Source: Bordetella genomosp. 5 | GTDB lineage: Bacteria > Pseudomonadota > Gammaproteobacteria > Burkholderiales > Burkholderiaceae_B | Assembly (NCBI RefSeq): GCF_002261475.1 | Contig: NZ_NEVN01000009.1 | Coordinates: forward strand, 62,001-126,000 | Length of the DNA stretch: 64,000 nucleotides | Direction of reading: 5' to 3' | Part shown: positions 1 to 64,000 of the stretch, in pieces | Numbering within the stretch: the stretch's first letter is position 1 | How the letters are laid out: each line of letters begins with the position of its first letter | The notes under the pieces: generated by a model | What the model saw: the letters and a program-made list of their open reading frames with translations, nothing else | Database searches by the model: none | Told to the model about the DNA's origin: nothing | Program-made: the position numbers and the translations under genes

Positions 1-1086
1 AAGGTCAAGGCCGCGATCGCCGCCCAGCTCGACAACTTCACGCACACCGCCTACCAGATCGTGCCTTACGAGGGCTACGTCGCCCTGGCCGAGCGCATCA
101 ATGCGCTGGCCCCGATCGAAGGCCTGAAGAAGACCGCCTTCTTCACCACGGGCGTCGAAGCCGTCGAAAACGCCGTGAAGATCGCGCGTGCCGCCACCGG
201 CCGCTCGGGCGTCATCGCCTTCTCCGGCTCGTTCCATGGCCGCACGATGATGGGCATGGCGCTGACCGGCAAGGTCGCTCCGTACAAGCTGTCCTTCGGC
301 CCGATGCCGGCCGACGTGTTCCACGTGCCCTTCCCCAACGCCACCCAGGACATCAGCGTGGCTGATTCGCTCAAGGCGCTGGATCTGCTCTTCAAGGTCG
401 ACATCGATCCGAAGCGCGTGGCCGCGATCATCATCGAGCCCGTGCAAGGTGAAGGCGGCTTCAACGTGACCCCGCCGGAGCTGTTCGTCGCGCTGCGCAA
501 GGTGTGCGACGAGCACGGCATCATGCTGATCGCCGACGAAGTGCAGACCGGCTTCGCCCGCACCGGCAAGCTGTTCGCCATGCAACATCACACGGTCCAG
601 GCGGACCTCATCACGATGGCCAAGAGCCTGGGCGGCGGCATGCCGATCTCGGGTGTGGTCGGCCGCGCCGACGTGATGGACGGCCCGGCCGCGGGCGGCC
701 TGGGCGGCACCTACGCCGGCAACCCGCTGGCCGTCGCCGCCGCGCACGCCGTGCTCGACGTGATCGAAGAAGAGAAGCTGTGCGAACGCGCCGAAACGCT
801 CGGCCGCCGCCTGAAAGACCGCATGGAAGCCCTGCGTACCAAGGTGCCCGCCATCGCCGACGTGCGTGGCCTGGGCTCGATGGTCGCGGTGGAGCTCAAC
901 GATGCCGACGGCAAGCCCGACGCCGAAGCCGTCAAGCGCGTTCAGCAGAAGGCCATCGAGCGTGGCCTCATCCTGCTAAGCTGCGGTGTGTATGGCAACG
1001 TCCTGCGCTTCCTGTATCCGCTGACGATTCCGGACGCCCAGTTCGATCGCGCCCTGGACATCCTGGCCGACGCACTGGTCGCCTGA
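1..1086 (+). CDS. gabT: 4-aminobutyrate aminotransferase, 5' end missing
   Basis: PLP-dependent class III aminotransferase that moves the amino group of GABA to 2-oxoglutarate, giving succinate semialdehyde. The frame is open from base 1, so the N-terminus lies outside the window; 361 residues are visible and roughly 60-65 are missing compared with the usual ~425. Visible motifs: TTGVEAVENAVKIAR near the start, IIEPVQGEGGF, the cofactor-binding Asp in IADEVQTGFART, and the Schiff-base Lys in TMAKSLGGG (codon 622-624). The next gene is gabD, which consumes the product, and this supports GABA over ornithine or acetylornithine as substrate. A hairpin terminator separates the two genes. Confidence 0.93.
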   Translation, partial: KVKAAIAAQLDNFTHTAYQIVPYEGYVALAERINALAPIEGLKKTAFFTTGVEAVENAVKIARAATGRSGVIAFSGSFHGRTMMGMALTGKVAPYKLSFGPMPADVFHVPFPNATQDISVADSLKALDLLFKVDIDPKRVAAIIIEPVQGEGGFNVTPPELFVALRKVCDEHGIMLIADEVQTGFARTGKLFAMQHHTVQADLITMAKSLGGGMPISGVVGRADVMDGPAAGGLGGTYAGNPLAVAAAHAVLDVIEEEKLCERAETLGRRLKDRMEALRTKVPAIADVRGLGSMVAVELNDADGKPDAEAVKRVQQKAIERGLILLSCGVYGNVLRFLYPLTIPDAQFDRALDILADALVA

Positions 1087-1104
1087 TCGACATCTGACAC
1101 GACG

Positions 1105-1138
1105 CGCGGGGTGGGTGCTCCCACCCCGCGTTTGTTTT
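1105..1138 (+). terminator. Rho-independent terminator between gabT and gabD
   Basis: A perfect 11-bp stem (CGCGGGGTGGG at 1105-1115 with its complement at 1120-1130), a 4-nt loop and the tract TTTGTTTT. It ends only 14 nt before the gabD start codon and just before its ribosome binding site, so it may reduce read-through from gabT into gabD. Confidence 0.85.
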
Positions 1139-1152
1139 CAAAGGAGAATTTC

Positions 1153-2616
1153 ATGTCCTTGACCAAGACGCTCGCGCGCCCCGACCTGCTGCGCGAAGCC
1201 TGCTACATCGACGGCAAGTGGGTGGCCGCCTCCGGCGCCAGCATTCCGGTGGACAACCCCTCGACGGGCAAGACCATCGTGTCCGTGCCCAAGCTGGGCC
1301 GCAAGGAAACCGAACAGGCCATCGCCGCCGCCGAGCGCGCGCTGCCCGCCTGGTCCGCCAAGACCGGCAAGGAACGCGCCGCGATCCTGCTGAAGTGGGC
1401 CAACCTGATGATGGCGAACCAGCAAGACCTGGCCACCATCATGACCTCGGAGCAGGGCAAGCCCCACCCCGAAGCCGCCGGCGAAATCGCCTACGCCGCG
1501 TCCTTCCTCGAGTGGTTCTCCGAAGAAGCCAAGCGCATCGACGGCGACGTCCTGACCAGCCCCAAGGCCGGTCAGCGCCTGATGGTGCTCAAGCAGCCCA
1601 TCGGCGTCACCGCCGCCATCACGCCCTGGAACTTCCCGGCCGCGATGATCACCCGCAAGGTCGGCCCCGCGCTGGCCGCCGGCTGCACCATGGTGGTCAA
1701 GCCCGCCCAACAGACGCCGCTCACCGCGCTGGCGCTGGCCGTGCTGGCCGAAGAAGCCGGCGTGCCGGCCGGCGTGTTCCACGTCATCACCGGCAGCTCG
1801 CGCGATATCGGCGGAGCGCTGTGCGAGAGCGACGTCGTGCGCAAGCTCAGCTTCACCGGCTCCACCGAAGTGGGCCGCACGCTGATGGAACAGTGCGCGC
1901 CGACCATCAAGAAGCTGTCGCTCGAGCTGGGCGGCAACGCGCCCTTCATCGTGTTTGACGACGCCGATCTCGACCGCGCGGTCGACGGCATTCTGGCATC
2001 GAAGTATCGCAACGCCGGCCAGACCTGCGTGTGCGCCAACCGCATCTATGTGCAGGCCGGCGTCTACGAAGAAGTCGCCAAGCGCCTGGTCGAGAAGGTC
2101 AACGCCATGAAGGTGGGCGATGGCTTCGAATCCGGCGTGACGCAGGGCCCGCTGATCGACGACGCCGCGATCGCCAAGGTCAAGGAACACATCGCCGACG
2201 CGACCGACAAGGGCGCCAAGGTCATCGCCGGTGGCAAGCCGCACAAGCTGGGCGGCAACTTCTTCGAGCCCACCGTCGTGCGCGACGTGACGCAATCCAT
2301 GCGCTTCGCCAGCGAAGAGACCTTCGGCCCCGTGGCCCCGCTCTTCAAGTTCGAGCGCGAAGACGAAGTCATCGGCATGGCGAACGACACGATCTTCGGC
2401 CTGGCCGCCTACTTCTTCTCGCGCGACTACGCCCGCATCTGGCGCGTGTCGGAAGCGCTGGAATACGGCATCGTCGGCATCAACACCGGCCTGATCTCGA
2501 ACGAAGTCGGCCCCTTCGGCGGCGTCAAGCAATCCGGCCTCGGCCGCGAAGGCTCGAAGTACGGCATCGAAGACTACCTCGAGCTCAAGTACCTCTGCGT
2601 GGACCTGGGCGCCTGA
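1153..2616 (+). CDS. gabD: NADP-dependent succinate-semialdehyde dehydrogenase
   Basis: Oxidises succinate semialdehyde to succinate, completing the GABA shunt begun by gabT. The 487-residue length matches the GabD family (~482). Aldehyde dehydrogenase motifs are present: TPWNFPAAMITRK, FTGSTEVGR, the catalytic Glu258 in LELGGNAPF and the nucleophile Cys292 in GQTCVCANR, with the C-terminal GGVKQSGLGREGS. The ATG at 1153 is chosen because AAGGAG sits at 1141-1146; the longer in-frame extension would start inside the preceding terminator. A strong hairpin terminator follows. Confidence 0.95.
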   Translation: MSLTKTLARPDLLREACYIDGKWVAASGASIPVDNPSTGKTIVSVPKLGRKETEQAIAAAERALPAWSAKTGKERAAILLKWANLMMANQQDLATIMTSEQGKPHPEAAGEIAYAASFLEWFSEEAKRIDGDVLTSPKAGQRLMVLKQPIGVTAAITPWNFPAAMITRKVGPALAAGCTMVVKPAQQTPLTALALAVLAEEAGVPAGVFHVITGSSRDIGGALCESDVVRKLSFTGSTEVGRTLMEQCAPTIKKLSLELGGNAPFIVFDDADLDRAVDGILASKYRNAGQTCVCANRIYVQAGVYEEVAKRLVEKVNAMKVGDGFESGVTQGPLIDDAAIAKVKEHIADATDKGAKVIAGGKPHKLGGNFFEPTVVRDVTQSMRFASEETFGPVAPLFKFEREDEVIGMANDTIFGLAAYFFSRDYARIWRVSEALEYGIVGINTGLISNEVGPFGGVKQSGLGREGSKYGIEDYLELKYLCVDLGA

Positions 2617-2635
2617 CCCGCCTGTTCGCGTGGGA

Positions 2636-2670
2636 AAAACGGCCGGCACGTGTTGCCGGCCGTTTTGTTT
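2636..2670 (+). terminator. Rho-independent terminator after gabD
   Basis: Stem AAAACGGCCGGCA (2636-2648) with exact complement at 2654-2666, 5-nt loop, then a T-rich run (TTTTGTTT). It is symmetric enough to work on both strands. Confidence 0.9.
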
Positions 2671-2720
2671 CTCCCCGCAAGAACACGATCGGTCCCTGCA
2701 AGAAGGCCGCCCACCGCCGG

Positions 2721-2865
2721 GCCGCCCCAAGGTGGGCGAGCCCCCGCGGGGGGCAGCAAGCACGCATCAGCGTGCGCAGCGTGGGGGCTCACACCCAGCC
2801 GCCCCAAGGTGGGCGAGCCCCCTCGGGGGGCAGCAAGCACGCGTCAGCGTGCGCAGCGTGGGGGC
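2721..2865. repeat. two direct copies of a 68-bp GC-rich intergenic repeat
   Basis: Copies at 2721-2788 and 2798-2865 differ at two positions and are separated by 9 bp. Each begins GCCGCCCCAAGGTGGGCGAG and holds two small hairpins: a CCCCC/GGGGG stem, then GCACGC-atca-GCGTGC. This looks like a dispersed REP-like palindromic element of Burkholderiales. That family assignment is from memory and unchecked. Confidence 0.75.
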
Positions 2866-2910
2866 AAACATCATGCTAGATTGCGCGTTCCACCAAATCC
2901 AAATGCAACT

Positions 2911-3762
2911 ATGAGCCGCACGCTGACTCGCGACGATCTGCGTCGCATCATCGCCATTCTGGCCGAGGCCGCGCAGGCCGAGATCCTGCCGCGCTTTCGC
3001 AACCTGCCCGCTCAGGCCGTGCGGGGTAAATCATCCCCCCGTGATCTGGTCACCGATGCCGACGAAGGTGCGGAACGTTTCATCACCGCGCGGCTGAGCA
3101 AGCTGTTCCCTGGCGCGGTCATGATCGGCGAAGAAGCGACGACCCTCAATCCGGCGCTGCTCAACATGCTGGTCGATGCGGACCTGGCCTTCCTGATCGA
3201 TCCGATCGACGGCACGCGCAATTTCGTGGCGGGCCTGCCGCTCTTCGGCATGATGGTCGCGGCCTGCCACCGCGGCGACGTCATGGCGGGCATCATCTAC
3301 GATCCCATCGGGCGCGATGCCGCCGTCGCGCTGCGTGGCGAAGGCGCCTGGTTCGAACACGAGAATGGAACGCAGGAGCCGCTGCGCGTGGCGGATCCCG
3401 TGCCGGTCGAAGACATGGACGGCATCATCGCGACGGGCAGCCTGCCGCCCGATATCCGCGCCACGGTCAACGCCAATCAGGCGCAACTCGCCGCCACCGC
3501 GTATCTGCGTTGCGCCGCGCACGAGTATCGCCTGGCCGCGTCGGGCCACACGCATCTGCTGTTCTACAACAAGCTCATGCCGTGGGACCACGCCGCCGGC
3601 TGGCTGCTGCACCGCGAGGCGGGCGGTTATTGCGCGCACTTCGATGGCTCGCCCTACAAGCCCACGCATCGTGGCGGTGGCCTGCTCTACGCGCCCGACG
3701 CGGGCAGCTGGCATGCGGCGCGGCGCGCGCTGTTCGGCAGCGACGACGTACCCGCGGTCTGA
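2911..3762 (+). CDS. inositol monophosphatase family protein
   Basis: Mg-dependent phosphatase of the inositol monophosphatase/HisN/CysQ superfamily, 283 residues. Metal-binding motifs in order: LVTDADEGAE (~residue 47), IGEEA (~73), DPIDGTRNFVAG (~100) and the C-terminal WDHAAGWLLHREAGG (~228), so the active site looks intact. The substrate cannot be assigned; histidinol-phosphate or inositol/nucleotide monophosphates are possible. The ATG at 2911 fits the family N-terminus, whereas the longer open frame would run back through the intergenic repeats. A second, distinct family member (suhB) lies at 63019-63798. The gene converges on the sirtuin gene with 13 bp between stops. Confidence 0.85.
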   Translation: MSRTLTRDDLRRIIAILAEAAQAEILPRFRNLPAQAVRGKSSPRDLVTDADEGAERFITARLSKLFPGAVMIGEEATTLNPALLNMLVDADLAFLIDPIDGTRNFVAGLPLFGMMVAACHRGDVMAGIIYDPIGRDAAVALRGEGAWFEHENGTQEPLRVADPVPVEDMDGIIATGSLPPDIRATVNANQAQLAATAYLRCAAHEYRLAASGHTHLLFYNKLMPWDHAAGWLLHREAGGYCAHFDGSPYKPTHRGGGLLYAPDAGSWHAARRALFGSDDVPAV

Positions 3763-3775
3763 GCTGGCGCTGCCG

Positions 3776-4615
3776 CTAGGCCGGCGGCACCGCCGGCCAT
3801 AGCGTGCCCAGCACCACGTCACAGGGCTGCTGGATCTTCAGGCCGATCAAGGCGTCCGCGCGCGTGCGGCCGAGGTTCACGGCCGCGACCGGCAGCCCCT
3901 CCTGCGCGGCGTGCTGCACATAGCGGTAGCCGGAGTGCACCATCAGCGACGAGCCCACCACAAGCACCGCATCGGCACGGCCGAGTGCCGCATAAGCACG
4001 CTCGGTGCGCTCGCGCGGCACCAGTTCGCCGAAGAACACCACATCGGGTTTGACGATGCCGCCGCAGCGCGGACAGGCCGGGACTTCGAACAGGCTGAAA
4101 TCCACGTCTTCGAGGTCCGCGTCGCCGTCCGGTGCATCGTCGGCATCGAGATGCAGCCAGGTGGGATTGCGGGCTTCGAGCGCATCCTGCCAGGCCTGCC
4201 GCTCGCCGCGCCAATCGCATTGCAGGCAACGCACGGCATCCATGCGGCCATGCAGATCGATCACCTGGCGGCTGCCGGCCGCCTCGTGCAGCCCGTCGAC
4301 GTTCTGGGTCACGAGGAGCTCGACATGGCCTTCGCGCTCGAGCCGCGCCAGCGCGTGGTGCGCGGCGTTGGGCTGCATGTGGCCGAAACGGCGCCACCCC
4401 ACCATGCCGCGCGCCCAGTAGCGGGCGCGGGCCAGCTCGCTGCCCATGAACGTTTGGAAATCGATCGGCGGCCGGCGCTTCCAGGCGCCCGCGGCATCGC
4501 GGTAGTCCGGGATGCCCGACGGCGTGCTGCAGCCCGCCCCGGTCAGGACGAAAAGGCGGCGATGCGCCTGCACGAAGTCGCGCAACGCATCGATCTGAGG
4601 CAAGGCCACATCCAT
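3776..4615 (-). CDS. Sir2 family NAD-dependent protein deacetylase
   Basis: Sirtuin that removes acyl groups from lysine using NAD. In 279 residues it shows GAGCSTPSGIPDYRD (residues 26-40), TQNVDGLH (103-110), catalytic His122 in DLHGRMDAV and a zinc site of Cys130, Cys133, Cys181 and Cys184. The GxSTPSGIPDYRD form resembles the SIRT4-type class more than E. coli CobB. The start at 4615 is supported by GGAG 6-9 nt upstream. The MFS gene ends 38 bp upstream on the same strand, so the two may be co-transcribed. The targets are not evident. Confidence 0.9.
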   Translation of the reverse strand: MDVALPQIDALRDFVQAHRRLFVLTGAGCSTPSGIPDYRDAAGAWKRRPPIDFQTFMGSELARARYWARGMVGWRRFGHMQPNAAHHALARLEREGHVELLVTQNVDGLHEAAGSRQVIDLHGRMDAVRCLQCDWRGERQAWQDALEARNPTWLHLDADDAPDGDADLEDVDFSLFEVPACPRCGGIVKPDVVFFGELVPRERTERAYAALGRADAVLVVGSSLMVHSGYRYVQHAAQEGLPVAAVNLGRTRADALIGLKIQQPCDVVLGTLWPAVPPA

Positions 4616-4653
4616 ATCAGCTCCGGAGACACGCCCGAACAACGCCGCGCCTG

Positions 4654-5886
4654 CTAGCGCGCCGCGGGCACGGCAAGCAGCGGACGCTGCTCGCGCACGG
4701 GCAAATGCATGGCCGCCGAGAAGAGCCCGATGGCGATCGACAGCAGCCACACCGGATCATACGAGCCGGTGAGCTCGAACAGCACGCCGCCCAGCCACAC
4801 GCCGAGGAAACTGCCCACCTGATGGCCGAGAAACACCACACCGAACAGCGTGGACAGCGACTTCAGGCCGAATAGATGCGCCACCAGGCCGGTGGTGACC
4901 GGCGCCGTGCCCAGCCACAGGAAACCCATCGCGCAGGCGAAGACGAGGGTCGACACCACGCTCACCGGCACCAGGAAATAGATCGTGATGACGGCGGTGC
5001 GCGCCACATACAACATGGCGAGCACGTACTTCTTGGTGTGGCGTTCGCCCATCATGCCGAAAAAGAAGGTGCCGGCGATGTTGAACAGGCCCACCAGCCC
5101 CAGGGCCAGCGCCGCGGTGCCGCCACCGATCCCGTGATCGGACAGATAGGCGGGCAGGTGCGTGGCGATGAACGCGAGGTGAAAGCCGCAGGCCATGAAT
5201 CCCAGCCACAGCAGCCAGAGGTCGCGGTTGCCCAGCGCCTGGCGAATCGGCACGGGCGCCGGCGTGACCGGCGCGGGAGTCACCGGCGCGGGTTCGCCCG
5301 CCGGGGCGGCGCGCGGTTCACGCAGCAGCAACGCGAGCGGCGCCATGGTCGCCAGCAGGACCGCGCAGGCGAGCAGCGCGCCCTGCCAGCCGAACACGCC
5401 GATCAGGAACATGCCGAGGGGCAGCATCACGAACTGCCCGAGCGCCCCCATGGCCGAAACCGCACCGAGCGCGCGCGAACGCATCTCCGCGGGCACCTTG
5501 CGCCCCACCGCCCCGTTGACCGTCCAGGCCGTGCCGGCCAGGCCCAGGCCGATCAGCACCCCGGCCGACAGCGTCAGGCTGAGCCGGCCATCCGACATCG
5601 TGGTGAGGGCCACGCCAGCCACGTAAAGCAGCGCGCCGCCGAACACGACCCGCGCCGTGCCGAAGCGGTCGGCCAGATAGCCCGAAAACGGTTGCGCCAG
5701 TCCCCACACGATGTTCTGCACCGCGATGGCGAAGGAGAAAGTCTCGCGGGTGAGGCCGAAAGCCTCGACCACCGGCAGCTGATACAGACCCGAGCTGTGC
5801 CGTTGTCCCAGGGACAGGCCCAGCACGATGCCCGCCGCCAGCACCACCGGCAAGATCGACGCGGCGCGCTTCGTCGCGGTATTCAT
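4654..5886 (-). CDS. MFS transporter, oxalate/formate-antiporter-like
   Basis: A 410-residue inner-membrane carrier with about 12 hydrophobic segments in two halves. The loop between cytoplasmic-domain helices holds a low-complexity Ala-Pro-Val-Thr-Pro repeat (around residue 200). The N-terminal GIVLGLSLGQRHSSGLYQ and the GYLADRFGTARVV loop place it in the major facilitator superfamily, close to carboxylate or oxalate/formate-type members. The substrate is not assignable. It lies upstream of the sirtuin on the same strand with a short gap. The ATG at 5886 follows a purine-rich GGGGGAA. Confidence 0.85.
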   Translation of the reverse strand: MNTATKRAASILPVVLAAGIVLGLSLGQRHSSGLYQLPVVEAFGLTRETFSFAIAVQNIVWGLAQPFSGYLADRFGTARVVFGGALLYVAGVALTTMSDGRLSLTLSAGVLIGLGLAGTAWTVNGAVGRKVPAEMRSRALGAVSAMGALGQFVMLPLGMFLIGVFGWQGALLACAVLLATMAPLALLLREPRAAPAGEPAPVTPAPVTPAPVPIRQALGNRDLWLLWLGFMACGFHLAFIATHLPAYLSDHGIGGGTAALALGLVGLFNIAGTFFFGMMGERHTKKYVLAMLYVARTAVITIYFLVPVSVVSTLVFACAMGFLWLGTAPVTTGLVAHLFGLKSLSTLFGVVFLGHQVGSFLGVWLGGVLFELTGSYDPVWLLSIAIGLFSAAMHLPVREQRPLLAVPAAR

Positions 5887-5968
5887 TGTCGTGTTCCCCC
5901 GGCCGGCGCGATGGCCGGCCTCTCCTCATTCGAGACGTTGCGAAGCGCGAGCGCCTCGCAACGCGATC

Positions 5969-6970
5969 TCAGCCGCCCAGACCGCAGTCGGGCGTGTCGC
6001 TCACCAGGCTGGCCTGGGTGACATTGCTGTGCGCGGCCACGCTGCGCGTGAGCCAGACATTACCGCCGATGGTCGAGCCCTGCCCGATCGTAATGCGGCC
6101 CAGGATGGTTGCGCCCGCATAGATCACCACATCGTCTTCGATGATGGGGTGGCGCGGCAGCCCCTTCTTGAGCTCGCCGTTCTCGCCGGGCGGAAAGCGC
6201 TTGGCGCCCAGGGTCACCATCTGATAGAGCCGCACCCGGTCGCCGATGATGGCGGTCTCGCCGATCACCACGCCGGTGCCGTGGTCGATGAAGAAGCTGC
6301 GGCCGACGGTGGCGCCGGGATGGATGTCGATACCGGTCTCGGCATGCGCGATTTCGGCCACGATGCGCGCCAGCATCGGCGCGCCCAGGCGATACAGCAC
6401 GTTGGCCAGCCGATGATGGATCATCGCCGTGACGCCCGGATAGCACAGCAGCACCTCGTCGACACTGCGGGCGGCCGGATCGCCCTGGTAGGCGGCGGTC
6501 ACGTCGAGGTCGAGGGCCTTGCGCACCTGCGGCAGCGCCGCGCCGAACTGGCGCACCAGCTCCACCGCACGCTGCATGGTCTGCTCGAACGGCACCGGCT
6601 CGTCACGCGCCAGATGCTGAAACTCCAGACAGACCTGATGCAACAGCGCATCGAGCGCCGCGCCGATGGTATGCCCTACGTAGAAATCCTCGACCTCCTC
6701 GCGTAGGTCGATCGGGCCTAGCCGCATCGGAAACAAGGCGCCACGAAGCTGGTTGAGGATGTCGCGCAGGCTCTCTTGAGAAGGGAACTCGCGCCCGCCG
6801 GACTCTTCGCGCAGCCGGCCGCGCGGCCCGCGCCACTCGTGGCGGGCGGCACGCAGGCCGGAGACGATGCCGTCGAGATTCCAGTGAGCGGTCGGAAACC
6901 GCGACGCGCCGCTCACGGCAGGCTCCGGGCGTGAGCCGGATTCGGCTGAACTGACATGGTGTGACCTCAT
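5969..6970 (-). CDS. epsC: serine O-acetyltransferase (EpsC/CysE type)
   Basis: Acetylates L-serine with acetyl-CoA to give O-acetylserine, the precursor of cysteine. The C-terminal third is a left-handed beta-helix of hexapeptide repeats with the family motifs DIHPGATVGRSFFIDHGTG and VVIGETAIIG, including the catalytic His-Asp region, followed by GGNVWLTRSV. At 333 residues it is longer than E. coli CysE (273), and the extra length is an N-terminal region typical of the EpsC/SrpH branch. No sulfur gene lies beside it in the window. The start at 6970 is the first ATG of the frame; a shorter start is possible. Confidence 0.9.
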   Translation of the reverse strand: MRSHHVSSAESGSRPEPAVSGASRFPTAHWNLDGIVSGLRAARHEWRGPRGRLREESGGREFPSQESLRDILNQLRGALFPMRLGPIDLREEVEDFYVGHTIGAALDALLHQVCLEFQHLARDEPVPFEQTMQRAVELVRQFGAALPQVRKALDLDVTAAYQGDPAARSVDEVLLCYPGVTAMIHHRLANVLYRLGAPMLARIVAEIAHAETGIDIHPGATVGRSFFIDHGTGVVIGETAIIGDRVRLYQMVTLGAKRFPPGENGELKKGLPRHPIIEDDVVIYAGATILGRITIGQGSTIGGNVWLTRSVAAHSNVTQASLVSDTPDCGLGG

Positions 6971-7058
6971 GAATGACCGGTGCCGCGAGCGGCACGCACG
7001 GGGTCAACTGTAACCGTTGCCAGCCGCGACGCGCAGGGCGTCCGACATGGCGGCGGGG

Positions 7059-8531
7059 TTATCCGCGCGCCGCCGCGGCGGTGTGGCGATACCGGTCGAT
7101 CCAGTAGCCGGTGGAGGCGTCGTGATGCCAGTCGACCGCGCCCGCGCGTGCCGGCACGCCCAGCTGCCGTTCGATCTCGGCCGCCAGCCGGCGGCGCACC
7201 GGCCCCGCCCCGTCGCAGCCGTGCACCCGGCCCAGCACCGATTCGAACAGGGTGTTGTGATGCTCATACAGCGCCAGCAATGCGCCCAGGCTGCGCGCAT
7301 CCGGCCGGGGCAGCATGATGAGCGTGGACGGGCGCACCGGCTGGCGCAGGCTCAGCAACCGGCGCTCCGCTAGGCACTCGGCCAGCTCGGCGCCATGCGT
7401 GCCGCTGGCGCGCGGGTCATCGAGCAGCGCCACGAAATCGACCGGTGCGCCCTCCGGGTGGCGTTCGAGCCAGCCCGACGCGGTCACCGCGGGCGGCAGG
7501 CTCCAGACCACGGGGCCGGCGGCCAGGCCGGCCGGATCGCCCATATTGAGCTGCTGCACGTAGTTGGGAATCATCGCCAGCGCCTGCCCGCACACCGCGA
7601 TGTGCCAGGTGGCGCCCCCCCGCGCGCCGGCCCGGGCCAGGCTGGCCAGGGCCATCTGCACGGGTGCGTTGCGCAACAGCGGCGCCTGGGCCACGTGCTG
7701 GTCCATCGCCGCCGCGCCGGCGCAGAGCTGCAGCCACAGGGTCCAGCCGCCGCACAGGCCCAGCACCAGCGGAGCCAGGGCCCACCAGGCATGCCGCGGC
7801 GGCAGCTCGGGCGGCACGACGAATATCTGCGCGCTCGCGATACCGGCCGCGCGCGCGGCCGCGGGGTCCGCCGTCACCGCCACGATGCGGGCCGCCGGAT
7901 CCGCCACGCCCGCGCGCCGCAGCCAGTCGCGCGCCTGCTCGAGCTCCAGCCGGGTGCGCGCATCCGAAAAGGAATGACTGCCCAGCACCACGATCGCATG
8001 ACGGGCGTCGGCGCCACTGCCGAAGCCGCCGCCGCAGGGACCCGCGCAATGCAGGCGGCGCCGGCTCATCTGATCCGACAAGGCGTGCAGCACGCTGCGC
8101 AGACCGCAGTCCAGCGAGCCCTCGCCCAGCAACAGCACATGGCGGGCATCGAGCCGCGCGTCGGCCTGCTCGACCCAGGCGCGCAGCCGCGCCAACAGCT
8201 CACCCTCGGGCGCCGTGCCAACGGGCGCCGTGCCAGCGGGCGCCGTGCCAACGGGCGCCGTGCCTTCGGCGCTGCGCAACGCGGTCGTGGCGCGCGGCAG
8301 CGCGGGCGCGCAGCGGCCGCTGCCGTCGGCGTTCTCGATGCCACAGGCGGCCAGCAGACCGAGGCCCGCCATCGTGAGCGCGGGCGAGCCCGGCTGCAGC
8401 GCGAGATCCACGGAAATGCCGGCGGGTTCGAGCATGCGCAGCATGCGCGAATCCAGACTCGCCCCGTGGGCCGCCCGCAGAAAATGCGACCAGCAGGCCG
8501 GCACGCGCTGTATGTCTTCTTGATGACTCAT
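7059..8531 (-). CDS. glucose-6-phosphate isomerase-like protein with eroded active site
   Basis: A 490-residue protein that I align by eye with phosphoglucose isomerase. AGAAAMDQHVAQAPLLRN (271-288) matches the family AGAHAMDEHF..APL..N block, IPNYVQQLNM (321-330) matches the QQL.MESNGK block, APVDFVAL matches VP.DFIA, and LYEHHNTLF (421-429) matches the late YEH block. Key residues appear lost: the base Glu of MESNGK reads MGDPAG, the Lys of GKxLA reads Arg447, the GGRxSxWS phosphate loop reads PPRHAWWAL, and the glycine-rich GIGGSDLG loop reads LGEGSLDCG. A GTAPV-type repeat occupies 90-110. It sits 17 bp after the phosphomannomutase-like gene. It is probably a non-catalytic paralog or has a changed function; catalysis is unproven either way. 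Confidence 0.7.
   Translation of the reverse strand: MSHQEDIQRVPACWSHFLRAAHGASLDSRMLRMLEPAGISVDLALQPGSPALTMAGLGLLAACGIENADGSGRCAPALPRATTALRSAEGTAPVGTAPAGTAPVGTAPEGELLARLRAWVEQADARLDARHVLLLGEGSLDCGLRSVLHALSDQMSRRRLHCAGPCGGGFGSGADARHAIVVLGSHSFSDARTRLELEQARDWLRRAGVADPAARIVAVTADPAAARAAGIASAQIFVVPPELPPRHAWWALAPLVLGLCGGWTLWLQLCAGAAAMDQHVAQAPLLRNAPVQMALASLARAGARGGATWHIAVCGQALAMIPNYVQQLNMGDPAGLAAGPVVWSLPPAVTASGWLERHPEGAPVDFVALLDDPRASGTHGAELAECLAERRLLSLRQPVRPSTLIMLPRPDARSLGALLALYEHHNTLFESVLGRVHGCDGAGPVRRRLAAEIERQLGVPARAGAVDWHHDASTGYWIDRYRHTAAAARG
8208..8264. repeat. in-frame 15-bp tandem repeat inside the isomerase-like gene
   Basis: Four copies of GGGCGCCGTGCC spaced at 15 bp (starting 8208, 8223, 8238, 8253). 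They encode a Gly-Thr-Ala-Pro-Val-type linker (residues ~90-110) on the minus strand. The period is a multiple of three, so slippage would change linker length without a frameshift. Confidence 0.9.
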
Positions 8532-8548
8532 GGTGTCTCCTGCCTGCT

Positions 8549-9952
8549 TCAAAGATAGGCCGCGAGCGGGGGAGCGATCTGGGCGGCGGCCTGCAGCAGG
8601 GCCTGCCGCACGCGCGCGACCATGGACTGCGTGCTGCCCTCGGCCTCGAGCACCAGCGCGCCGTCGTAGCGGCTCGCGCGCAGGACCGCGAACGCGTCCT
8701 CGTACTCCACCCGCACGCCGTCCACATAGGAGATCCGGCGCGCCTGATCGAACTTGGCCTGACTGCGCAGCCGCGCGAGCAGCGCGGTAATGTCGGCGGC
8801 CGGCATATCGATGCGCAGCACCGGCGCCCGGAACGAGGCCGGCAACGTCGCCAGCGCATGGTCCGTTTCGGGCCACGCCGACAGGCACTCGAGCAGCCGC
8901 GCGGCCGCATAGACGGCGTCGTCGTAGCCATACCAGCGGTCGCGGAAATAATGGCGCCCGCTCAGGTCCACGCCGAGCAGCGCGCCGACGGCCTGCATGC
9001 GGGTCTTCATCGACGCGGGATCGCCGCGCCAGGGCGCGGACTCCCCGCCCGCGCGCGCCACCACGCGCGCCAGACCCAGGCTGGTGCGCGCGTCGTGCAG
9101 CACCATGCCGCGGGCATGCCGCGCGAGCACGGAAGGCACGAGCAGCATCATGACCTGATCGGGCGTGATCACCAGGCCGCGCTTGCTCACCACCGCCATG
9201 CGGTCGCCGTCCCCGTCGAACGCAATGCCCAGCTCACAATCCGAATAACGCAGGCAGTACACGAGGTCCTGCAAGTTCTGCCAGGCCGTCGGGTGCGCGG
9301 GATGCGGAGGCGCGGTGCCCGGCTGGGTCTGCTCGAACAGCACCGTGACGTCGCAGCCGATGGCGCGCAACAGCGCCGGCGCCACGTGCGCCGTCGCGCC
9401 CTGGCCGCAATCGATGGCCACCTTGATCGGCCGCGCGAGCCGCAGATCCGCCGTGACGCGGGCCAGATAGCAGGGCAGCAGATTGAGCGCGCGCCGCGCG
9501 CCGGGCGCGGGCAGCGAGGGCGACTCGTGCATCAGCGCGCGCAGCGCCAGGAGCCCGTCGCCCTGCAGGGGCAGGCCATCCCACATCACCTTGATCGAAG
9601 CGCGCGGCATCGGCGAATCGCTCGTGCACACGCTCACGCCCACGCCGCAGTCCATGAGACGCGTGGCATAGCAGGCCATGGGGCTGGTCGCCATGCCGAT
9701 GTCGATCACGTCGACACCGGCGGCGCGCATCCCGGCCTGCATCGCGGCGGCCAGCTCGACGCTGGCCAGCGTGGCATCGCGGCCGATGACCACGGCGCCG
9801 AAACGCGCCTCGCGCGCCCGCAGCCCGATGGCCGTGCCCAAGGCGTGTGTGAACACCGCGTCGATCGACTGCGGCATCGCGCCGCGAATCTCACCGTCGC
9901 GGAACACGGCCCGCGCGCCCAGGCGCGCGGCGACTCCAGGTGTCTCTGTCAT
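8549..9952 (-). CDS. phosphomannomutase/phosphoglucomutase-like protein with altered motifs
   Basis: Alpha-D-phosphohexomutase superfamily member of 467 residues, close to the ~460 of AlgC-type enzymes. The Mg-binding loop AFDGDGDRMAV (Asp246, 248, 250) is intact. The phosphoserine loop normally TASHNP reads CTSDSP, with Ser111 kept but His and Asn lost. The sugar loop GGEMSGH reads GVDLSGRH (327-334). The phosphate loop RxSNTEP reads RASRYDG (425-431), losing the Glu-Pro. Activity is therefore doubtful. The start at 9952 is chosen because GGGGGAG lies 7 nt upstream. It appears co-transcribed with the isomerase-like gene, in the order expected for a mutase/isomerase pair feeding sugar-nucleotide synthesis. 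Confidence 0.75.
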   Translation of the reverse strand: MTETPGVAARLGARAVFRDGEIRGAMPQSIDAVFTHALGTAIGLRAREARFGAVVIGRDATLASVELAAAMQAGMRAAGVDVIDIGMATSPMACYATRLMDCGVGVSVCTSDSPMPRASIKVMWDGLPLQGDGLLALRALMHESPSLPAPGARRALNLLPCYLARVTADLRLARPIKVAIDCGQGATAHVAPALLRAIGCDVTVLFEQTQPGTAPPHPAHPTAWQNLQDLVYCLRYSDCELGIAFDGDGDRMAVVSKRGLVITPDQVMMLLVPSVLARHARGMVLHDARTSLGLARVVARAGGESAPWRGDPASMKTRMQAVGALLGVDLSGRHYFRDRWYGYDDAVYAAARLLECLSAWPETDHALATLPASFRAPVLRIDMPAADITALLARLRSQAKFDQARRISYVDGVRVEYEDAFAVLRASRYDGALVLEAEGSTQSMVARVRQALLQAAAQIAPPLAAYL

Positions 9953-10063
9953 GCTGAACTCCCCCCGCGGCACGTACGGCGCACCGCGTCAGAGGTATTC
10001 CAGCCAATTTTGCGCATACCCGCAGTCGGGCAGAAGGATGAACTCTGGTGTGCTGCCCCGCCA

Positions 10064-10726
10064 TCAGGGGGAGCTGTCGTCATCCTGGTCATCATCCAGA
10101 CCGGGGACGAGCCCGAGGTTGACGGCGGTGAAGGCGGCCGCGGCCTGGTTACGCGCATTCAATTTCCAGTAAAGCGTGCGCGCATGAGACTTGACCGTGG
10201 CCACCGATGTGCCGACCTCGCGGCTGATTTCCCGCATGGTCTTGCCGCGCACCATGAGCCGCAGGATTTCCTCCTGGCGCTGCGTGAGCCGTGTGGGAGC
10301 GTCGGGCGGTGCGGACGGCCGCCGCGCCGGCGCCCTGCGCGTCGGCATGGGATAGCACTCGCCGCCCGCGAGCACGAGGCGTACCGCCGCGGACAGGGCG
10401 GCCGGACTGAGTGACTTGGAGACATAACCGGCCGCGCCCGCACGCACCGCCGCCGCCATCAGCGCGGCCTCGAATTCGGCGTAGAGCACCAGCACGCGGC
10501 GCGGCGCGAGCACATCGAGCACCGACGCGAGCGCCGTCACATCGTGGTCCGCGTGCGTGCTGCCGCCGAAGAGCAGCAGCTCGACCGGATGCACGCTCGT
10601 GTTGCGCAGCGCCTCGAGCTGCGACAGCTCGCCCGAGGCCAGATCCTCGCCCAGACCGGCATCCCGCAGCACGTGCTGTATCGCCACGCGCAGCAAGGCA
10701 TAGTCTTCGATCAACACCGTGCTCAT
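10064..10726 (-). CDS. LuxR-family regulator with degenerate receiver domain
   Basis: A 220-residue transcription regulator. The N-terminal ~125 residues resemble a response-regulator receiver (MSTVLIEDYALLRVAIQ, then GAAGYVSKSLSP with the conserved Lys). At the expected phospho-acceptor strand, however, it reads ELLLFGGST with no Asp. The C-terminal LuxR/GerE helix-turn-helix is clear: LTQRQEEILRLMVRGKTMRE followed by TSVATVKSHARTLYWKL. It is therefore likely to act without classical phosphorylation. It is paralogous to the next gene, sharing RLVLAGGxC. No partner histidine kinase is adjacent. The target is unknown. Confidence 0.82.
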   Translation of the reverse strand: MSTVLIEDYALLRVAIQHVLRDAGLGEDLASGELSQLEALRNTSVHPVELLLFGGSTHADHDVTALASVLDVLAPRRVLVLYAEFEAALMAAAVRAGAAGYVSKSLSPAALSAAVRLVLAGGECYPMPTRRAPARRPSAPPDAPTRLTQRQEEILRLMVRGKTMREISREVGTSVATVKSHARTLYWKLNARNQAAAAFTAVNLGLVPGLDDDQDDDSSP

Positions 10727-10893
10727 CCGCAGGACCTCTCGCAGGCCGATCCCGCCGGCCGTCGCGCACTGCGGCGGCCCGGGGGGTATCGTTGAGATCG
10801 ATCCTAGCAGCGCACCTCACGGGCGCCTCTCGTTCAGGAGTATGAAGGCCGGACTTCTTTTGGCCGGGACCGCATGGCGTCCCGGCCAGAGGC

Positions 10894-11652
10894 CTACCTG
10901 CACATGGCGTAGACCGGCATCACGCCGGGATCACGCGCGGGCAGCGCCGGCGTGGACGATTCCCACTCGAGCGTAGCGCCGCGTTGCAGGGCTGCGTAGA
11001 CGGCTTCGCCCTTGTTCTTGACGTGCAGACGCTGATAGAGCGTGCAGGCATGGGTCTTGGCCGTCGCGACCGAGATGTTGAGCATCCGGCTGACCGTCTT
11101 GATCGGATAGCCTCGCGCCAGCAGCACCAGCACCTCATATTGGCGCGGCGTGATCTGCAACAACTGCGCGCCCGCCGAGATCGGCATGCTGGCACGTGCG
11201 CCTTCGATGCGCGCCGGCAGCGACGAGGTGTGCATGACGGGCACTGCCGCGTTGGGCATCACCTGTTCGCCCGAAAAACACTGCCCCCCGGCAAGCACGA
11301 GGCGGATGGCCGCATCGAGCACACACGCGGGAGAGGTCTTCGCCAGGCACCCGCGGGCCGTGCCCCCCGCCTGCGCCGGCAGCGCGGCCGGCACGGGCGT
11401 GGACTCGGCCAGCAGCAGCAGGCTCTTGGGGCGCAGCCCGTGATGGATGTCGGCCAGGGTGCTGGTGGCGAGATCCGGATCCTGGCACAGGCCATAGATC
11501 AGGAGATCCGCCTCCCGATGACGGGCTTGCGGCGCGGCCAGCTCGGCCACCCCCATCGCCTCGATTTCCCAGTCGTCATCCAACTCGGACAGGACTTGCC
11601 ACAAACCCAACCGCAACAGGGGGTGAGCTTCTAAAAGGACGATCTTGACCAT
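10894..11652 (-). CDS. LuxR-family regulator, second atypical receiver paralog
   Basis: A 252-residue regulator built like its neighbour. The pseudo-receiver starts MVKIVLLEAHPLLRLGL and reads ADLLIYGLCQDP where the phospho-acceptor Asp would be. A linker follows, then a LuxR-type HTH: LQITPRQYEVLVLLARGYPI with SVATAKTHACTLYQRL. The acidic pocket is also weakened (EAH instead of a DD pair). The start at 11652 is preferred because AGGTGAG precedes it; an upstream extension would add 27 unconserved residues. It lies beside the AT-richer stretch 11653-12602, from which it is probably transcribed. Confidence 0.8.
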   Translation of the reverse strand: MVKIVLLEAHPLLRLGLWQVLSELDDDWEIEAMGVAELAAPQARHREADLLIYGLCQDPDLATSTLADIHHGLRPKSLLLLAESTPVPAALPAQAGGTARGCLAKTSPACVLDAAIRLVLAGGQCFSGEQVMPNAAVPVMHTSSLPARIEGARASMPISAGAQLLQITPRQYEVLVLLARGYPIKTVSRMLNISVATAKTHACTLYQRLHVKNKGEAVYAALQRGATLEWESSTPALPARDPGVMPVYAMCR

Positions 11653-12570
11653 TGCACTCACCTTTTCGGACGGCAACGTTGCAATCCCGCACCACGCGAG
11701 ATGCTCCTTTCCCACAGATCGCCGCTGCTGCAACGCGGAAAAACTGCCGCCGGACTGCTCCTCCTCATTCCGGCCTCAACCTGATGGGCACGAAAACATA
11801 ATATTTGTCGGATTCTGTAAAAGCAATCTACGGCCCTCGGAATTAGTGCGTTAAATTTTTAATAATCCGAAAGCATTACTTTTTGGGTCGTCATACCACT
11901 CGCTCGCGACCCGCCAGCGGATATCAACCGGATGGGTAACGCCCGGCAGTCCGGCCCGCCCACACAAACCCTATCCCATTGATTTATATAGCTTGTCATC
12001 CCGCGCCAACGGTACGTACCGCCGTCCGACAAGTCCCCAGAAATCTTCCGAATTAAATTTCTCCAAGCCGCCAAGACCGCAATAATGCCGCTTCTTGATA
12101 CGTGGCGAACTCGATATTTAGGCGTACTCCAGGATTATCCAAAAGAGTCATCACACATTTGTGAATATATGGCTATCGAACCGTCTCCGCCCGCGTGAGC
12201 GCCTCAATTTTTCCTTTCATATCATCGCTTTGCCCCAAACAACGAAGAATGGCCGATACATCATTTCTGTATCAGAGCCATTTTCGAGCACATTTTGTTT
12301 CGCTCGCCGAAAACAAAAAAACACTCAAATCTCACGATTGAACAGGCATCCACGGCCCGGCCCTCACGCCTTTCGAGCGGCGAAACGCCCCGTCCCGCCT
12401 CGGTGACGGGCTCATTCCGTCGCGGCGAGTTAATCCTTCACTTCAACAACTCGTCGCCAACGCATTGTTTCTGCTGGATTTTTCTCACACACCCGAATCG
12501 CAATCATGCTGCGCCGCAATAGTTAGTCCGGCACTGTTTTCAGGGTGGTCGTGACTAGGGAAACCCTGGG
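11653..12570. other. AT-richer gene-free stretch
   Basis: Over 900 bp with visibly lower GC than the flanks and no open frame having coding character. The largest frame, 71 codons on the minus strand at 11859-12074, has no recognisable domain. An inverted repeat TGGC-c-GATAC (12250-12259) / GTATC-aga-GCCA (12269-12280) is the only structured element I noticed. It probably contains the promoter of the LuxR gene on one side. Confidence 0.6.
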
Positions 12571-12599
12571 TTGGGGCCTCCCGCGCACCTCGGTATATT
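12571..12599 (+). promoter_or_regulatory. putative sigma-70 promoter of the fatty-acid operon
   Basis: TTGGGG at 12571-12576 and TATATT at 12594-12599 are separated by 17 bp. The predicted transcription start (~12606) falls inside the PsrA-type palindrome, so a bound repressor would block initiation and the leader would be very short. Confidence 0.55.
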
Positions 12600-12602
12600 G
12601 GT

Positions 12603-12620
12603 TTCAAACAAACGTTTGAA
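12603..12620. promoter_or_regulatory. PsrA-type operator palindrome
   Basis: TTCAAAC-AAAC-GTTTGAA, 7-bp perfect arms with a 4-bp spacer. The core CAAAC-N4-GTTTG agrees with the binding motif I recall for Pseudomonas PsrA (CAAAC-N2-4-GTTTG). It lies directly before the TetR-type gene, which suggests autorepression and control of the downstream fad genes. Confidence 0.75.
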
Positions 12621-12631
12621 TGGTCACGTCC

Positions 12632-13303
12632 ATGTCCGATCCGAACCTGTCCAGCACGCGTGACGCCATCCTCGACACCGCGGAACAGCTCTTCGCCGAA
12701 CGCGGCCACGAAAACACCTCGATGCGGCAGATCACCGGCGCGGCGGGCGTGAACCTCGCGGCGGTCAACTATCACTTCGGCTCCAAAGAGGCCCTGGTTC
12801 AGGCGGTGCTCAAACGGCGTCTGGCCGTGGTCAACAGCGAGCGGCTGCGCCTGCTCGACGAAATGCAGGCCAAGGCCGAGGGCAAGCCGCTCAAACCCTC
12901 GCAGATCGTGGACGCCTTTTTCGGCACGCTGCTGCGCCTGGCCGCCAACCCCGATCACGCGGGCAAGAACTTCCTGCCCCTGCTCGAACGCACCATGACC
13001 GATCCGGCCGGATTTCTGCGTGCCCTGCTCGCGGAGGAATATGCCGACGTGATCGAGCGTTACCGCCAGGCGCTGTTCGAGGCGCTGCCCGACGTGCCGC
13101 GCGCGGAAATCATCTGGCGCTTCCAGTTCATGCTGGGCGCCACCTCGTACGCCATCATGGGCACCGACACCCTGCGCATCGTGACCGGCTGGGTGCCCGA
13201 TCAGCGCGAGCAGGCCGACGATCCCGAACTGCTGCTGCCCCGCCTGATGAGCTTTCTGCTGGGCGGACTACGTGCCCCGCTGCCGCCGCCCGCCGCGGCC
13301 TGA
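12632..13303 (+). CDS. psrA: PsrA-like TetR family repressor of fatty acid degradation
   Basis: TetR-family repressor of 223 residues. The N-terminal HTH reads ILDTAEQLFAERGHENTSMR and AAGVNLAAVNYHFGSKEALV, and the C-terminal WRFQFMLGATSYAIMG block is of PsrA type. PsrA proteins release DNA on binding long-chain fatty acids or acyl-CoA. Here a CAAAC/GTTTG palindrome overlaps the promoter just upstream and the fad genes follow, which supports the role. The start is uncertain: ATG at 12620 overlaps the operator and gives 4 extra residues, ATG at 12632 is used here, and neither has a clear ribosome binding site. Confidence 0.82.
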   Translation: MSDPNLSSTRDAILDTAEQLFAERGHENTSMRQITGAAGVNLAAVNYHFGSKEALVQAVLKRRLAVVNSERLRLLDEMQAKAEGKPLKPSQIVDAFFGTLLRLAANPDHAGKNFLPLLERTMTDPAGFLRALLAEEYADVIERYRQALFEALPDVPRAEIIWRFQFMLGATSYAIMGTDTLRIVTGWVPDQREQADDPELLLPRLMSFLLGGLRAPLPPPAAA

Positions 13304-13338
13304 TACGCCCTCGCCCCCACTGCCCTTCCGGAGACCTC

Positions 13339-15684
13339 ATGACAGCCGCTCTCGCCATCGTGCTCATCCTGCTTGTGCTGGTGACGCTCGTGTTCATCGT
13401 GGCCCCCGTGCGCCGCGCGCTGCTCACGACGCCGATCCTCACGGCTTACCGCAAGGCCCTGCCCCAGATGTCGGACACCGAGCGCGACGCGCTGGAGGCC
13501 GGCACCGTGTGGTGGGAAGGCGAGCTCTTCAGCGGCAAGCCCCGCTGGGAGCGCATGCTGGCGTTTCCGCGTCCGCGCCTGAGCGCCGAAGAGCAGGCCT
13601 TTCTGGAGGGCCCGACGCGCGCGGTGTGCGAGATGGTGAGCGACTGGAACATCACGCAGGAACGCTACGACCTGCCCCCCGAGGTCTGGGACAAGCTCAA
13701 GCGCGACGGCTTCTTCGGCATGATCATTCCGAAAGCCTACGGCGGCCTGGGCTTCTCGGCGTATGCCCATTCCGAGATCGTTACCAGCCTGTCGACGCGC
13801 TGCTCGGCCCTGGCGGTGTCGGTGATGGTGCCGAACTCGCTCGGACCCGCCGAGCTGCTGCTGCATTACGGCACGGATGCGCAGAAGTCCCACTACCTGC
13901 CGCGCCTGGCGCGCGGCGACGAGATTCCCGCCTTCGCGCTGACCAGCCCCTGGGCCGGCTCGGACGCGGCCGCCATCCCCGACTTCGGCATCGTCTGCAA
14001 AGGCGAATGGCAGGGCCGCGAGGTGCTTGGCATGCGCGTCACCTGGGACAAGCGCTACATCACGCTGGCGCCCGTCTGCACGCTGCTGGGCCTCGCGTTC
14101 CGACTCTACGATCCCGACGGCCTGCTGGGCGCGCGCCGCGACATCGGCATCACCTGCGCGATGGTGCCGCACGACCACCCCGGCGTGGACACGGGCCGCC
14201 GGCACTTCCCGCTCAATGCGATGTTCATGAATGGCCCGACGCGCGGCACCGACGTGTTCATGCCGCTGGATTTCATCATCGGGGGTCCGGCCATGGCCGG
14301 ACAGGGCTGGCGCATGCTGATGGAATGCCTGGCGGCCGGCCGCTCGATCTCGCTGCCTTCGTCGAACACCGGCATGGCCAAGCTCACCGCCCGCACCGTC
14401 GGCGCGTACTCGCGCGTGCGCAGTCAGTTCCGGCTGCCGGTCGGCAAGTTCGAAGGGGTCGAAGAGGCGCTGGCACGCATCGGCGGGCACACCTATGCGA
14501 TGGATGCCGCGCGCACCATGACCGCGGGCGCGATCGATCTGGGCGAGAAGCCGTCGGTCGTGTCGGCCATCGTCAAGTATCACGTCACCGAGCGCGCGCG
14601 CCAGGTCGTGAACGACGGCATGGACATCATCGGCGGCAAAGGCATCTGCCTCGGACCGCAGAACTTCCTTGGCCGCGCCTATCAGCAACTGCCCATCGGC
14701 ATCACCGTCGAAGGCGCCAACATCCTCACGCGCAGCCTGATCATCTTCGGCCAGGGCGCGATCCGATGCCATCCGCACGTGCTGGCCGAGATGCAGGCCG
14801 CGCAACATCCCAAGCGCGACGAGGGGCTCCGTGCCTTCGACAAAGCGTTCTGGGGGCATGTGCGCTTCGTGATCGGCAATGCCGCACGGGCCTTCGGCAC
14901 CGCGCTCACCGGCGCGCGCCTGGCGCATGCGCCGCGCGATGCCGCGAGCGACATGCTGCCGTACTACCGGCAGCTCTCGCGCCTGTCCGCGGCCTTCGCC
15001 CTGACCGCCGACACCTGCATGCTGGTGCTGGGCGGCAGCCTCAAGCGGCGCGAGCGGATCTCTGCGCGGCTGGGCGACGTGCTTGCCCAGATGTACCTGG
15101 CGAGCGCCGTGCTCAAGCGCTTCGAAGACGAAGGCCGTCAGGCCGAAGACGCGCCGCTTGCGCACTGGGCCTTGCAGGATGCGCTGTTGCGCGCGCAGGA
15201 AGCGTTCGACGGCGTGCTCGCCAATCTGCCGCAACGGGCCGTGGCCGGACTGCTGCGCGTGATCGTCTATCCCTGGGGTCAGCCTCATGTGGCGCCCGAT
15301 GACCGGCTGGGCCAGGAGGTCGCGCAGCGGCTGATCGCGCCCGGAGGCACGCGCGACCGGCTGACCGCCGGCTGCTATCTGCCCGCGAACGACGATGAGC
15401 CCGTGGGCGTGCTCGAGCGCGCACTCGCCGCGACGCTGGCGGCCGAGCCGGCCGAACAGCGGCTGCGTGCGCTCGAAAAGAGCGGCGTGCTCGATGGCGA
15501 TCCGCGCGCCAATGTGCGTGACATAGCGCAAGCCGCGCACGCGGCCGGCGCCCTCGGCGCGGAAGACTATGCCATCATTGCCGAACGCAACCGCCTGCGC
15601 GACCGCGTGATCGGCGTTGACGACTTCCCCTTCGACCTGGGCGTGACCGGCGCGGCCCGCCCCGCGGCGCGCCGTGCCGCCTGA
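13339..15684 (+). CDS. fadE: acyl-CoA dehydrogenase, FadE type
   Basis: First step of beta-oxidation: FAD-dependent conversion of acyl-CoA to trans-2-enoyl-CoA. The 781-residue length and an N-terminal membrane segment (about residues 4-22) are characteristic of FadE rather than the ~380-residue soluble enzymes. Visible blocks: FGMIIPKAYGGLGFSAYAHS, ALTSPWAGSDA, GGKGICLGPQNFLGRAYQ and TVEGANILTRSLIIFGQG. GGAG lies 9-12 nt upstream of the ATG. It is separated from the repressor gene by 35 bp and from the thiolase by 12 bp. Confidence 0.92.
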   Translation: MTAALAIVLILLVLVTLVFIVAPVRRALLTTPILTAYRKALPQMSDTERDALEAGTVWWEGELFSGKPRWERMLAFPRPRLSAEEQAFLEGPTRAVCEMVSDWNITQERYDLPPEVWDKLKRDGFFGMIIPKAYGGLGFSAYAHSEIVTSLSTRCSALAVSVMVPNSLGPAELLLHYGTDAQKSHYLPRLARGDEIPAFALTSPWAGSDAAAIPDFGIVCKGEWQGREVLGMRVTWDKRYITLAPVCTLLGLAFRLYDPDGLLGARRDIGITCAMVPHDHPGVDTGRRHFPLNAMFMNGPTRGTDVFMPLDFIIGGPAMAGQGWRMLMECLAAGRSISLPSSNTGMAKLTARTVGAYSRVRSQFRLPVGKFEGVEEALARIGGHTYAMDAARTMTAGAIDLGEKPSVVSAIVKYHVTERARQVVNDGMDIIGGKGICLGPQNFLGRAYQQLPIGITVEGANILTRSLIIFGQGAIRCHPHVLAEMQAAQHPKRDEGLRAFDKAFWGHVRFVIGNAARAFGTALTGARLAHAPRDAASDMLPYYRQLSRLSAAFALTADTCMLVLGGSLKRRERISARLGDVLAQMYLASAVLKRFEDEGRQAEDAPLAHWALQDALLRAQEAFDGVLANLPQRAVAGLLRVIVYPWGQPHVAPDDRLGQEVAQRLIAPGGTRDRLTAGCYLPANDDEPVGVLERALAATLAAEPAEQRLRALEKSGVLDGDPRANVRDIAQAAHAAGALGAEDYAIIAERNRLRDRVIGVDDFPFDLGVTGAARPAARRAA

Positions 15685-15696
15685 GGAGCTTTCTGC

Positions 15697-17001
15697 ATGA
15701 CGTTCAAACCGATATACGTGGTCGACGGCGCGCGCACGCCCTTTCTCAAGGCGCGCACCGGCCCCGGGCCTTTTTCGGCGGCGGACCTCGCGGTGCAATC
15801 CGGGCGTGCCCTGCTGCTGCGCCAGCGGTTCGCGCCCACCGACCTCGACGAAGTGATCGTGGGCTGCGCCTCGCCTTCGCCCGACGAAATCAATATCGGC
15901 CGCGTCATCGCACTGCGGCTGGGTTGCGGCGATCGCGTGCCCGGCTGGACCGTCATGCGCAACTGCGCATCGGGCATGCAGGCGCTCGACAGCGCCATCG
16001 CCAACATCCAGCTCGGCCGCAGCGACCTGGTTCTCGCGGGCGGCGTCGACGCGCTGTCGCGCGCCCCGCTGCTGCTCTCCGATGACATGACGCGCTGGCT
16101 GGCGCACTGGTACGCCGCGCGCAGCCCGCTCGCCAAGCTCAAGCAACTGGGCAAGCTGCGTCTGCGCGACCTCGCGCCGGTCATCGGCCTTCTCAAGGGT
16201 CTGACCGATCCGGTGGTGGGGCTCTCGATGGGACAGACCGCCGAAAACGTCGCCACGCGCTTTCACATCAGCCGCGCCCAGATGGACGGCTACGCCGTGC
16301 GCAGCCATCAGCGCGCACTGGCCGCGCGCGAGGCGGGCCGCCTGGGCGAGATCGTGCCGCTCGTCGATGGCCGCGGCACGCTCTATCCCGACGACGACGG
16401 CGTGCGTCCCGACTCGTCGGTGGAGCGCCTGGCCAAACTCAAACCGGTGTTCGACAAGCCCTGGGGCAATATCACCGCCGGCAACAGTTCTCAGGTCACC
16501 GACGGCGCCGCGATGTTGCTGCTCGCCTCCGAAGCCGCCGTGACGCGCTGGGGCCTGGAACCCATCGGCCGCATCACCGACAGCCAATGGGCCGGCCTGG
16601 ATCCCGCGTTCATGGGCCTCGGGCCGGTGCACGCGGCCACGCCCATCCTGCAGCGCCACGGCCTGGGCCTGAACGACCTCGATCTCTGGGAGATCAACGA
16701 AGCCTTCGCGGCCCAGGTGCTGGGCTGCGTGGCCGCCTGGCAGGATCCCGACTACTGCCGCACCGAGCTCGGCACCGACGCCTGGGGCGCGCTCGATCTG
16801 GAGCGCCTGAACGTCGACGGGGGCGCCATCGCGCTCGGGCATCCGGTCGGCGCGTCCGGCGCGCGCATCGTGCTGCATTTGCTCGAGGCCCTGCGCGCGC
16901 GCAATCTGCGCCGCGGCCTGGCCGCCATCTGCATCGGCGGCGGCCAGGGTGGCGCCATGCTGGTCGAAACCCTGCCCGCTCGCTCCTCGGAGGCCGCATG
17001 A
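15697..17001 (+). CDS. fadI: acetyl-CoA C-acyltransferase (thiolase, FadI-like)
   Basis: Cleaves 3-ketoacyl-CoA with CoA to acetyl-CoA and a shortened acyl-CoA. In 434 residues, nucleophile Cys90 lies in RNCASGMQALDS, the His in NEAFAAQ and GHPVGASGARIV, and the second Cys in CIGGGQGGAM. Length and insertions resemble the long-chain FadI form more than FadA. Its stop overlaps the start of the next gene (ATGA), so translation of thiolase and hydratase/dehydrogenase is probably coupled, as expected for a trifunctional-type complex. Confidence 0.88.
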   Translation: MTFKPIYVVDGARTPFLKARTGPGPFSAADLAVQSGRALLLRQRFAPTDLDEVIVGCASPSPDEINIGRVIALRLGCGDRVPGWTVMRNCASGMQALDSAIANIQLGRSDLVLAGGVDALSRAPLLLSDDMTRWLAHWYAARSPLAKLKQLGKLRLRDLAPVIGLLKGLTDPVVGLSMGQTAENVATRFHISRAQMDGYAVRSHQRALAAREAGRLGEIVPLVDGRGTLYPDDDGVRPDSSVERLAKLKPVFDKPWGNITAGNSSQVTDGAAMLLLASEAAVTRWGLEPIGRITDSQWAGLDPAFMGLGPVHAATPILQRHGLGLNDLDLWEINEAFAAQVLGCVAAWQDPDYCRTELGTDAWGALDLERLNVDGGAIALGHPVGASGARIVLHLLEALRARNLRRGLAAICIGGGQGGAMLVETLPARSSEAA

Positions 17002-19007
17002 ACACGCAAGCCCCCCTCTGGCAACACTGGCAGCTGCGGCGCGACGCCGACGGCCTCGCGTGGCTCACGATCGATCGTGCCGGCAGCAAGGTCAACGCGC
17101 TCTCGGCCGATGTGCTGCGCGAGTTCAATCAGGTCCTCGACGCGCTTCAGGCCGATCGTCCGCAGGGTCTCGTGATCCGTTCGGGCAAGTCCACCGGCTT
17201 CATCCTGGGCGCCGACATCGACGAATTCGGCGACGTGCGCTCGGCGGACGACGCCCAGGCGCTGGTCGAGCGCGGCTGGACCACCTTCAACCGGCTCGCA
17301 CGCGCCCCCTACCCCACGCTGGCCCTGATCGAAGGCAATTGCCTGGGCGGCGGCCTCGAGCTCGCGCTGGCCTGCCGCTATCGGCTCGTCGCCGACACGC
17401 CCGACACGGCGCTGGCGCTGCCCGAAGTGATGCTGGGCATCTTTCCGGCGTGGGGCGGCATGCAGCGCCTGCCAGCCCTGATCGGTGCGCCCGCGGCGCT
17501 CGACATGATGCTCACCGGCCGCCGTATCGACGCCCGCCGCGCCGCCGCGCTCGGCCTGGCGGACGCGCGCGTGCCGGTGCGGCTGCTCGATGCCGCCGCG
17601 CGCCAGCAGGTGCTGTCGGGCCGCGCGCGCCGGCGCGCACGCGGCATCGGCGGCCTGCTCAACTGGCGTCCGTTGCGCGGCCTGGTCGCCGCCCGCGCCC
17701 GCAAGCAGGTGCAGGCCAAAGACCCGCTCGGCCACTACCCGGCCCCGCTCGCCATCATCGACACCTGGGAAAAACACAACGGCGATCCGCTGCGCGCGCG
17801 CGAGCAGACGGCTCGCCTGGTGCAGTCCGACACGGCCCGCAATCTGGTGCGCGTGTTCCGCCTGCAAGAGCGCCTCAAAGGCGTGGCGCGCGGCGAACCG
17901 GCCGTGCCCATCCGCCACGTGCATGTGGTGGGTGCCGGCGTGATGGGCGGCGATATCGCCGCCTGGTGCGCCTACAAGGGCATGCGCGTCACGCTGCAGG
18001 ATCGCGATACCGCCCTGATCGCGCCCGCCCTGGGCCGCGCCGCCACGCTGTACGCGCGCCGCCTCAAGGACAAACGCGCCGCCCGCGCCGCGCTCGATCG
18101 CCTGACGCCCGACCCCGAGGGCCACGGCGTGGCGCGCGCCGACCTCGTCATCGAGGCCATCAGCGAGCGCGAAGAGGCCAAGGAAGCGCTCTATCGCAGT
18201 CTCGAGCCGCGCCTCAAACCCGGCGCGCTGCTCGCCACCAACACGTCGAGCCTGTCGTTGGCGCGGCTGCGCAGCGTGCTGCAGCGGCCCGAGCGTCTGG
18301 TGGGCATCCACTTCTTCAACCCGGTGGCCAAAATGCCGCTCGTCGAGATCGTCACCTGCCCCGGCGACACGCCCGAGGCGGGCCAGCGCGCCGCGGCCTT
18401 CGTGGCCCAGCTCGGCAAGCTGCCGCTGCCGGTGCACGATGCGCCCGGCTTCCTGGTCAACGCGGTGCTGGCGCCCTACCTGCTGGAGGCCATGCGCTGC
18501 GTCGACGAAGGAATCGCCCCGGCCACGATCGATGCCGCGCTGACGGCGTTCGGCATGCCCATGGGCCCGCTCGAGCTCGCCGACACGGTGGGCCTGGATA
18601 TCGTGCTGGACGCGGGCAAACAACTCACACAGCAGGCCGAGCCGCCGCGCTGCCTGCGCGAGCGCACGGCCCGCGGCGATCTGGGCAAGAAAACCGGCGC
18701 CGGCTTCTATCGCTGGCAGAACGGCCGCGCTCAGAAGGGCCAGGCGGGCACCCCGCCCACCGGCCTGGCCGAGCGGCTCGTCACGCCGCTCATCGAGCGC
18801 ACCGCGCGCCAGGTCGCCGACGGCGTCGTGGCGGACGCCGATCTGGCCGACGCGGGCGTGATCTTCGGCACCGGCTTCGCGCCGTTTACCGGCGGCCCGC
18901 TGCACTACCGCGACAACCAGGGCGGGCGAGTCCGTCCGCCCGGCCCCATCGAACCCACGCTTTCCCCGAATGCGACATTCACAGAGACCGGCCGCAGTGA
19001 CCCCTGA
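16998..19007 (+). CDS. fadJ: enoyl-CoA hydratase/3-hydroxyacyl-CoA dehydrogenase (FadJ-like)
   Basis: Bifunctional beta-oxidation protein of 669 residues. A crotonase domain comes first, with hydratase glutamates in NCLGGGLELALACR and LPEVMLGIFPAWGG. An NAD-binding dehydrogenase domain follows, with GAGVMGGDIA, NTSSLSLARL, the catalytic His in HFFNPVAKMPLVE and a C-terminal LDIVLDAGK/GKKTGAGFY block. This is the FadB/FadJ domain order, opposite to the second multifunctional protein at 20476-22866. It overlaps the thiolase stop by 4 bp. The last ~30 residues look unconserved and may reflect loss of an earlier stop. Confidence 0.88.
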   Translation: MNTQAPLWQHWQLRRDADGLAWLTIDRAGSKVNALSADVLREFNQVLDALQADRPQGLVIRSGKSTGFILGADIDEFGDVRSADDAQALVERGWTTFNRLARAPYPTLALIEGNCLGGGLELALACRYRLVADTPDTALALPEVMLGIFPAWGGMQRLPALIGAPAALDMMLTGRRIDARRAAALGLADARVPVRLLDAAARQQVLSGRARRRARGIGGLLNWRPLRGLVAARARKQVQAKDPLGHYPAPLAIIDTWEKHNGDPLRAREQTARLVQSDTARNLVRVFRLQERLKGVARGEPAVPIRHVHVVGAGVMGGDIAAWCAYKGMRVTLQDRDTALIAPALGRAATLYARRLKDKRAARAALDRLTPDPEGHGVARADLVIEAISEREEAKEALYRSLEPRLKPGALLATNTSSLSLARLRSVLQRPERLVGIHFFNPVAKMPLVEIVTCPGDTPEAGQRAAAFVAQLGKLPLPVHDAPGFLVNAVLAPYLLEAMRCVDEGIAPATIDAALTAFGMPMGPLELADTVGLDIVLDAGKQLTQQAEPPRCLRERTARGDLGKKTGAGFYRWQNGRAQKGQAGTPPTGLAERLVTPLIERTARQVADGVVADADLADAGVIFGTGFAPFTGGPLHYRDNQGGRVRPPGPIEPTLSPNATFTETGRSDP

Positions 19008-19089
19008 AACAACGATTCCAGCCGGCGAGGCAGCACCTGCGTCACCCTGCAGCAACAAAGAGACAAAACACCACCGGAGACAAGCCATC

Positions 19090-20409
19090 ATGAATCGACG
19101 TTCCCTCGCACTGAAGACACTGTGCGCGGCGCTCGGCACGCTGGGCGCCGCCCACGTGCACGCGGCCGGCTTTCAACTGCTCGAACAGAACGCCAGCGGC
19201 CTGGGCAATGCCTATGCCGGCTCCGCCGCCAATCCCGAGAACGCCAGCGTCATGTACTTCAATGCGGCCGGCATCACGGCGCTGCCGGGTCGCAACGCCA
19301 CGGCAGGCGTCAACTTCATCTGGCCGTCGTTCAAGTTCCGGGACAACGGCAACAGCCGCAATCCCAGCGCGCCGGGCCTGCCCGGCACCGGGCTCAACGG
19401 CAGCGTGCCGACCGGTGGCAACGGCGGCGACGCCGGCAGCCTGGGCATCGTGCCCAACGCCTATTTTTCCTGGCAGGTCAACGAGCAGTGGTATCTGGGC
19501 ATCGGCATGGGCGCGCCGTTCGGTCTCATGACCGAATACGACGATGGCTGGGTGGGCCAGTACCACTCCAACAAGTTCGACATCCGCACCGTCAACATCA
19601 ACCCCACGGTGGCCTACAAGGTCAACGACCAATTCTCGATGGGCTTCGGTCTGAACTGGCAGCGCATCGATGCCGAGTACAAGAAGAAGACCGTCGCGGC
19701 CCTGCCCATTCCGGGCGTGTTCAGCACCGGTGACGCCAAGCTCAAGCTCGACGACGACGCCTGGGGCTGGAACGTCGGCTTCATGCTGCAGCCCACCGAG
19801 GCGACCCGTATCGGTCTGTCGTATCGCTCCAAGATCCGCTACAAGGCGAAGGGTACGACCGACGTCGACAACATCCGGATCCCGGGCGGCACGACCGCCG
19901 TGTCCTATGACGCCACCGCGAACGTCGATCTGCCCGACACCCTGATCCTGAGCGGCGCGCATCAGCTGAACGACAAGTGGGAACTGCTGGGCGACATCTC
20001 CTGGACCGGCTGGAGCAGCATCCAGGAGCTCAAGATCAAGAACGACGGCGGCCCGACCGACACGCTGCCGCTGGGATTCCGCGACACCTGGCGCGTCGCG
20101 GTCGGGGCCAACTACAAGTTCGCTCCGCAATGGAAATGGAAGATGGGCGTGGCGTTCGACCAGTCGCCGGTGCACCGCACGAGCGATCGGCCGACCTCGC
20201 TGCCCGACACCGACCGCTGGTGGTTCGCCACGGGCGTGCAGTGGGCCCCCACGGCGAACACCACCGTCGATCTGTCGTACGCCTATCTTTATCTGCGCGA
20301 CGTCGATATCGACACCACGTCCGGCAGCGCGGCCACCAAAGGCCGCGTCGCGGGCACGTATAGTGGTAAAGGCAACATCGTCGGCCTGCAGGTGTCGACG
20401 CGCTTCTGA
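19090..20409 (+). CDS. fadL: outer membrane long-chain fatty acid transporter (FadL/OmpP1)
   Basis: Outer-membrane beta-barrel that brings hydrophobic substrates, usually long-chain fatty acids, across the outer membrane. A 439-residue precursor with a signal peptide of about 26 residues ending near HVHA/AGF. The mature N-terminus AGFQLLEQNASGLGNAYAGS is the family hallmark plug segment, and the chain ends in aromatic VSTRF as required for barrel insertion. GGAG precedes the ATG at 19090, so the longer upstream frame is rejected. Its place inside the fad block supports fatty acid uptake rather than aromatic hydrocarbons. Confidence 0.92.
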   Translation: MNRRSLALKTLCAALGTLGAAHVHAAGFQLLEQNASGLGNAYAGSAANPENASVMYFNAAGITALPGRNATAGVNFIWPSFKFRDNGNSRNPSAPGLPGTGLNGSVPTGGNGGDAGSLGIVPNAYFSWQVNEQWYLGIGMGAPFGLMTEYDDGWVGQYHSNKFDIRTVNINPTVAYKVNDQFSMGFGLNWQRIDAEYKKKTVAALPIPGVFSTGDAKLKLDDDAWGWNVGFMLQPTEATRIGLSYRSKIRYKAKGTTDVDNIRIPGGTTAVSYDATANVDLPDTLILSGAHQLNDKWELLGDISWTGWSSIQELKIKNDGGPTDTLPLGFRDTWRVAVGANYKFAPQWKWKMGVAFDQSPVHRTSDRPTSLPDTDRWWFATGVQWAPTANTTVDLSYAYLYLRDVDIDTTSGSAATKGRVAGTYSGKGNIVGLQVSTRF

Positions 20410-20475
20410 CGCCGCGTTGCACGCGGCATCCGTCCGGGGCCCCGCGGGACCCGGACGCCTACACAGGAGGTATTC

Positions 20476-22866
20476 GTGAGCAAGTTCACCGTCAAGCACG
20501 CCGCCGTCCTGGGCGCCGGCGTCATGGGCGCGCAGATCGCCGCCCACCTGGCCAACGCCGGCGTCCCGGTGACGCTGTACGACCTGACGGCGCCCGAGGG
20601 CGACCGCAACGGGATCGTCAAGAAGGCCCTGGCCGGCCTGAAAAAACTCGAACCCGCTCCGCTTGCGCAGGCGAGCCGCCTCGGCCTGATCCGCCCCGCC
20701 AACTACGACGACGACCTTCCGGCCCTGGCGCAATGCGACCTCGTCATCGAGGCGATCGCCGAACGGCTCGACTGGAAGATCGCGCTCTACGAACGCATCG
20801 CGCCGCACCTGGCGCCGCACGCCGTCGTTGCCTCGAATACCTCCGGCCTGTCGATCGAAACGCTCGCGGGCGCGCTGCCCGAGGCGCTGCGGCCGCGCTA
20901 CCTCGGCGTCCATTTCTTCAATCCGCCGCGCTACATGCGCCTGGTGGAATTGATCCCCACGCGCCATACCGACGTGCGCGTGGCCGACCAGCTCGAAGCC
21001 TGGCTCACCTCGCGCCTGGGCAAGGGCGTGATCCGCGCGCTCGACACGCCCAACTTCGTCGCCAACCGCATCGGCGTGTTCTCGATCCTGGCCGCGCTGC
21101 ATCACACCGAGCGGCTCGGCCTGCCTTTCGACGACGTGGACGCCCTCACCGGACCGCGCATCGGCCGGCCCAAGAGCGCCACCTACCGCACCGCCGACGT
21201 GGTGGGCCTCGACACGCTCGCGCACGTGATCGGCACCATGCGCGAGCATCTGCCCGACGACCCCTGGCACCGCTGGTTCCAGACGCCTGCGTGGTTGCAG
21301 GCGCTGATCGACGCCCGCGCGCTCGGCCAGAAGAGCGGCGTGGGTGTCTACAAAAAAGTGGGCAAGGAGATCCAGGTGCTGGATCCCGCCACCGGCGAAT
21401 ACCGGCCGCAGGCGGGCAAGCTTTCCGACGAGACGGCCGCGATCCTCAAGGAGCGCGATCCCGCCAAGCGTTTCGCCGCGCTCGCCGCGAGCCAGGATCC
21501 CCAGGCGCAGTTTCTCTGGAGCCTGTTTCGCGACACCTTCCATTACGCGGCCGTGCAGCTGGCCAGCGTGGCCGACAACGCGCGCGACCTCGATCTGGCG
21601 ATGCGCTGGGGCTTCGGCTGGAGCCAGGGCCCGTTCGAGACCTGGCAGGCCGCGGGCTGGCAGCAGGTGGCTCGTGCCATCGCCGCCGACATCGCCGCGG
21701 GCCGCGCCATGAGCGACGTGGCCCTGCCCGACTGGGCGCTGGACCCCGCCCGCACCGGCGTGCATACCGAGGCCGGCTCGTGGTCGGCGCGCGAGCAGAG
21801 CTACAAGCCGCGCCCGGCGCTGCCCGTGTATCAGCGCCAGCTCTATCCCGACCGCGTGCATGGCGAAGCCCGTGACGAACCCGGCCAGACGGTCTGGGAG
21901 GCGGACGGCGTGCGGCTCTGGAACCTGCCCGCGCAAGACCCCGGCATCGCCATTCTTTCGCTCACCTCCAAGAATCACACCATCGGCGGCGAAGTGCTGG
22001 CCGGCATCCAGGAAGCCGTGGCGCGCGCCGAGCGCGACTTCGACGGCCTGGTGTTCTGGCACAGCGCACCGTTCGCCGTGGGCGCCAATCTCGAGCAGGT
22101 CTATCAGGCCTGCCAGGCCGGCGAGTTCGACATGCTCGAGCGCATGGTCGAGACCTTCCAGCGCACCTCGCTCGCGCTGCACTACGCCACCATTCCCACC
22201 GTCGCCGCCGTGCAGGGCATGGCGCTGGGCGGAGGCTGCGAATTCCTGATGCACACGCATCGCCGCGTGCTGGCGCTCGAGAGCTACATCGGTCTGGTCG
22301 AGGCCGGCGTCGGCCTGATCCCGGCCGGCGCGGGCAGCAAGCAGCTCGCCGCGCGGGCCGCCACGCTGGCGGCGGCCACCGCCACGCCCAACGAAGTGTT
22401 TCCCTATCTGCAGCCGGTGTTCCAGAACATCGCCACCGCGCAGGTCGCCAAGAGCGCGCTGCAGGCCGTCGACATGGGCTATGCCCAGGCCCACGACACC
22501 GTGGTGTTCCATCCCGACGAACTGTTGTGGGTGGCGTTGCGCGAAGCGCGTGCCGCCGCCGACGCGGGCCACACGCCCCCGCCGCCGCTGCGCGATGTGC
22601 CGGTCGCCGGGCGTACCGGCATCGCCAACTTCGAGATGGTGCTGCTCAACATGCGTGAGGGCGGCATGATCAGCGACCACGATTACCGCGTGGCCCGCAG
22701 CGCCGCCGTCGCGCTGTGCGGCGGCGAGGTCGAAGCGGGCACCCGTGTCGACGAAGAATGGCTGCTGGCCGTGGAGCGGCGCGAGTTCGTGGCGTTGCTG
22801 CGCACGCCCGAAACCCAGGCCCGCATCCGCCACACCCTCGACACCGGCAAGCCGCTGCGCAACTGA
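20476..22866 (+). CDS. fadN: 3-hydroxyacyl-CoA dehydrogenase/enoyl-CoA hydratase (FadN-like)
   Basis: A 796-residue bifunctional protein with dehydrogenase first and hydratase last. N-terminal Rossmann motif GAGVMGAQIAAHLANAG, catalytic His in HFFNPPRYMRLVELIP, then a crotonase domain with AVQGMALGGGCEFLMH and a second Glu in GLVEAGVGLIPAG. This order is that of FadN-type proteins, distinct from the FadJ-like protein at 16998-19007. It starts with GTG, chosen for the strong AGGAGG just upstream. The following thiolase begins 13 bp after its stop, so this is a second hydratase/dehydrogenase plus thiolase pair in the same operon. Confidence 0.9.
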   Translation: MSKFTVKHAAVLGAGVMGAQIAAHLANAGVPVTLYDLTAPEGDRNGIVKKALAGLKKLEPAPLAQASRLGLIRPANYDDDLPALAQCDLVIEAIAERLDWKIALYERIAPHLAPHAVVASNTSGLSIETLAGALPEALRPRYLGVHFFNPPRYMRLVELIPTRHTDVRVADQLEAWLTSRLGKGVIRALDTPNFVANRIGVFSILAALHHTERLGLPFDDVDALTGPRIGRPKSATYRTADVVGLDTLAHVIGTMREHLPDDPWHRWFQTPAWLQALIDARALGQKSGVGVYKKVGKEIQVLDPATGEYRPQAGKLSDETAAILKERDPAKRFAALAASQDPQAQFLWSLFRDTFHYAAVQLASVADNARDLDLAMRWGFGWSQGPFETWQAAGWQQVARAIAADIAAGRAMSDVALPDWALDPARTGVHTEAGSWSAREQSYKPRPALPVYQRQLYPDRVHGEARDEPGQTVWEADGVRLWNLPAQDPGIAILSLTSKNHTIGGEVLAGIQEAVARAERDFDGLVFWHSAPFAVGANLEQVYQACQAGEFDMLERMVETFQRTSLALHYATIPTVAAVQGMALGGGCEFLMHTHRRVLALESYIGLVEAGVGLIPAGAGSKQLAARAATLAAATATPNEVFPYLQPVFQNIATAQVAKSALQAVDMGYAQAHDTVVFHPDELLWVALREARAAADAGHTPPPPLRDVPVAGRTGIANFEMVLLNMREGGMISDHDYRVARSAAVALCGGEVEAGTRVDEEWLLAVERREFVALLRTPETQARIRHTLDTGKPLRN

Positions 22867-22879
22867 GAAGGAGCCGAAC

Positions 22880-24079
22880 ATGAGCAAGACCATGCAAGAC
22901 GCCTACATCGTCGCCGCCACCCGCCTGCCGGTCGGCAAGCGCAATGGCATGTACGCCACCGTGCGCCCCGACGACATGCTGGCCGCCGTGCTGCGCGGCG
23001 CGCTCGCGCAGGCGCCCGGGCTCGACGCCAACCGCATCGAAGACGTGGTGGCGGGCTGCGCCATGCCCGAAGCCGAGCAGGGCATGAACGTGGCCCGTAT
23101 CGGCCTGCTGCTGGCCGGCCTGCCCCAGTCGGTGGCCGGCGTCACGGTCAACCGCTTCTGCGCCTCGGGCCTGCAGGCCGTGGCGGACGCCGCTGCCCGC
23201 ATCCGCCAGGGCGATGCCGACATCATGATCGGCGCCGGCACGGAATCCATGAGCGCGATGCCGCAGATCATGGGCAACAAAGTCGCCATGAATCCCGAGA
23301 TTTTCACGCACGAGGATTCGCTCGGCATGGCCTACGGCATGGGCCTGACCGGCGAGAAGGTCGCCGAGCGCTGGAAGGTCTCGCGCGAAGACCAGGACGC
23401 CTTCGCGCTGGCCTCGCATCAGAAGGCCTGCCAGGCCATCGCCTCGCGCCATTTCGAAGCCGAGACCACGCCCTATCTGATCCGCACGCACGTGCCCGAT
23501 GGCCACACCGGCGCCATCAAGGTCGTCGAACGGCTGGCCGAGGTCGACGAAGGCCCCCGGCCGGACAGCTCGGCCGAGGCGCTGGCCAGGCTGCGCCCGG
23601 TGTTCGCCGCGCGCGGCAGCGTCACGGCGGGCAACAGCTCGCAGATGTCCGATGGCGCCGGCGCGGTGGTGCTGGTGTCCGAACGCATTCTGCGCGAGTT
23701 CGACCTGAAGCCGCTCGGCCGCTTCGTGTCGTATTCGGTCGCGGGCGTGCCGCCCGAGATCATGGGCATCGGCCCGGCCTACGCGATCCCCAAGGCGCTC
23801 GAGCGCGCCGGCATCACCCAGGACCAGCTCGACTGGATCGAGCTCAACGAAGCGTTCGCCGCGCAATCGCTGGCCGTGATGCGCGAACTCGGGCTCGACC
23901 CCGACAAGGTGAACCCGCTGGGCGGCGCCATCGCGCTGGGCCACCCGCTGGGCGCCACCGGCGCCATCCGCACCGCGACGCTGCTGCACGGCCTGCGGCG
24001 CACGGGCAAGCGCTATGGCATGGTCACGATGTGCATCGGCACCGGCATGGGCGCCGCCGGGGTGTTCGAGGCACTCTGA
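22880..24079 (+). CDS. fadA: acetyl-CoA C-acyltransferase (thiolase, FadA-like)
   Basis: Second thiolase of the block, 399 residues, the usual length of FadA/AtoB enzymes. Active-site Cys in NRFCASGLQAVADA, a His in LNEAFAAQS and GHPLGATGAIR, and the acid/base Cys in MCIGTGMGAAG. It lies 13 bp after the FadN-like gene, and GGAG precedes its ATG. It differs from the FadI-like thiolase upstream, so the operon carries two separate thiolytic steps, perhaps for different chain lengths. Confidence 0.9.
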   Translation: MSKTMQDAYIVAATRLPVGKRNGMYATVRPDDMLAAVLRGALAQAPGLDANRIEDVVAGCAMPEAEQGMNVARIGLLLAGLPQSVAGVTVNRFCASGLQAVADAAARIRQGDADIMIGAGTESMSAMPQIMGNKVAMNPEIFTHEDSLGMAYGMGLTGEKVAERWKVSREDQDAFALASHQKACQAIASRHFEAETTPYLIRTHVPDGHTGAIKVVERLAEVDEGPRPDSSAEALARLRPVFAARGSVTAGNSSQMSDGAGAVVLVSERILREFDLKPLGRFVSYSVAGVPPEIMGIGPAYAIPKALERAGITQDQLDWIELNEAFAAQSLAVMRELGLDPDKVNPLGGAIALGHPLGATGAIRTATLLHGLRRTGKRYGMVTMCIGTGMGAAGVFEAL

Positions 24080-24083
24080 CATC

Positions 24084-24632
24084 GTGAAGCTGCAATGGCT
24101 CGAACGGCTGCCGCCCGCCTGGCGCGCCCCGCTGCTGCGCATCGGGTTCAATCTGCATCCGGCGTTTCGCGCCACGGGCGGACGCGTCGAGTGGGTGGCC
24201 TCGGACTTCCGCTCGCTGCGCATCCGGCTCAGGCTCACGCGCCGCACGCGCAACATCGTGGGCTCGCTCTACGGCGGCTCGCTCTTTGCCATCACCGACG
24301 GCGCGCACCCCACGTTGCTGATGCTGGCGCTGGGCCGCGACGTGATCGTGTGGGACAAGTCGGCTTCGATCCGCTACCGCCGGCCGGCCTACGACACGAT
24401 CTACGCCGACTTCGCCCTGCCTGAAGAAGAGCTGGCCCAGGTGCGCTCGGCGCTCGCGCGCGACCACGAAACCACGCGCAGTTATACCGTCGAACTCAAA
24501 GACGCCGAGGGGCTGGTGTACGCGGTCGTCGAGCGCACCGTGTACATCGCCGACAAGGCCTTCTATCAACGCAAGACCTCGGGCGCCGTGCCCGCGCCCT
24601 CACCCGCGAGCGCCGACAGCTCGCCGCCCTGA
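24084..24632 (+). CDS. DUF4442/hotdog-fold thioesterase-like protein
   Basis: A 182-residue protein of the hotdog-fold DUF4442 type, related to PaaI-like acyl-CoA thioesterases. The segment [20 protein letters not shown] matches the helix-gripping motif of such proteins. No catalytic residue can be assigned with certainty. The GTG at 24084, 4 bp after the thiolase stop, is used because the frame otherwise extends back into the thiolase gene. The Pro/Ala/Ser-rich tail looks disordered. Its place among the fad genes suggests trimming of excess acyl-CoA, which is inference. Confidence 0.75.
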
Positions 24633-24745
24633 GCGGCGGGGGCGCGCGGTTGCAGCGCCAACGCGATGGCGATACCCTTTGGCGGGCGCGGCATCCACGA
24701 CAGGATCATGCGCCTCCCCGCCCGCAGGTTCACACGGAACGGAGC

Positions 24746-26464
24746 ATGGAAAAACTCTGGCTGCAAAGCTACCCACCCGGCGTCCCCGCCGAGATCGACA
24801 CCTCGGCCTACCCGTCGCTGGTGGCGCTGCTCGAAGACAGCTGCCAGCGCTACGCCGACAAGACGGCCTTCATCAGCATGGGCGCGACGCTCAGTTATGC
24901 CGAGCTCGACCGGCGCTCGCGCGCGTTCGCAGGCTGGCTGCAGTCGCGTGGCCTGCGCCGCGGCGACCGCGTCGCGCTGATGATGCCCAACCTGCTGCAG
25001 TATCCGATCGCGCTGTTCGGCGTACTGCGCGCTGGCTGCGTCGTCGTGAACTGCAATCCGCTGTACACCCCGCGCGAACTCGAACACCAACTTGCCGACG
25101 CGGAAGTCAGCGCGATCGTCATCGCCGAAAATTTCGCCCACACCCTCGCCGAAGTACAGGACAGGCTGCGGGTGCCGCACGTGGTCACGACCACGGTCGG
25201 CGACGAGCTCGGTGCGCTCAAGGGCCTGCTGGTCGACTTCGTGGTGCGACGCGTGAAGCGGCTGGTGCCCCCCTGGCAGCTGCCGGGGTCGGTGCGGTGG
25301 CGCGACATCGCGCGGCATCAAGGCGCAACGCCGGTGCCCCTCGGCCATGATGACCTGGCGTTTCTTCAGTACACCGGCGGCACGACCGGCGTAGCGAAGG
25401 CCGCCATGCTGAGCCACGGCAATATGGTGGCCAATCTGTGCCAGGCCCACGCCTGGGTGAGCCCGTACGTCACCGAAGGAGAAGAGTGCATCGTCACGGC
25501 CCTGCCGCTGTATCACATCTTCGCCCTCACGGCGAACTGCCTGACCTTCATGCGCCTGGGCGCCAGCAACCTGCTGATCCTCAATCCGCGCGACATCCGC
25601 GGCTTCATCCGCGAGCTGCAAAAGACGCCCTTCACCTGCTTCACCGGCGTCAACACGCTCTTCAACGCGCTGCTGAACAACCCGCATTTCGAGCAACTGG
25701 ATTTTTCGAAGCTGCGTATCACGCTGGGGGGCGGCATGGCGGTGCAACGCGTGGTGGCCGAGCGCTGGCTCGCCATCACCGGCACGCCGCTCGCGCAGGC
25801 CTACGGCCTGACCGAGGCCTCGCCCGCGGTCTCGCTCAATCCGCTGCGCGACGAAGACTTCCATGGTTCGGTCGGGCTGCCGGTGCCGTCGATGGACCTG
25901 TCGGTGCGCGACAAAGAAGGCAACGAGCTCGAACAGGGCAAGGTGGGCGAGATCTGCCTGCGCGGACCGCAAATCATGAGCGGCTACTGGCGCCAGCCCG
26001 AAGAGACCGCGCAGGCCTTCTTTCCGGACGGCTATCTGCGCACCGGCGACATCGGCTACGTGGACCACCGCGGTTTTTTGTATCTCGTGGACCGCAAGAA
26101 AGATCTGATCCTGGTCTCGGGCTTCAACGTCTATCCCACCGAGATCGAAGACGTGGCCGCGGCCTGCCCGGGCGTGCGCGAGGTGGCCGCGGTCGGCTGG
26201 CCCGACGAACGCTCCGGCGAGGCCGTGAAGCTGTTCGTGATCCGCAACGATCCGCAGCTCGACGCCCAGACGCTCATCGCGCACTGCCGCAAGTACCTGA
26301 CCGGCTACAAGGTGCCGCGCAGCGTGGAGTTTCGCGACGATCTGCCGCGCACCAACGTGGGCAAGATCCTGCGCCGCGAGCTGCGCCCGGCGCCGACCGA
26401 CCCGACCGCGTCGGGGGCGGCCGACGCCAGCGCGTCGGGGCCGACCGGCGCCAGCGCGCCGTGA
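24746..26464 (+). CDS. fadD: long-chain fatty acid-CoA ligase
   Basis: Activates fatty acids with ATP and CoA at the inner face of the membrane. In 572 residues it shows the adenylation motifs [20 protein letters not shown] (~210-230), [10 protein letters not shown] (~350), [11 protein letters not shown] (~430), [20 protein letters not shown] (~450) and the C-terminal catalytic Lys in [17 protein letters not shown] sits just before ATG 24746. A low-complexity Ala/Ser/Gly/Thr tail of ~25 residues follows the last motif. It is the last gene of the fatty-acid block. Confidence 0.92.
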
Positions 26465-26490
26465 CCGTTAAAAATAAAAACGCGACGCAC

Positions 26491-26527
26491 AAAAGACAAA
26501 AGGCCTGCAAGCAATGCTTGCAGGCCT
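26491..26527 (-). terminator. terminator of tRNA-Arg copy 1
   Basis: On the minus strand a 12-bp perfect stem (AGGCCTGCAAGC with complement, loop of 3 nt, arms at 26516-26527 and 26501-26512) is followed by TTTGTCTTTT. Near-identical copies follow the other two tRNA-Arg genes. Confidence 0.85.
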
Positions 26528-26535
26528 CTCGAATA

Positions 26536-26612
26536 TGGCGCGCCCGGCAGGATTCGAACCCACGACCCCTTGGTTCGTAGCCAAGTACTCTATCCAACTG
26601 AGCTACGGGCGC
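26536..26612 (-). tRNA. tRNA-Arg (anticodon ACG), copy 1
   Basis: A 77-nt gene with encoded CCA. Acceptor GCGCCCG pairs with CGGGCGC; D-arm AGCTCAGTTGGATAGAG, anticodon loop CTACGAA (ACG) on a TTGG/CCAA stem, and T-arm GTGGGTTCGAATCC are all standard. Identical in sequence to the copies at 29158 and 29372. Confidence 0.97.
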
Positions 26613-26685
26613 TGTAAAGAGGCGAAAGTATAGCGGGTTTTTCGGAATTGTCCAAGCGCGCCGAAAACCGCCCCTCGCGCGCGCC

Positions 26686-27798
26686 TCAGGCCAGCGTGGG
26701 GTAGTCGGTGTACCCGCGCTCGCCGCCGCCATAGAACGTGCTCTTGTCGGCCTCGTTCAGGCCGGCTTTCTGGCGCAGACGTTCGACCAGATCCGGATTG
26801 GCGATGTAGGCCTTGCCGAACGCCACCAGGTCGGCGTCGCCGCTCGCCACGGCCTCCTCGGCAAGCTTGCCGTCGTAGCCGTTGTTGACCATCCAGGCGC
26901 CCTTGCCGCCCGCATCGCGGTAGGCCCGCTTGAAGGCGGCGTAGTCGAACGGCCGCTCGCCCTGCTTGTAATCGCGCGGGCCGCCGGTGGCGCCCTCGAT
27001 CACGTGCACATAGGCCAGACCATAGCCGCCCAGCTTGCCGGCCACGTAGTCGAAGAGCGGCTGGGGCTGATCGTCGCTCGCGTCGTTGGCGGGCGTCACG
27101 GGCGAGAGCCGGATGCCGACACGGCCCGCGCCGATCTCGTCGGTCAGCGCGTCCATCACCTCGAACAGCAGGCGCGCGCGATTCTCGATGCTGCCGCCGT
27201 ACGCATCGGTGCGCTTGTTGCTGCCGTTGCGCAGGAACTGGTCGATCAGATAGCCATTGGCCGCGTGCAGCTCCACGCCGTCGAAACCGGCCTCGATCGC
27301 GGCGCGGGCCGCGCGGCGGTAATCGGCCACGATGCCGGGCAGCTCGTCGAGCTCGAGCGCGCGCGGCACCGAGGTGGCGACGAAACTGCCCTTGCCCTCG
27401 GCATCGATCAGGAAGGTCTTGCTATTGGCCTGCACGGCCGACGGCGCGACCGGAGCCTGATTGCCGGGCTGCAGCGAATTGTGCGAAATCCGTCCCACGT
27501 GCCACATCTGCACCACGATCTTGCCGCCCTTGGCATGCACCGCGTCGGTCACGCGGCGCCAGCCCTCGAGCTGCTCCGGCGCGTACAGGCCCGGCACATC
27601 GGCATATCCCTGCCCCTGATGCGTGATGGCGGTGGCTTCGGTGATCAGCAGCCCGGCGCTCGCGCGCTGCGCGTAATAGGTCGCCGTGATGGGCAGCGGC
27701 ACCGCGTTGGGCGAACGATTACGCGTGAGCGGCGCCATGACGATGCGGTTGGCCAGCTTGAGATCACCCGCGGTCACGGGATCGAACAGAGTGGACAT
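26686..27798 (-). CDS. nemA: NADH:flavin oxidoreductase/alkene reductase (OYE family)
   Basis: Old-yellow-enzyme family FMN protein that reduces activated C=C bonds or nitro groups of electrophiles such as N-ethylmaleimide. The 370-residue length matches NemA. Motifs: TRNRSPNAVP, QMWHVGRISH, the substrate-binding His/Asn pair in ELHAANGYLIDQFL with NKRTDAYGGSIENRARL, and the C-terminal FGKAYIANPDL. A GAGGT lies upstream of the ATG. An ArsR-type regulator with two cysteines ends 46 bp upstream on the same strand and is the likely controller. The physiological substrate is unknown. Confidence 0.9.
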   Translation of the reverse strand: MSTLFDPVTAGDLKLANRIVMAPLTRNRSPNAVPLPITATYYAQRASAGLLITEATAITHQGQGYADVPGLYAPEQLEGWRRVTDAVHAKGGKIVVQMWHVGRISHNSLQPGNQAPVAPSAVQANSKTFLIDAEGKGSFVATSVPRALELDELPGIVADYRRAARAAIEAGFDGVELHAANGYLIDQFLRNGSNKRTDAYGGSIENRARLLFEVMDALTDEIGAGRVGIRLSPVTPANDASDDQPQPLFDYVAGKLGGYGLAYVHVIEGATGGPRDYKQGERPFDYAAFKRAYRDAGGKGAWMVNNGYDGKLAEEAVASGDADLVAFGKAYIANPDLVERLRQKAGLNEADKSTFYGGGERGYTDYPTLA

Positions 27799-27844
27799 GG
27801 AGTACCTCGCAAAAGAGTGAATGTGGCGATAGCTCCCGGGCGCA

Positions 27845-28138
27845 TTAGAGATGGGCGTCCAGGTCCTGAAGAAACGCCCTGATGACAGCCTCGTCGCGCT
27901 GGTAGAAGACCCACTGCCCTACCTTGCGGGTCCGCACCAGCCCGGCGCGCTGCAACACGGCCAGATGCGCCGACACGGTGGACTGCGACAGCCCGCAGCG
28001 CTCGAACATGCCGGCACACACGCCTTCGGAGAGCGGGTGCTCCTGCCCGGCGAAATGCCGCTCCGGCTCCTTGAGCCAGCTCAGAATGTCGACGCGCAGC
28101 GGATGCGCAAGCGCTTTGAGAATGAGATCGCGGTCCAT
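27845..28138 (-). CDS. ArsR-type regulator of the alkene reductase gene
   Basis: A 97-residue winged-helix repressor: LKALAHPLRVDILSWLKEPE, then recognition helix SQSTVSAHLAVLQRAGLVR and wing TRKVGQWVFYQRDE. Cys41 and Cys48, just before the recognition helix, could sense electrophiles or redox state, which would suit an alkene-reductase partner; this is inference. Metal-binding CxC motifs of classical ArsR are absent. A 14-bp perfect palindrome, TATATCGCGATATA, lies 47 bp upstream of its start and is the probable operator. Confidence 0.87.
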   Translation of the reverse strand: MDRDLILKALAHPLRVDILSWLKEPERHFAGQEHPLSEGVCAGMFERCGLSQSTVSAHLAVLQRAGLVRTRKVGQWVFYQRDEAVIRAFLQDLDAHL

Positions 28139-28184
28139 GAGGAGATCAACGTGCCATCGGGGCCCTGCCGCCGGGGTATATGTA

Positions 28185-28198
28185 TATATCGCGATATA
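28185..28198. promoter_or_regulatory. palindromic operator upstream of the ArsR-type gene
   Basis: TATATCGCGATATA is a perfect 14-bp palindrome within an otherwise GC-rich context, placed 47-60 bp before the regulator start. AT-rich palindromes with a CG centre are typical of ArsR-family sites. Confidence 0.65.
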
Positions 28199-28331
28199 AC
28201 GATTTACCCTTCCCGACTATAGACATCCGTGTCGGGATTGTCCAGCCGGGGCGCCGCCCCGGATTTCGCCGCAATAGACTGGGTAGATCGGACCGCTGCT
28301 CGTGGCAGAGCCCTGGCAAACCTTAGATCAA

Positions 28332-28349
28332 TGTAGTAACGTACCTACA
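28332..28349. promoter_or_regulatory. possible autoregulatory operator of the toxin-antitoxin pair
   Basis: TGTAG-N8-CTACA, an inverted repeat 22 bp before the antitoxin start. Phd/YefM antitoxins bind TGTA/TACA-type palindromes at this position and repress their own operon. The match is short. Confidence 0.5.
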
Positions 28350-28371
28350 AATATGAGTATTGGAGCCCATC

Positions 28372-28626
28372 ATGACCGTCACGACACTATCCAGCCGGGA
28401 GCTGAATCAAGACGTCACCAAGGCCAAAAAAGCCGCCAAGGAAGGCCCCGTCTTCATCACGGATCGCGGCAAGCCAGCCCACGTGTTACTGACCATCGAG
28501 GACTACCGGCGGTTGACTGCCGGTCAGCAGACCATCGCCGATTTGTTGGCGATGCCGGGCGCCGAGGATTGCGGACTGGAGATCCCACGGTCGCGCGATC
28601 TCGCTCGACCGGCGGACCTGTCGTGA
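28372..28626 (+). CDS. Phd/YefM-type antitoxin
   Basis: An 84-residue antitoxin. The N-terminal DNA-binding fold is seen in LSSRELNQDVTKAKKAAKEG and PVFITDRGKPAHVLLTIEDY, and the C-terminal tail would bind the toxin. The ATG at 28372 follows GGAG with 7-nt spacing; a TTG 12 bp upstream is the alternative. Its stop overlaps the toxin start (TGATG), the usual arrangement of such pairs. Confidence 0.9.
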   Translation: MTVTTLSSRELNQDVTKAKKAAKEGPVFITDRGKPAHVLLTIEDYRRLTAGQQTIADLLAMPGAEDCGLEIPRSRDLARPADLS

Positions 28627-29051
28627 TGTTTATTCTCGACACGAACGTCGTTTCGGAGCTGCGCAAGGTGCGCAGCGGCAAGGCGGACAAACGGGTAGCA
28701 CAATGGTCCGTCAGCGTGAGCGCAGCCGACCTCTTCATTTCCGTGGTCACGTTGCAGGAACTGGAAATCGGCGTCCTGCTGGCCGAACGCAAAGACCCGG
28801 TACAGGGTGCACTGCTGCGCACGTGGCTCAACCAACATGTCCTGCCGGCCTTCGCGCACCGCATTTTGCCTGTCGATGCGGCCGTCGCGCAGCGATGCGC
28901 GAAGCTTCATGTGCCCGATACGCAACCCTTGTCGGACAGTCTCATCGCCGCCACCGCGCTCGTGCACGGCATGACCGTCGTGACGCGAAACGCGGGCGAT
29001 TTCGTGGCGTCGGGCGTCAGCATCCTCAATCCGTGGACCTGGGACGCATAG
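28626..29051 (+). CDS. PIN-domain toxin (VapC/FitB type)
   Basis: A 141-residue PIN-domain ribonuclease toxin. The acidic catalytic set is complete: Asp5 in ILDTNVVSE, Glu45 in TLQELEIG, Asp104 in PLSDSLIAATA and Asp125 in TRNAGDF. The family usually cleaves tRNA or other structured RNA; the target here is unknown. Pairing of a PIN toxin with a Phd-type antitoxin is FitAB-like. The module lies between two identical tRNA-Arg genes. Confidence 0.9.
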   Translation: MFILDTNVVSELRKVRSGKADKRVAQWSVSVSAADLFISVVTLQELEIGVLLAERKDPVQGALLRTWLNQHVLPAFAHRILPVDAAVAQRCAKLHVPDTQPLSDSLIAATALVHGMTVVTRNAGDFVASGVSILNPWTWDA

Positions 29052-29111
29052 TCGGGGCCAATCGCCGAGGCCCGACACCCGAGCCCTGCCCCCGAACCCT
29101 GATCCTGACCC

Positions 29112-29151
29112 CCAATGACAAAAGGCCTGCAAGCAATGCTTGCAGGCCTTT
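29112..29151 (-). terminator. terminator of tRNA-Arg copy 2
   Basis: Minus-strand stem of 14 bp (arms 29138-29151 and 29121-29134, 3-nt loop) followed by TGTCATTGGG. Same hairpin as after copy 1. Confidence 0.8.
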
Positions 29152-29157
29152 CGAATA

Positions 29158-29234
29158 TGGCGCGCCCGGCAGGATTCGAACCCACGACCCCTTGGTTCGT
29201 AGCCAAGTACTCTATCCAACTGAGCTACGGGCGC
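29158..29234 (-). tRNA. tRNA-Arg (anticodon ACG), copy 2
   Basis: A 77-nt gene with encoded CCA, identical in sequence to copy 1. The flanks are also similar: the same terminator hairpin downstream and the shared GTAAAGAGGCG on the upstream side, so gene plus flanks were duplicated as a unit of ~130 bp. Confidence 0.97.
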
Positions 29235-29324
29235 TGTAAAGAGGCGGAATTATACCGCGAATTCGGGCTTTGTCCAGTCATGATTACAAACGACGCAAAC
29301 CCCGTCACCGCGCGCGGCCCCGTG

Positions 29325-29363
29325 CAAAGACAAAAGGCCTGCGAGCGATGCTCACAGGCCTTT
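29325..29363 (-). terminator. terminator of tRNA-Arg copy 3
   Basis: Minus-strand hairpin with arms 29350-29363 and 29333-29346, one mismatch, followed by TTGTCTTTG. A diverged version of the other two. Confidence 0.75.
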
Positions 29364-29371
29364 CGGAATTT

Positions 29372-29448
29372 TGGCGCGCCCGGCAGGATTCGAACCCACG
29401 ACCCCTTGGTTCGTAGCCAAGTACTCTATCCAACTGAGCTACGGGCGC
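29372..29448 (-). tRNA. tRNA-Arg (anticodon ACG), copy 3
   Basis: A 77-nt gene with encoded CCA, same sequence as the other two copies and 137 bp from copy 2. Each copy has its own terminator, so they may be processed from one transcript or expressed separately. Confidence 0.97.
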
Positions 29449-29660
29449 TGCAAAGGCGTGTTTATAACATGCCCGGGTCTGTCGCACAAATCGACGGCGG
29501 CGGTCACCCTGCCGCCCGTGCCCGACAGACGCGTTCCACCCCTGCGCTTGTGCCTGACGGCCACCTGAATTACCTTGGTGAGGACAGAGACACGGCGACG
29601 AACGCCTGCCGCGCTGCGGTACGATCGCCCCCTTCCCGCTTTTCCGACCTGGCTTTGCCC

Positions 29661-31802
29661 GTGCCCCCCGTTTCCCGCTTTGCTCCCACGCTTCGTCCCC
29701 TCGCCCGTTTCCTGCGTCATGCCTGGCTGCTCGCCCCCGCGCTCGTGGTTGCGCAGACGCAGCCCCCCGCCGATGCCACCCTTCCCGTCGTCACGGTCAG
29801 CGGCACCCGGCTCGACACCCGCCTGATCGACACGCCCGCGTCGGTGGACATCGTCGACGGCGTGCAGCTGCGCGCCGATGCCATGCAGATCAATCTGTCG
29901 GAGAACCTCGGCGGCGTGCCCGGCCTGCAATTGCAGAACCGGCAGAACTACGCCCAGGATCTGCAGATCTCGGTGCGCGGCTTCGGTGCGCGCTCGACCT
30001 TCGGCGTGCGCGGCGTGCGCCTGTATGTCGATGGCATTCCCGCCACGATGCCCGATGGACAGGGCCAGACTTCGAACATCGACATCGGTACTGCCAGCCG
30101 CGTCGAGGTGCTGCGCGGGCCGTTCTCGGCGCTGTATGGCAACTCGTCGGGCGGCGTGATCCAGGTCTACACCGAAGACGGCGCGCGTCCGCCCAGCCTG
30201 ACCGCCAGCGTGGCGGCCGGCAGCGACAACACCTGGCGCTACAGCACGCAGGCCAGCGGCGCCACGGGAACCGGCGTGGGCGACATCGATTATGTGGTCG
30301 GCCTGTCGCGCTTCACCACGGATGGGTATCGCGATCACAGCGGCGCGCGCAAGAACCTGGCCAATGCCAAGATCGGACTGCGCCCCGATGCCGACAGCCG
30401 CCTCACGTTCGTGCTCAACAGCGTGGACCTCACCGCCAACGACCCGCTCGGGCTGACCCGCGCGCAGTTCGAAAGCGACCCGCGCCAGGCCCCGCTGGCC
30501 GAGCAATACAACACGCGCAAGACGGTGCAGCAGACCCAGGGCGGCCTGCTGTACGAGCGGGCGGTCAATGCCGACAACGATCTGCGCGTGATGGTCTATT
30601 ACGGCCAGCGCGAGACGACGCAGTTCCAGTCCATCCCGCCCGCCGCCCAGCTCAATCCGGGCCAGGCCGGCGGGGTGATCGATCTGCAGCGTGACTACGG
30701 CGGCGCGGACCTGCGCTGGACCTCGCGTCTGCGCGTGGCCGGTCAGCCCTTCACGCTGGTGGGCGGCCTGGCCTACGACACGCTGCGCGAGACGCGTCGC
30801 GGCTACCAGAGCTACACCGGATCGGTTGCCGCGCCCACGCTGGGCGTGAAGGGCGCGCTTCGCCGCGACGAGCGCAACGAAACCTACAACATCGACCCGT
30901 ACCTGCAGGCCTCATGGCAGTTCGCCGAGCGCTGGACGCTGGACGCCGGTGTGCGCGTGAGCAGCGTGCGCTTTCGCTCCGACGACCGCTACATCGCGCC
31001 GGGCAACGGCGACGACAGCGGCTCGGCGCGCTATCGCAAGGCGCTGCCGGTGGCGGCGCTGCGCCACGCCATCACGCCGGACACCAGCGTGTACGTGTCG
31101 TACGGGCGCGGTTTCGAAACCCCCACGACCAACGAGCTTTCGTATCGCCCCGACCTGCAACCTGGCCTGAACCTGGGCCTCGCGCCCAGCGTGTCCGACA
31201 ACCTCGAAGCCGGCGTGAAGACCCGACTGGGCCAGGGCCTGCTGACCGCGGCCGTGTTCCACAGCACGACCGACGACGAGATCGTCTCGGCCGGCAGCCA
31301 GAACGGCCGCACCAGTTATCGCAACGCCGGCCGCACGCGCCGCGACGGCGTCGAGCTCGCCTGGAGCGGTCCGATCGTGTCGAACTGGCGCGCCGACTTC
31401 GCCTACACCTATCTCGATGCGCAGTACCGCGACGACGTCGCGGGCAGCGGCATCGCGGCGGGACACCAGATCCCGGGCGTGGCGAAACAGGCTGCCTACG
31501 CCGCGTTGCGCTGGGCGCCCTCGCAGGGCTGGCACGCGGGCGTGGAAGGCCGTTACCTGAGCAAGATCTACGTGAACGACGCCAATAACGACGCCGCGCC
31601 TTCGTACTTCGTGGCAGCGATGTCGGCCGGCTATCTGTGGCACGTGGGCCCCTGGACGCTCGATGCCTTCGCGCGCGTCGACAATCTGTTCGACCGCCGC
31701 TATGCCGGTTCGGTCATCGTGAACGAAGGCAACGCGCGCTACTTCGAGCCTGCGCCGGGACGCACCTGGGGCGCCGGCCTGACGGCCTCGTACCGGTTCT
31801 GA
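29661..31802 (+). CDS. TonB-dependent outer membrane receptor
   Basis: Receptor of ~713 residues for energy-dependent uptake across the outer membrane. Signal peptide in the first ~35 residues (ARFLRHAWLLAPALVVAQTQ), then a TonB-box-like LPVVTVSG. The plug domain has ISVRGFGARSTFGVRGVRLY and VEVLRGPFSALYGNSSGGVI. The barrel contains YGRGFETPTTNEL and NLFDRRYAGSVIVNE and ends in SYRF. No ATG fits, so GTG 29661 is used; TTG 29655 is possible, and extension further back would run into the tRNA genes. The ligand is unknown; ferric siderophores are common for this architecture. Confidence 0.87.
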   Translation: MPPVSRFAPTLRPLARFLRHAWLLAPALVVAQTQPPADATLPVVTVSGTRLDTRLIDTPASVDIVDGVQLRADAMQINLSENLGGVPGLQLQNRQNYAQDLQISVRGFGARSTFGVRGVRLYVDGIPATMPDGQGQTSNIDIGTASRVEVLRGPFSALYGNSSGGVIQVYTEDGARPPSLTASVAAGSDNTWRYSTQASGATGTGVGDIDYVVGLSRFTTDGYRDHSGARKNLANAKIGLRPDADSRLTFVLNSVDLTANDPLGLTRAQFESDPRQAPLAEQYNTRKTVQQTQGGLLYERAVNADNDLRVMVYYGQRETTQFQSIPPAAQLNPGQAGGVIDLQRDYGGADLRWTSRLRVAGQPFTLVGGLAYDTLRETRRGYQSYTGSVAAPTLGVKGALRRDERNETYNIDPYLQASWQFAERWTLDAGVRVSSVRFRSDDRYIAPGNGDDSGSARYRKALPVAALRHAITPDTSVYVSYGRGFETPTTNELSYRPDLQPGLNLGLAPSVSDNLEAGVKTRLGQGLLTAAVFHSTTDDEIVSAGSQNGRTSYRNAGRTRRDGVELAWSGPIVSNWRADFAYTYLDAQYRDDVAGSGIAAGHQIPGVAKQAAYAALRWAPSQGWHAGVEGRYLSKIYVNDANNDAAPSYFVAAMSAGYLWHVGPWTLDAFARVDNLFDRRYAGSVIVNEGNARYFEPAPGRTWGAGLTASYRF

Positions 31803-31842
31803 TCGCCGCGGGTGCGGCACGCCAGGCCGGGCGCCGCGCACC

Positions 31843-31898
31843 GCTAGCCGCGCGCCGCTAGCCGCGCGCCGCTCGCCGCGCGCCGCTCGCCGCGCGCC
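31843..31898. repeat. four tandem copies of a 14-bp GC-rich unit
   Basis: Unit GCTMGCCGCGCGCC repeated four times without interruption, ending at the base before the MFS stop codon. The related unit recurs at 43773-43814 (as its near reverse complement) and once at 50188-50201. Confidence 0.88.
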
Positions 31899-33278
31899 TC
31901 AGTTGGCGAAGCGCAGGCGGGCGAAGCTTGCGAGGCTCGCCACGCCGGCGCATGCCACGCCCAGCCACAGCGCGGAGACCGTGCCCTGCTGGCCCGACAT
32001 GTGGAAGCACGCGGCGACCAGCGCGGCACCCGACGACTGGCCGAGCAGACGCACGGTGCCCACCATGCCGCTCGCGCCGCCCGCGCGGCCCGGCGGCGCC
32101 GCGCTCATGATGGCGCGCAGATTGGGCGATTGAAAAAAGCCGAAGCCCGCGCCGCAGACGGCCATGCGCCAGGCGATGTCCCACACCGACGGATCGGCGG
32201 GCATCAGCGCCAAGGCCAGCATGCCCAGCGCCATGACCGCGAGTCCGACACCGCCGAGCAGACCCGCCGGATGCCGATCCGACATGCGGCCGGCCAGCGG
32301 CGCGACCAGCGCCACCACGACGGCCCACGGCGTGATCAGGAAGCCGGTCTCGACCTGCGTGTAGCCCAGGACCTGCTGAAACAAAAACGGCAGCGAGACA
32401 AAAGCCAGTGCCTGCGTGGCGAACGAACAGATCGCCGTGGCGGCCGACAGCGCGAAGACCGGACGGCGCAGCAGATCGACCGCGAGGATCGGCGCGGGAT
32501 GACCGGCCTGCCGCCACAACAGCAGCGCCAGGCACAGCGCGGCGCCCGCGAGTTCGGCCGTCACGCGCAACGGCGGCGCATGATGCGCCAGCTCCGAGAG
32601 GCCCAGCACCAGCAAGGCCAGAAAGCCCGCGCACAGCACGGCCGCGCGGGCATCGAAGCGGTGACCCGAACGTTCGGTCGCGGGCAGGCCTCGCAAGCCC
32701 AGCACCACCGCGATCAGACCCAATGGCACGTTCACGAGAAACAGCCAGTGCCACGAGCCGTACAACAGGATGACCGAGGCCACGGTCGGACCCGCCGCGA
32801 AGGCCAGCCCCACGACCAGCGCATTGGTGCCGAGCGCGCGCCCCAGCGAATGCGACGGGTAGATGAAGCGCACCAGCGCGCCGTTCACGCCCATGATGCC
32901 GGCCGCGCCCAGCCCCTGCATCGTGCGGGCCAGCACCAGCTCCGGCAGCGTGGTCGAGAGGCCGCAGGCCAGCGACGAGGCGCTGAACAGCAACAGCCCG
33001 CCCATATACATCTTGCGATGCCCGTAGACGTCGCCCATCGCGGCGGCGGGCAGCAGCGCCGCGACCATCGCCAGCTGGAACGCGCTGATGACCCAGATCG
33101 ACGAGGAATCGGCGGCGCCGAGGTCGCGCGCGATCGTGGGCAGCGCGGTGTTGGCGATGGCGGTATCGAGGCTGGCCATCGCCACGGCGATCATCACGGC
33201 CAGCATGGCGCCCAGGCGATGCTCTGCGGGCAGGCCGTCGCCGGCCGGGTACAACTCGTTGCGGGAGAAGGACAGCAT
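31899..33278 (-). CDS. MFS drug/solute exporter, DHA2 (EmrB/QacA-like)
   Basis: A 459-residue inner-membrane proton antiporter with ~14 hydrophobic segments. SLDTAIANTALPTIARDLGA is the DHA2 signature of helix 1, and GDVYGHRKMYMGG is the conserved loop 2-3 motif. RTMQGLGAAGIMGVNGALV and the helix-5 antiporter motif region are visible. The start at 33278 is chosen because the upstream extension is proline/arginine-rich and unconserved. It lies 83 bp downstream of the LysR gene on the same strand, so that regulator may control it. The substrate is unknown. Confidence 0.87.
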   Translation of the reverse strand: MLSFSRNELYPAGDGLPAEHRLGAMLAVMIAVAMASLDTAIANTALPTIARDLGAADSSSIWVISAFQLAMVAALLPAAAMGDVYGHRKMYMGGLLLFSASSLACGLSTTLPELVLARTMQGLGAAGIMGVNGALVRFIYPSHSLGRALGTNALVVGLAFAAGPTVASVILLYGSWHWLFLVNVPLGLIAVVLGLRGLPATERSGHRFDARAAVLCAGFLALLVLGLSELAHHAPPLRVTAELAGAALCLALLLWRQAGHPAPILAVDLLRRPVFALSAATAICSFATQALAFVSLPFLFQQVLGYTQVETGFLITPWAVVVALVAPLAGRMSDRHPAGLLGGVGLAVMALGMLALALMPADPSVWDIAWRMAVCGAGFGFFQSPNLRAIMSAAPPGRAGGASGMVGTVRLLGQSSGAALVAACFHMSGQQGTVSALWLGVACAGVASLASFARLRFAN

Positions 33279-33361
33279 GATCGGACGCGCACGGGCACCC
33301 GCGCGGCGTGGTCGGAAGGGAGGCGAAGCGCTGACTATACTCCCGCCCCCGCGCCGCCTGC

Positions 33362-34357
33362 TCAGGTGTCGGCGTCGGGCGCCGAGCGCAGGCGCGCGCG
33401 CAACTCCAGGCTCGAGCGCCCTTCTTCGGCCAGGAACTCCACCAGGGTGGGCAGGGCCGCGCTGACGGGCCGATGGTCCTGCTGGCGCATCACGTAGCCC
33501 CACGATCCCGCCATGCGGGCCTGCGGCACCAGCGGCACGAGACGCCCGCTCGCGAGCTCTTCGTCGATGAGCGGCGAGCGGCCCAGCGCGATGCCCACGC
33601 CCGCCACGGCCGCGGCCACGAGCGTGCTCATGCCGCTCAGCACCACGGGCTCATGGGCCTGATGGTCGGGCAGATCGAAGCGTGCGCACCAGGTGCGCCA
33701 ATCGGTTTCGGGGCTATCGATGTGGCGCTCGGCCAGCCAGCGATGTTCGAGCAGCACCGCCGGGTCGGCGCGGCGCGACGGCGGCACCAGCTCGGGGCTG
33801 CAGACCGGCACCACCGTCTCGCCCAGGAAGGGCAGATCGCCCGGCGCCGGCCCGCGCGGGCCGCTGTCGCGCACATGCAGGAAGGCCAGGTCGATGTCCT
33901 GCGTCTGCCAGGCCGGATCGAGATTGGCGTGCAGGAACACCTGCACATCGATGCCCGGATGCAGCGCGATGAAGCGGCCGATGCGCGGCGCCAGCCAGAG
34001 CGCGGCGAGCGAGGGGTTGACCGAAAGATTGAGCGTCTGGCGGCCGCGCCCGGCCGCGGCCGCGCGGGTGTTGCGGCAGGCGGTGGCCAGCAGCGTGAGC
34101 GCCTGCCGGACCGAGGCCAGCAGATCCGCGCCGGCTTCGGTCACCTGGGCCCGCCTGACGGTGCCGCCTCGGTGCAGCAGGATTACACCCAGGTCGGCCT
34201 CCAGACCGCGCAACTGGTGGCTGACGGCGCTTTTCGTGACGTGCAGTTCGGCCGCCGCGCTGCTCAGGCTTCCCAGGCGCGCAACGGCCTCGAAGGCACG
34301 CAGGGCGGCCAGCGGCGGCATGTGCTGCGCGGCGGAAACGGGCGGGGTTTTTGGCAT
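33362..34357 (-). CDS. LysR family transcriptional regulator (GcvA-like)
   Basis: A 331-residue LysR regulator. The N-terminal HTH reads LAALRAFEAVARLGSLSSAA and LHVTKSAVSHQLRGLEADLG, followed by the effector-binding domain (LNLSVNPSLAALWLAPRI onward). PLAALRAFEAVARLGS with SAVSHQLRxLE is the GcvA-like subgroup. It is transcribed divergently from the ABC exporter and lies upstream of the DHA2 exporter. A perfect inverted repeat stands at its own start (34358-34378). The effector is not predictable. Confidence 0.9.
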   Translation of the reverse strand: MPKTPPVSAAQHMPPLAALRAFEAVARLGSLSSAAAELHVTKSAVSHQLRGLEADLGVILLHRGGTVRRAQVTEAGADLLASVRQALTLLATACRNTRAAAAGRGRQTLNLSVNPSLAALWLAPRIGRFIALHPGIDVQVFLHANLDPAWQTQDIDLAFLHVRDSGPRGPAPGDLPFLGETVVPVCSPELVPPSRRADPAVLLEHRWLAERHIDSPETDWRTWCARFDLPDHQAHEPVVLSGMSTLVAAAVAGVGIALGRSPLIDEELASGRLVPLVPQARMAGSWGYVMRQQDHRPVSAALPTLVEFLAEEGRSSLELRARLRSAPDADT

Positions 34358-34378
34358 GGGTTGAGTCTATCTCAACCC
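34358..34378. promoter_or_regulatory. LysR-type binding palindrome in the divergent region
   Basis: GGGTTGAG-TCTAT-CTCAACCC, 8-bp perfect arms with a 5-bp spacer, directly adjoining the LysR start codon and 70 bp from the ABC exporter start. It includes the T-N11-A form typical of LysR sites, consistent with autorepression and possible control of the divergent gene. Confidence 0.65.
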
Positions 34379-34448
34379 ACGATTGAAAAACTATCGATTT
34401 TCAGGCGGCGCCGGCTCAAGCAAGATGCGCGCATGGAAAGGAGTTGCC

Positions 34449-37400
34449 ATGTACTTTGATTACCGTCTCTGGCTCATGACCGCCGGACTGCGTGCCCGCA
34501 TGGCGGGCGGCGTGCTGCTCGGCCTGGCCGCGCTGCTGGCCGGCATCGCGCGCTACGTCTTCCTCGGCCAGTTGCTGGCCCGCGTCTTCGCCCAGCAGCC
34601 CTGGCAGAGCTGGGTCACGCCCGCCCTCTGCGCGGCGCTCATGGTGGTGCTGCGCGCCGGCCTCGATCATCTGCGCACCCGCGCCGCCAACCGTTGCGCC
34701 ACCGCCATCCAGCAGACCCTGCGCGGCGGCCTCTACGACCGCATCGTCGCGCTCGGACCGGCCTGGTTCGCCAATCAGCGCACCGGCGGCATCATGCTGA
34801 GCGTGGTCGACGGCGTCGAGCAATTGCAGACCTTCTTCGGCCGTTATCTGCCGCAGGTCGCGATTTCGCTCATCGCACCGATCGCCATCTTCGCCGTGAT
34901 CGCCTTCTGGGACGTGCCCACGGCGGCGGTGCTGCTCGGCGCCGCGTTGTTCGCCCTGTTCGGGCCCTCGGCGGTCCATGCGCTCGACCGCCGCGCCAGC
35001 CGCGCGCGCGCCGCCGCGCTGAACGATTTCGGTGAAGAGTTCCTCGACGCCGTGCAGGGCCTGCCCACCCTCAAGGCCTTCGGCCAGGGCAAGAGCTTCG
35101 GCCGGCGTCTGGCCGAGCGGGCACGCCGCCTGTCGGACCATACCTTCTGGGTGCTGTCGGTCAGCGTGCTGACGCGCGGCATCAGCGATCTGGGCGTGGC
35201 GCTGGGCGCCGCGCTCGCCATCACCCTCGGCGCAATGCGCGTGGCGCAGGGCGACATGAGCCTCGAAGCCCTGCTCATCGTGCTGATGGCCGGCACCGAG
35301 ATCTTCCGGCCCTTGCGCGATCTGCGCGCCGTGCTGCATCAGGGCATGCTCGGCCAGTCGGCCGCCGCCAGTATCCATGCCCTCAACGACGCCCGCCGCG
35401 ATGACGCCCGCCCCGCGGCCGCCACGGGCCTGGCGCCCGAGCAGCTCGCGCCCACGATTACCTTCGACAACGTGACGTTCGCGTATCAGCCCGAGCGCCC
35501 GGCGCACCGCGGCCTGAGCTTCGAGATCGCGGCCGGCGAACGCGTCGGCGTGGTGGGCCCCAGCGGCGCCGGCAAATCCACCATCGTGCGGCTGTTGCTG
35601 GGCGAAGTCACGCCACAGGCCGGCAGCGTGCGCGTCGGCGGGCACGACGTGCGCGACCTGGCCCACGATGCCCTGCTGTCGCGCATCGCGCTGGTCAGCC
35701 AGGACATCACGCTGTTCCACGGCACCATTGCCGACAACATCCGGCTCGGCCGGCCCGATGCCACGCAGGCGCAGGTCCGCGCGGCGGCGCGTTCGGCCAA
35801 CATCGATGATTTCATCATGGCCCTGCCCGAGGGCTACGACACGCGGCTGGGCGAGCGCGGCCTGCAGCTCTCCGGCGGCCAGCGCCAGCGCGTCGCCATT
35901 GCGCGGGCGCTGCTGCGCGACGCACCCATCCTGATCCTCGACGAGGCCCTGTCGTCGGTGGACTCCGAAAACGAAGCCCTCATCCAGCAGGCGCTCGATC
36001 GCCTGATGGCCGGCCGCAGCACCCTGATCCTGGCGCATCGCCTGGCCAGCGTGATCGGGGCCGACCGCACGCTGGTGCTGGACCAGGGCCGCGTGGTCGA
36101 GTCGGGCACGCACGCCGCGCTCATGCAGGCGCGCGGCCTCTATCACCGGCTGATGCGCGAGCAGGCCGAGCGGCAGCCCGCGGGGCAGCCCCCCGCCGAG
36201 GTTGCGGCCGCCGAGGGTGCGGCCGCGCCAGCGGCGTTCGCCGGCGCCGCCACGGCGGCCCACGACACGACACCCGACGCCGGCGCGCCCACTGGCGCCA
36301 CGCCGCGCGCGCTCGACGACGACGCCGCGCACGTGGGCTGGCGCGGCGTGCTGGGCACGCTGTTGTCGGTGGTGCGGCCATGGCGCGGCACGCTGGTCGC
36401 CACGATCGTGCTCGGCGTGGCCCGCGTGGCGGCCTTCATCGGCGTGGGCGCGCTGAGCGCGCTGGTGGTGGCGGCACTGCGCAACGGCGAGCCCACCGGG
36501 CTGCTGATCGGCGCCCTGCTGGTGGTGGCTCCGCTGGCGGCCCTGTTTCACTGGCTCGAGTCGTGGCTGGCACACGCCATGGCCTACAAGCTGCTGGCGG
36601 ACATGCGCGTCAATCTCTACGACAAGCTCGAACAGCTCGCGCCGGCCTACCTGCTCGAGCGACGCTCGGGCGACCTGGTCGCGCTGGCCACGCAGGATGT
36701 GGAGATGATCGAATACTTCTACGCGCACACCATCGCGCCGGCCATCGTGTCGGTGCTGGTGCCCGCCACCGTGCTCGGTTTCCTGGCCGTGTACAGCTGG
36801 CCGGTGGCGCTCGCGCTGCTGCCCTTCCTGGGCTACGCGATGCTGTCGCCGGTGCGCGGACGGCGGCGCGTCGACGCGCTGGGCGAACAGGCTCGCGCCG
36901 CGTTGGGCGAGATGAGCGCCCACCTGACCGACACCATCCAGGGTCTGGCCGACCTGACCGCGTTCCAGGCCACGGACCGCCGCCGCGCGCAGTTCCTTGC
37001 GCTGGCCGAGCGCTACGGCCAGCGCCGCCAGGCGATTCTCGACGACCTGTCCGCGCAGAACGCCTGGTTCGAAGTGGCGATGGGCCTGGGCGGTCTGGCG
37101 GTCGCGGTGACGGGCGCGCTGCTGGCAGGCGCCGGCGCGCTGGATCCGGCCATGGTGCCGCTGCTCGTGCTCGTGGCGCTGGCCACGTTCCTGCCGGTCT
37201 CGGAAATCTCGCAGGTCAGCCGCCAGCTGGCCGACACGGTGGCCGCCAGCCGCCGGCTGCACGTGGTGTCGCACGAGCCGGTGCCCGTCACCGACGGTCC
37301 GCGCCAGCTTCCGCGCGCCACGGGCGGCCTGCCCATCGCGTTCGAACAGGTGGGCTTCCGCTATCCGCGTGCCGCGCGCGATACCCTCACCGGCCTGAGC

Positions 37401-38069
37401 TTCGCGATCGCGCCGGGCACCACGGTGGCGCTGGTGGGCGCCTCCGGCGCGGGCAAGAGCACGATCGCCAGCCTGCTGCTGCGCTTCTGGGACGTGAGCC
37501 AGGGTGCGATCCGGATCGGGGGCGCCGACGTGCGCGAGCTGCAGCTCGACAATCTGCGCGACCACGTGGCGCTGGTCACCCAGGACACCTATTTGTTCAA
37601 TGACACGCTCGCCGCCAACATCCGCCTGGCCCGCCCCGATGCGAGCGATGCCGACGTGCAGACCGCGCTGCATCGCGCGGCGCTGTCGGAGTTCGTGGCG
37701 GCCCTGCCGCAAGGGCTCGCCACGCCGGTGGGCGAGCGCGGCATGCAGCTGTCCGGGGGCCAGCGGCAGCGCATCTCGATCGCGCGCGCCTTCCTGAAGA
37801 ACGCGCCGATCCTGATCCTGGACGAGGCCACCTCGCACCTCGACACCCTGAGCGAGGTGCAGGTGCGCGGCGCGCTCGACGCGCTGATGCGCGAACGCAC
37901 CACGCTCGTGATTGCGCATCGCCTGTCCACCATCCGCGAGGCCGATCAGATCCTGGTGCTCGACCAGGGCCGACTGGCCGAACAGGGCACGCACGCCGAC
38001 CTGCTCGCGCAGGGCGGGCATTACGCCCGGCTGATCCGCCACCAGGCCCTGGGCAGCGTGGCGGCCTGA
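34449..38069 (+). CDS. fused two-half ABC exporter, CydDC-like
   Basis: A 1206-residue protein with two complete ABC-exporter halves in one chain, each with six membrane helices and an ATPase. Walker A motifs are GPSGAGKST (~370) and GASGAGKST (~996); signatures LSGGQRQRVAIARALL and LSGGQRQRISIARAFL; Walker B LILDEALSSVD and LILDEATSHLD. A ~65-residue Ala/Pro-rich linker joins the halves. The closest familiar arrangement is CydD plus CydC, normally two genes exporting cysteine/glutathione for cytochrome bd assembly, but no cyd oxidase gene is nearby, so the substrate is open. AAGGAG precedes ATG 34449. Confidence 0.85.
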   Translation: MYFDYRLWLMTAGLRARMAGGVLLGLAALLAGIARYVFLGQLLARVFAQQPWQSWVTPALCAALMVVLRAGLDHLRTRAANRCATAIQQTLRGGLYDRIVALGPAWFANQRTGGIMLSVVDGVEQLQTFFGRYLPQVAISLIAPIAIFAVIAFWDVPTAAVLLGAALFALFGPSAVHALDRRASRARAAALNDFGEEFLDAVQGLPTLKAFGQGKSFGRRLAERARRLSDHTFWVLSVSVLTRGISDLGVALGAALAITLGAMRVAQGDMSLEALLIVLMAGTEIFRPLRDLRAVLHQGMLGQSAAASIHALNDARRDDARPAAATGLAPEQLAPTITFDNVTFAYQPERPAHRGLSFEIAAGERVGVVGPSGAGKSTIVRLLLGEVTPQAGSVRVGGHDVRDLAHDALLSRIALVSQDITLFHGTIADNIRLGRPDATQAQVRAAARSANIDDFIMALPEGYDTRLGERGLQLSGGQRQRVAIARALLRDAPILILDEALSSVDSENEALIQQALDRLMAGRSTLILAHRLASVIGADRTLVLDQGRVVESGTHAALMQARGLYHRLMREQAERQPAGQPPAEVAAAEGAAAPAAFAGAATAAHDTTPDAGAPTGATPRALDDDAAHVGWRGVLGTLLSVVRPWRGTLVATIVLGVARVAAFIGVGALSALVVAALRNGEPTGLLIGALLVVAPLAALFHWLESWLAHAMAYKLLADMRVNLYDKLEQLAPAYLLERRSGDLVALATQDVEMIEYFYAHTIAPAIVSVLVPATVLGFLAVYSWPVALALLPFLGYAMLSPVRGRRRVDALGEQARAALGEMSAHLTDTIQGLADLTAFQATDRRRAQFLALAERYGQRRQAILDDLSAQNAWFEVAMGLGGLAVAVTGALLAGAGALDPAMVPLLVLVALATFLPVSEISQVSRQLADTVAASRRLHVVSHEPVPVTDGPRQLPRATGGLPIAFEQVGFRYPRAARDTLTGLSFAIAPGTTVALVGASGAGKSTIASLLLRFWDVSQGAIRIGGADVRELQLDNLRDHVALVTQDTYLFNDTLAANIRLARPDASDADVQTALHRAALSEFVAALPQGLATPVGERGMQLSGGQRQRISIARAFLKNAPILILDEATSHLDTLSEVQVRGALDALMRERTTLVIAHRLSTIREADQILVLDQGRLAEQGTHADLLAQGGHYARLIRHQALGSVAA

Positions 38070-38113
38070 CGCAGCGGCGACTCTGTACGAAACTGATTCA
38101 TTTGGTTAAACAT

Positions 38114-38142
38114 CCGCCCCCCGTCCGGGGGGCGGCTTGCTT
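38114..38142 (+). terminator. hairpin terminator after the ABC exporter
   Basis: Perfect 9-bp stem CCGCCCCCC (38114-38122) / GGGGGGCGG (38127-38135), 4-nt loop, then CTTGCTT. The U-tract is weak, so termination may be partial. Confidence 0.55.
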
Positions 38143-38203
38143 ATGATCGCGCCATGACAAGCAACGACCCGGCCCACGATGCCGGGCAAGAGCCCTTATA
38201 TCC

Positions 38204-38980
38204 ATGGCGCAAGCGTTCGTAGCGTTATCGGCCTGGCAGGTCATGCTTGCCGGCCTGCTGTTCTTTGGCGGTATCTATCTGGTGTTCGGCGCCACCACAT
38301 GGCTGCTCACCCACCACATCCTGCCGCGTCTCGGCCTGGGTCGCCCGCTCGACACGCGCCCGCTCGCGCCGGGCCAGCTGCGCCGCGAGCTGTCGCAGTC
38401 GGCGCTCTCGATCCTGCTCTTCGGCACCGGCATGATCTTCCCGTGGGGGCTGCTGCAACTGGGCTGGGCGCGCCTGGACTACGACGCCGGCTGGCAGCAG
38501 ATCTCGCTCGAGATCCTGTTCCTGCTCGCCTGGAACGACGTGCATTTCTGGGTCAATCACCGCCTGCTGCACACGAAGCTGCTGCGCCGCTTCCATCTGC
38601 CGCACCATCGCTCCGTGGTCACGACCCCGTTCTCGACCTACAGCTTCCACCCGATCGAGGCGCTGATGCTGGGCAACGTGATCCTGCTGCCCATGCTGCT
38701 GCACGACTTCAGCTTCTGGTCGCTGCTGTCGGTCCCGCTGTTCAGCCTGTTCTTCAACTGCATCGGGCACGCCAACTACGATTTCTTCCCCAACGTGTCG
38801 TACGCGCACTGGTTTGCCGCCAGCCGCCGCCACCACCTGCATCACGCCTGCTACAACGGCAATTACGGTTTCCAGTTCACGTTCATGGACCGTCTGTTCC
38901 GCACGCGCCTGCCGGCCGATGCGGCCGAGCGCCAATGGCAGGCGGCCCGCCAACGAGGCGCACATGGCGCGCAGTCGTGA
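38204..38980 (+). CDS. sterol desaturase/fatty acid hydroxylase family membrane protein
   Basis: A 258-residue integral-membrane diiron oxygenase of the fatty acid hydroxylase superfamily. Four hydrophobic segments and the eight-histidine signature are present: HFWVNHRLLH (~117), FHLPHHRS (~132), HANYDFFPN (~188) and RRHHLHHACYNGNYGF (~205). It would hydroxylate or desaturate a lipid chain. The next gene starts 17 bp before its stop, so the two are co-translated. This is the first gene of a five-gene cluster. Confidence 0.87.
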   Translation: MAQAFVALSAWQVMLAGLLFFGGIYLVFGATTWLLTHHILPRLGLGRPLDTRPLAPGQLRRELSQSALSILLFGTGMIFPWGLLQLGWARLDYDAGWQQISLEILFLLAWNDVHFWVNHRLLHTKLLRRFHLPHHRSVVTTPFSTYSFHPIEALMLGNVILLPMLLHDFSFWSLLSVPLFSLFFNCIGHANYDFFPNVSYAHWFAASRRHHLHHACYNGNYGFQFTFMDRLFRTRLPADAAERQWQAARQRGAHGAQS

Positions 38981-39899
38981 CCCGGGCGGCCGGCCGAGCG
39001 CCTCGCCCGGACCGCTCGCCCTGCGCCATCGGCGCGACCTGCAGAGCCTCGCCTACCTGCTGCTGACGCCGCTGCTCGCCATATGGATGTGGCGCAACGG
39101 CTTCTCGTGGCCGCTCTATCTGCTGTTGCTGTTCCTCACGCTGGGCGTGGGCGTCATCCATCACAACCATACGCACCTGCGCATGTGGCGCGGGCGCGGC
39201 GCGCGCGCGGCGAATCGCCTCACCGACTTCTGGATCACGCTGCTGCAAGGGCATCCGACTTTTGTCTTCTGGCCCGCGCACGTGGGCAACCATCACCGCT
39301 ACAAACACGGCGCGCGCGACGTGGCGCGCACCTATCGCTTCGGCGGTGACACCAATCACCTGTGGGGCTACCTGATCCATCCGGTGCAGGCGGTGTGGGT
39401 GCTGTTTCCGGTCTTCTTCGGCTGGCTCGCCCGCATGCGCCGCCGCCATCCCGGCGTATGGCGCTACTGCATGGCGCAGTATGCGGTGTGGCTGGGCCTC
39501 TGGGGCGGTCTGCTGGCGCTCGACCCGGTGAAGGCGCTGCTGTATGTCATCGTGCCGCAGCTGCACGGCCTGCACTGGCTGCTCGCCACCAACTATCTGC
39601 AGCACGCGCATGCCGATGGCGGCCCGCGCGCGCAGGCCGGGCTCGATTACGCCCGCAATTTCGAGGGCTGGGTCAATCCCCTGCTCTTCAACATCGGCCT
39701 GCACACCGCGCACCACGAGAATCCGCGCGTGCACTGGGCCGACCTCGCCCGCCTGCACCGCACGCATTACCGCGAGCGCGTCGCGCCCGAACTGAACGAG
39801 CGCGGCCTGGTGCCCTACATGCTGCGCGTCTTCGTGCTCGCCAACGTCATGCCCCGCCTGCGCTCGCGCTCGCGCATGGCCGCCGAACACGTCCGCTGA
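38964..39899 (+). CDS. membrane fatty acid desaturase
   Basis: A 311-residue membrane desaturase with several hydrophobic segments and the three histidine boxes: VGVIHHNHTHLRMW (~55-68), WPAHVGNHHRYKH (~102-114) and HTAHHENPRVHW (~249-260). These bind the diiron centre of acyl-lipid or acyl-CoA desaturases. The ATG at 38964 overlaps the previous gene by 17 bp and follows a GAGG. The substrate position is unknown. It lies 22 bp before the ketosynthase fusion. Confidence 0.87.
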   Translation: MARSRDPGGRPSASPGPLALRHRRDLQSLAYLLLTPLLAIWMWRNGFSWPLYLLLLFLTLGVGVIHHNHTHLRMWRGRGARAANRLTDFWITLLQGHPTFVFWPAHVGNHHRYKHGARDVARTYRFGGDTNHLWGYLIHPVQAVWVLFPVFFGWLARMRRRHPGVWRYCMAQYAVWLGLWGGLLALDPVKALLYVIVPQLHGLHWLLATNYLQHAHADGGPRAQAGLDYARNFEGWVNPLLFNIGLHTAHHENPRVHWADLARLHRTHYRERVAPELNERGLVPYMLRVFVLANVMPRLRSRSRMAAEHVR

Positions 39900-39921
39900 C
39901 TTTCACAAAAAGAGATCCGAC

Positions 39922-41841
39922 ATGCCTATTGCGTTCGACCGCGTGTATCTGCAAAGCGCCGGCTACTTCATGCCCGGCGAACCCGTCGACAACGATGCGA
40001 TGGATGCGTACATCGCACCGCTCAACCGCATGTCGACCCGCATCAAGACGCGCATCCTGGCCGAGAACGGCATCAAGACGCGGCACTACGCCATCGACAC
40101 CGATGGCGGCACGCGCCACACCAATGCGCAGCTGGCCGCGCAGGCCATCCAGGACTGCCTGGGCCGCGCGGGCGGCGAGCTGGCGCAGGTGTCGTATCTG
40201 GCGAGCGGGTCCTCGGGCGGCGACGCGCTGATGCCCGGCTTTGCCAACATGATCCAGGGCGAGCTCGCCGCGCCGCCCATGGAAACGCTGTCGGTACACG
40301 GCATCTGCGCCGCCGGCGTGAGCGCCATCCAGAGCGCCGCGCAGGCCATCCAGGCCGGTGGACACGAGCGCGCGCTCGCGGTCGCCGCCGAGCTGCCGTC
40401 CCGCCTCTTCAAGCGCTCGCGCTTCGCTGCGCGCGGCTACGACGCCGACTTCGATTCGCACTTCCTGCGCTGGATGCTGTCCGACGGCGCCGGCGCCATG
40501 CTGCTCGGTTCGGACGGCAGCGCGCTGCCGGGCGCCTCACAGGGCATCAAGCTCAAGCTCGACTGGATACACCAGCGCTCGTTCTCGGGCGACTATCCCG
40601 TCTGCATGCAGCTGGGGCTGCCGGCCGACCGCAAGCAGGGGCATCTGGATTACCCCTCGTGGCAAGAGGCGGAAGCCGACGGCGCGCTGTCGCTGCGCCA
40701 GGACATCCGGCTGCTGCCGCATCTGTTCGACATCGGCATCCACGAGTACGTGAAACTCGTGCGCGACGAATGGATCGCGCCCGGCCAGGTCGATCACTTC
40801 CTGTGCCACTACTCGTCGGAGAAGTTCATTCCGGTGGTCGCCGACCTGATGGAAAAGGCCAACCTCGAGATCCCGCGCGAGAAGTGGTACAGCAACCTCG
40901 CGTGGCGCGGCAACACCGGCGCCGCCTCGATCCTCATCATGCTCGCGGAGTTTCTCGAGACCCGTACCGTCAAGCCGGGCGAGCGGATCTTCTGCTACAT
41001 CCCCGAGTCGGGCCGGTTCATGACGGCGTACATGTGCTTCACGGCGCAGGCGCTCGACGACGACCGCGTGCAGGTGGCCGTGCCGGCCCGCCGCGCCGCC
41101 GCCACGCTCGGCGACGATGCCGACGACATCGCGCCTCCGCACGATCCCGCCTATGCCCCGCAGGGCCTGTCGCAGCTTCTCACCGAGCTGGCCGCGATCT
41201 GGCATGACTACCGCTCGCGCGTGTGGCGCACGCCGGTGATCCAGCGCCTGCGCCGGCGCGAGTTCGAGACCGCCGATTATCTGCGCTGGATGGAATGCTG
41301 GGTGCCGCAGGTGCGGGAAGGCAGCAAGTGGATGCGCGAAGGCGCCGCCTCGCTGGGCCCGCAATACGCCCCGCTGGCCGAGCTCATCGGCATGCACGCC
41401 GGCGAGGAACAGAACGACTTCATGATTCTGTTCGAGGATTACCGCAAGGCCGGCGGCCAGGCCGAGAACATCGACGCCCTGCGCCGCAATCCCGGCGGCG
41501 AGGCGCTCAACGCCTACCTGCACGCGCTCGCGGCCACGAACGATCCGATCGGCCTGCTGGGTGCGATCTACATCATCGAAGGCACGGGCCAGCGCATCGT
41601 GCCCGCCCTGCTGCCCCTGCTCAAGGCCAGCCTGGACCTGCCGCCCGACGTCTTCCGCTTCCTCGAGTACCACGGGCACAATGACGAGCATCATCTGGCC
41701 CGCTGGCTCGCGGCGGTGGAGCTCGCGCTCGACTGCGACGAAGACGGCCAGGCCGAACAACGTATCATCGACACCGCACGCCGCACGGCGGCGCTGTACC
41801 TGATGCAATTCCAATACGTGATGGAGCAGGCCCCGGCATGA
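39922..41841 (+). CDS. KAS III-like ketosynthase fused to a heme-oxygenase-like diiron domain
   Basis: A 639-residue two-domain protein. Residues ~1-390 form a FabH/OleA-type condensing enzyme with the triad Cys129 (SVHGICAAGVSA), His296 (FLCHYSSEKF) and Asn331 (WRGNTGAAS). Residues ~410-639 resemble heme-oxygenase-like diiron oxidases: Glu458, Glu487/His492 (ELIGMHAGEEQND), Glu553 (YIIEGTGQ) and an H-x3-D-x2-H set His584/Asp588/His591, the spacing I recall for SznF and CADD. A plausible reaction is condensation of an acyl chain followed by oxidative modification or decarboxylation; this is inference. It overlaps the next gene by 4 bp (ATGA). Confidence 0.78.
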   Translation: MPIAFDRVYLQSAGYFMPGEPVDNDAMDAYIAPLNRMSTRIKTRILAENGIKTRHYAIDTDGGTRHTNAQLAAQAIQDCLGRAGGELAQVSYLASGSSGGDALMPGFANMIQGELAAPPMETLSVHGICAAGVSAIQSAAQAIQAGGHERALAVAAELPSRLFKRSRFAARGYDADFDSHFLRWMLSDGAGAMLLGSDGSALPGASQGIKLKLDWIHQRSFSGDYPVCMQLGLPADRKQGHLDYPSWQEAEADGALSLRQDIRLLPHLFDIGIHEYVKLVRDEWIAPGQVDHFLCHYSSEKFIPVVADLMEKANLEIPREKWYSNLAWRGNTGAASILIMLAEFLETRTVKPGERIFCYIPESGRFMTAYMCFTAQALDDDRVQVAVPARRAAATLGDDADDIAPPHDPAYAPQGLSQLLTELAAIWHDYRSRVWRTPVIQRLRRREFETADYLRWMECWVPQVREGSKWMREGAASLGPQYAPLAELIGMHAGEEQNDFMILFEDYRKAGGQAENIDALRRNPGGEALNAYLHALAATNDPIGLLGAIYIIEGTGQRIVPALLPLLKASLDLPPDVFRFLEYHGHNDEHHLARWLAAVELALDCDEDGQAEQRIIDTARRTAALYLMQFQYVMEQAPA

Positions 41842-42734
41842 AAGAACCGGCGTTTCTCGTCGACGGCCACGACATGGCCGACCCCAACCCCTGGCTCGCG
41901 CTTTACCTCGACCGCAGCACGCCGCTGCCCGACAAGGTAAAGAAGGCCTGGCTCACCGATTCCAGCAGCGGCTCGCGCCAGTACCTGCTGCCGTTCGTGC
42001 GCCCGATCGCGCGGCTCTTCATCATCCTGATCCAGGTGATCAAGACCTTCGTGCCGCGCCGCTGGTCGCACTCGCGCCTGCTGCACCGCATCCTGGCGTG
42101 GGGCCTGAACCGCTTCGTCTCGCCCGAAGCCAACTGGCTGATCCTGCGCCACTTCCACCTCGGCGCCCAGATCCTGGCGTTCATTGCGGCCAATGCACCG
42201 GTGCGCGTGGGTACCACGCCGCTCGAGCCGCGCACGATCGACGATCTGAAGGACGAGCTCTTCGTCAAACACGATCTGAACCTGTTCAACTTCGTCATCC
42301 GGTTGAACCAGGCCATGCGCGATGCCGGCGTGGAGATGCACGCGCCCGAGCGGCTGGATTTCTCGATGATCCAGGATCCGGGCCTGCGGCTCGAAGACAT
42401 GCCCCAGGGCCGCTGGAACAAGCTCGACCTGCAGAGTGCTATCGAGCTGTTCACGCCGCTGTATCAGCTGATGCTGACCGACAACGATTTCTGGCGCGCC
42501 TGCAATTCCCTCCAGCTCGACGAGACCATCGGCATCTATTCGGCGCAGCTGCTCGGCGCGCCCCAGCATCTGGTGCTGGTCAACAACAAACATCCGCTGG
42601 TGCCGATGTCCACGCTGCGCGCGGGCTATCGGCTGGTGCTGCACGGCTTGTCGACCGAAATGCTGCACAGCCTGCTGATGGCCGAGCGCCACGCGCAGGA
42701 AGGCGACGCGCCGCCGCCCGCTCCGATCGCCTGA
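41838..42734 (+). CDS. protein of unknown function in the lipid cluster
   Basis: 298 residues, translationally coupled to the ketosynthase fusion. I do not recognise the family with certainty. One or two hydrophobic stretches lie at ~45-65 (PFVRPIARLFIILIQVIKTF). A conserved-looking RHFHLGAQILAFIAANAP (~98-115) and KHDLNLFNFVIRLNQAM (~142-158) contain several His and Asp residues. No signal peptide or nucleotide-binding motif is visible. Its position suggests a partner, carrier or membrane anchor for the ketosynthase product. Confidence 0.72.
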   Translation: MKEPAFLVDGHDMADPNPWLALYLDRSTPLPDKVKKAWLTDSSSGSRQYLLPFVRPIARLFIILIQVIKTFVPRRWSHSRLLHRILAWGLNRFVSPEANWLILRHFHLGAQILAFIAANAPVRVGTTPLEPRTIDDLKDELFVKHDLNLFNFVIRLNQAMRDAGVEMHAPERLDFSMIQDPGLRLEDMPQGRWNKLDLQSAIELFTPLYQLMLTDNDFWRACNSLQLDETIGIYSAQLLGAPQHLVLVNNKHPLVPMSTLRAGYRLVLHGLSTEMLHSLLMAERHAQEGDAPPPAPIA

Positions 42735-42861
42735 GCGCGACGCGCGTCATATTCCGTCGTATCTCGTCGGATCCGCACGCGAAACACGCCAGGGCTTTCA
42801 GAAAGTTGAAAGTCGCGCGCCCAGACAATGGGCGCCGTTTTCAAACCAAGGAAGCCCTGTC

Positions 42862-43770
42862 ATGCGTGCCCTGCTGCGCCACTCTCTTCTCGCCCTCACC
42901 CTCGCGCTGCCCCTGTCCGGGTGGCCGCTCGCGCCCGCGCACGCGCAGAACGCCGCCGCGCAACACGAGATCGAGGCCGCCGGCAGCGCTGCCATGGCGG
43001 CGGCCAAGGAAGGCCCCGCGGACATCGCCCTCGGTGACCAGGCCGTGCTCAAGCTGCCCGCCGACATGATGTTCGTGCCCAAGCAACAGGCGCAGCGCCT
43101 GATGCAGGCGCATGGCAACGGCAAGGATCCCGACATGCTGGGGCTGGTGCTGCCGATGAGCGAGTCGGCCGACTGGGTCGCCACCGTCAACTTCGAGAAG
43201 GCCGGCTACATCAAGGACGACGACGCCAAGAACTGGGATGTCGACGAGCTGCTGCAAAGCCTGAAAGACGGGACCGAGTCCGGCAACAAAGACCGCCGCG
43301 AGATGGGCTTTCCCGAACTGACCGTGGCCGGATGGGCCGAGACGCCCAAGTACGATGGCGAGAAGCGGCGTCTGGTCTGGTCCGCCATCGCGCAGACCAA
43401 GGGCGCGAGCGGCGAAGACGCCTCCGTCAACTACAACACCTATGCGCTGGGCCGCGAAGGCTACATCTCGCTCGATCTGATCACCAGCCAGAGCCAGGTC
43501 GCGGCCGACAAGCACAACGCCCTGCAACTGCTCGACGCGATCCAGTATGTGGACGGTAAGCGTTACGACGATTTCAATGCCTCCACCGACAAGGTCGCGG
43601 AGTACGGCATCGCCGCGCTCGTGGCCGGCGTGGCCGCAAAGAAACTCGGTCTGTTCGCCATGATCGCGGCCTTCGCCGCGAAGTTCGGCAAGGTGCTCAT
43701 CCTCGCGCTGGCCGCGCTCGGCGGCGGACTCTGGACCCGCCTGCGCGGCAAAAAGACCCCCGCACGGTAA
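42862..43770 (+). CDS. DUF2167 family membrane-anchored protein
   Basis: A 302-residue precursor with a signal peptide (residues 1-28, ending AHAQ). Its periplasmic DUF2167-type region includes LGLVLPMSESADWVATVNFE and a GYIKDDDAKNWDVDELLQ segment. Two C-terminal hydrophobic helices (~245-290) and a basic tail follow. The function of the family is unknown. It is 127 bp downstream of the preceding gene, so it may be read separately. An AAGGA lies upstream of the ATG. Confidence 0.82.
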   Translation: MRALLRHSLLALTLALPLSGWPLAPAHAQNAAAQHEIEAAGSAAMAAAKEGPADIALGDQAVLKLPADMMFVPKQQAQRLMQAHGNGKDPDMLGLVLPMSESADWVATVNFEKAGYIKDDDAKNWDVDELLQSLKDGTESGNKDRREMGFPELTVAGWAETPKYDGEKRRLVWSAIAQTKGASGEDASVNYNTYALGREGYISLDLITSQSQVAADKHNALQLLDAIQYVDGKRYDDFNASTDKVAEYGIAALVAGVAAKKLGLFAMIAAFAAKFGKVLILALAALGGGLWTRLRGKKTPAR

Positions 43771-43772
43771 AA

Positions 43773-43814
43773 GTGGGCGGCGAGCTGCGGGCGGCTAGCT
43801 GCGGGCGGCGAGCC
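43773..43814. repeat. three tandem copies of a 14-bp GC-rich unit
   Basis: Unit GCGGGCGGCKAGCY repeated three times immediately after the DUF2167 stop codon. Its reverse complement resembles the unit at 31843-31898. Confidence 0.82.
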
Positions 43815-43835
43815 GCAGACCGCCCTCTCGGGCGC

Positions 43836-44345
43836 CTAGCGCCCGACGTTCGCCGCCAGCGCCACGATATCGTCCGCGCATTCGTCGGGCGATAGCCGCG
43901 CGGTGTTGAGCAGCATGTCGGAAAACGGCCGCGCCTGATAACCCTCGTCGTACATCTGCGCCACCCGCGCGCGCTCGGCGTCGGTCAGGACGCGGGCGCC
44001 GCGGTCCGACAGCGCCACCTCCAGGGGTGGCGACAGCGTCACGACGAGCAGGCGCGCGCCCGCCTTGTCGGCCTTTTCGTGCAGGCGCTCGTACAGGGCC
44101 TGGTCCATCGGGTAGCCCACGACCAGCGTGCCCTCGGTCAGCGCGGCGATCGCCGCCTCGATGCGCCGATGCGCGGCCTCCCATTGATCGGCCAGCGGCA
44201 GCGACGGGTCGGCGCCGTGGTCATCGCCGTCGAGCCAGACGGCCTGGGACAGGCGTGCCGCGACCAGCGGGCCCACCGTGGACTTGCCGGCATTCACCGG
44301 ACCATTCAGAAAGATGACGCAGGGCGGGCTGACGGGGAGCGACAT
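43836..44345 (-). CDS. small P-loop kinase-like protein
   Basis: A 169-residue P-loop NTPase resembling small-molecule or shikimate-type kinases. Walker A is GPVNAGKSTVG near residue 13, VWLDGDDHGADP follows as a possible substrate or base Asp region, and TLVVGYPMDQ has the Walker B position. The C-terminal half contains an LSDRGARVLTDAERARVAQM lid-like segment. The substrate is unknown. The start at 44345 avoids a 15-residue extension; 44390 is an alternative. It is not obviously linked to either neighbour. Confidence 0.7.
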   Translation of the reverse strand: MSLPVSPPCVIFLNGPVNAGKSTVGPLVAARLSQAVWLDGDDHGADPSLPLADQWEAAHRRIEAAIAALTEGTLVVGYPMDQALYERLHEKADKAGARLLVVTLSPPLEVALSDRGARVLTDAERARVAQMYDEGYQARPFSDMLLNTARLSPDECADDIVALAANVGR

Positions 44346-44445
44346 GATGGCGACCAGAGTAAATGTCCAGCCGCCATCGTAACGCGCCATTCCCGGCGGC
44401 CGAACCGCGGCGCTCGCCGCACCGCGAATCGGCCCCAGGCGGGAC

Positions 44446-45210
44446 TCAGGCCTGGCGGTAGTACACGCAGACGCGCTGACCGTCGATCTCGTGCACCCGG
44501 ATCGGCAGGCCGTACAGCGTGCTCAGCAGCTCCGGCTCGATGATCGCGTCGGGACCGCCCTGATGCGCCACCCGGCCGTCGCGCATGGCGACGATATGGT
44601 CGGCATACGCGGCCGCGAAATTCAGGTCGTGCAGCACCACCACCACCGACTTGCCCAGCTCGTCGGCCGCCCGGCGCAGAATCCGCATCATCGCGACGGC
44701 ATGCTTCATGTCCAGGCTGTTGAGCGGCTCGTCGAGCAGCACATAGCGGGTGTCCTGGCACAGCACCATCGCCACGAACGCACGCTGCCGCTGGCCGCCC
44801 GACATCTCGTCGAGATACCGCTCGGCCAGGGGCTCGAGCTCCATGTAGGCGATGGCCCGGTCGATGTGGACCTTGTCGTCGGCCGTGAGACGGCCACCGC
44901 TATGCGGAAAGCGCCCGAACGCGACGAGATCGCGCACGGTGAGCCGCAGCGGCAAGTGATTGTCCTGACGCAGAATCGCGAGACGGCGCGCCAGCTCGCG
45001 GCTGTCGGCGCGCGTGACATCGAGCTCGTCGATCCGCACCTGTCCGGCCGACAACGGCAGCAGCCGGCTCACCATCGACAGCAGCGTGGACTTACCCGCA
45101 CCGTTGGGACCGATGATGGCGGTGATGCCGCCCGCCGGCAGGGCCAGCGTCACGTCGTCGACGACGACGGTTTCTTCATAGCGCTTGGTAACGCCTTGGA
45201 CTTCGATCAC
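44446..45210 (-). CDS. iron-siderophore ABC importer, ATP-binding protein
   Basis: A 254-residue FepC/YclP-type ATPase. Walker A GPNGAGKSTLLS (~35), Q-loop ILRQDNHLPL, signature EMSGGQRQRAFVAMVL (~135), Walker B YVLLDEPLNSLD and switch His in VVLHDLNFAAA. The GTG at 45210 is chosen because AGGAGG lies 5-10 nt upstream; it overlaps the upstream permease stop (GTGA), so the genes are translationally coupled. Last gene of a four-gene operon. Confidence 0.9.
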   Translation of the reverse strand: MIEVQGVTKRYEETVVVDDVTLALPAGGITAIIGPNGAGKSTLLSMVSRLLPLSAGQVRIDELDVTRADSRELARRLAILRQDNHLPLRLTVRDLVAFGRFPHSGGRLTADDKVHIDRAIAYMELEPLAERYLDEMSGGQRQRAFVAMVLCQDTRYVLLDEPLNSLDMKHAVAMMRILRRAADELGKSVVVVLHDLNFAAAYADHIVAMRDGRVAHQGGPDAIIEPELLSTLYGLPIRVHEIDGQRVCVYYRQA

Positions 45211-46181
45211 GGGCGCCTCCTGCGCAGGATCAGGGCAAGGAACAACATGCCGCCCACGAACTCGATCACCACGCTGACCGTGGTGTTGAGCGCCAGCACG
45301 CGTTCGAGCACGGTCTGGCCGCCCACCAGAAAAATCACGGCCCACAGCACGGCGGCGGGCACGGTCTGGGCATGGCGGTCCGCGGGCATGGAGTGATACG
45401 CCAGATTGGCGACCAGCAGGCCGAAGAAGGTCACCGGCCCGACCAGCGCGGTCGAGACGGCCACCATCACAGTCACCGCCGCCAGCGTGGCCAGCAGCGT
45501 GCGGCGATAGTCTACCCCCAGATTGACGGCGAGCTCGCGGCCCAGCGCCACCACGTCGTACCGGCGGCCCATGCGCCAGAGCACCAGCGTGGCCAGCAGC
45601 GCCGCGCCGCCCGCCAGCGGCAGCAGTCCCGTGCGCACGCTGTTGAAGCTGGCGAACATCCGGTCCTGCAATACGAGAAATTCATTGGGGTCGATCAGGC
45701 GCACGACGAAGCTCGACAGACTGCGGAACAGCAGGCCGAAAATGATGCCGACCAGCATCATCAGATGCAGGCTGTGCGCCCCGCCCGTGAAGAGCCAGCG
45801 AAACAGCAGGCAGGCAAAGCCCGTCATGGCGGCCACCTCGAGCAGGAACTGCCACAGCGGCTCCTGCGTGGCGACGGCGGACAGGCCGAAGCTGAACACC
45901 ACCACGGCCTGGATCAGCACATACAGGGCGTCGAAGCCCATAATGGCGGGCGTGAGAATGCGATTGTGCGTGATGGTCTGGAACAGCACCGAAGACACCG
46001 CCACGCAATACGCCACGAGCAACATGGCCAGCAGCTTGCCGCCCCGAAACGCCAGCACGAAGGACCACTGCCCGGCCGCGCCCCACGTCATGTAGGCGAT
46101 GCAGCACAGGGCCGCCAGCACGCCCAGCAGCGCGAGGCGCGCGCCGGCGCTCAACGGAATGCGTCGTTCCAGGCTAGGCAA
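45207..46181 (-). CDS. iron-siderophore ABC importer, permease 2 (FecCD family)
   Basis: A 324-residue inner-membrane permease with ~9-10 hydrophobic segments. The FecCD-family block GRELAVNLGVDYRRTLL (cytoplasmic coupling helix) and TALVGPVTFFGLLVANLAYH are visible. There is no ATG; TTG 46181 is used because GGAGAGG stands 5 nt upstream and the start overlaps the preceding permease gene by 8 bp. Relatives are FatC/CeuC/YclO-type subunits. Confidence 0.86.
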   Translation of the reverse strand: MPSLERRIPLSAGARLALLGVLAALCCIAYMTWGAAGQWSFVLAFRGGKLLAMLLVAYCVAVSSVLFQTITHNRILTPAIMGFDALYVLIQAVVVFSFGLSAVATQEPLWQFLLEVAAMTGFACLLFRWLFTGGAHSLHLMMLVGIIFGLLFRSLSSFVVRLIDPNEFLVLQDRMFASFNSVRTGLLPLAGGAALLATLVLWRMGRRYDVVALGRELAVNLGVDYRRTLLATLAAVTVMVAVSTALVGPVTFFGLLVANLAYHSMPADRHAQTVPAAVLWAVIFLVGGQTVLERVLALNTTVSVVIEFVGGMLFLALILRRRRP

Positions 46182-47190
46182 GACGGCCTCTCCGGCGCAG
46201 CAGCAGCCACAGGAACAGCGCGCTGCCGATCACGCCGACCACCGTGCCGATCGGCACCTCGTACGGGTACAGCAGCAGCCGGCCCAGGATGTCGCAGGCA
46301 AGCACGAACACCCCGCCCAGCAGGGCCACCCACGGTATGGCGCGCCGCATGTTGTCGCCGAACATGAGGCTCACCGCGTTCGGCACGATCAGCCCCAGAA
46401 ACGGAATGCTGCCCGCGGTCACCACGACGACCGCGGAAACGGCTGACACGATCAACATGCCGATGAACGTCAGGCGCGCGTGATTCACACCCAGACTCGA
46501 AGCGAAGTCCTTGCCCATGCCGGCCAGCGTGAAGCGGTCGGCGGCGATGTAGGCAATGAGGGTCAGCGCCAGCCCGATCCACAGCAATTCATACCGGCCG
46601 CGCAGCACCCCGGAGAAATCCCCCGTAGTCCAGGCATGCAGCGACTGCAGCAGATCGTGGCGAAACGCGATGTAGGTGGTGGCGGCGTGAATCACGCCGC
46701 CCAGGATCAGGCCGACCAGCGGGACCAGGAACGGCGAGCGCAGCGGCACGCGCCGCAGCAAGGCCAGGAACAGCAGGCTGCCCAACAGGCCGCTCACCGT
46801 GGCGGCGGCCATCTTGCCGAACACCGGCGCCTGCGGCGCCAGCAAGGTGACACAGAGAATCCCGAACGTGGCCGACTCGATCGTGCCCGCCGTCGACGGC
46901 TCGACGAAGCGGTTGCGCAGCAACATCTGCATGATGAGGCCCGCGACGGCCAGCGACATGCCCGCGAGCAACAGCGCCAGCGTGCGCGGCACGCGGCTCA
47001 CCCATAGCAGTTGCCAGGCGCGTTCGGCCTGCGGGCCGCCCAGCAGGTCGGCAAAGGAAAACTGCCCGGCGCCCAACGACAGACTGGCCAGGCAGAGCCC
47101 GGCCAGCAGCAGTGCCATGGCCACGAGCCCGGCGGGTCCGCCGAGCCAGGCCATGCGGCCTCTGGCCGGAGTCAAGGGCAACGCGGGCAC
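46174..47190 (-). CDS. iron-siderophore ABC importer, permease 1 (FecCD family)
   Basis: A 338-residue permease with ~9-10 membrane helices. LLWVSRVPRTLALLLAGMSL followed by GLIMQMLLRNRFVEPSTAG is the hallmark of the FecCD family, with AGSIPFLGLIVPNAVSLMFG near the C-terminal half. The start is GTG 47190 with GAGG just upstream; the ATG at 47154 is an alternative. It begins 10 bp after the binding-protein stop. Confidence 0.88.
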   Translation of the reverse strand: MPALPLTPARGRMAWLGGPAGLVAMALLLAGLCLASLSLGAGQFSFADLLGGPQAERAWQLLWVSRVPRTLALLLAGMSLAVAGLIMQMLLRNRFVEPSTAGTIESATFGILCVTLLAPQAPVFGKMAAATVSGLLGSLLFLALLRRVPLRSPFLVPLVGLILGGVIHAATTYIAFRHDLLQSLHAWTTGDFSGVLRGRYELLWIGLALTLIAYIAADRFTLAGMGKDFASSLGVNHARLTFIGMLIVSAVSAVVVVTAGSIPFLGLIVPNAVSLMFGDNMRRAIPWVALLGGVFVLACDILGRLLLYPYEVPIGTVVGVIGSALFLWLLLRRRGRLA

Positions 47191-47200
47191 GGCCTCGTGC

Positions 47201-48142
47201 TCACTTGGCGCCGCCGATCGCCTTGGCGACTTCGTCCACGCTCTCCTGCAACGCGGTCAGGCCGGCCGCGCCGAGCGAGTACCAGTTGCCGGCGTTCAGA
47301 TAGACCACGTGTTCCTTCTTCCAGGCCGTCGTCCCGCGCACCAGCTCATTGTCGAGCAACTGGCGCGCGGCCGTGCCCTCGCGGCCGATGGCGGCATCGC
47401 GGTCGATCACGAACAGCCAGTCGGGATTCGTCTGGGCGATGAACTCGAACGACACGGCCTGACCGTGGTTTGACTGCTTCAGATCGGCAACGGCCGGCTT
47501 GATGCCGAAGGCGTCGTGGATCACGCCGAAACGCGAACCCGGACCGTAGGCGCTCATCTTGCCGCCGGTGGTGAGCACGATCAGCCCGGTGCCCGCGTGC
47601 GCGCCTTTTGCCTTCAGCGCGGCGATCGAGGTGCGGAGCTTGGCGAGCTTGGCATCGGCTTCGGCCTGCTTGCCGTAGATGCTGGCCACGAGCTTGGCGT
47701 TGCGTTCGACGCTGGCGACCAGGTCGCCCGGCGTGACGGTGAGATCCACGGTGGGCGCCATCTTCGACAGATCACCGAACTTCGGCGCCGAGCGGCCGGC
47801 CACAAAAATCAGTTGCGGCTTCAGGCGGTTGATCTCTTCGTAGTCGGGCTCGAACATCGAACCCACCTTGGCATAGTGCTTCTTGCCGTACTCCGCCAGA
47901 TGCGCGGGCCAATTGACCGCAGCGGGTACGCCGGCCGCGGTCACGCCCAGCGTATGCAGGGTGTCGAGCACGGCCAGGTCCATCACCACGGTGCGGGCGG
48001 GCTGCGCAGGCACGACACGGGTGCCCTGTGCATCGGTGATCTGGACCTGGGATTGGGCGTGGACGGCCAGCGGGGCCAGCGCCAGCGTGAGGGCGGCGCC
48101 GCAGGCGGCGGCCCAGGAGGGCAGTGCGGAGTGAGGGTTCAT
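47201..48142 (-). CDS. iron-siderophore periplasmic binding protein
   Basis: A 313-residue substrate-binding protein with a signal peptide ending near AVHAQSQ. The class III binding-protein features are seen in PARTVVMDLAVLDTLHTLGV, YEEINRLKPQLIFVAGRSAP and the C-terminal NPDWLFVIDRDAAIGREG. Gene order (binding protein, two permeases, ATPase) and sequence style resemble the FatB/CeuE/YclQ group, which binds catecholate or petrobactin-type siderophores; the exact ligand is inference. A possible Fur box lies 75 bp upstream. First gene of the operon. Confidence 0.88.
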   Translation of the reverse strand: MNPHSALPSWAAACGAALTLALAPLAVHAQSQVQITDAQGTRVVPAQPARTVVMDLAVLDTLHTLGVTAAGVPAAVNWPAHLAEYGKKHYAKVGSMFEPDYEEINRLKPQLIFVAGRSAPKFGDLSKMAPTVDLTVTPGDLVASVERNAKLVASIYGKQAEADAKLAKLRTSIAALKAKGAHAGTGLIVLTTGGKMSAYGPGSRFGVIHDAFGIKPAVADLKQSNHGQAVSFEFIAQTNPDWLFVIDRDAAIGREGTAARQLLDNELVRGTTAWKKEHVVYLNAGNWYSLGAAGLTALQESVDEVAKAIGGAK

Positions 48143-48620
48143 GAGGGATCCTGGCTCGCGCCCGGGCGGGGGCGCGCGCTGGCGCATCCCGGCTGAGCGC
48201 CTCGCGTTCAAACAAGAATGATATTCAATCCTATCATGCGTCAGGCGTGCCCTTGCCGACCGAAGCCGGGTGCGTGGCGCGCGACGCGTGACGTTGCCGG
48301 ATGATAACGACAATAGGAACCAATCCGCTGCGCGCCGCCCCTGAGTCCGGACCAGGATGGTGGCGCCGCAAAGGGATACGGTGATCGCGCAAAGGAAGCC
48401 CACCCGGGAGCGCCGCCGGAAGGCTCCGCCCATGCCGCCCAGGTCGCACCGACGTGGTGCAGCGGCGAGGCATCTGCGGCACGCGAACGCGGCATGTTGG
48501 CCGAAGATCGCGCGAAATTAGTTGCGCGCGCAAATTCCCGCAAACGTGAGAATGATTTTGTAACCCCAGCCGCGAGGCCCGCTACGTAAGATTCGCCTCC
48601 CGTCACTGCTGCACCGTCTC
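48143..48620. other. divergent intergenic region, no gene seen
   Basis: 478 bp between the siderophore operon and the secreted hypothetical. Apart from the possible Fur box at 48217-48235 and an AT-rich patch (GAGAATGATTTTGTAACC near 48547) that could hold the promoter of the gene at 48621, I see no coding frame of convincing character. Confidence 0.6.
48217..48235. promoter_or_regulatory. possible Fur box before the siderophore operon
   Basis: AATGATATTCAATCCTATC, a 19-bp AT-rich island in GC-rich DNA, 75 bp before the binding-protein start. It matches the Fur consensus (GATAATGATAATCATTATC) at about 10 of 19 positions, so it is suggestive only. Confidence 0.5.
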
Positions 48621-49052
48621 ATGTCTTTGCAACGCATCGCAAGCCATCTGATTCTGAGTCTGTCGTTTCTGCTGCTGCTCGTGCCCGCGCTGGCGCCGGC
48701 GCAGGACAACGCCAACAGCGCGATGCCGCGCGTGACGCAGAAAGCGCTGGTCTTCAGCGCCGGTTCGCAGGGCGGCGAAGTGGGTGTGATCGTGCTGCGT
48801 CAGCGGCCGCGCGAACCCGAAGCCGTGATCATGCCGATGGGCGTGGACCATCCGCTCGATCATGCCTCGCTGATCGCGGACATCACGACCAGTGCGCACG
48901 ACACGCGCTACGTCATCGATCACGAGGGCCAGCCGCACACGCTGCTGGTGATCACCGGCGACACCGCCGAACTGCGCATGCCGGGCGCCGACAAGCCCCT
49001 CACGCTGCGCTACGCCGCCGAGCTCTCGCAACGGATGTCGCAGCAGCTCTGA
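48621..49052 (+). CDS. secreted hypothetical protein
   Basis: A 143-residue precursor with a clear signal peptide (residues 1-27, ending APAQ), followed by ~115 polar residues rich in beta-strand pattern (KALVFSAGSQGGEVGVIVLR, TLLVITGDTAELRM). I recognise no family. It is not conspicuously linked to the lipoprotein gene, which starts 136 bp downstream on the same strand. Confidence 0.65.
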   Translation: MSLQRIASHLILSLSFLLLLVPALAPAQDNANSAMPRVTQKALVFSAGSQGGEVGVIVLRQRPREPEAVIMPMGVDHPLDHASLIADITTSAHDTRYVIDHEGQPHTLLVITGDTAELRMPGADKPLTLRYAAELSQRMSQQL

Positions 49053-49188
49053 GCGCCGCCGCCCGGGCTCGCTGCGCACCGGCCACAACACACCGACACG
49101 ACGCGTGCGCCCTGCACACGCCCTCTCCCCCTTTTACCCCCGCGCGGTGCCGCCGCGCATTTTTACCCTGAACCGAAAGGATCCATCG

Positions 49189-50157
49189 ATGTCTCCCAAA
49201 TACGCATCGCGCATGCTGGCCGCCATGGTCTGCGCATTGGCACTGAGCGCATGCAGTGACGAAGCGAAGAAGCCCGAAGCCCCCAAGGTGTCGGCGAGCC
49301 AGGCCGAGATCATGAAGTACAACGAGTACGTGAACGCGGCCAATCGCGCCGGCGACACCTACGAGCGCGCGCTGGAAAAGTGGGAAAACGACCTGGCGCC
49401 GAAGTTCGCCGGCACCAAGCCGCTGAAGGACATGTACGTCAACGACGGCTCGCCGCACGCGACGCCGCAGATCAAGGAATCGCTGGACAAGGCGCTGGCC
49501 ATGAAGCCCGCCATGGACGACCTCGATCCGCTCGCGCGCGCCTACAGCGAAGCCCTGGGCAAGTTCCTGCCGGTCAGCACCGACATGAACAACTACATCA
49601 GCGCCAAGACCTACGTGAGCGACAAGGGCGCGCACGGCAAGGAAATCCAGGCCGCCTATGGCGATAACCTGAAGGCCGTGGTCACCACGCAGGCCGCGTT
49701 CTTCGGCGGCATCGAAGTGAAGGATCGTGCCCGCACCAAGGCCGAATTCGAGAACGCCAAGAAGGACACCACGGAATACTTCCGCGCCGGCCTGATCTAT
49801 CACAGCAAGGAAAGCATCAACATGGCCGACGGCCTGTTCGAAGGCACCGGCCTGGGCGATCAGCTCGATCCGTTCTCGAAGTCGCTCGACGAAGTGAACA
49901 AGATGGCCGTGGCCTACGAAGGCAAGCTGCGCGAAGGGAACCAGAAGGGTTGCCCGAGCCTGATGTCGAACGTGAACTCGTACCTCTCCGCCGGCCGCAC
50001 CGCGATCGAGCACACCACGGGTGGCCGTTACGACGAAGAGGCCAAGCGCACCGGCATCCACGCCCGCGTCATCACGCGCTCGATCGAGACCGACGCCAAC
50101 AACCTGCGCCGCACCTACAACAGCCTGGTCGGCGCACTGAACCGCAATAGCTGCTAA
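49189..50157 (+). CDS. DUF3829-like lipoprotein
   Basis: A 322-residue predicted lipoprotein. The signal sequence ends in the lipobox LALSAC, giving lipidated Cys, followed by Ser-Asp. The mature part is largely helical with charged heptads (YNEYVNAANRAGDTYERALE, KMAVAYEGKLREGNQKG), consistent with the DUF3829 family of unknown function. A GAAAGG lies upstream of ATG 49189. A strong terminator follows 87 bp after the stop. Confidence 0.82.
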   Translation: MSPKYASRMLAAMVCALALSACSDEAKKPEAPKVSASQAEIMKYNEYVNAANRAGDTYERALEKWENDLAPKFAGTKPLKDMYVNDGSPHATPQIKESLDKALAMKPAMDDLDPLARAYSEALGKFLPVSTDMNNYISAKTYVSDKGAHGKEIQAAYGDNLKAVVTTQAAFFGGIEVKDRARTKAEFENAKKDTTEYFRAGLIYHSKESINMADGLFEGTGLGDQLDPFSKSLDEVNKMAVAYEGKLREGNQKGCPSLMSNVNSYLSAGRTAIEHTTGGRYDEEAKRTGIHARVITRSIETDANNLRRTYNSLVGALNRNSC

Positions 50158-50187
50158 TCAAGCACACGCGCGGCCGCAGTTCGCGCC

Positions 50188-50201
50188 GCTAGCCGCGCGC
50201 C
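50188..50201. repeat. single copy of the 14-bp GC-rich unit
   Basis: GCTAGCCGCGCGCC, identical to the first units of the tandem repeat at 31843-31898, with partial units on both sides. Confidence 0.6.
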
Positions 50202-50244
50202 GCACGTTATTTCTATCGCGTCGATTCCAGCACGCGTATGCATC

Positions 50245-50277
50245 GGGGCCCCTCGTCGAGGGGCCCCATTTTTTTTA
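50245..50277 (+). terminator. strong Rho-independent terminator after the lipoprotein gene
   Basis: 10-bp perfect stem GGGGCCCCTC / GAGGGGCCCC (50245-50254, 50258-50267), 3-nt loop, then A followed by eight T residues. Confidence 0.95.
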
Positions 50278-50564
50278 CTTCGCCATGACGCCGGCACCGC
50301 GTACCGTGCCGATCCCCGCAGCTGCGAGATGCCGGTCTCCCGTCGCAAAAGATGCCTTCGGAGCCCGCCTGTGCGGAGCACAAATGAAAACCCCGGCTCA
50401 GGGCCGGGGTGAAATTTTTAGGTCTCACGTGAAGGGTCGTAGGCTTGCGCCCATTGGAACTCTTCACCAACCTTGGAAGTAGTGTAGGGGCGGCAAGCTG
50501 CGCGTGTCAAACCGTCGCGTTCTGCTCTCGTGCACGGACCGATCATGAGTCACAAGGGCGAAAA
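50278..50564. other. gene-free stretch with a second hairpin
   Basis: About 290 bp between the terminator and the Abi-like gene. A hairpin ACCCCGGC (50390-50397) / GCCGGGGT (50403-50410) followed by GAAATTTTTA could terminate a short transcript. No open frame looks real. A small RNA between the two hairpins is conceivable but unsupported. Confidence 0.45.
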
Positions 50565-51470
50565 ATGCCAAGAACGCTACAGTACCGTCCGACCCTCATC
50601 GACCAGCTCATCAGCAACGAGCGGATCAACAGCTACCAGAGCGTCTTTCACCCTGCCAACGACATCGAACTGATGGGCGTGTACCTCTGGAATGCCCACG
50701 TGAGCGGTGCGATCTATCCCCTCATCGGCGCGGCCGAGATCACCCTGCGCAATGCCATCGATCGGGCGCTGCGTGCGCACCTGGGAAACTTCTGGTGGTC
50801 GGGCGCTAAGCTTCGGTACCGCTCCTTTGTCCGAGGCACGCCCCCACCTCATCCTGTCCAGGCGGTACGCGACAATTTTGCCGGGGCCACCCGGAAATTC
50901 GTGGCCGAACAGCGCAACCGATATGGCGTCACCGGCCACGTCGCGTTAAACCACCACGGCGTAATGGCCAAGACCGAGTTCTCGACCTGGGGGTTCCTGC
51001 TCGACCCTGAGTTCATGGGCAATGGTCTGATCTGGCCCAGTCGTCTAGGTACCGTCTTCGCCGGCCCCTGGCCGAGTTCGCACGCCGCCACCACGCTCAA
51101 TCATGTCCACGACCTGGTCTCGACCATACGCGACTTTCGCAACAGGTTGTTCCATCACGAGCCCGCGTGGAAACGGTTCGGCGTAGTGACGGAGGCGGAT
51201 GCGCTCACGCACCTGCTGGAAAAGATCGGGAAGATTGAGAGCTTGATGGCGTTGATTCATCCGGAGAACCTTCGCTTGCTCGAAAAGAACGGCCTTCTCC
51301 ACACGGCTCGGCGCGCATGCGCGTCGCACGAGATCAGGCGCTTCCAGCATCTGACACAAACCTACAAGGTGAACTCTCTCGGGAAGCTTCAGACGCTCGT
51401 GGACCGATGTGGATCGGAAGACAGTGTGCTGGCAGCGAAAATTTACATGGGAGGCAGCGCCGATTCCTAA
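50565..51470 (+). CDS. Abi-family HEPN-type protein, possible abortive infection factor
   Basis: A 301-residue protein of the Abi/AbiD-F-like group. The signature is the HEPN RNase motif R-x4-H in DFRNRLFHHEP (Arg192, His197), with the upstream helix AAEITLRNAIDRALRAHLG (~56-74). Members act in abortive infection or RNA cleavage during phage attack; the role here is inference from the motif. Composition is less GC-rich than neighbours, and it stands alone between two terminators beside tRNA-Ser, as a small acquired defence cargo would. ATG 50565 is preceded by AAGGGC. Confidence 0.78.
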   Translation: MPRTLQYRPTLIDQLISNERINSYQSVFHPANDIELMGVYLWNAHVSGAIYPLIGAAEITLRNAIDRALRAHLGNFWWSGAKLRYRSFVRGTPPPHPVQAVRDNFAGATRKFVAEQRNRYGVTGHVALNHHGVMAKTEFSTWGFLLDPEFMGNGLIWPSRLGTVFAGPWPSSHAATTLNHVHDLVSTIRDFRNRLFHHEPAWKRFGVVTEADALTHLLEKIGKIESLMALIHPENLRLLEKNGLLHTARRACASHEIRRFQHLTQTYKVNSLGKLQTLVDRCGSEDSVLAAKIYMGGSADS

Positions 51471-51573
51471 TGACTCCCGATTAACGCGATGCGCAGAGGA
51501 CTGAGTGGGCAGTTTCAGGGCTATGGCACAGGGTTCATCTCGAAGCTACAGGGCCTGTTTGGTGGACCCATGA

Positions 51574-51607
51574 AAAAACCCGCAACGCTTGCGCGTTGCG
51601 GGTTTTT
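51574..51607 (-). terminator. bidirectional terminator between the Abi-like gene and tRNA-Ser
   Basis: Perfect 15-bp stem AAAAACCCGCAACGC (51574-51588) / GCGTTGCGGGTTTTT (51593-51607), 4-nt loop. A and T runs on both sides allow action on either strand; it ends the tRNA-Ser transcript on the minus strand. Confidence 0.93.
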
Positions 51608-51645
51608 AACTTCGGTGTCTGTCGCCAGGCACCGAAGCGGTGTCT

Positions 51646-51738
51646 TGGCGGAGACGGAGGGATTCGAACCCTCGATGCAGTTTTTAGCCACATGCTCCCT
51701 TAGCAGGGGAGTACCTTCAACCTCTCGGCCACGTCTCC
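51646..51738 (-). tRNA. tRNA-Ser (anticodon GCT)
   Basis: A 93-nt gene with encoded CCA. Acceptor GGAGACG pairs with CGTCTCC; anticodon loop CTGCTAA on a CTCCC/GGGAG stem, a long variable arm typical of serine tRNAs (GCATGTGGCTAAAAACTGC) and a T-arm with GGTTCGAATCC. Confidence 0.96.
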
Positions 51739-51799
51739 GAAGAATCCAGGATTCTACACTAATTTTTTCGCGTTTCGCTTGAGCCCAGGGCTCGCGCCG

Positions 51800-51851
51800 C
51801 AAAAAAAGTGAGAATCCGGACCGGAAGCCATGCACGCGTCATGTCTTCCGG
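51800..51851 (-). terminator. imperfect hairpin after lysC
   Basis: On the minus strand a 12-bp stem with one mismatch (arms 51840-51851 and 51821-51832, 7-nt loop) is followed after ~13 nt by CTTTTTTTG. The distance to the T-run is long for a standard terminator. Confidence 0.5.
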
Positions 51852-51866
51852 AATCGGACCGGTGCG

Positions 51867-53132
51867 TCAGACCTTCTCGCCGGGCGCCTGATCCAGCTCG
51901 AAGGCCTTGTGCAGGGCGCGCACGGCAAGTTCCATGTACTTGTCGTCGATGATCACCGAGGTCTTGATTTCGCTGGTGCTGATCATCTGGATGTTGATGC
52001 CCTCTTGCGAGAGCGTCTGGAACATCAGGCTGGCGACGCCGACGTGCGAGCGCATGCCGATGCCGACGATCGAGACCTTGGCGACCTTCTCGTCGGTGAC
52101 GAGCTCTTTGGCGCTCACGGCGGGAATGACTTCGCGCTTGAGCACGTCGACCGTGCGCAGGTACTCGTTGCGGTTGACCGTGAACGAGAAGTCGGTGGTA
52201 CCGGCCACGGACTGGTTCTGCACGATCATGTCGACATCGATGTTCGCGGCGGCGACGGGGCCCAGGATCGAGTAGGCGATGCCGGGTTTGTCGGGCACGG
52301 CCAGCAGGGTGATCTTGGCTTCGTCGCGGCTGAAGGCGATGCCGGAGACAACGGCGGCTTCCATTTTTTCGTCTTCCTCAAAAGTAATCAGCGTGCCCGA
52401 AACCATTTCTTCTTCGAGCGGGATAAGCGGGTCGGTCAGCGACGACAGCACACGGGTCGGGACACGGTACTTGCCGGCGAACTCGACGGAGCGGATCTGC
52501 AGGACCTTGGAGCCCAGCGATGCCATCTCGAGCATTTCTTCGAACGACACCACGGGCATGCGGCGCGCTTCGGGCACCACGCGCGGATCGGTCGTGTAGA
52601 CGCCGTCGACATCGGTATAGATCAGGCACTCGTCGGCCTTGATGGCGGCCGCCACGGCCACGGCCGAGGTATCGGAGCCGCCACGGCCGAGGGTCGTGAT
52701 GTGGCCTTCTTCGTCCACGCCCTGGAAGCCGGTGACGATGACCACGCGGCCGGCGTCGAGATCGGCGCGGATGCGGGCATCATCGATCGAGTTGATGCGG
52801 GCCTTGGTGTAGGACGAATCGGTGCGAACCGGCACTTGCCAGCCCGCGTAGCTGCGCGCGGCCACGCCTTCGGCTTGCAGCGCGATGGCCAACAGGCCGC
52901 TCGACGCCTGCTCGCCGGTGGCGGCGATCATGTCGAGCTCACGGCCATCGGGCTGGGGCGCGAGCTCGCGCGCCAGGCCCAGAAGGCGGTTGGTTTCGCC
53001 CGCCATGGCCGAGGGGACCACGACGACCTGGTGGCCGGCGGCGTGCCACTTCGCGACGCGACGCGCCACATTCTTGATGCGCTCGACCGAGCCCATCGAG
53101 GTACCGCCATACTTATGAACGATCAGGGACAT
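51867..53132 (-). CDS. lysC: aspartate kinase
   Basis: Phosphorylates aspartate as the first step to lysine, methionine, threonine and diaminopimelate. The 421-residue monofunctional form has HKYGGTSMGSVERIKNVA at the N-terminus and the catalytic block TTLGRGGSDTSAVAVAAAI (~147-165). Two C-terminal ACT domains (~265 onward, including DMIVQNQSVAGTTDFSFTV and SIVGIGMRSHVGVAS) provide feedback regulation by lysine/threonine. The location beside tilS and tRNA-Ser is common in Alcaligenaceae. Confidence 0.95.
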   Translation of the reverse strand: MSLIVHKYGGTSMGSVERIKNVARRVAKWHAAGHQVVVVPSAMAGETNRLLGLARELAPQPDGRELDMIAATGEQASSGLLAIALQAEGVAARSYAGWQVPVRTDSSYTKARINSIDDARIRADLDAGRVVIVTGFQGVDEEGHITTLGRGGSDTSAVAVAAAIKADECLIYTDVDGVYTTDPRVVPEARRMPVVSFEEMLEMASLGSKVLQIRSVEFAGKYRVPTRVLSSLTDPLIPLEEEMVSGTLITFEEDEKMEAAVVSGIAFSRDEAKITLLAVPDKPGIAYSILGPVAAANIDVDMIVQNQSVAGTTDFSFTVNRNEYLRTVDVLKREVIPAVSAKELVTDEKVAKVSIVGIGMRSHVGVASLMFQTLSQEGINIQMISTSEIKTSVIIDDKYMELAVRALHKAFELDQAPGEKV

Positions 53133-53305
53133 CTCGTACTCTGGCTGGAGGCCCGCTTCAGGGTGGGTAGGCGGGCAAAGCGGATGATTTTAACAAGACG
53201 GTGAAAATTTGCGCAGCCCATGCGGATTTTTCCGCAAAATTGCGGCCGAATCCGGGGAAAAACGCAGGATTTGCGCGCGTTAATGCCGTTTCCGGCCTTC
53301 ACATT

Positions 53306-54322
53306 TCAGCGCGTCGCGGCCTCGCCGCCCGGCTCGATCCAGACCCGCGCGCGATGGCAGCGGATCACATGGCCGTCGTGCGCCACGCGCAGATCGCGGT
53401 CGTGACCCAGCTGATGCAGCCCGCGCAACTGCCGCATCAGTTCGGCCAGACGCGCATCGGCCGGTGCGCGCAGCCCCTGCCGATCCAGCCAGAACCGCAG
53501 CACCTGCGCCTGCCGCGGCGGCGACAGCGCCCGCCATGCCGCCAGACCGAAGCTGCGGCCATCGTCGGCCGGCTCGAGGCCGGCAAAGTCCGTCCGGGCC
53601 ACCTCGGCGAGGATCCGGGCGGCCTCGTCCATGTGCCGGGCATGGCGCGCCACGATGGCCTGCCAGCCGGGCCAGCGCGCATCCAGCACCGGCGCGAGTT
53701 GCGTGCGCACCGCGGCGCGGGTGTAGGCCGGGTCGGCGTTGGTCGGATCCTGCACCGGCTGCCAGCCGGTACGCGCATGAAACGCGGCGGCGGCCTCGAG
53801 GATGCGCGCACGATCGATCTCGAGCCAGGGGCGCAGGTACACGATGCCGTCGCGTTCGCGCGTGGGCCGCATGGCGCCCATGCCTTGCAGGCCCGCACCA
53901 CGCAGCAGGCGCAGCAGCACGGTTTCGGCCTGATCGTTGCGATGGTGGGCCAGCAGCACATGCCCCACGGATTCGGCGCGCGCGAGCGCCGCGAGCGCGT
54001 CGTAACGCGCCTGCCGCGCGGCCGCCTCGATGCCCTTGCCGCTGTCGTCGGCCACCTGCACGCGGGCGCTGCGCACCGGCACGGCCAGCCGCGCGCCGAG
54101 CGCCTCGACCTGGGCCTGCCACTGGTCGGCCGGCGCCTGCAACCCATGGTGCACATGCAGCAGCACCAGCGGCCGGCCCAGGCTGGCCGCGGCCACGGCG
54201 AGCATGGCCGAATCGGCGCCGCCACTGACCGCCACCGCCACGCGGGCGTCGCGCGGCCAGACCGCGCGCAACGGCGCGGCCAGCGGGGCGATCAGCGGAT
54301 CATCGAAGACGTCGGACGGCAT
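53306..54322 (-). CDS. tilS: tRNA(Ile)-lysidine synthetase
   Basis: Modifies C34 of tRNA-Ile(CAU) to lysidine using ATP and lysine. The N-type ATP pyrophosphatase loop VAVSGGADSAMLAVA (~32-46) is followed by LLHVHHGLQ and LLAHHRNDQAETVLLRLLRG, the family fingerprint. 338 residues, near the shorter end of the family. The start at 54322 is chosen because a terminator for the upstream accA lies at 54338-54366; the longer frame would begin before it. Confidence 0.92.
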   Translation of the reverse strand: MPSDVFDDPLIAPLAAPLRAVWPRDARVAVAVSGGADSAMLAVAAASLGRPLVLLHVHHGLQAPADQWQAQVEALGARLAVPVRSARVQVADDSGKGIEAAARQARYDALAALARAESVGHVLLAHHRNDQAETVLLRLLRGAGLQGMGAMRPTRERDGIVYLRPWLEIDRARILEAAAAFHARTGWQPVQDPTNADPAYTRAAVRTQLAPVLDARWPGWQAIVARHARHMDEAARILAEVARTDFAGLEPADDGRSFGLAAWRALSPPRQAQVLRFWLDRQGLRAPADARLAELMRQLRGLHQLGHDRDLRVAHDGHVIRCHRARVWIEPGGEAATR

Positions 54323-54337
54323 GGGATCGGCGGGACG

Positions 54338-54366
54338 AAAAAAAGCCAGGCGCGGGGCCCGGCTTT
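54338..54366 (-). terminator. Rho-independent terminator after accA
   Basis: Minus-strand stem AAAGCCGGG / CCTGGCTTT (arms 54358-54366 and 54342-54350, one G-U pair) followed by a T-run complementary to the A-tract at 54338-54344. It separates accA from tilS. Confidence 0.85.
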
Positions 54367-54427
54367 CGTGCTGCGGCGGGCGCGCCGTTCCGAGCATACC
54401 CGGAAGGCCGCACCCTGAGCGCCTGTC

Positions 54428-55393
54428 TCAGGCGCGCACTTCCTGGAAGCGGCCGTAGGACATCACGCGATCGAGACGCTGCTGGATCAGCTGGTCGGGC
54501 GTGAGGCCTTGCAGCTGGCGCAACGAATCGCCGAGCGCGCGGCGCAAGAGGCGCGCCATCACGCGCGGGTCGCGGTGCGCGCCGCCGACGGGCTCGTTGA
54601 CCACGCGGTCGACGAGGTTGAGTTCTTTGAGGCGCGGGGCCACGATCGCCAGCTGCTCGGCGGCCTCGGGGGCCTTGTCGGCGCTGCGCCACAGGATCGA
54701 CGCGCAGCCTTCGGGCGAGATCACCGAGTAGGTCGCGTATTGCAGCATCAGCACGGCATTGCCCACGGCGATCGCCAGCGCGCCGCCCGAACCGCCTTCA
54801 CCGATGATGGTGACGATGACCGGCACTTTGAGTTCGGCCATGACGAACAGGTTGCGGCCGATGGCTTCGGACTGGCCGCGCTCTTCGGCGCCGATGCCGG
54901 GATACGCGCCCGGGGTATCGACGAACGTGAATACCGGCAGGCCGAACTTCTCGGCCAGGCGCATCAGGCGCAGGGCCTTGCGGTAGCCCTCGGGACGCGG
55001 CATGCCGAAATTGCGCGCGGCGCGTTCTTTGGTGTCGCGCCCCTTCTGGTGGCCGATCACCATGCAGGCCTGGCCGTTGAAGCGGGCCAGACCGCCCACG
55101 ATGGACTGGTCGTCGGCGTACATGCGGTCGCCATGCAGCTCGTGGAAGTCGGTGAAGATCTCACGCACGTAGTCGAGCGTGTAGGGCCGCTGCGGATGGC
55201 GCGCCACCAGGGCGGTCTGCCACGGCGTCAGCTTGCCGTAGATTTCCTTGGCCAGTGCCTGGCTCTTCTGCTGCAGACGGCCGATTTCATCGGAGATGTC
55301 CACCGCGGAGTCGGCCTGCACGTAGCGCAGCTGCTCGATCTTGTTTTCAAGCTCGGCGAGCGGTTGTTCGAATTCCAGGAAAGTATTGCGCAT
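54428..55393 (-). CDS. accA: acetyl-CoA carboxylase carboxyltransferase subunit alpha
   Basis: With AccD transfers the carboxyl group from biotin to acetyl-CoA, forming malonyl-CoA for fatty acid synthesis. The 321-residue length matches the family (~319). Recognisable blocks: [18 protein letters not shown] at the N-terminus, [36 protein letters not shown] (~165-185) and [16 protein letters not shown] (~200). accD, accB and accC are not in the window. Confidence 0.97.
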
Positions 55394-55429
55394 GAAGTGT
55401 GGTTCCGTTGTTGGGCGCGGATCGATGGA

Positions 55430-56074
55430 TCAGTACTGGACCGGGGTAGGTTCCAGACTGCGCCACAGATACCAGGTCGCCACGGTACGCCAGGGCTGCC
55501 ACGCCAACGAGACCTCACGGGCCTCGAAGCGCGATACCGGCTCGCCGCTGAAATAGTGTAACGAGATTGCCTTGAGCAACCCAAGGTCGTCCAACGGCAG
55601 GATGTCCGGCCGCTGCAGATTGAAAATCAAAAACATCTCCGCCGTCCAGCGTCCGATGCCGCGGATCGCGACCAGCTCGGAGATGACGGCCTCGTCGTCC
55701 ATCGTGGCCCAGCGCTCGGGATGCACCTTGCGCTGGCCGAAATGCTCGGCCAGGTCCTGCACGTATTCGGCTTTGCGCTGCGACAGACCGGCGGCGCGCA
55801 GATTGGCCACGCCGGCCTTCAGCACGGTGGCGGGCGTCGGCCGCTTGCCGACGGTGTCGGTGAAGCGGTTCCAGAGCGCCTCGGCGGCCTTGGTGGAGAT
55901 CTGCTGACCCACGATGGCACGCGCCAGCGTGACGAAGGGCGTGCCGCGCGACGACAGCCAGGTGTCGGCGTGCTGCGGGATGATCTTCTTGAGAATGCGG
56001 TCGCGGCGCATCAGGTGCGCCACGGCCTCTTCCCAATAGTCGGGTTTGACGAGTTCGATGTCGGTGCTGGGCAT
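55430..56074 (-). CDS. DNA-3-methyladenine glycosylase (HhH-GPD, AlkA type)
   Basis: Base-excision repair enzyme of 214 residues that removes alkylated bases. The helix-hairpin-helix AIRGIGRWTAEMFLIFNL (~143-160) is followed by the catalytic Asp in DILPLDDLGL (~165). Cysteines for an iron-sulfur cluster are absent, which fits AlkA/Mag rather than Nth or MutY. The start at 56074 is favoured because an upstream extension would overlap cysS. It lies 16 bp after cysS and 36 bp before accA, all on one strand. Confidence 0.9.
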   Translation of the reverse strand: MPSTDIELVKPDYWEEAVAHLMRRDRILKKIIPQHADTWLSSRGTPFVTLARAIVGQQISTKAAEALWNRFTDTVGKRPTPATVLKAGVANLRAAGLSQRKAEYVQDLAEHFGQRKVHPERWATMDDEAVISELVAIRGIGRWTAEMFLIFNLQRPDILPLDDLGLLKAISLHYFSGEPVSRFEAREVSLAWQPWRTVATWYLWRSLEPTPVQY

Positions 56075-56090
56075 GTCGGCGGCTCGTCGG

Positions 56091-57548
56091 TCAGGCACGG
56101 CGCCACTGGGTGACACCGCCCGGCTTGTCGTCGAGCTCGACACCGGCCGCGCGCAGCTCGGCCCGGATCGCATCGGCGCGGGCAAAATCGCGCGACTGCT
56201 TGGCCTGGGCCCGCTCGGCGATCAGGGCGTCGATGCGCTCCGCATCCAGGGTCTCGGCGGCCCCGCCCTGCTCGATGGCGGCCGCGGAATAGCGCGTGGC
56301 CGACTGAAAATACACCGCGGGGTCCTGCTGCAGCAGGCCCATCAGCGCGGCGAGCGCCTTGAGCTGGCCCGCCGCGCGCGCGTCGGCGCCCCGATTGGCC
56401 TGGCTCGCGAGTTCGAACAGGGCCGCGATCGCGCCCGAGCTGTTGAAGTCGTCGTCCATGGCGGCCTTGAAGGCCTGCGCCTGGGCGTCGTTCCAGTCGA
56501 TGCCCTGCGCGTCGGGCGCGACGTTCTGCAGCGTCTGGTAGAGCCGGTCGAGCGCATTCTGCGCGTCGATCAGATTGTCGGGCGTGTAGTTCTGCGGGCT
56601 GCGATAGTGATTGCGCACGATAAAGAAACGCAGCATTTCGGCTTCGCGCGGATTGGCGCGATAGCTGGCGTCGGCGTCCGACGGCTGGCCGACCGAGATG
56701 GTCTGGCGGATCGTGCGGAAATTGCCGAGCGACTTCGACATCTTGTCGGAGTCGACCATCAGCGGGCCACAGTGCATCCAGACGTTGGCGAGCACGCCCC
56801 CGAAGGCGCCTTCGGTCTGGGCGATTTCGTTTTCGTGGTGCGGGAATTTCAGGTCGGGGCCGCCGCCGTGGATGTCGAGCGGCAGACCGAGCAGGCTCTT
56901 GCTCATCGCCGAGCACTCGATGTGCCAGCCCGGACGGCCCAGGCCGTAGGGCGACTCCCATTTGGTCTCGGGCGGCTCTTCGGCCTTGGCCGATTTCCAG
57001 AGCACGAAGTCGAGCGGATCGCGCTTGGCCGAGCCCACCGCCACGCGTTCGCCGGCGCGCAGGTCGTCCAGCGTCTTGCCGGAGAGCTTGCCGTAGCCTT
57101 CGAAGCCGCGCACGGCGTAGTTCACGTCGCCGTCGTCGGCCTGATAGGCCAGGCCGTTCTGTTGCAGCCGGCCGATGATGTCGAGCATCTCGCCGACATA
57201 CTGCGTGGCGCGCGGCTCGCGGTCGGGCGATTGCACGTTGAGCGCCTGCTCGTCGGCGTGCATGGCGTCGATATAGAACTCGGTGACGTCGCCGATGCGG
57301 CGGTTGGTCTCGACCGCGCGCCGGATGATCTTGTCGTCGATGTCGGTGATGTTGCGCACGTAGTCGACCTGATAGCCGCTGGCCCGCAGCCAGCGCTGGA
57401 TCAAGTCGAACGAGATCAGCATGCGCGCATGCCCGAGGTGGCAGTAGTCATAGACGGTCATGCCGCACACGTACATGCGCACCTGCCCGGCATTCACCGG
57501 CTTGAAGGGTTCTTTGGTACGCGACAGTGTGTTGTAGATGTGCAGCAT
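56091..57548 (-). CDS. cysS: cysteine-tRNA ligase
   Basis: Charges tRNA-Cys. In 485 residues the class I signatures are present: HIGH-type HLGHARM (~38-44), KMSKS in [10 protein letters not shown] (~270) and zinc ligands in [14 protein letters not shown] and [18 protein letters not shown]. The ATG at 57548 gives the standard N-terminus [10 protein letters not shown]; the 24-residue upstream extension is rejected. First gene of the cysS - glycosylase - accA group. Confidence 0.96.
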
Positions 57549-58079
57549 GGCGAGTTCGGAGCTGATCGTGGATACGGCGGAGTCTGGAGACGGAAGGCGT
57601 GGTGGCAAGGCCCCACACACTCCCCGGCCGCGGGAGACGCGGCGCGCTGGGCGCTAGTGAAAGGCGCGCAAGCCTGGCGGGCGGCAACAACAGCGTGTGA
57701 CGCCGACCCCGGCATGCAAGGGCGGCGCAGCCCGCCAGCCGCGCACGGCGCGATCCGCCGTCTGCGCGGCCACGGCGTGTGGCTCAATCCAATGCGATCC
57801 CATCATCGTGATCCTGTTGTTGCGTCCCGTACCGATCCGTGGACGACCGCCAGCCTCGCTTGGGCAACAGCTTGGGCAACCGCCCCGGCAACCCGCGCTG
57901 GCAACCACCCCGGCTACCGCTTTGGCAACCACCCCGGCAACCGCTTTGGCAACCGACCTGGCAACCGCTTTGGCAACCTTCCGACGCATCCGGGGCTAAA
58001 ATGGCGGTCGTCAAGTATAACAAGCGGCCCGCCGGCGCGTGCAGTCGGTCTTGCGCCCACCCTTTTTACGGATGCCTTC
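57549..58079. other. divergent intergenic region between cysS and the TPR gene
   Basis: 531 bp holding both promoters. The main feature is the 12-bp tandem repeat at 57862-57979. A long plus-strand open frame crosses the region but mostly covers cysS in antisense, and no signal for a separate gene is seen. Confidence 0.6.
57862..57979. repeat. degenerate 12-bp tandem repeats upstream of the TPR gene
   Basis: About nine copies of a GGCAACCGCTTT / GGCAACCACCCC unit, alternating so that the best period is 24 bp near the 3' end. The array lies 101-218 bp before the GTG start of the TPR gene. Confidence 0.82.
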
Positions 58080-58772
58080 GTGATCTCCACGCGTCTTTGC
58101 ATCACCGTGCTTGCCAGTGCCCTGGCGCTGCTGCCCGCGACCGCCAGCCTGGCCCAATCCATGGGCGGCGGCATCGGCGGCGACGGCAACAATAACGTCA
58201 ACTCCCGCACCAAGCTCGACCCGATCCCGCCCGAAGGCGGCTGGGACGGCCTGGCCCGGCTCCTCGAAGCGGCCAAGCCCGGCGTCGACACGCGCCTCGA
58301 TCCCTCGCCCTCGCAGATCACCGATCACATCGAAAACCTGCTCGCCCGCGGGCAGAACGAGGCCGCGCTCAAGATGATCGAACAGCGCATCGCCAGCACG
58401 CACGACCGCCGTGGCGGCACCGACGTGCAGTTGATGTTCCAGCATGCGCGCGCGCTGCATGCGCTGGGCCGCGACGACGAGGCCATCGCCATCTACACCG
58501 AGATGACCACGCGCTTTCCCGAGCTGCCGGAACCATGGAACAATCTGGCGGCCATCCGCGCCGACCGGGGCGATTTCGACCGCGCCCAGGACGCGCTCAA
58601 CATGTCGCTGCGCGCCGACCCGAATTATGGCGCTGCCCGTGCCAACCTGGCCGATCTGCAGCTCATGATCGCCCTGCGCACGTACCGCCAGGAGGCCGCC
58701 CGCGGCGTGCCTGGCATGGCCCAGCGTGCCAAGGAACTCGAGACCCTTCTCAAGGACAAGCAGAGCAAATGA
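58080..58772 (+). CDS. exported tetratricopeptide-repeat protein
   Basis: A 230-residue precursor: signal peptide 1-26 ([20 protein letters not shown], ending SLAQ), a Gly/Asn-rich stretch, then helical TPR repeats (~85-225) including [20 protein letters not shown] and [20 protein letters not shown]. It is probably a periplasmic scaffold. The GTG at 58080 gives an exact signal-peptide start; no ATG is available in frame. The stop overlaps the next gene's ATG (ATGA), so it is coupled to the cyclophilin. Confidence 0.83.
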
Positions 58773-59413
58773 ACGCCCGCTATTCCCCTTCCCGACTGCT
58801 GCGCCTGACGGCGTGCTCTTTCCTGCTGGCGGCCGCGCTGCCGGCAGGCGCGCTGGCACAATCCGCCAGCACCCCCACCACCAACTCCAAAGGCACTACA
58901 TCCATGAGCTCCACTCCCCGCGTCAAGCTGCATACCAACCAAGGCGACCTGGTGATCACGCTCGATGCCGAGAAAGCGCCCAAGACCGTCGAAAACTTCC
59001 TGGGCTACGTCAAGGACGGCTTCTACAACGGCACCGTGTTCCATCGCGTGATCGACGGCTTCATGATCCAGGGCGGCGGTTTCGAGGCTGGCATGAAGCA
59101 GAAGCCCACCAAGAGCCCCATCGAGAACGAAGCCAACAACGGCCTGAAGAACGACAAGTACACGGTCGCCATGGCCCGTACGAGCGACCCGCACTCGGCT
59201 ACCGCCCAGTTCTTCATCAACGTCGGTGACAACGACTTCCTGAACCACACCGCGCCCACGCCCAACGGCTGGGGCTACGCCGTGTTCGGCAAGGTCACCG
59301 AAGGCACCGACGTGGTCGACAAGATCAAGGGCGTGAAGACCGGCAACAACGGTTTCCACCAAAACGTGCCGAAGGAAGACGTGATCATCGAAAAGGCCGA
59401 GATCATTGAATAA
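58769..59413 (+). CDS. cyclophilin-type peptidyl-prolyl isomerase, exported form
   Basis: 214 residues: signal peptide ([20 protein letters not shown], to ~31), linker, then a cyclophilin domain with [19 protein letters not shown] and [19 protein letters not shown]. It speeds proline isomerisation during folding. The family usually has separate exported (PpiA) and cytoplasmic (PpiB) genes. Here an internal ATG at 58904 ([17 protein letters not shown]), preceded by AAAGG, looks like a PpiB start, so two products are possible. ATGA overlap with the TPR gene upstream and overlap with lpxH downstream. Confidence 0.88.
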
Positions 59414-60179
59414 GCTCGTTCTCCCGGGGCCGGTCTGGCTGGCCTCCGACCTGCATCTGGGGCCGGCCACGCCGGCCACTTCCGAGGCCTTCCGCGCGTT
59501 TCTCGACGCGGCGGCCGACGAAGCGGCCGCGCTGCTGCTTCCGGGCGACCTGTTCGACGCATGGATCGGCGACGACGTGGCCGCGGCCGCGCCGCCCTGG
59601 CTGGCCGAGGTCCTGCAGGCCCTGGCGCGCACCGCCGCCCGCATTCCGGTCTGGCTGGGCCGCGGCAATCGCGACTTCCTGATGGGTCAGGCCCTCGCCG
59701 ACCGCGTCGGCGCCAAGCTGCTGCCCGAGCCGGCGCTCTTGCAGACCGACTTCGGCGACATCCTGCTCACGCACGGCGATGAGTTCTGTACCGACGACGT
59801 CCCCTACAAGCAGTTCCGCGCGATGGTGCGCGATCCGCGCTGGCAGGCGGAGTTTCTCGGCAAGACCATTCCCGAGCGCCTGGCGCTGGCACAGCAGGCC
59901 CGTGGCGAAAGCCAGGCTGCAAACCAGACGAAGTCCATGGAGATCATGGACGTCAATGCCCAGGCCATCGAAACGGCATTCCGCACCAGCGGCGTGTCGG
60001 TGATGGTGCACGGCCACACGCACCGGCCCGCGCGCCACGTGCTCGAGGTCGATGGCAAGAAGCGCGAACGCTGGGTGCTGCCCGACTGGGATTGCGACCA
60101 CGCCAACCCGCCCCGCGGCGGCTGGCTGGTAATCGACCAGGACGGTCTGGTGTTCTACGACCTCGGCGACGAGGACTGA
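59406..60179 (+). CDS. lpxH: UDP-2,3-diacylglucosamine diphosphatase
   Basis: Lipid A biosynthesis: hydrolyses UDP-2,3-diacylglucosamine to lipid X and UMP at the inner membrane surface. The metallophosphoesterase motifs are complete: SDLHLG (14-19), [13 protein letters not shown] (45-57), GRGNRDFL (84-91), THGDEF (~122) and VHGHTHRP (~199). 257 residues. No ATG is available; TTG 59406 is used, overlapping the cyclophilin stop by 8 bp, with AAAGG upstream. Confidence 0.93.
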
Positions 60180-60199
60180 CACCCCCCGCAGTACCAACG

Positions 60200-60231
60200 A
60201 CAAGGCCACCCGCGAGGGTGGCCTTGTTCAT
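60200..60231 (+). terminator. hairpin terminator after lpxH
   Basis: 12-bp stem ACAAGGCCACCC (60200-60211) / GGGTGGCCTTGT (60216-60227), 4-nt loop, followed by TCATT. The stem is strong and the U-run weak. Confidence 0.7.
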
Positions 60232-60278
60232 TCGGGGCGGACGCGTCCGCGGCCGCCGTCAGGGGCGAGACGCGCGGA

Positions 60279-61145
60279 TCAGACCTTGGTCCAGAGCCAG
60301 ACGGCCACGACCAGGCCCAGCGCGATGCGGTACCAGGCGAAACCGCGATAGGTGTGGTTGGCCACGAAACGCAGCACCGCCCGCACGATGAACAGCGCGC
60401 TCAGGAACGACGCGACGAAGCCCATGGCGATGCCGGAGAGCTCCTGCGATGTCAGCAGGTCGTAGTTGCGATACAGGTCGTAGACCGCGGCGCCGAGCAT
60501 GGTGGGCATCGCGAGAAAGAACGAGAACTCGGTCGCGGTCTTGCGCTGGATGCCGGCGATCATGCCGCCGATGATGGTGGCGCCCGAGCGCGACGTGCCC
60601 GGAATCATGGCCAGGCACTGCGCCGCGCCGACGCCGAGCGCCTGCTTCCAGGTGATTTCTTCGAGCGAGTGCGCGGTGGCGCGCTGGTCGGATGCGGTGT
60701 CATCGGACGCGCCCGGCGCGTCGCCCGGCGTGTGACGCGTGCGCCGCTCGACGTAGAGCATGATCAGGCCGCCCAGGACGAGCGTGACCGCCACGACGCC
60801 GGGGTGATAGAACACGGACTTGATCGTCTTGATGAAGATGGCGCCGATCACCGCCGCCGGCAGGAAGGCCAGCAGCAGATTGCGCGTGAACAGGACCTCC
60901 TGCCGCACGCCGGTGAGCGTGCCATGGATCAGTTGCCACAGCCGCGCCCGGAAAATCCACATCACGGCGAGAATCGCGCCCAGCTGGATCACCACCTCGA
61001 ACACCTTGCCGGCACCCGACTCGAAGTTGATCAGGTCGCCCACGAGGATCAGGTGGCCGGTCGACGATACCGGAATGAACTCCGTGAGACCTTCGATGAT
61101 GCCGAGGAAGAATGCCTTGATGAGATAGAGGGTGCTGTCGGTCAT
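60279..61145 (-). CDS. uppP: undecaprenyl-diphosphatase
   Basis: Inner-membrane enzyme (BacA) that recycles the undecaprenyl carrier of peptidoglycan synthesis and can confer bacitracin resistance. 288 residues with ~8 membrane segments. EGLTEFIPVSSTGHLILVG (~19-37) and PGTSRSGATI (~182-191) are the two family motifs containing the catalytic Glu, Ser and Arg. A hydrophilic Thr/Asp/Ala-rich loop at ~138-160 is longer than usual. It lies 17 bp after the TerC/CBS gene on the same strand. Confidence 0.95.
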   Translation of the reverse strand: MTDSTLYLIKAFFLGIIEGLTEFIPVSSTGHLILVGDLINFESGAGKVFEVVIQLGAILAVMWIFRARLWQLIHGTLTGVRQEVLFTRNLLLAFLPAAVIGAIFIKTIKSVFYHPGVVAVTLVLGGLIMLYVERRTRHTPGDAPGASDDTASDQRATAHSLEEITWKQALGVGAAQCLAMIPGTSRSGATIIGGMIAGIQRKTATEFSFFLAMPTMLGAAVYDLYRNYDLLTSQELSGIAMGFVASFLSALFIVRAVLRFVANHTYRGFAWYRIALGLVVAVWLWTKV

Positions 61146-61162
61146 GGATCCGGGTTGTGGTG

Positions 61163-62749
61163 TCAGTCTTGGTCGGTCGTGTCGGGGTCTTCGGTCGGGC
61201 CGAGATAATGGCGTTCGACCCGGACCGAGGCGATCCGGCGGCCATCCATCTGCAGCACTTCGAAGCGGAAGCGGTAATACGGCGTATCGAACACGCAGGC
61301 GTCGCCGGGCTTGGGCAGATGCCCGAACCGGCTCAGCAGATAGCCTGCCAGCGTGGAGTAATCCTGCGATTCGTCGATCAGGCCTTCGGTGTCGAGCACC
61401 TGCTCGACGTGGCGCAGGTCGGCGGCGCCATCGATCTGCCAGGTGTCGTCACCCACCGGAAGGATATCCGGCAATTCGTCTTCGTCGGGGAATTCGCCCG
61501 CGATGGCCTCGAACACATCGATCGGCGTGACCAGGCCTTCGATGGCGCCGAACTCGTCGGCCACCAGCACCAGCTGGCCACGCGAACGCTTGAGCGTGTC
61601 CATCAGGCGCAGGATGCCAATCGACTCATGCACGATGATGGGGTCGCGCAGGCGGTTGCGCCGGATGTGCCCCTCGGTGATGAGGTCGGCGACCAGATCC
61701 TTGGCGCGGCCGATGCCGACCACTTCGTCGAGCGTGCCGCGGCATACCGGAAAGAAACTGTGCGGCGCGCCCATGAGCTGCTGCTTGATGAGCTCGGGAT
61801 CGTCGTCGATGTTGACCCACGACAGATCGGTGCGCGGCGTCATGATGGACCGGATCGAACGCTCGGCCAGCGTCAGCACGCCGCTCACCATATTGCGCTC
61901 TTCGACCCCGAAGGCACCCGGCACCGACGGCGTCGTGGCGCTGGGCTCGACGGGCTCTTCGCTCTGCGGGCGCTTGCCCAGCATGCGCAACACCGCCACG
62001 GCCGTGCGATCCCGCATGGGACGGCGCGCATCGAGCTTGAGCAGATTGCGCCGCGCCACCTGATTGAGGGCCTCGATCATCACCGAGAAACCGATGGCGG
62101 CGTACAGGTAGCCCTTGGGCACGGCAAAGCCGAAGGCCTCGGCCACCAGCGAGAAGCCGATCATCAGCAGGAAACACAGACACAGCACCACCACGGTCGG
62201 GTGGGCGTTGACGAAGCGCGTGAGCGGCTTGGAGGCCGCCAGCATGATCCCGATCGCGATCACGACGGCGATCATCATGATGGCGAGGTGGTCCACCATG
62301 CCCACGGCCGTGATGACCGAGTCGAGCGAAAACACGGCGTCGAGCACGACGATCTGGGTGACGGTGACCCAGAAGCTCGGGTAGGCGCGCGACGCGCCCT
62401 GGCTCTCGGCATGGCCGCCGTCGATGCGCTCGTGCAGCTCGATCGTGCCCTTGAAGAGCAGGAAGAAACCGCCGATACCCAGGATGAGATCGCGGCCCGA
62501 AAACGCGAACGGGCCCACGGAGAAGAGCGGCTCGGTCAGGGTGACGAGCCACGACATGACGGAGAGCAGGCCCAGGCGCATTACCAGGGCGAGCGACAGG
62601 CCGACGATGCGCGCGCGATCGCGCTGCGAGGGCGGCAGCTTGTCGGCCAGGATGGCGATGAAGATCAGATTGTCGATCCCGAGCACGATCTCGAGGACGA
62701 CAAGCGTTAGCAGGCCGACCCACGCAGCGGGGTCCAGCAGCCACTCCAT
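61163..62749 (-). CDS. TerC-family membrane protein with CBS and CorC/HlyC domains
   Basis: 528 residues. The N-terminal half is a TerC-type membrane domain with seven hydrophobic segments ([20 protein letters not shown] at ~19-38, [20 protein letters not shown]). Next come paired CBS domains (~300-410, including [20 protein letters not shown] and [20 protein letters not shown]), then a C-terminal transporter-associated CorC/HlyC domain. This architecture is that of E. coli YegH/YoaE, of uncertain function, perhaps in metal homeostasis. uppP follows 17 bp downstream. Confidence 0.9.
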
Positions 62750-62971
62750 CAGGCGCTCCTGAAGTTACAAGACCGGTAATCGTACATGGAATCCCAGTGA
62801 CACGCCGGTGACAAACCTTTGCGATTCACGGGCGCGGCGCGCACCGTGCCGCGGGGTGCCGGCCGGCCGAAAAATGAGGCCGCACCATACCCGTGCCAAG
62901 CTGACACGGGCATGAACGTGGCCCGATGCAAGCCGTGGCCAGGAGCAAGCGGCGTACCCCGCGCGCCAATG

Positions 62972-62996
62972 ACAAAGCCGGCCGCGAGGGCCGGCT
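62972..62996 (-). terminator. hairpin after suhB
   Basis: Minus-strand 8-bp GC-rich stem AGCCGGCC / GGCCGGCT (arms 62989-62996 and 62976-62983, 5-nt loop) followed by TTTGTC. Weak T-tract. Confidence 0.55.
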
Positions 62997-63018
62997 CAGG
63001 CATGCCGGGAACGTGCGA

Positions 63019-63798
63019 TCAGGCGGCCGGACGGGGCGTGATCGAGGTCAGCATCTGGGTGAAGACCTTGGGCGTGCCCGCGAGCACATTGCCCGAATCG
63101 AGCCAGCCCTGTTCGCCGTCGAAGTCGGAGACCAGGCCACCCGCCTCGAGCACCAGCAGGCTGCCGGCGGCGAGATCCCAGGGCTTGAGCTTGACGCCGC
63201 AGAAGCCGTCGAGGCGACCGCTCGCCACGTAGGCCAGGTCGAGCACGGTGGAACCCATGCGGCGCACGCCGGCGCAGCCGTCGGTCATGTCACGGAAGCG
63301 ATCCGACGTGGGATCCGATGCCGTGGGCCAGTGGGCGCCCAGCAGCGCGTCGTGGTAGCGGATGCGGCCCGAGACGCGCACGCGGCGGTCGTTCAGGAAG
63401 GTGCCGCTGCCACGGCTCGCGGTGAAGAGCTCGTTGCGGGCGGTGTCGTACACCACGGCCTGCGTCACCTGGCCACGCTGCGTGAGCGCGATCGAGATGG
63501 CGTAGTTGGGGAAGCCGTGGATGAAGTTGGTGGTGCCGTCCAGCGGATCGATGATCCACTGGAACTCGGCCTGATCCGGGCCCTGCAGGCCGAATTCTTC
63601 GCCCAAGACCGCGTGATCGGGGTATGCCGTGCGGAGCACTTCGACGATGGCCTCTTCGGAAGCACGGTCGACTTCCGTGACATAATCGCGCGGCCCCTTG
63701 CGGGCCACGCTAAGCTTGTCGAGGTCCATGCTGGCACGGTTGATGATGGTGCCGGCACGGCGAGCCGCCTTGATGGCGGTGTTGAGCATCGGATGCAT
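63019..63798 (-). CDS. suhB: inositol-1-monophosphatase SuhB
   Basis: Mg-dependent inositol monophosphatase, also known as a partner of the rRNA transcription antitermination complex in E. coli. 259 residues with the typical N-terminus MHPMLNTAIKAARRAG. Metal site motifs: DYVTEVDRASE (~43), LGEEFG (~66), WIIDPLDGTTNFIHGFPNYA (~80-99) and KPWDLAAGSLLVLEAGG (~208-224). The start at 63798 is chosen for its family match; the upstream 34-residue extension is unconserved. It is divergent from trmJ. Confidence 0.94.
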   Translation of the reverse strand: MHPMLNTAIKAARRAGTIINRASMDLDKLSVARKGPRDYVTEVDRASEEAIVEVLRTAYPDHAVLGEEFGLQGPDQAEFQWIIDPLDGTTNFIHGFPNYAISIALTQRGQVTQAVVYDTARNELFTASRGSGTFLNDRRVRVSGRIRYHDALLGAHWPTASDPTSDRFRDMTDGCAGVRRMGSTVLDLAYVASGRLDGFCGVKLKPWDLAAGSLLVLEAGGLVSDFDGEQGWLDSGNVLAGTPKVFTQMLTSITPRPAA

Positions 63799-63942
63799 AG
63801 AATTCCGTACGAATGCGGTGGTGGCTGTGCCCCGCATGTCCCCCCTGTCGGCTTGGCGACAAAGCAGGCTGCGCAGGGCGTGGCGGCTCGGCAAAATCAA
63901 CCCGAAACCAGGAATGCACGTAAGCCAAACGGGCTATTTTAA

Positions 63943-64000
63943 ATGACTCAAGGATTTTCACGCGTAAGGTTCGTCATGGTCCAGCCCAGCCACCCCGGCA
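63943..64000 (+). CDS. trmJ: tRNA/rRNA methyltransferase TrmJ-like, 3' end missing
   Basis: Only 19 codons are visible: MTQGFSRVRFVMVQPSHPG, cut by the window edge. RVRFVMVQPSHPG matches the start of SpoU-family 2'-O-methyltransferases (TrmJ), which modify position 32 of tRNAs, and trmJ beside suhB is a familiar order in proteobacteria. The ATG at 63943 is in frame with the conserved block. Confidence 0.75.
   Translation, partial: MTQGFSRVRFVMVQPSHPG

Follow-up and report, generated by a model that had tools for sequence, protein, structure and literature searches.

Ketosynthase, heme-oxygenase-like domain, and DUF6999 form a constant gene unit in Bordetella genomosp. 5 and other bacteria

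The window analyzed here, a stretch of 64,000 nucleotides from Bordetella genomosp. 5 (contig NZ_NEVN01000009.1, positions 62,001 to 126,000), contains an operon on the forward strand in which one gene joins a StlD/DarB-like ketosynthase to a heme-oxygenase-like (HDO) domain and the next encodes a DUF6999 protein. Ketosynthase, HDO domain, and DUF6999 are the constant unit across the genomes sampled. The gene cluster probably makes a lipid-like compound through a variant of a known pathway. We tentatively read the operon as a version of the dialkylresorcinol route, a reading that we consider possible rather than probable, in which two acyl chains are condensed and the HDO domain carries out an oxidation in the place of DarA; the chemical steps are ones that we infer.

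The fused gene is a single open frame of 639 residues (39922-41841, plus strand), and residues 1 to 375 (39922..41046) form the ketosynthase part. The first-pass annotation had described this half as a ketosynthase III (KAS III) with an intact Cys129/His296/Asn331 triad. The triad is present at these positions by sequence and alignment (codons 40306..40308, 40807..40809, and 40912..40914), is invariant in a 34-row alignment of fused proteins as well as in 15/15 HDO-linked and 7/7 aligned DarB ketosynthase rows, and is also present in the alignment to StlD. The KAS III profiles PF08541 (39.6 bits; cutoff, 26.6) and PF08545 (25.1 bits; cutoff, 24) both matched above their cutoffs, but the generic KAS III reading was set aside, as StlD is the nearest relative by a wide margin. 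The nearest solved structure is StlD (5gk0; E 4e-63), with the next non-StlD structure at E 3.3e-10, and the nearest NCBIfam model is the StlD/DarB model NF005293 (E 6.1e-98). The score on this model was 328.3 bits, under the cutoff of 450, whereas the five DarB loci of the phylum sample scored 561 to 601 bits; given this shortfall, the substrates of the fused ketosynthase may differ from those of StlD and DarB. A linker that varies in length and sequence (residues 376 to 406, limits approximate; 41047..41139, from the alignment) separates the ketosynthase from the HDO domain.

The likeness to StlD and DarB consists of the strong sequence match, the same catalytic triad, and 36 positions that are invariant and identical in both sets when the 15 HDO-linked rows are aligned with the 7 DarB rows, an alignment with no fixed differences between the sets. 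The ketosynthase differs from them in its score below the model cutoff, in the fused or adjoining HDO domain, in its DUF6999 partner, and in that DarA was not found in any of 16 genomes carrying the unit. In a ketosynthase tree, the DarB rows formed a clade of their own (95/99), and the HDO-linked rows fell outside it. Seven fused rows formed one clade (97/100) when the tree was rooted with FabH, and 15 fused rows did so (100/100) in a separate tree in which the outgroup row was a 261-residue frame from locus L001 rather than FabH. The alignment behind the 36 shared positions also contained this L001 row, which did not enter the counts. In the FabH-rooted tree, a single clade for all 17 HDO-linked ketosynthases was neither shown nor rejected (p-AU 0.124).

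Weak matches to the ketosynthase half (E 0.0002 to 0.0003 in the solved-structure search) were given by 5vxf and 3row, which we take to be OleA chains. OleA and PpyS belong, like the ketosynthase described here, to the KAS III superfamily, and they condense two chains (PMC4578411). In PpyS, the catalytic Glu precedes the catalytic Cys by 24 residues (PMC4578411); the residue at this distance from Cys129 is Pro105, and by counting only, the catalytic Glu of OleA and PpyS is thus absent at the equivalent distance in the window ketosynthase. The simple 3-keto acid originally supposed as the ketosynthase product is not the best guess, because the ketosynthase is closest to the StlD/DarB family, whose members join two acyl chains. 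In a UndA-like course, the ketosynthase would make a linear 3-keto acid and the HDO domain would decarboxylate or oxidize it to an alkene, a ketone, or an oxidized lipid. HDOs with fatty-acid substrates do exist, UndA among them (PMC13108848), and the operon encodes two lipid-modifying membrane enzymes, but the StlD/DarB-like character of the ketosynthase, the proline found (by counting only) in place of the catalytic glutamate of PpyS (PMC4578411), and the aspartate that replaces the usual HDO histidine at position 499 make this course unlikely.

The HDO domain occupies residues 407 to 639 (41140..41838, plus strand) and matches PF14518 with an E value of 4.2e-11 over residues 506 to 626 (43.4 bits for the C-terminal half; Pfam cutoff, 28.9). 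A 14-row profile of the HDO family searched against solved structures had 3dde as its sole significant match (E 3.5e-13). When one genome per species was scanned, 208 stretches proved to encode an HDO-domain relative; the best 80 were retained, so that the locus sample leans toward close relatives. The fused frame was found in 79 of these 80 loci (best 80 of 208), the remaining locus, L113, being cut by the contig end. Together with the passing KAS III and PF14518 profiles and with the neighboring separate genes of more distant genomes, this supports the earlier proposal that ketosynthase and HDO-like domain are fused in one chain. The genome of the window encodes a second PF14518 protein (L188, 1420-2151, minus strand; 243 amino acids; E 2.7e-38), which fits the Pfam model more closely than does the fused domain and in which the spacing of the ligands looks different.

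Candidate metal ligands were compared between ketosynthase-linked and standalone HDO domains, which were separated by E value (ketosynthase-linked below 1e-50). After removal of duplicates from 137 rows, 103 distinct ketosynthase-linked domains remained, a number that was the same over residues 440 to 600 alone; the 25 standalone relatives came from a search with a profile built from the same HDO family, which calls for caution regarding their alignment. For all but one of the 103 (102/103), one or more of the loci held a ketosynthase match, the exception being L113, which is cut at that spot, and no such match was found in the 25 standalone loci (0/25; about 1.5 kb searched on each side). The two groups aligned profile to profile with an hhalign probability of 99.6 and without gaps across the ligand stretch, so that a slip of the alignment at position 499 is unlikely.

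The H-x3-D-x2-H pattern that had been read as part of a diiron site was confirmed: His584, Asp588, and His591, in the candidate last ligand helix (41671..41694, plus strand), are each invariant in 103/103 ketosynthase-linked and 25/25 standalone domains. The proposed upstream ligands held in part. Glu553 (41578..41580), a candidate ligand common to standalone HDOs, was found in 103/103 and 25/25 domains, and His492 (41395..41397), also a candidate, was His in 103/103 linked domains and Tyr in 24/25 standalone domains; Glu458 and Glu487, which were Glu in 66/103 and 6/103 linked domains, respectively, are ruled out as general metal ligands. Three conserved candidates lay outside the first list, namely, Glu496 (41407..41409; 103/103 and 25/25), which is common to standalone HDOs, Glu466 (41317..41319; Glu in 100 and Asp in 3 of 103; His in 23/25 standalone), a candidate extra carboxylate ligand, and Asp499 (41416..41418), which is Asp in 103/103 linked domains at a position that is His in 25/25 standalone domains.

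According to a 2026 review, the ligand sets of HDOs are 3H/3C in the majority and 3H/4C in about a quarter (PMC13108848). Five of the six standard 3H/3C positions are kept in the ketosynthase-linked domains, and the sixth, position 499, is Asp throughout (103/103). The first-pass assignment to the HDO family is supported by the profile match, but the candidate metal site departs from the standard ligand set. With the HDO dimetal oxidases of PF14518 (UndA, SznF, CADD, and others), the ketosynthase-linked domains have in common the Pfam match, the profile match to the heme-oxygenase-fold protein 3dde, and Glu496, Glu553, His584, Asp588, and His591; they are unlike these enzymes in having Asp499 for His, in having His492 and Glu466 as marks of the clade, and in the ketosynthase fusion. 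The protein in 3dde (TENA/THI-4-like, with a heme oxygenase-like fold), the function of which is given as unknown in the title of the entry, also has a His at the place of His492, but differs in that the alignment pairs a His with each of Asp499 and Glu466.

Judged from sequence, having Asp rather than the usual His at position 499 could mean that the oxidase function was changed or lost. The HDO domain might then hold a single metal, or one that is non-redox, and act as a cyclase, a hydrolase, or a structural partner. The change from His499 to Asp is complete (103/103) and goes with His in place of Tyr492 and Glu in place of His466, and mononuclear HDOs exist (PMC13108848). The mononuclear HDOs described in that review are, however, without two ligands of the last core helix, which are intact here; Glu496, Glu553, His584, Asp588, and His591, common to standalone HDOs, are invariant; and a His is located seven residues before position 499, which, on a helix, would place it on the same side. 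We therefore regard a domain that is no longer an oxidase as rather unlikely and retain an oxidative HDO step in the proposed dialkylresorcinol variant.

The first gene of the operon (38204..38980, plus strand) encodes a fatty acid hydroxylase-type membrane protein (PF04116; E 2e-21) with hydrophobic segments and the His boxes HRLLH, HLPHH, and HHLHH. It is followed, with an overlap of 17 bases, by a gene for a fatty acid desaturase-type membrane protein (PF00487; E 1.1e-23; 38964..39899, plus strand), the start of which is at about 38964 if the ATG is taken (searches used 38958, two codons earlier). Matches to each of these proteins were found in 77 of the 80 loci (best 80 of 208), and neither protein matched a solved structure at an E value of 1. 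The DUF6999 gene (PF22523; E 2.1e-132; 41838..42734, plus strand) shares 4 bases with the 3' end of the fused gene and was matched in 79/80 loci (best 80 of 208). Its product has one strong hydrophobic segment, a profile of the family found nothing convincing among solved structures (best match, YidC; E 0.41), and a literature search for the word DUF6999 found no paper. The operon showed no gene for a carrier protein or a ligase. Upstream of it, at 34440-38069, two ABC-transporter halves are encoded in one chain that passes the cutoffs of the models for CydD and CydC (TIGR02857 and TIGR02868) and MsbA (TIGR02203).

All five parts (hydroxylase, desaturase, ketosynthase, HDO domain, and DUF6999) were found in order, on one strand, and within 4.5 kb in 75/80 loci (best 80 of 208). 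The exceptions among these best 80 of 208 were L090 and L110, without a desaturase match; L111, without a hydroxylase match; L096, without hydroxylase and DUF6999 matches; and L113, a contig of 3 kb. Five genes flanking the operon in the window were kept (at 50% identity or more) in only 1/80 loci (best 80 of 208), so that the operon appears as a unit in varied surroundings. In L096 (Variovorax sp. MHTC-1), the fused gene and the desaturase are kept, and DUF6999 and the hydroxylase are unmatched in the stretch examined.

Within the GTDB family of the window, 56 of 200 sampled genomes had a match, which in 47 of these was one full-length piece. Among named relatives, Bordetella genomosp. 1 is nearest (92% identity), and other carriers among the best 80 of 208 include Achromobacter, Pigmentiphaga, Advenella, Variovorax, Pararobbsia, and Lysobacter penaei. 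Two copies look broken: in L149 (genome G011), the ketosynthase lies in two frames, and at G189:C1:2071544-2073512, the match is in three pieces. A split form, in the order ketosynthase, HDO, and DUF6999, occurs in L033 (a Pseudoalteromonas plasmid), L146, L147, L159, L160, and L177 to L181, and L145 has the fused gene and DUF6999 without a match to either membrane enzyme. The two membrane enzymes lie outside the core unit, because neither was matched in 11/11 split or distant loci tested, L148 apart.

DUF6999 was present in 9 of 398 genomes sampled across the phylum; within the class of G772, itself among these nine, 6 of 240 genomes had it. In all 14 distinct sampled genomes with DUF6999 (14/14), it adjoins a ketosynthase and an HDO domain; the converse fails once, in L096 (best 80 of 208), where the fused gene is without a DUF6999 match. 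Caulobacter vibrioides, a laboratory organism, was the sole carrier of DUF6999 among 14 control genomes. It was also one of two control genomes with a match to NF005293, the cutoff of which was passed in one of the two, and one of two with a match to PF14518; its matches to the three families were counted genome-wide and not as one locus. In three gammaproteobacterial loci with the split form, a His- and Glu-rich membrane protein of 188 residues is encoded before the ketosynthase (L033, 11427-11993; L146, 2623-3189; L160, 9441-10007), where it occupies the place of the hydroxylase and desaturase of the Burkholderiales; this protein matched no Pfam family (best E 0.32). In the alphaproteobacterial locus L159, DUF6999 is directly followed by a gene for a protein of 1133 residues (4697-8098, minus strand) that, read from its sequence, looks like a transporter, an acyltransferase, and an acyl ligase in one chain.

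A dialkylresorcinol cluster contains DarB, DarA, and accessory dar genes, whereas in the window operon DarA is unmatched and the neighbors of the fused gene are a fatty acid hydroxylase, a fatty acid desaturase, and DUF6999. A gene for a protein of about 305 residues adjoins DarB in all five Pseudomonadota DarB loci (5/5). This neighbor was taken for DarA because darA is listed beside darB as the DAR-aromatase (PMC3949708) and because other genes nearby in L182 hit the DarG and DarH models of NCBIfam; the protein itself was named neither by an NCBIfam model nor, at a significant level, by Pfam (best match, Flavodoxin_4; E 0.083). A homologue is also found beside the Streptomyces ketosynthase of L034 (E 7e-55). 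Whole genomes searched with one putative DarA query gave matches in 5/5 DarB genomes and in 0/16 genomes with the ketosynthase-HDO-DUF6999 unit, a search with a single query that would miss a very divergent DarA. Two Bacteroidota plasmid loci with DarB-like enzymes, L176 and L187, which supply two of the seven DarB rows, had no match to putative DarA within stretches of 13.1 and 7.1 kb. DarB-type enzymes thus occur without DarA nearby, which argues against a strict rule, and the contrast between DarB with DarA and the ketosynthase-HDO unit is weakened by these two loci and by the positional identification of DarA. DarA may also be dispensable where something other than a resorcinol is made.

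With these qualifications, the HDO domain and DUF6999 may take the place of DarA in finishing a two-chain product, and because DarA is apparently absent, a late oxidation of such a product is favored over alkene or ketone chemistry. In the proposed variant of the dialkylresorcinol route, Cys129 would be loaded with an acyl chain from ordinary fatty-acid metabolism, and the ketosynthase would join this chain to a second acyl thioester to give a cyclohexanedione-type or related 1,3-dicarbonyl product. The HDO domain would then use O2 and a two-metal center to oxidize the condensation product in the place of DarA, by aromatization, oxidative decarboxylation, or ring hydroxylation, with DUF6999 as a possible membrane-associated partner or further enzyme of this oxidation step. 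In the Burkholderiales, the fatty-acid hydroxylase and desaturase would alter the alkyl chains.

The HDO domain might instead act before condensation, desaturating or oxidizing an acyl thioester to supply the ketosynthase with an alpha,beta-unsaturated partner. Cyclohexanedione formation pairs a beta-ketoacyl thioester with an alpha,beta-unsaturated one (PMC4578411), desaturation is within the repertoire of HDOs (PMC13108848), and the fusion would suit channeling in either direction. The five Pseudomonadota DarB loci are without an HDO match (0/5), however, which implies that DarB needs no such helper there, and the part that is apparently missing is DarA; an HDO reaction ahead of condensation is accordingly a distinctly unlikely order of events, and oxidation after condensation remains our preferred reading.

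A broader form of the preferred reading, which we regard as somewhat unlikely when taken whole, is that the ketosynthase, the HDO domain with its relocated histidine, and DUF6999 constitute a widespread, O2-dependent counterpart of DarA-DarB that yields undescribed two-chain oxidized lipids, such as hydroxylated resorcinols or quinones, and that has a dimetal ligand set new among characterized HDOs. If the preferred reading is right, DUF6999, a family of unknown function, would gain both a role and a partner, and it would follow that a DarB-type condensation can be completed by an O2-dependent dimetal domain instead of DarA. An altered metal site would also permit a direct test of how the ligands set HDO chemistry. 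The first-pass annotation knew of no characterized enzyme with this fusion, and none was reported in the papers found by a literature search from which most subscription journals were beyond reach, so that the silence of the literature is a weak sign of novelty; the main text of the HDO review contains none of the words "fused," "fusion," or "ketosynthase" (PMC13108848). Genome-mining tools may label ketosynthase-HDO loci as plain resorcinol clusters. An antiSMASH resorcinol region with DarB as its core gene has been described in a strain of Achromobacter mucicolens (PMC9045304), and the A. mucicolens genome examined here carries the ketosynthase-HDO fusion (L040), which could be the same region.
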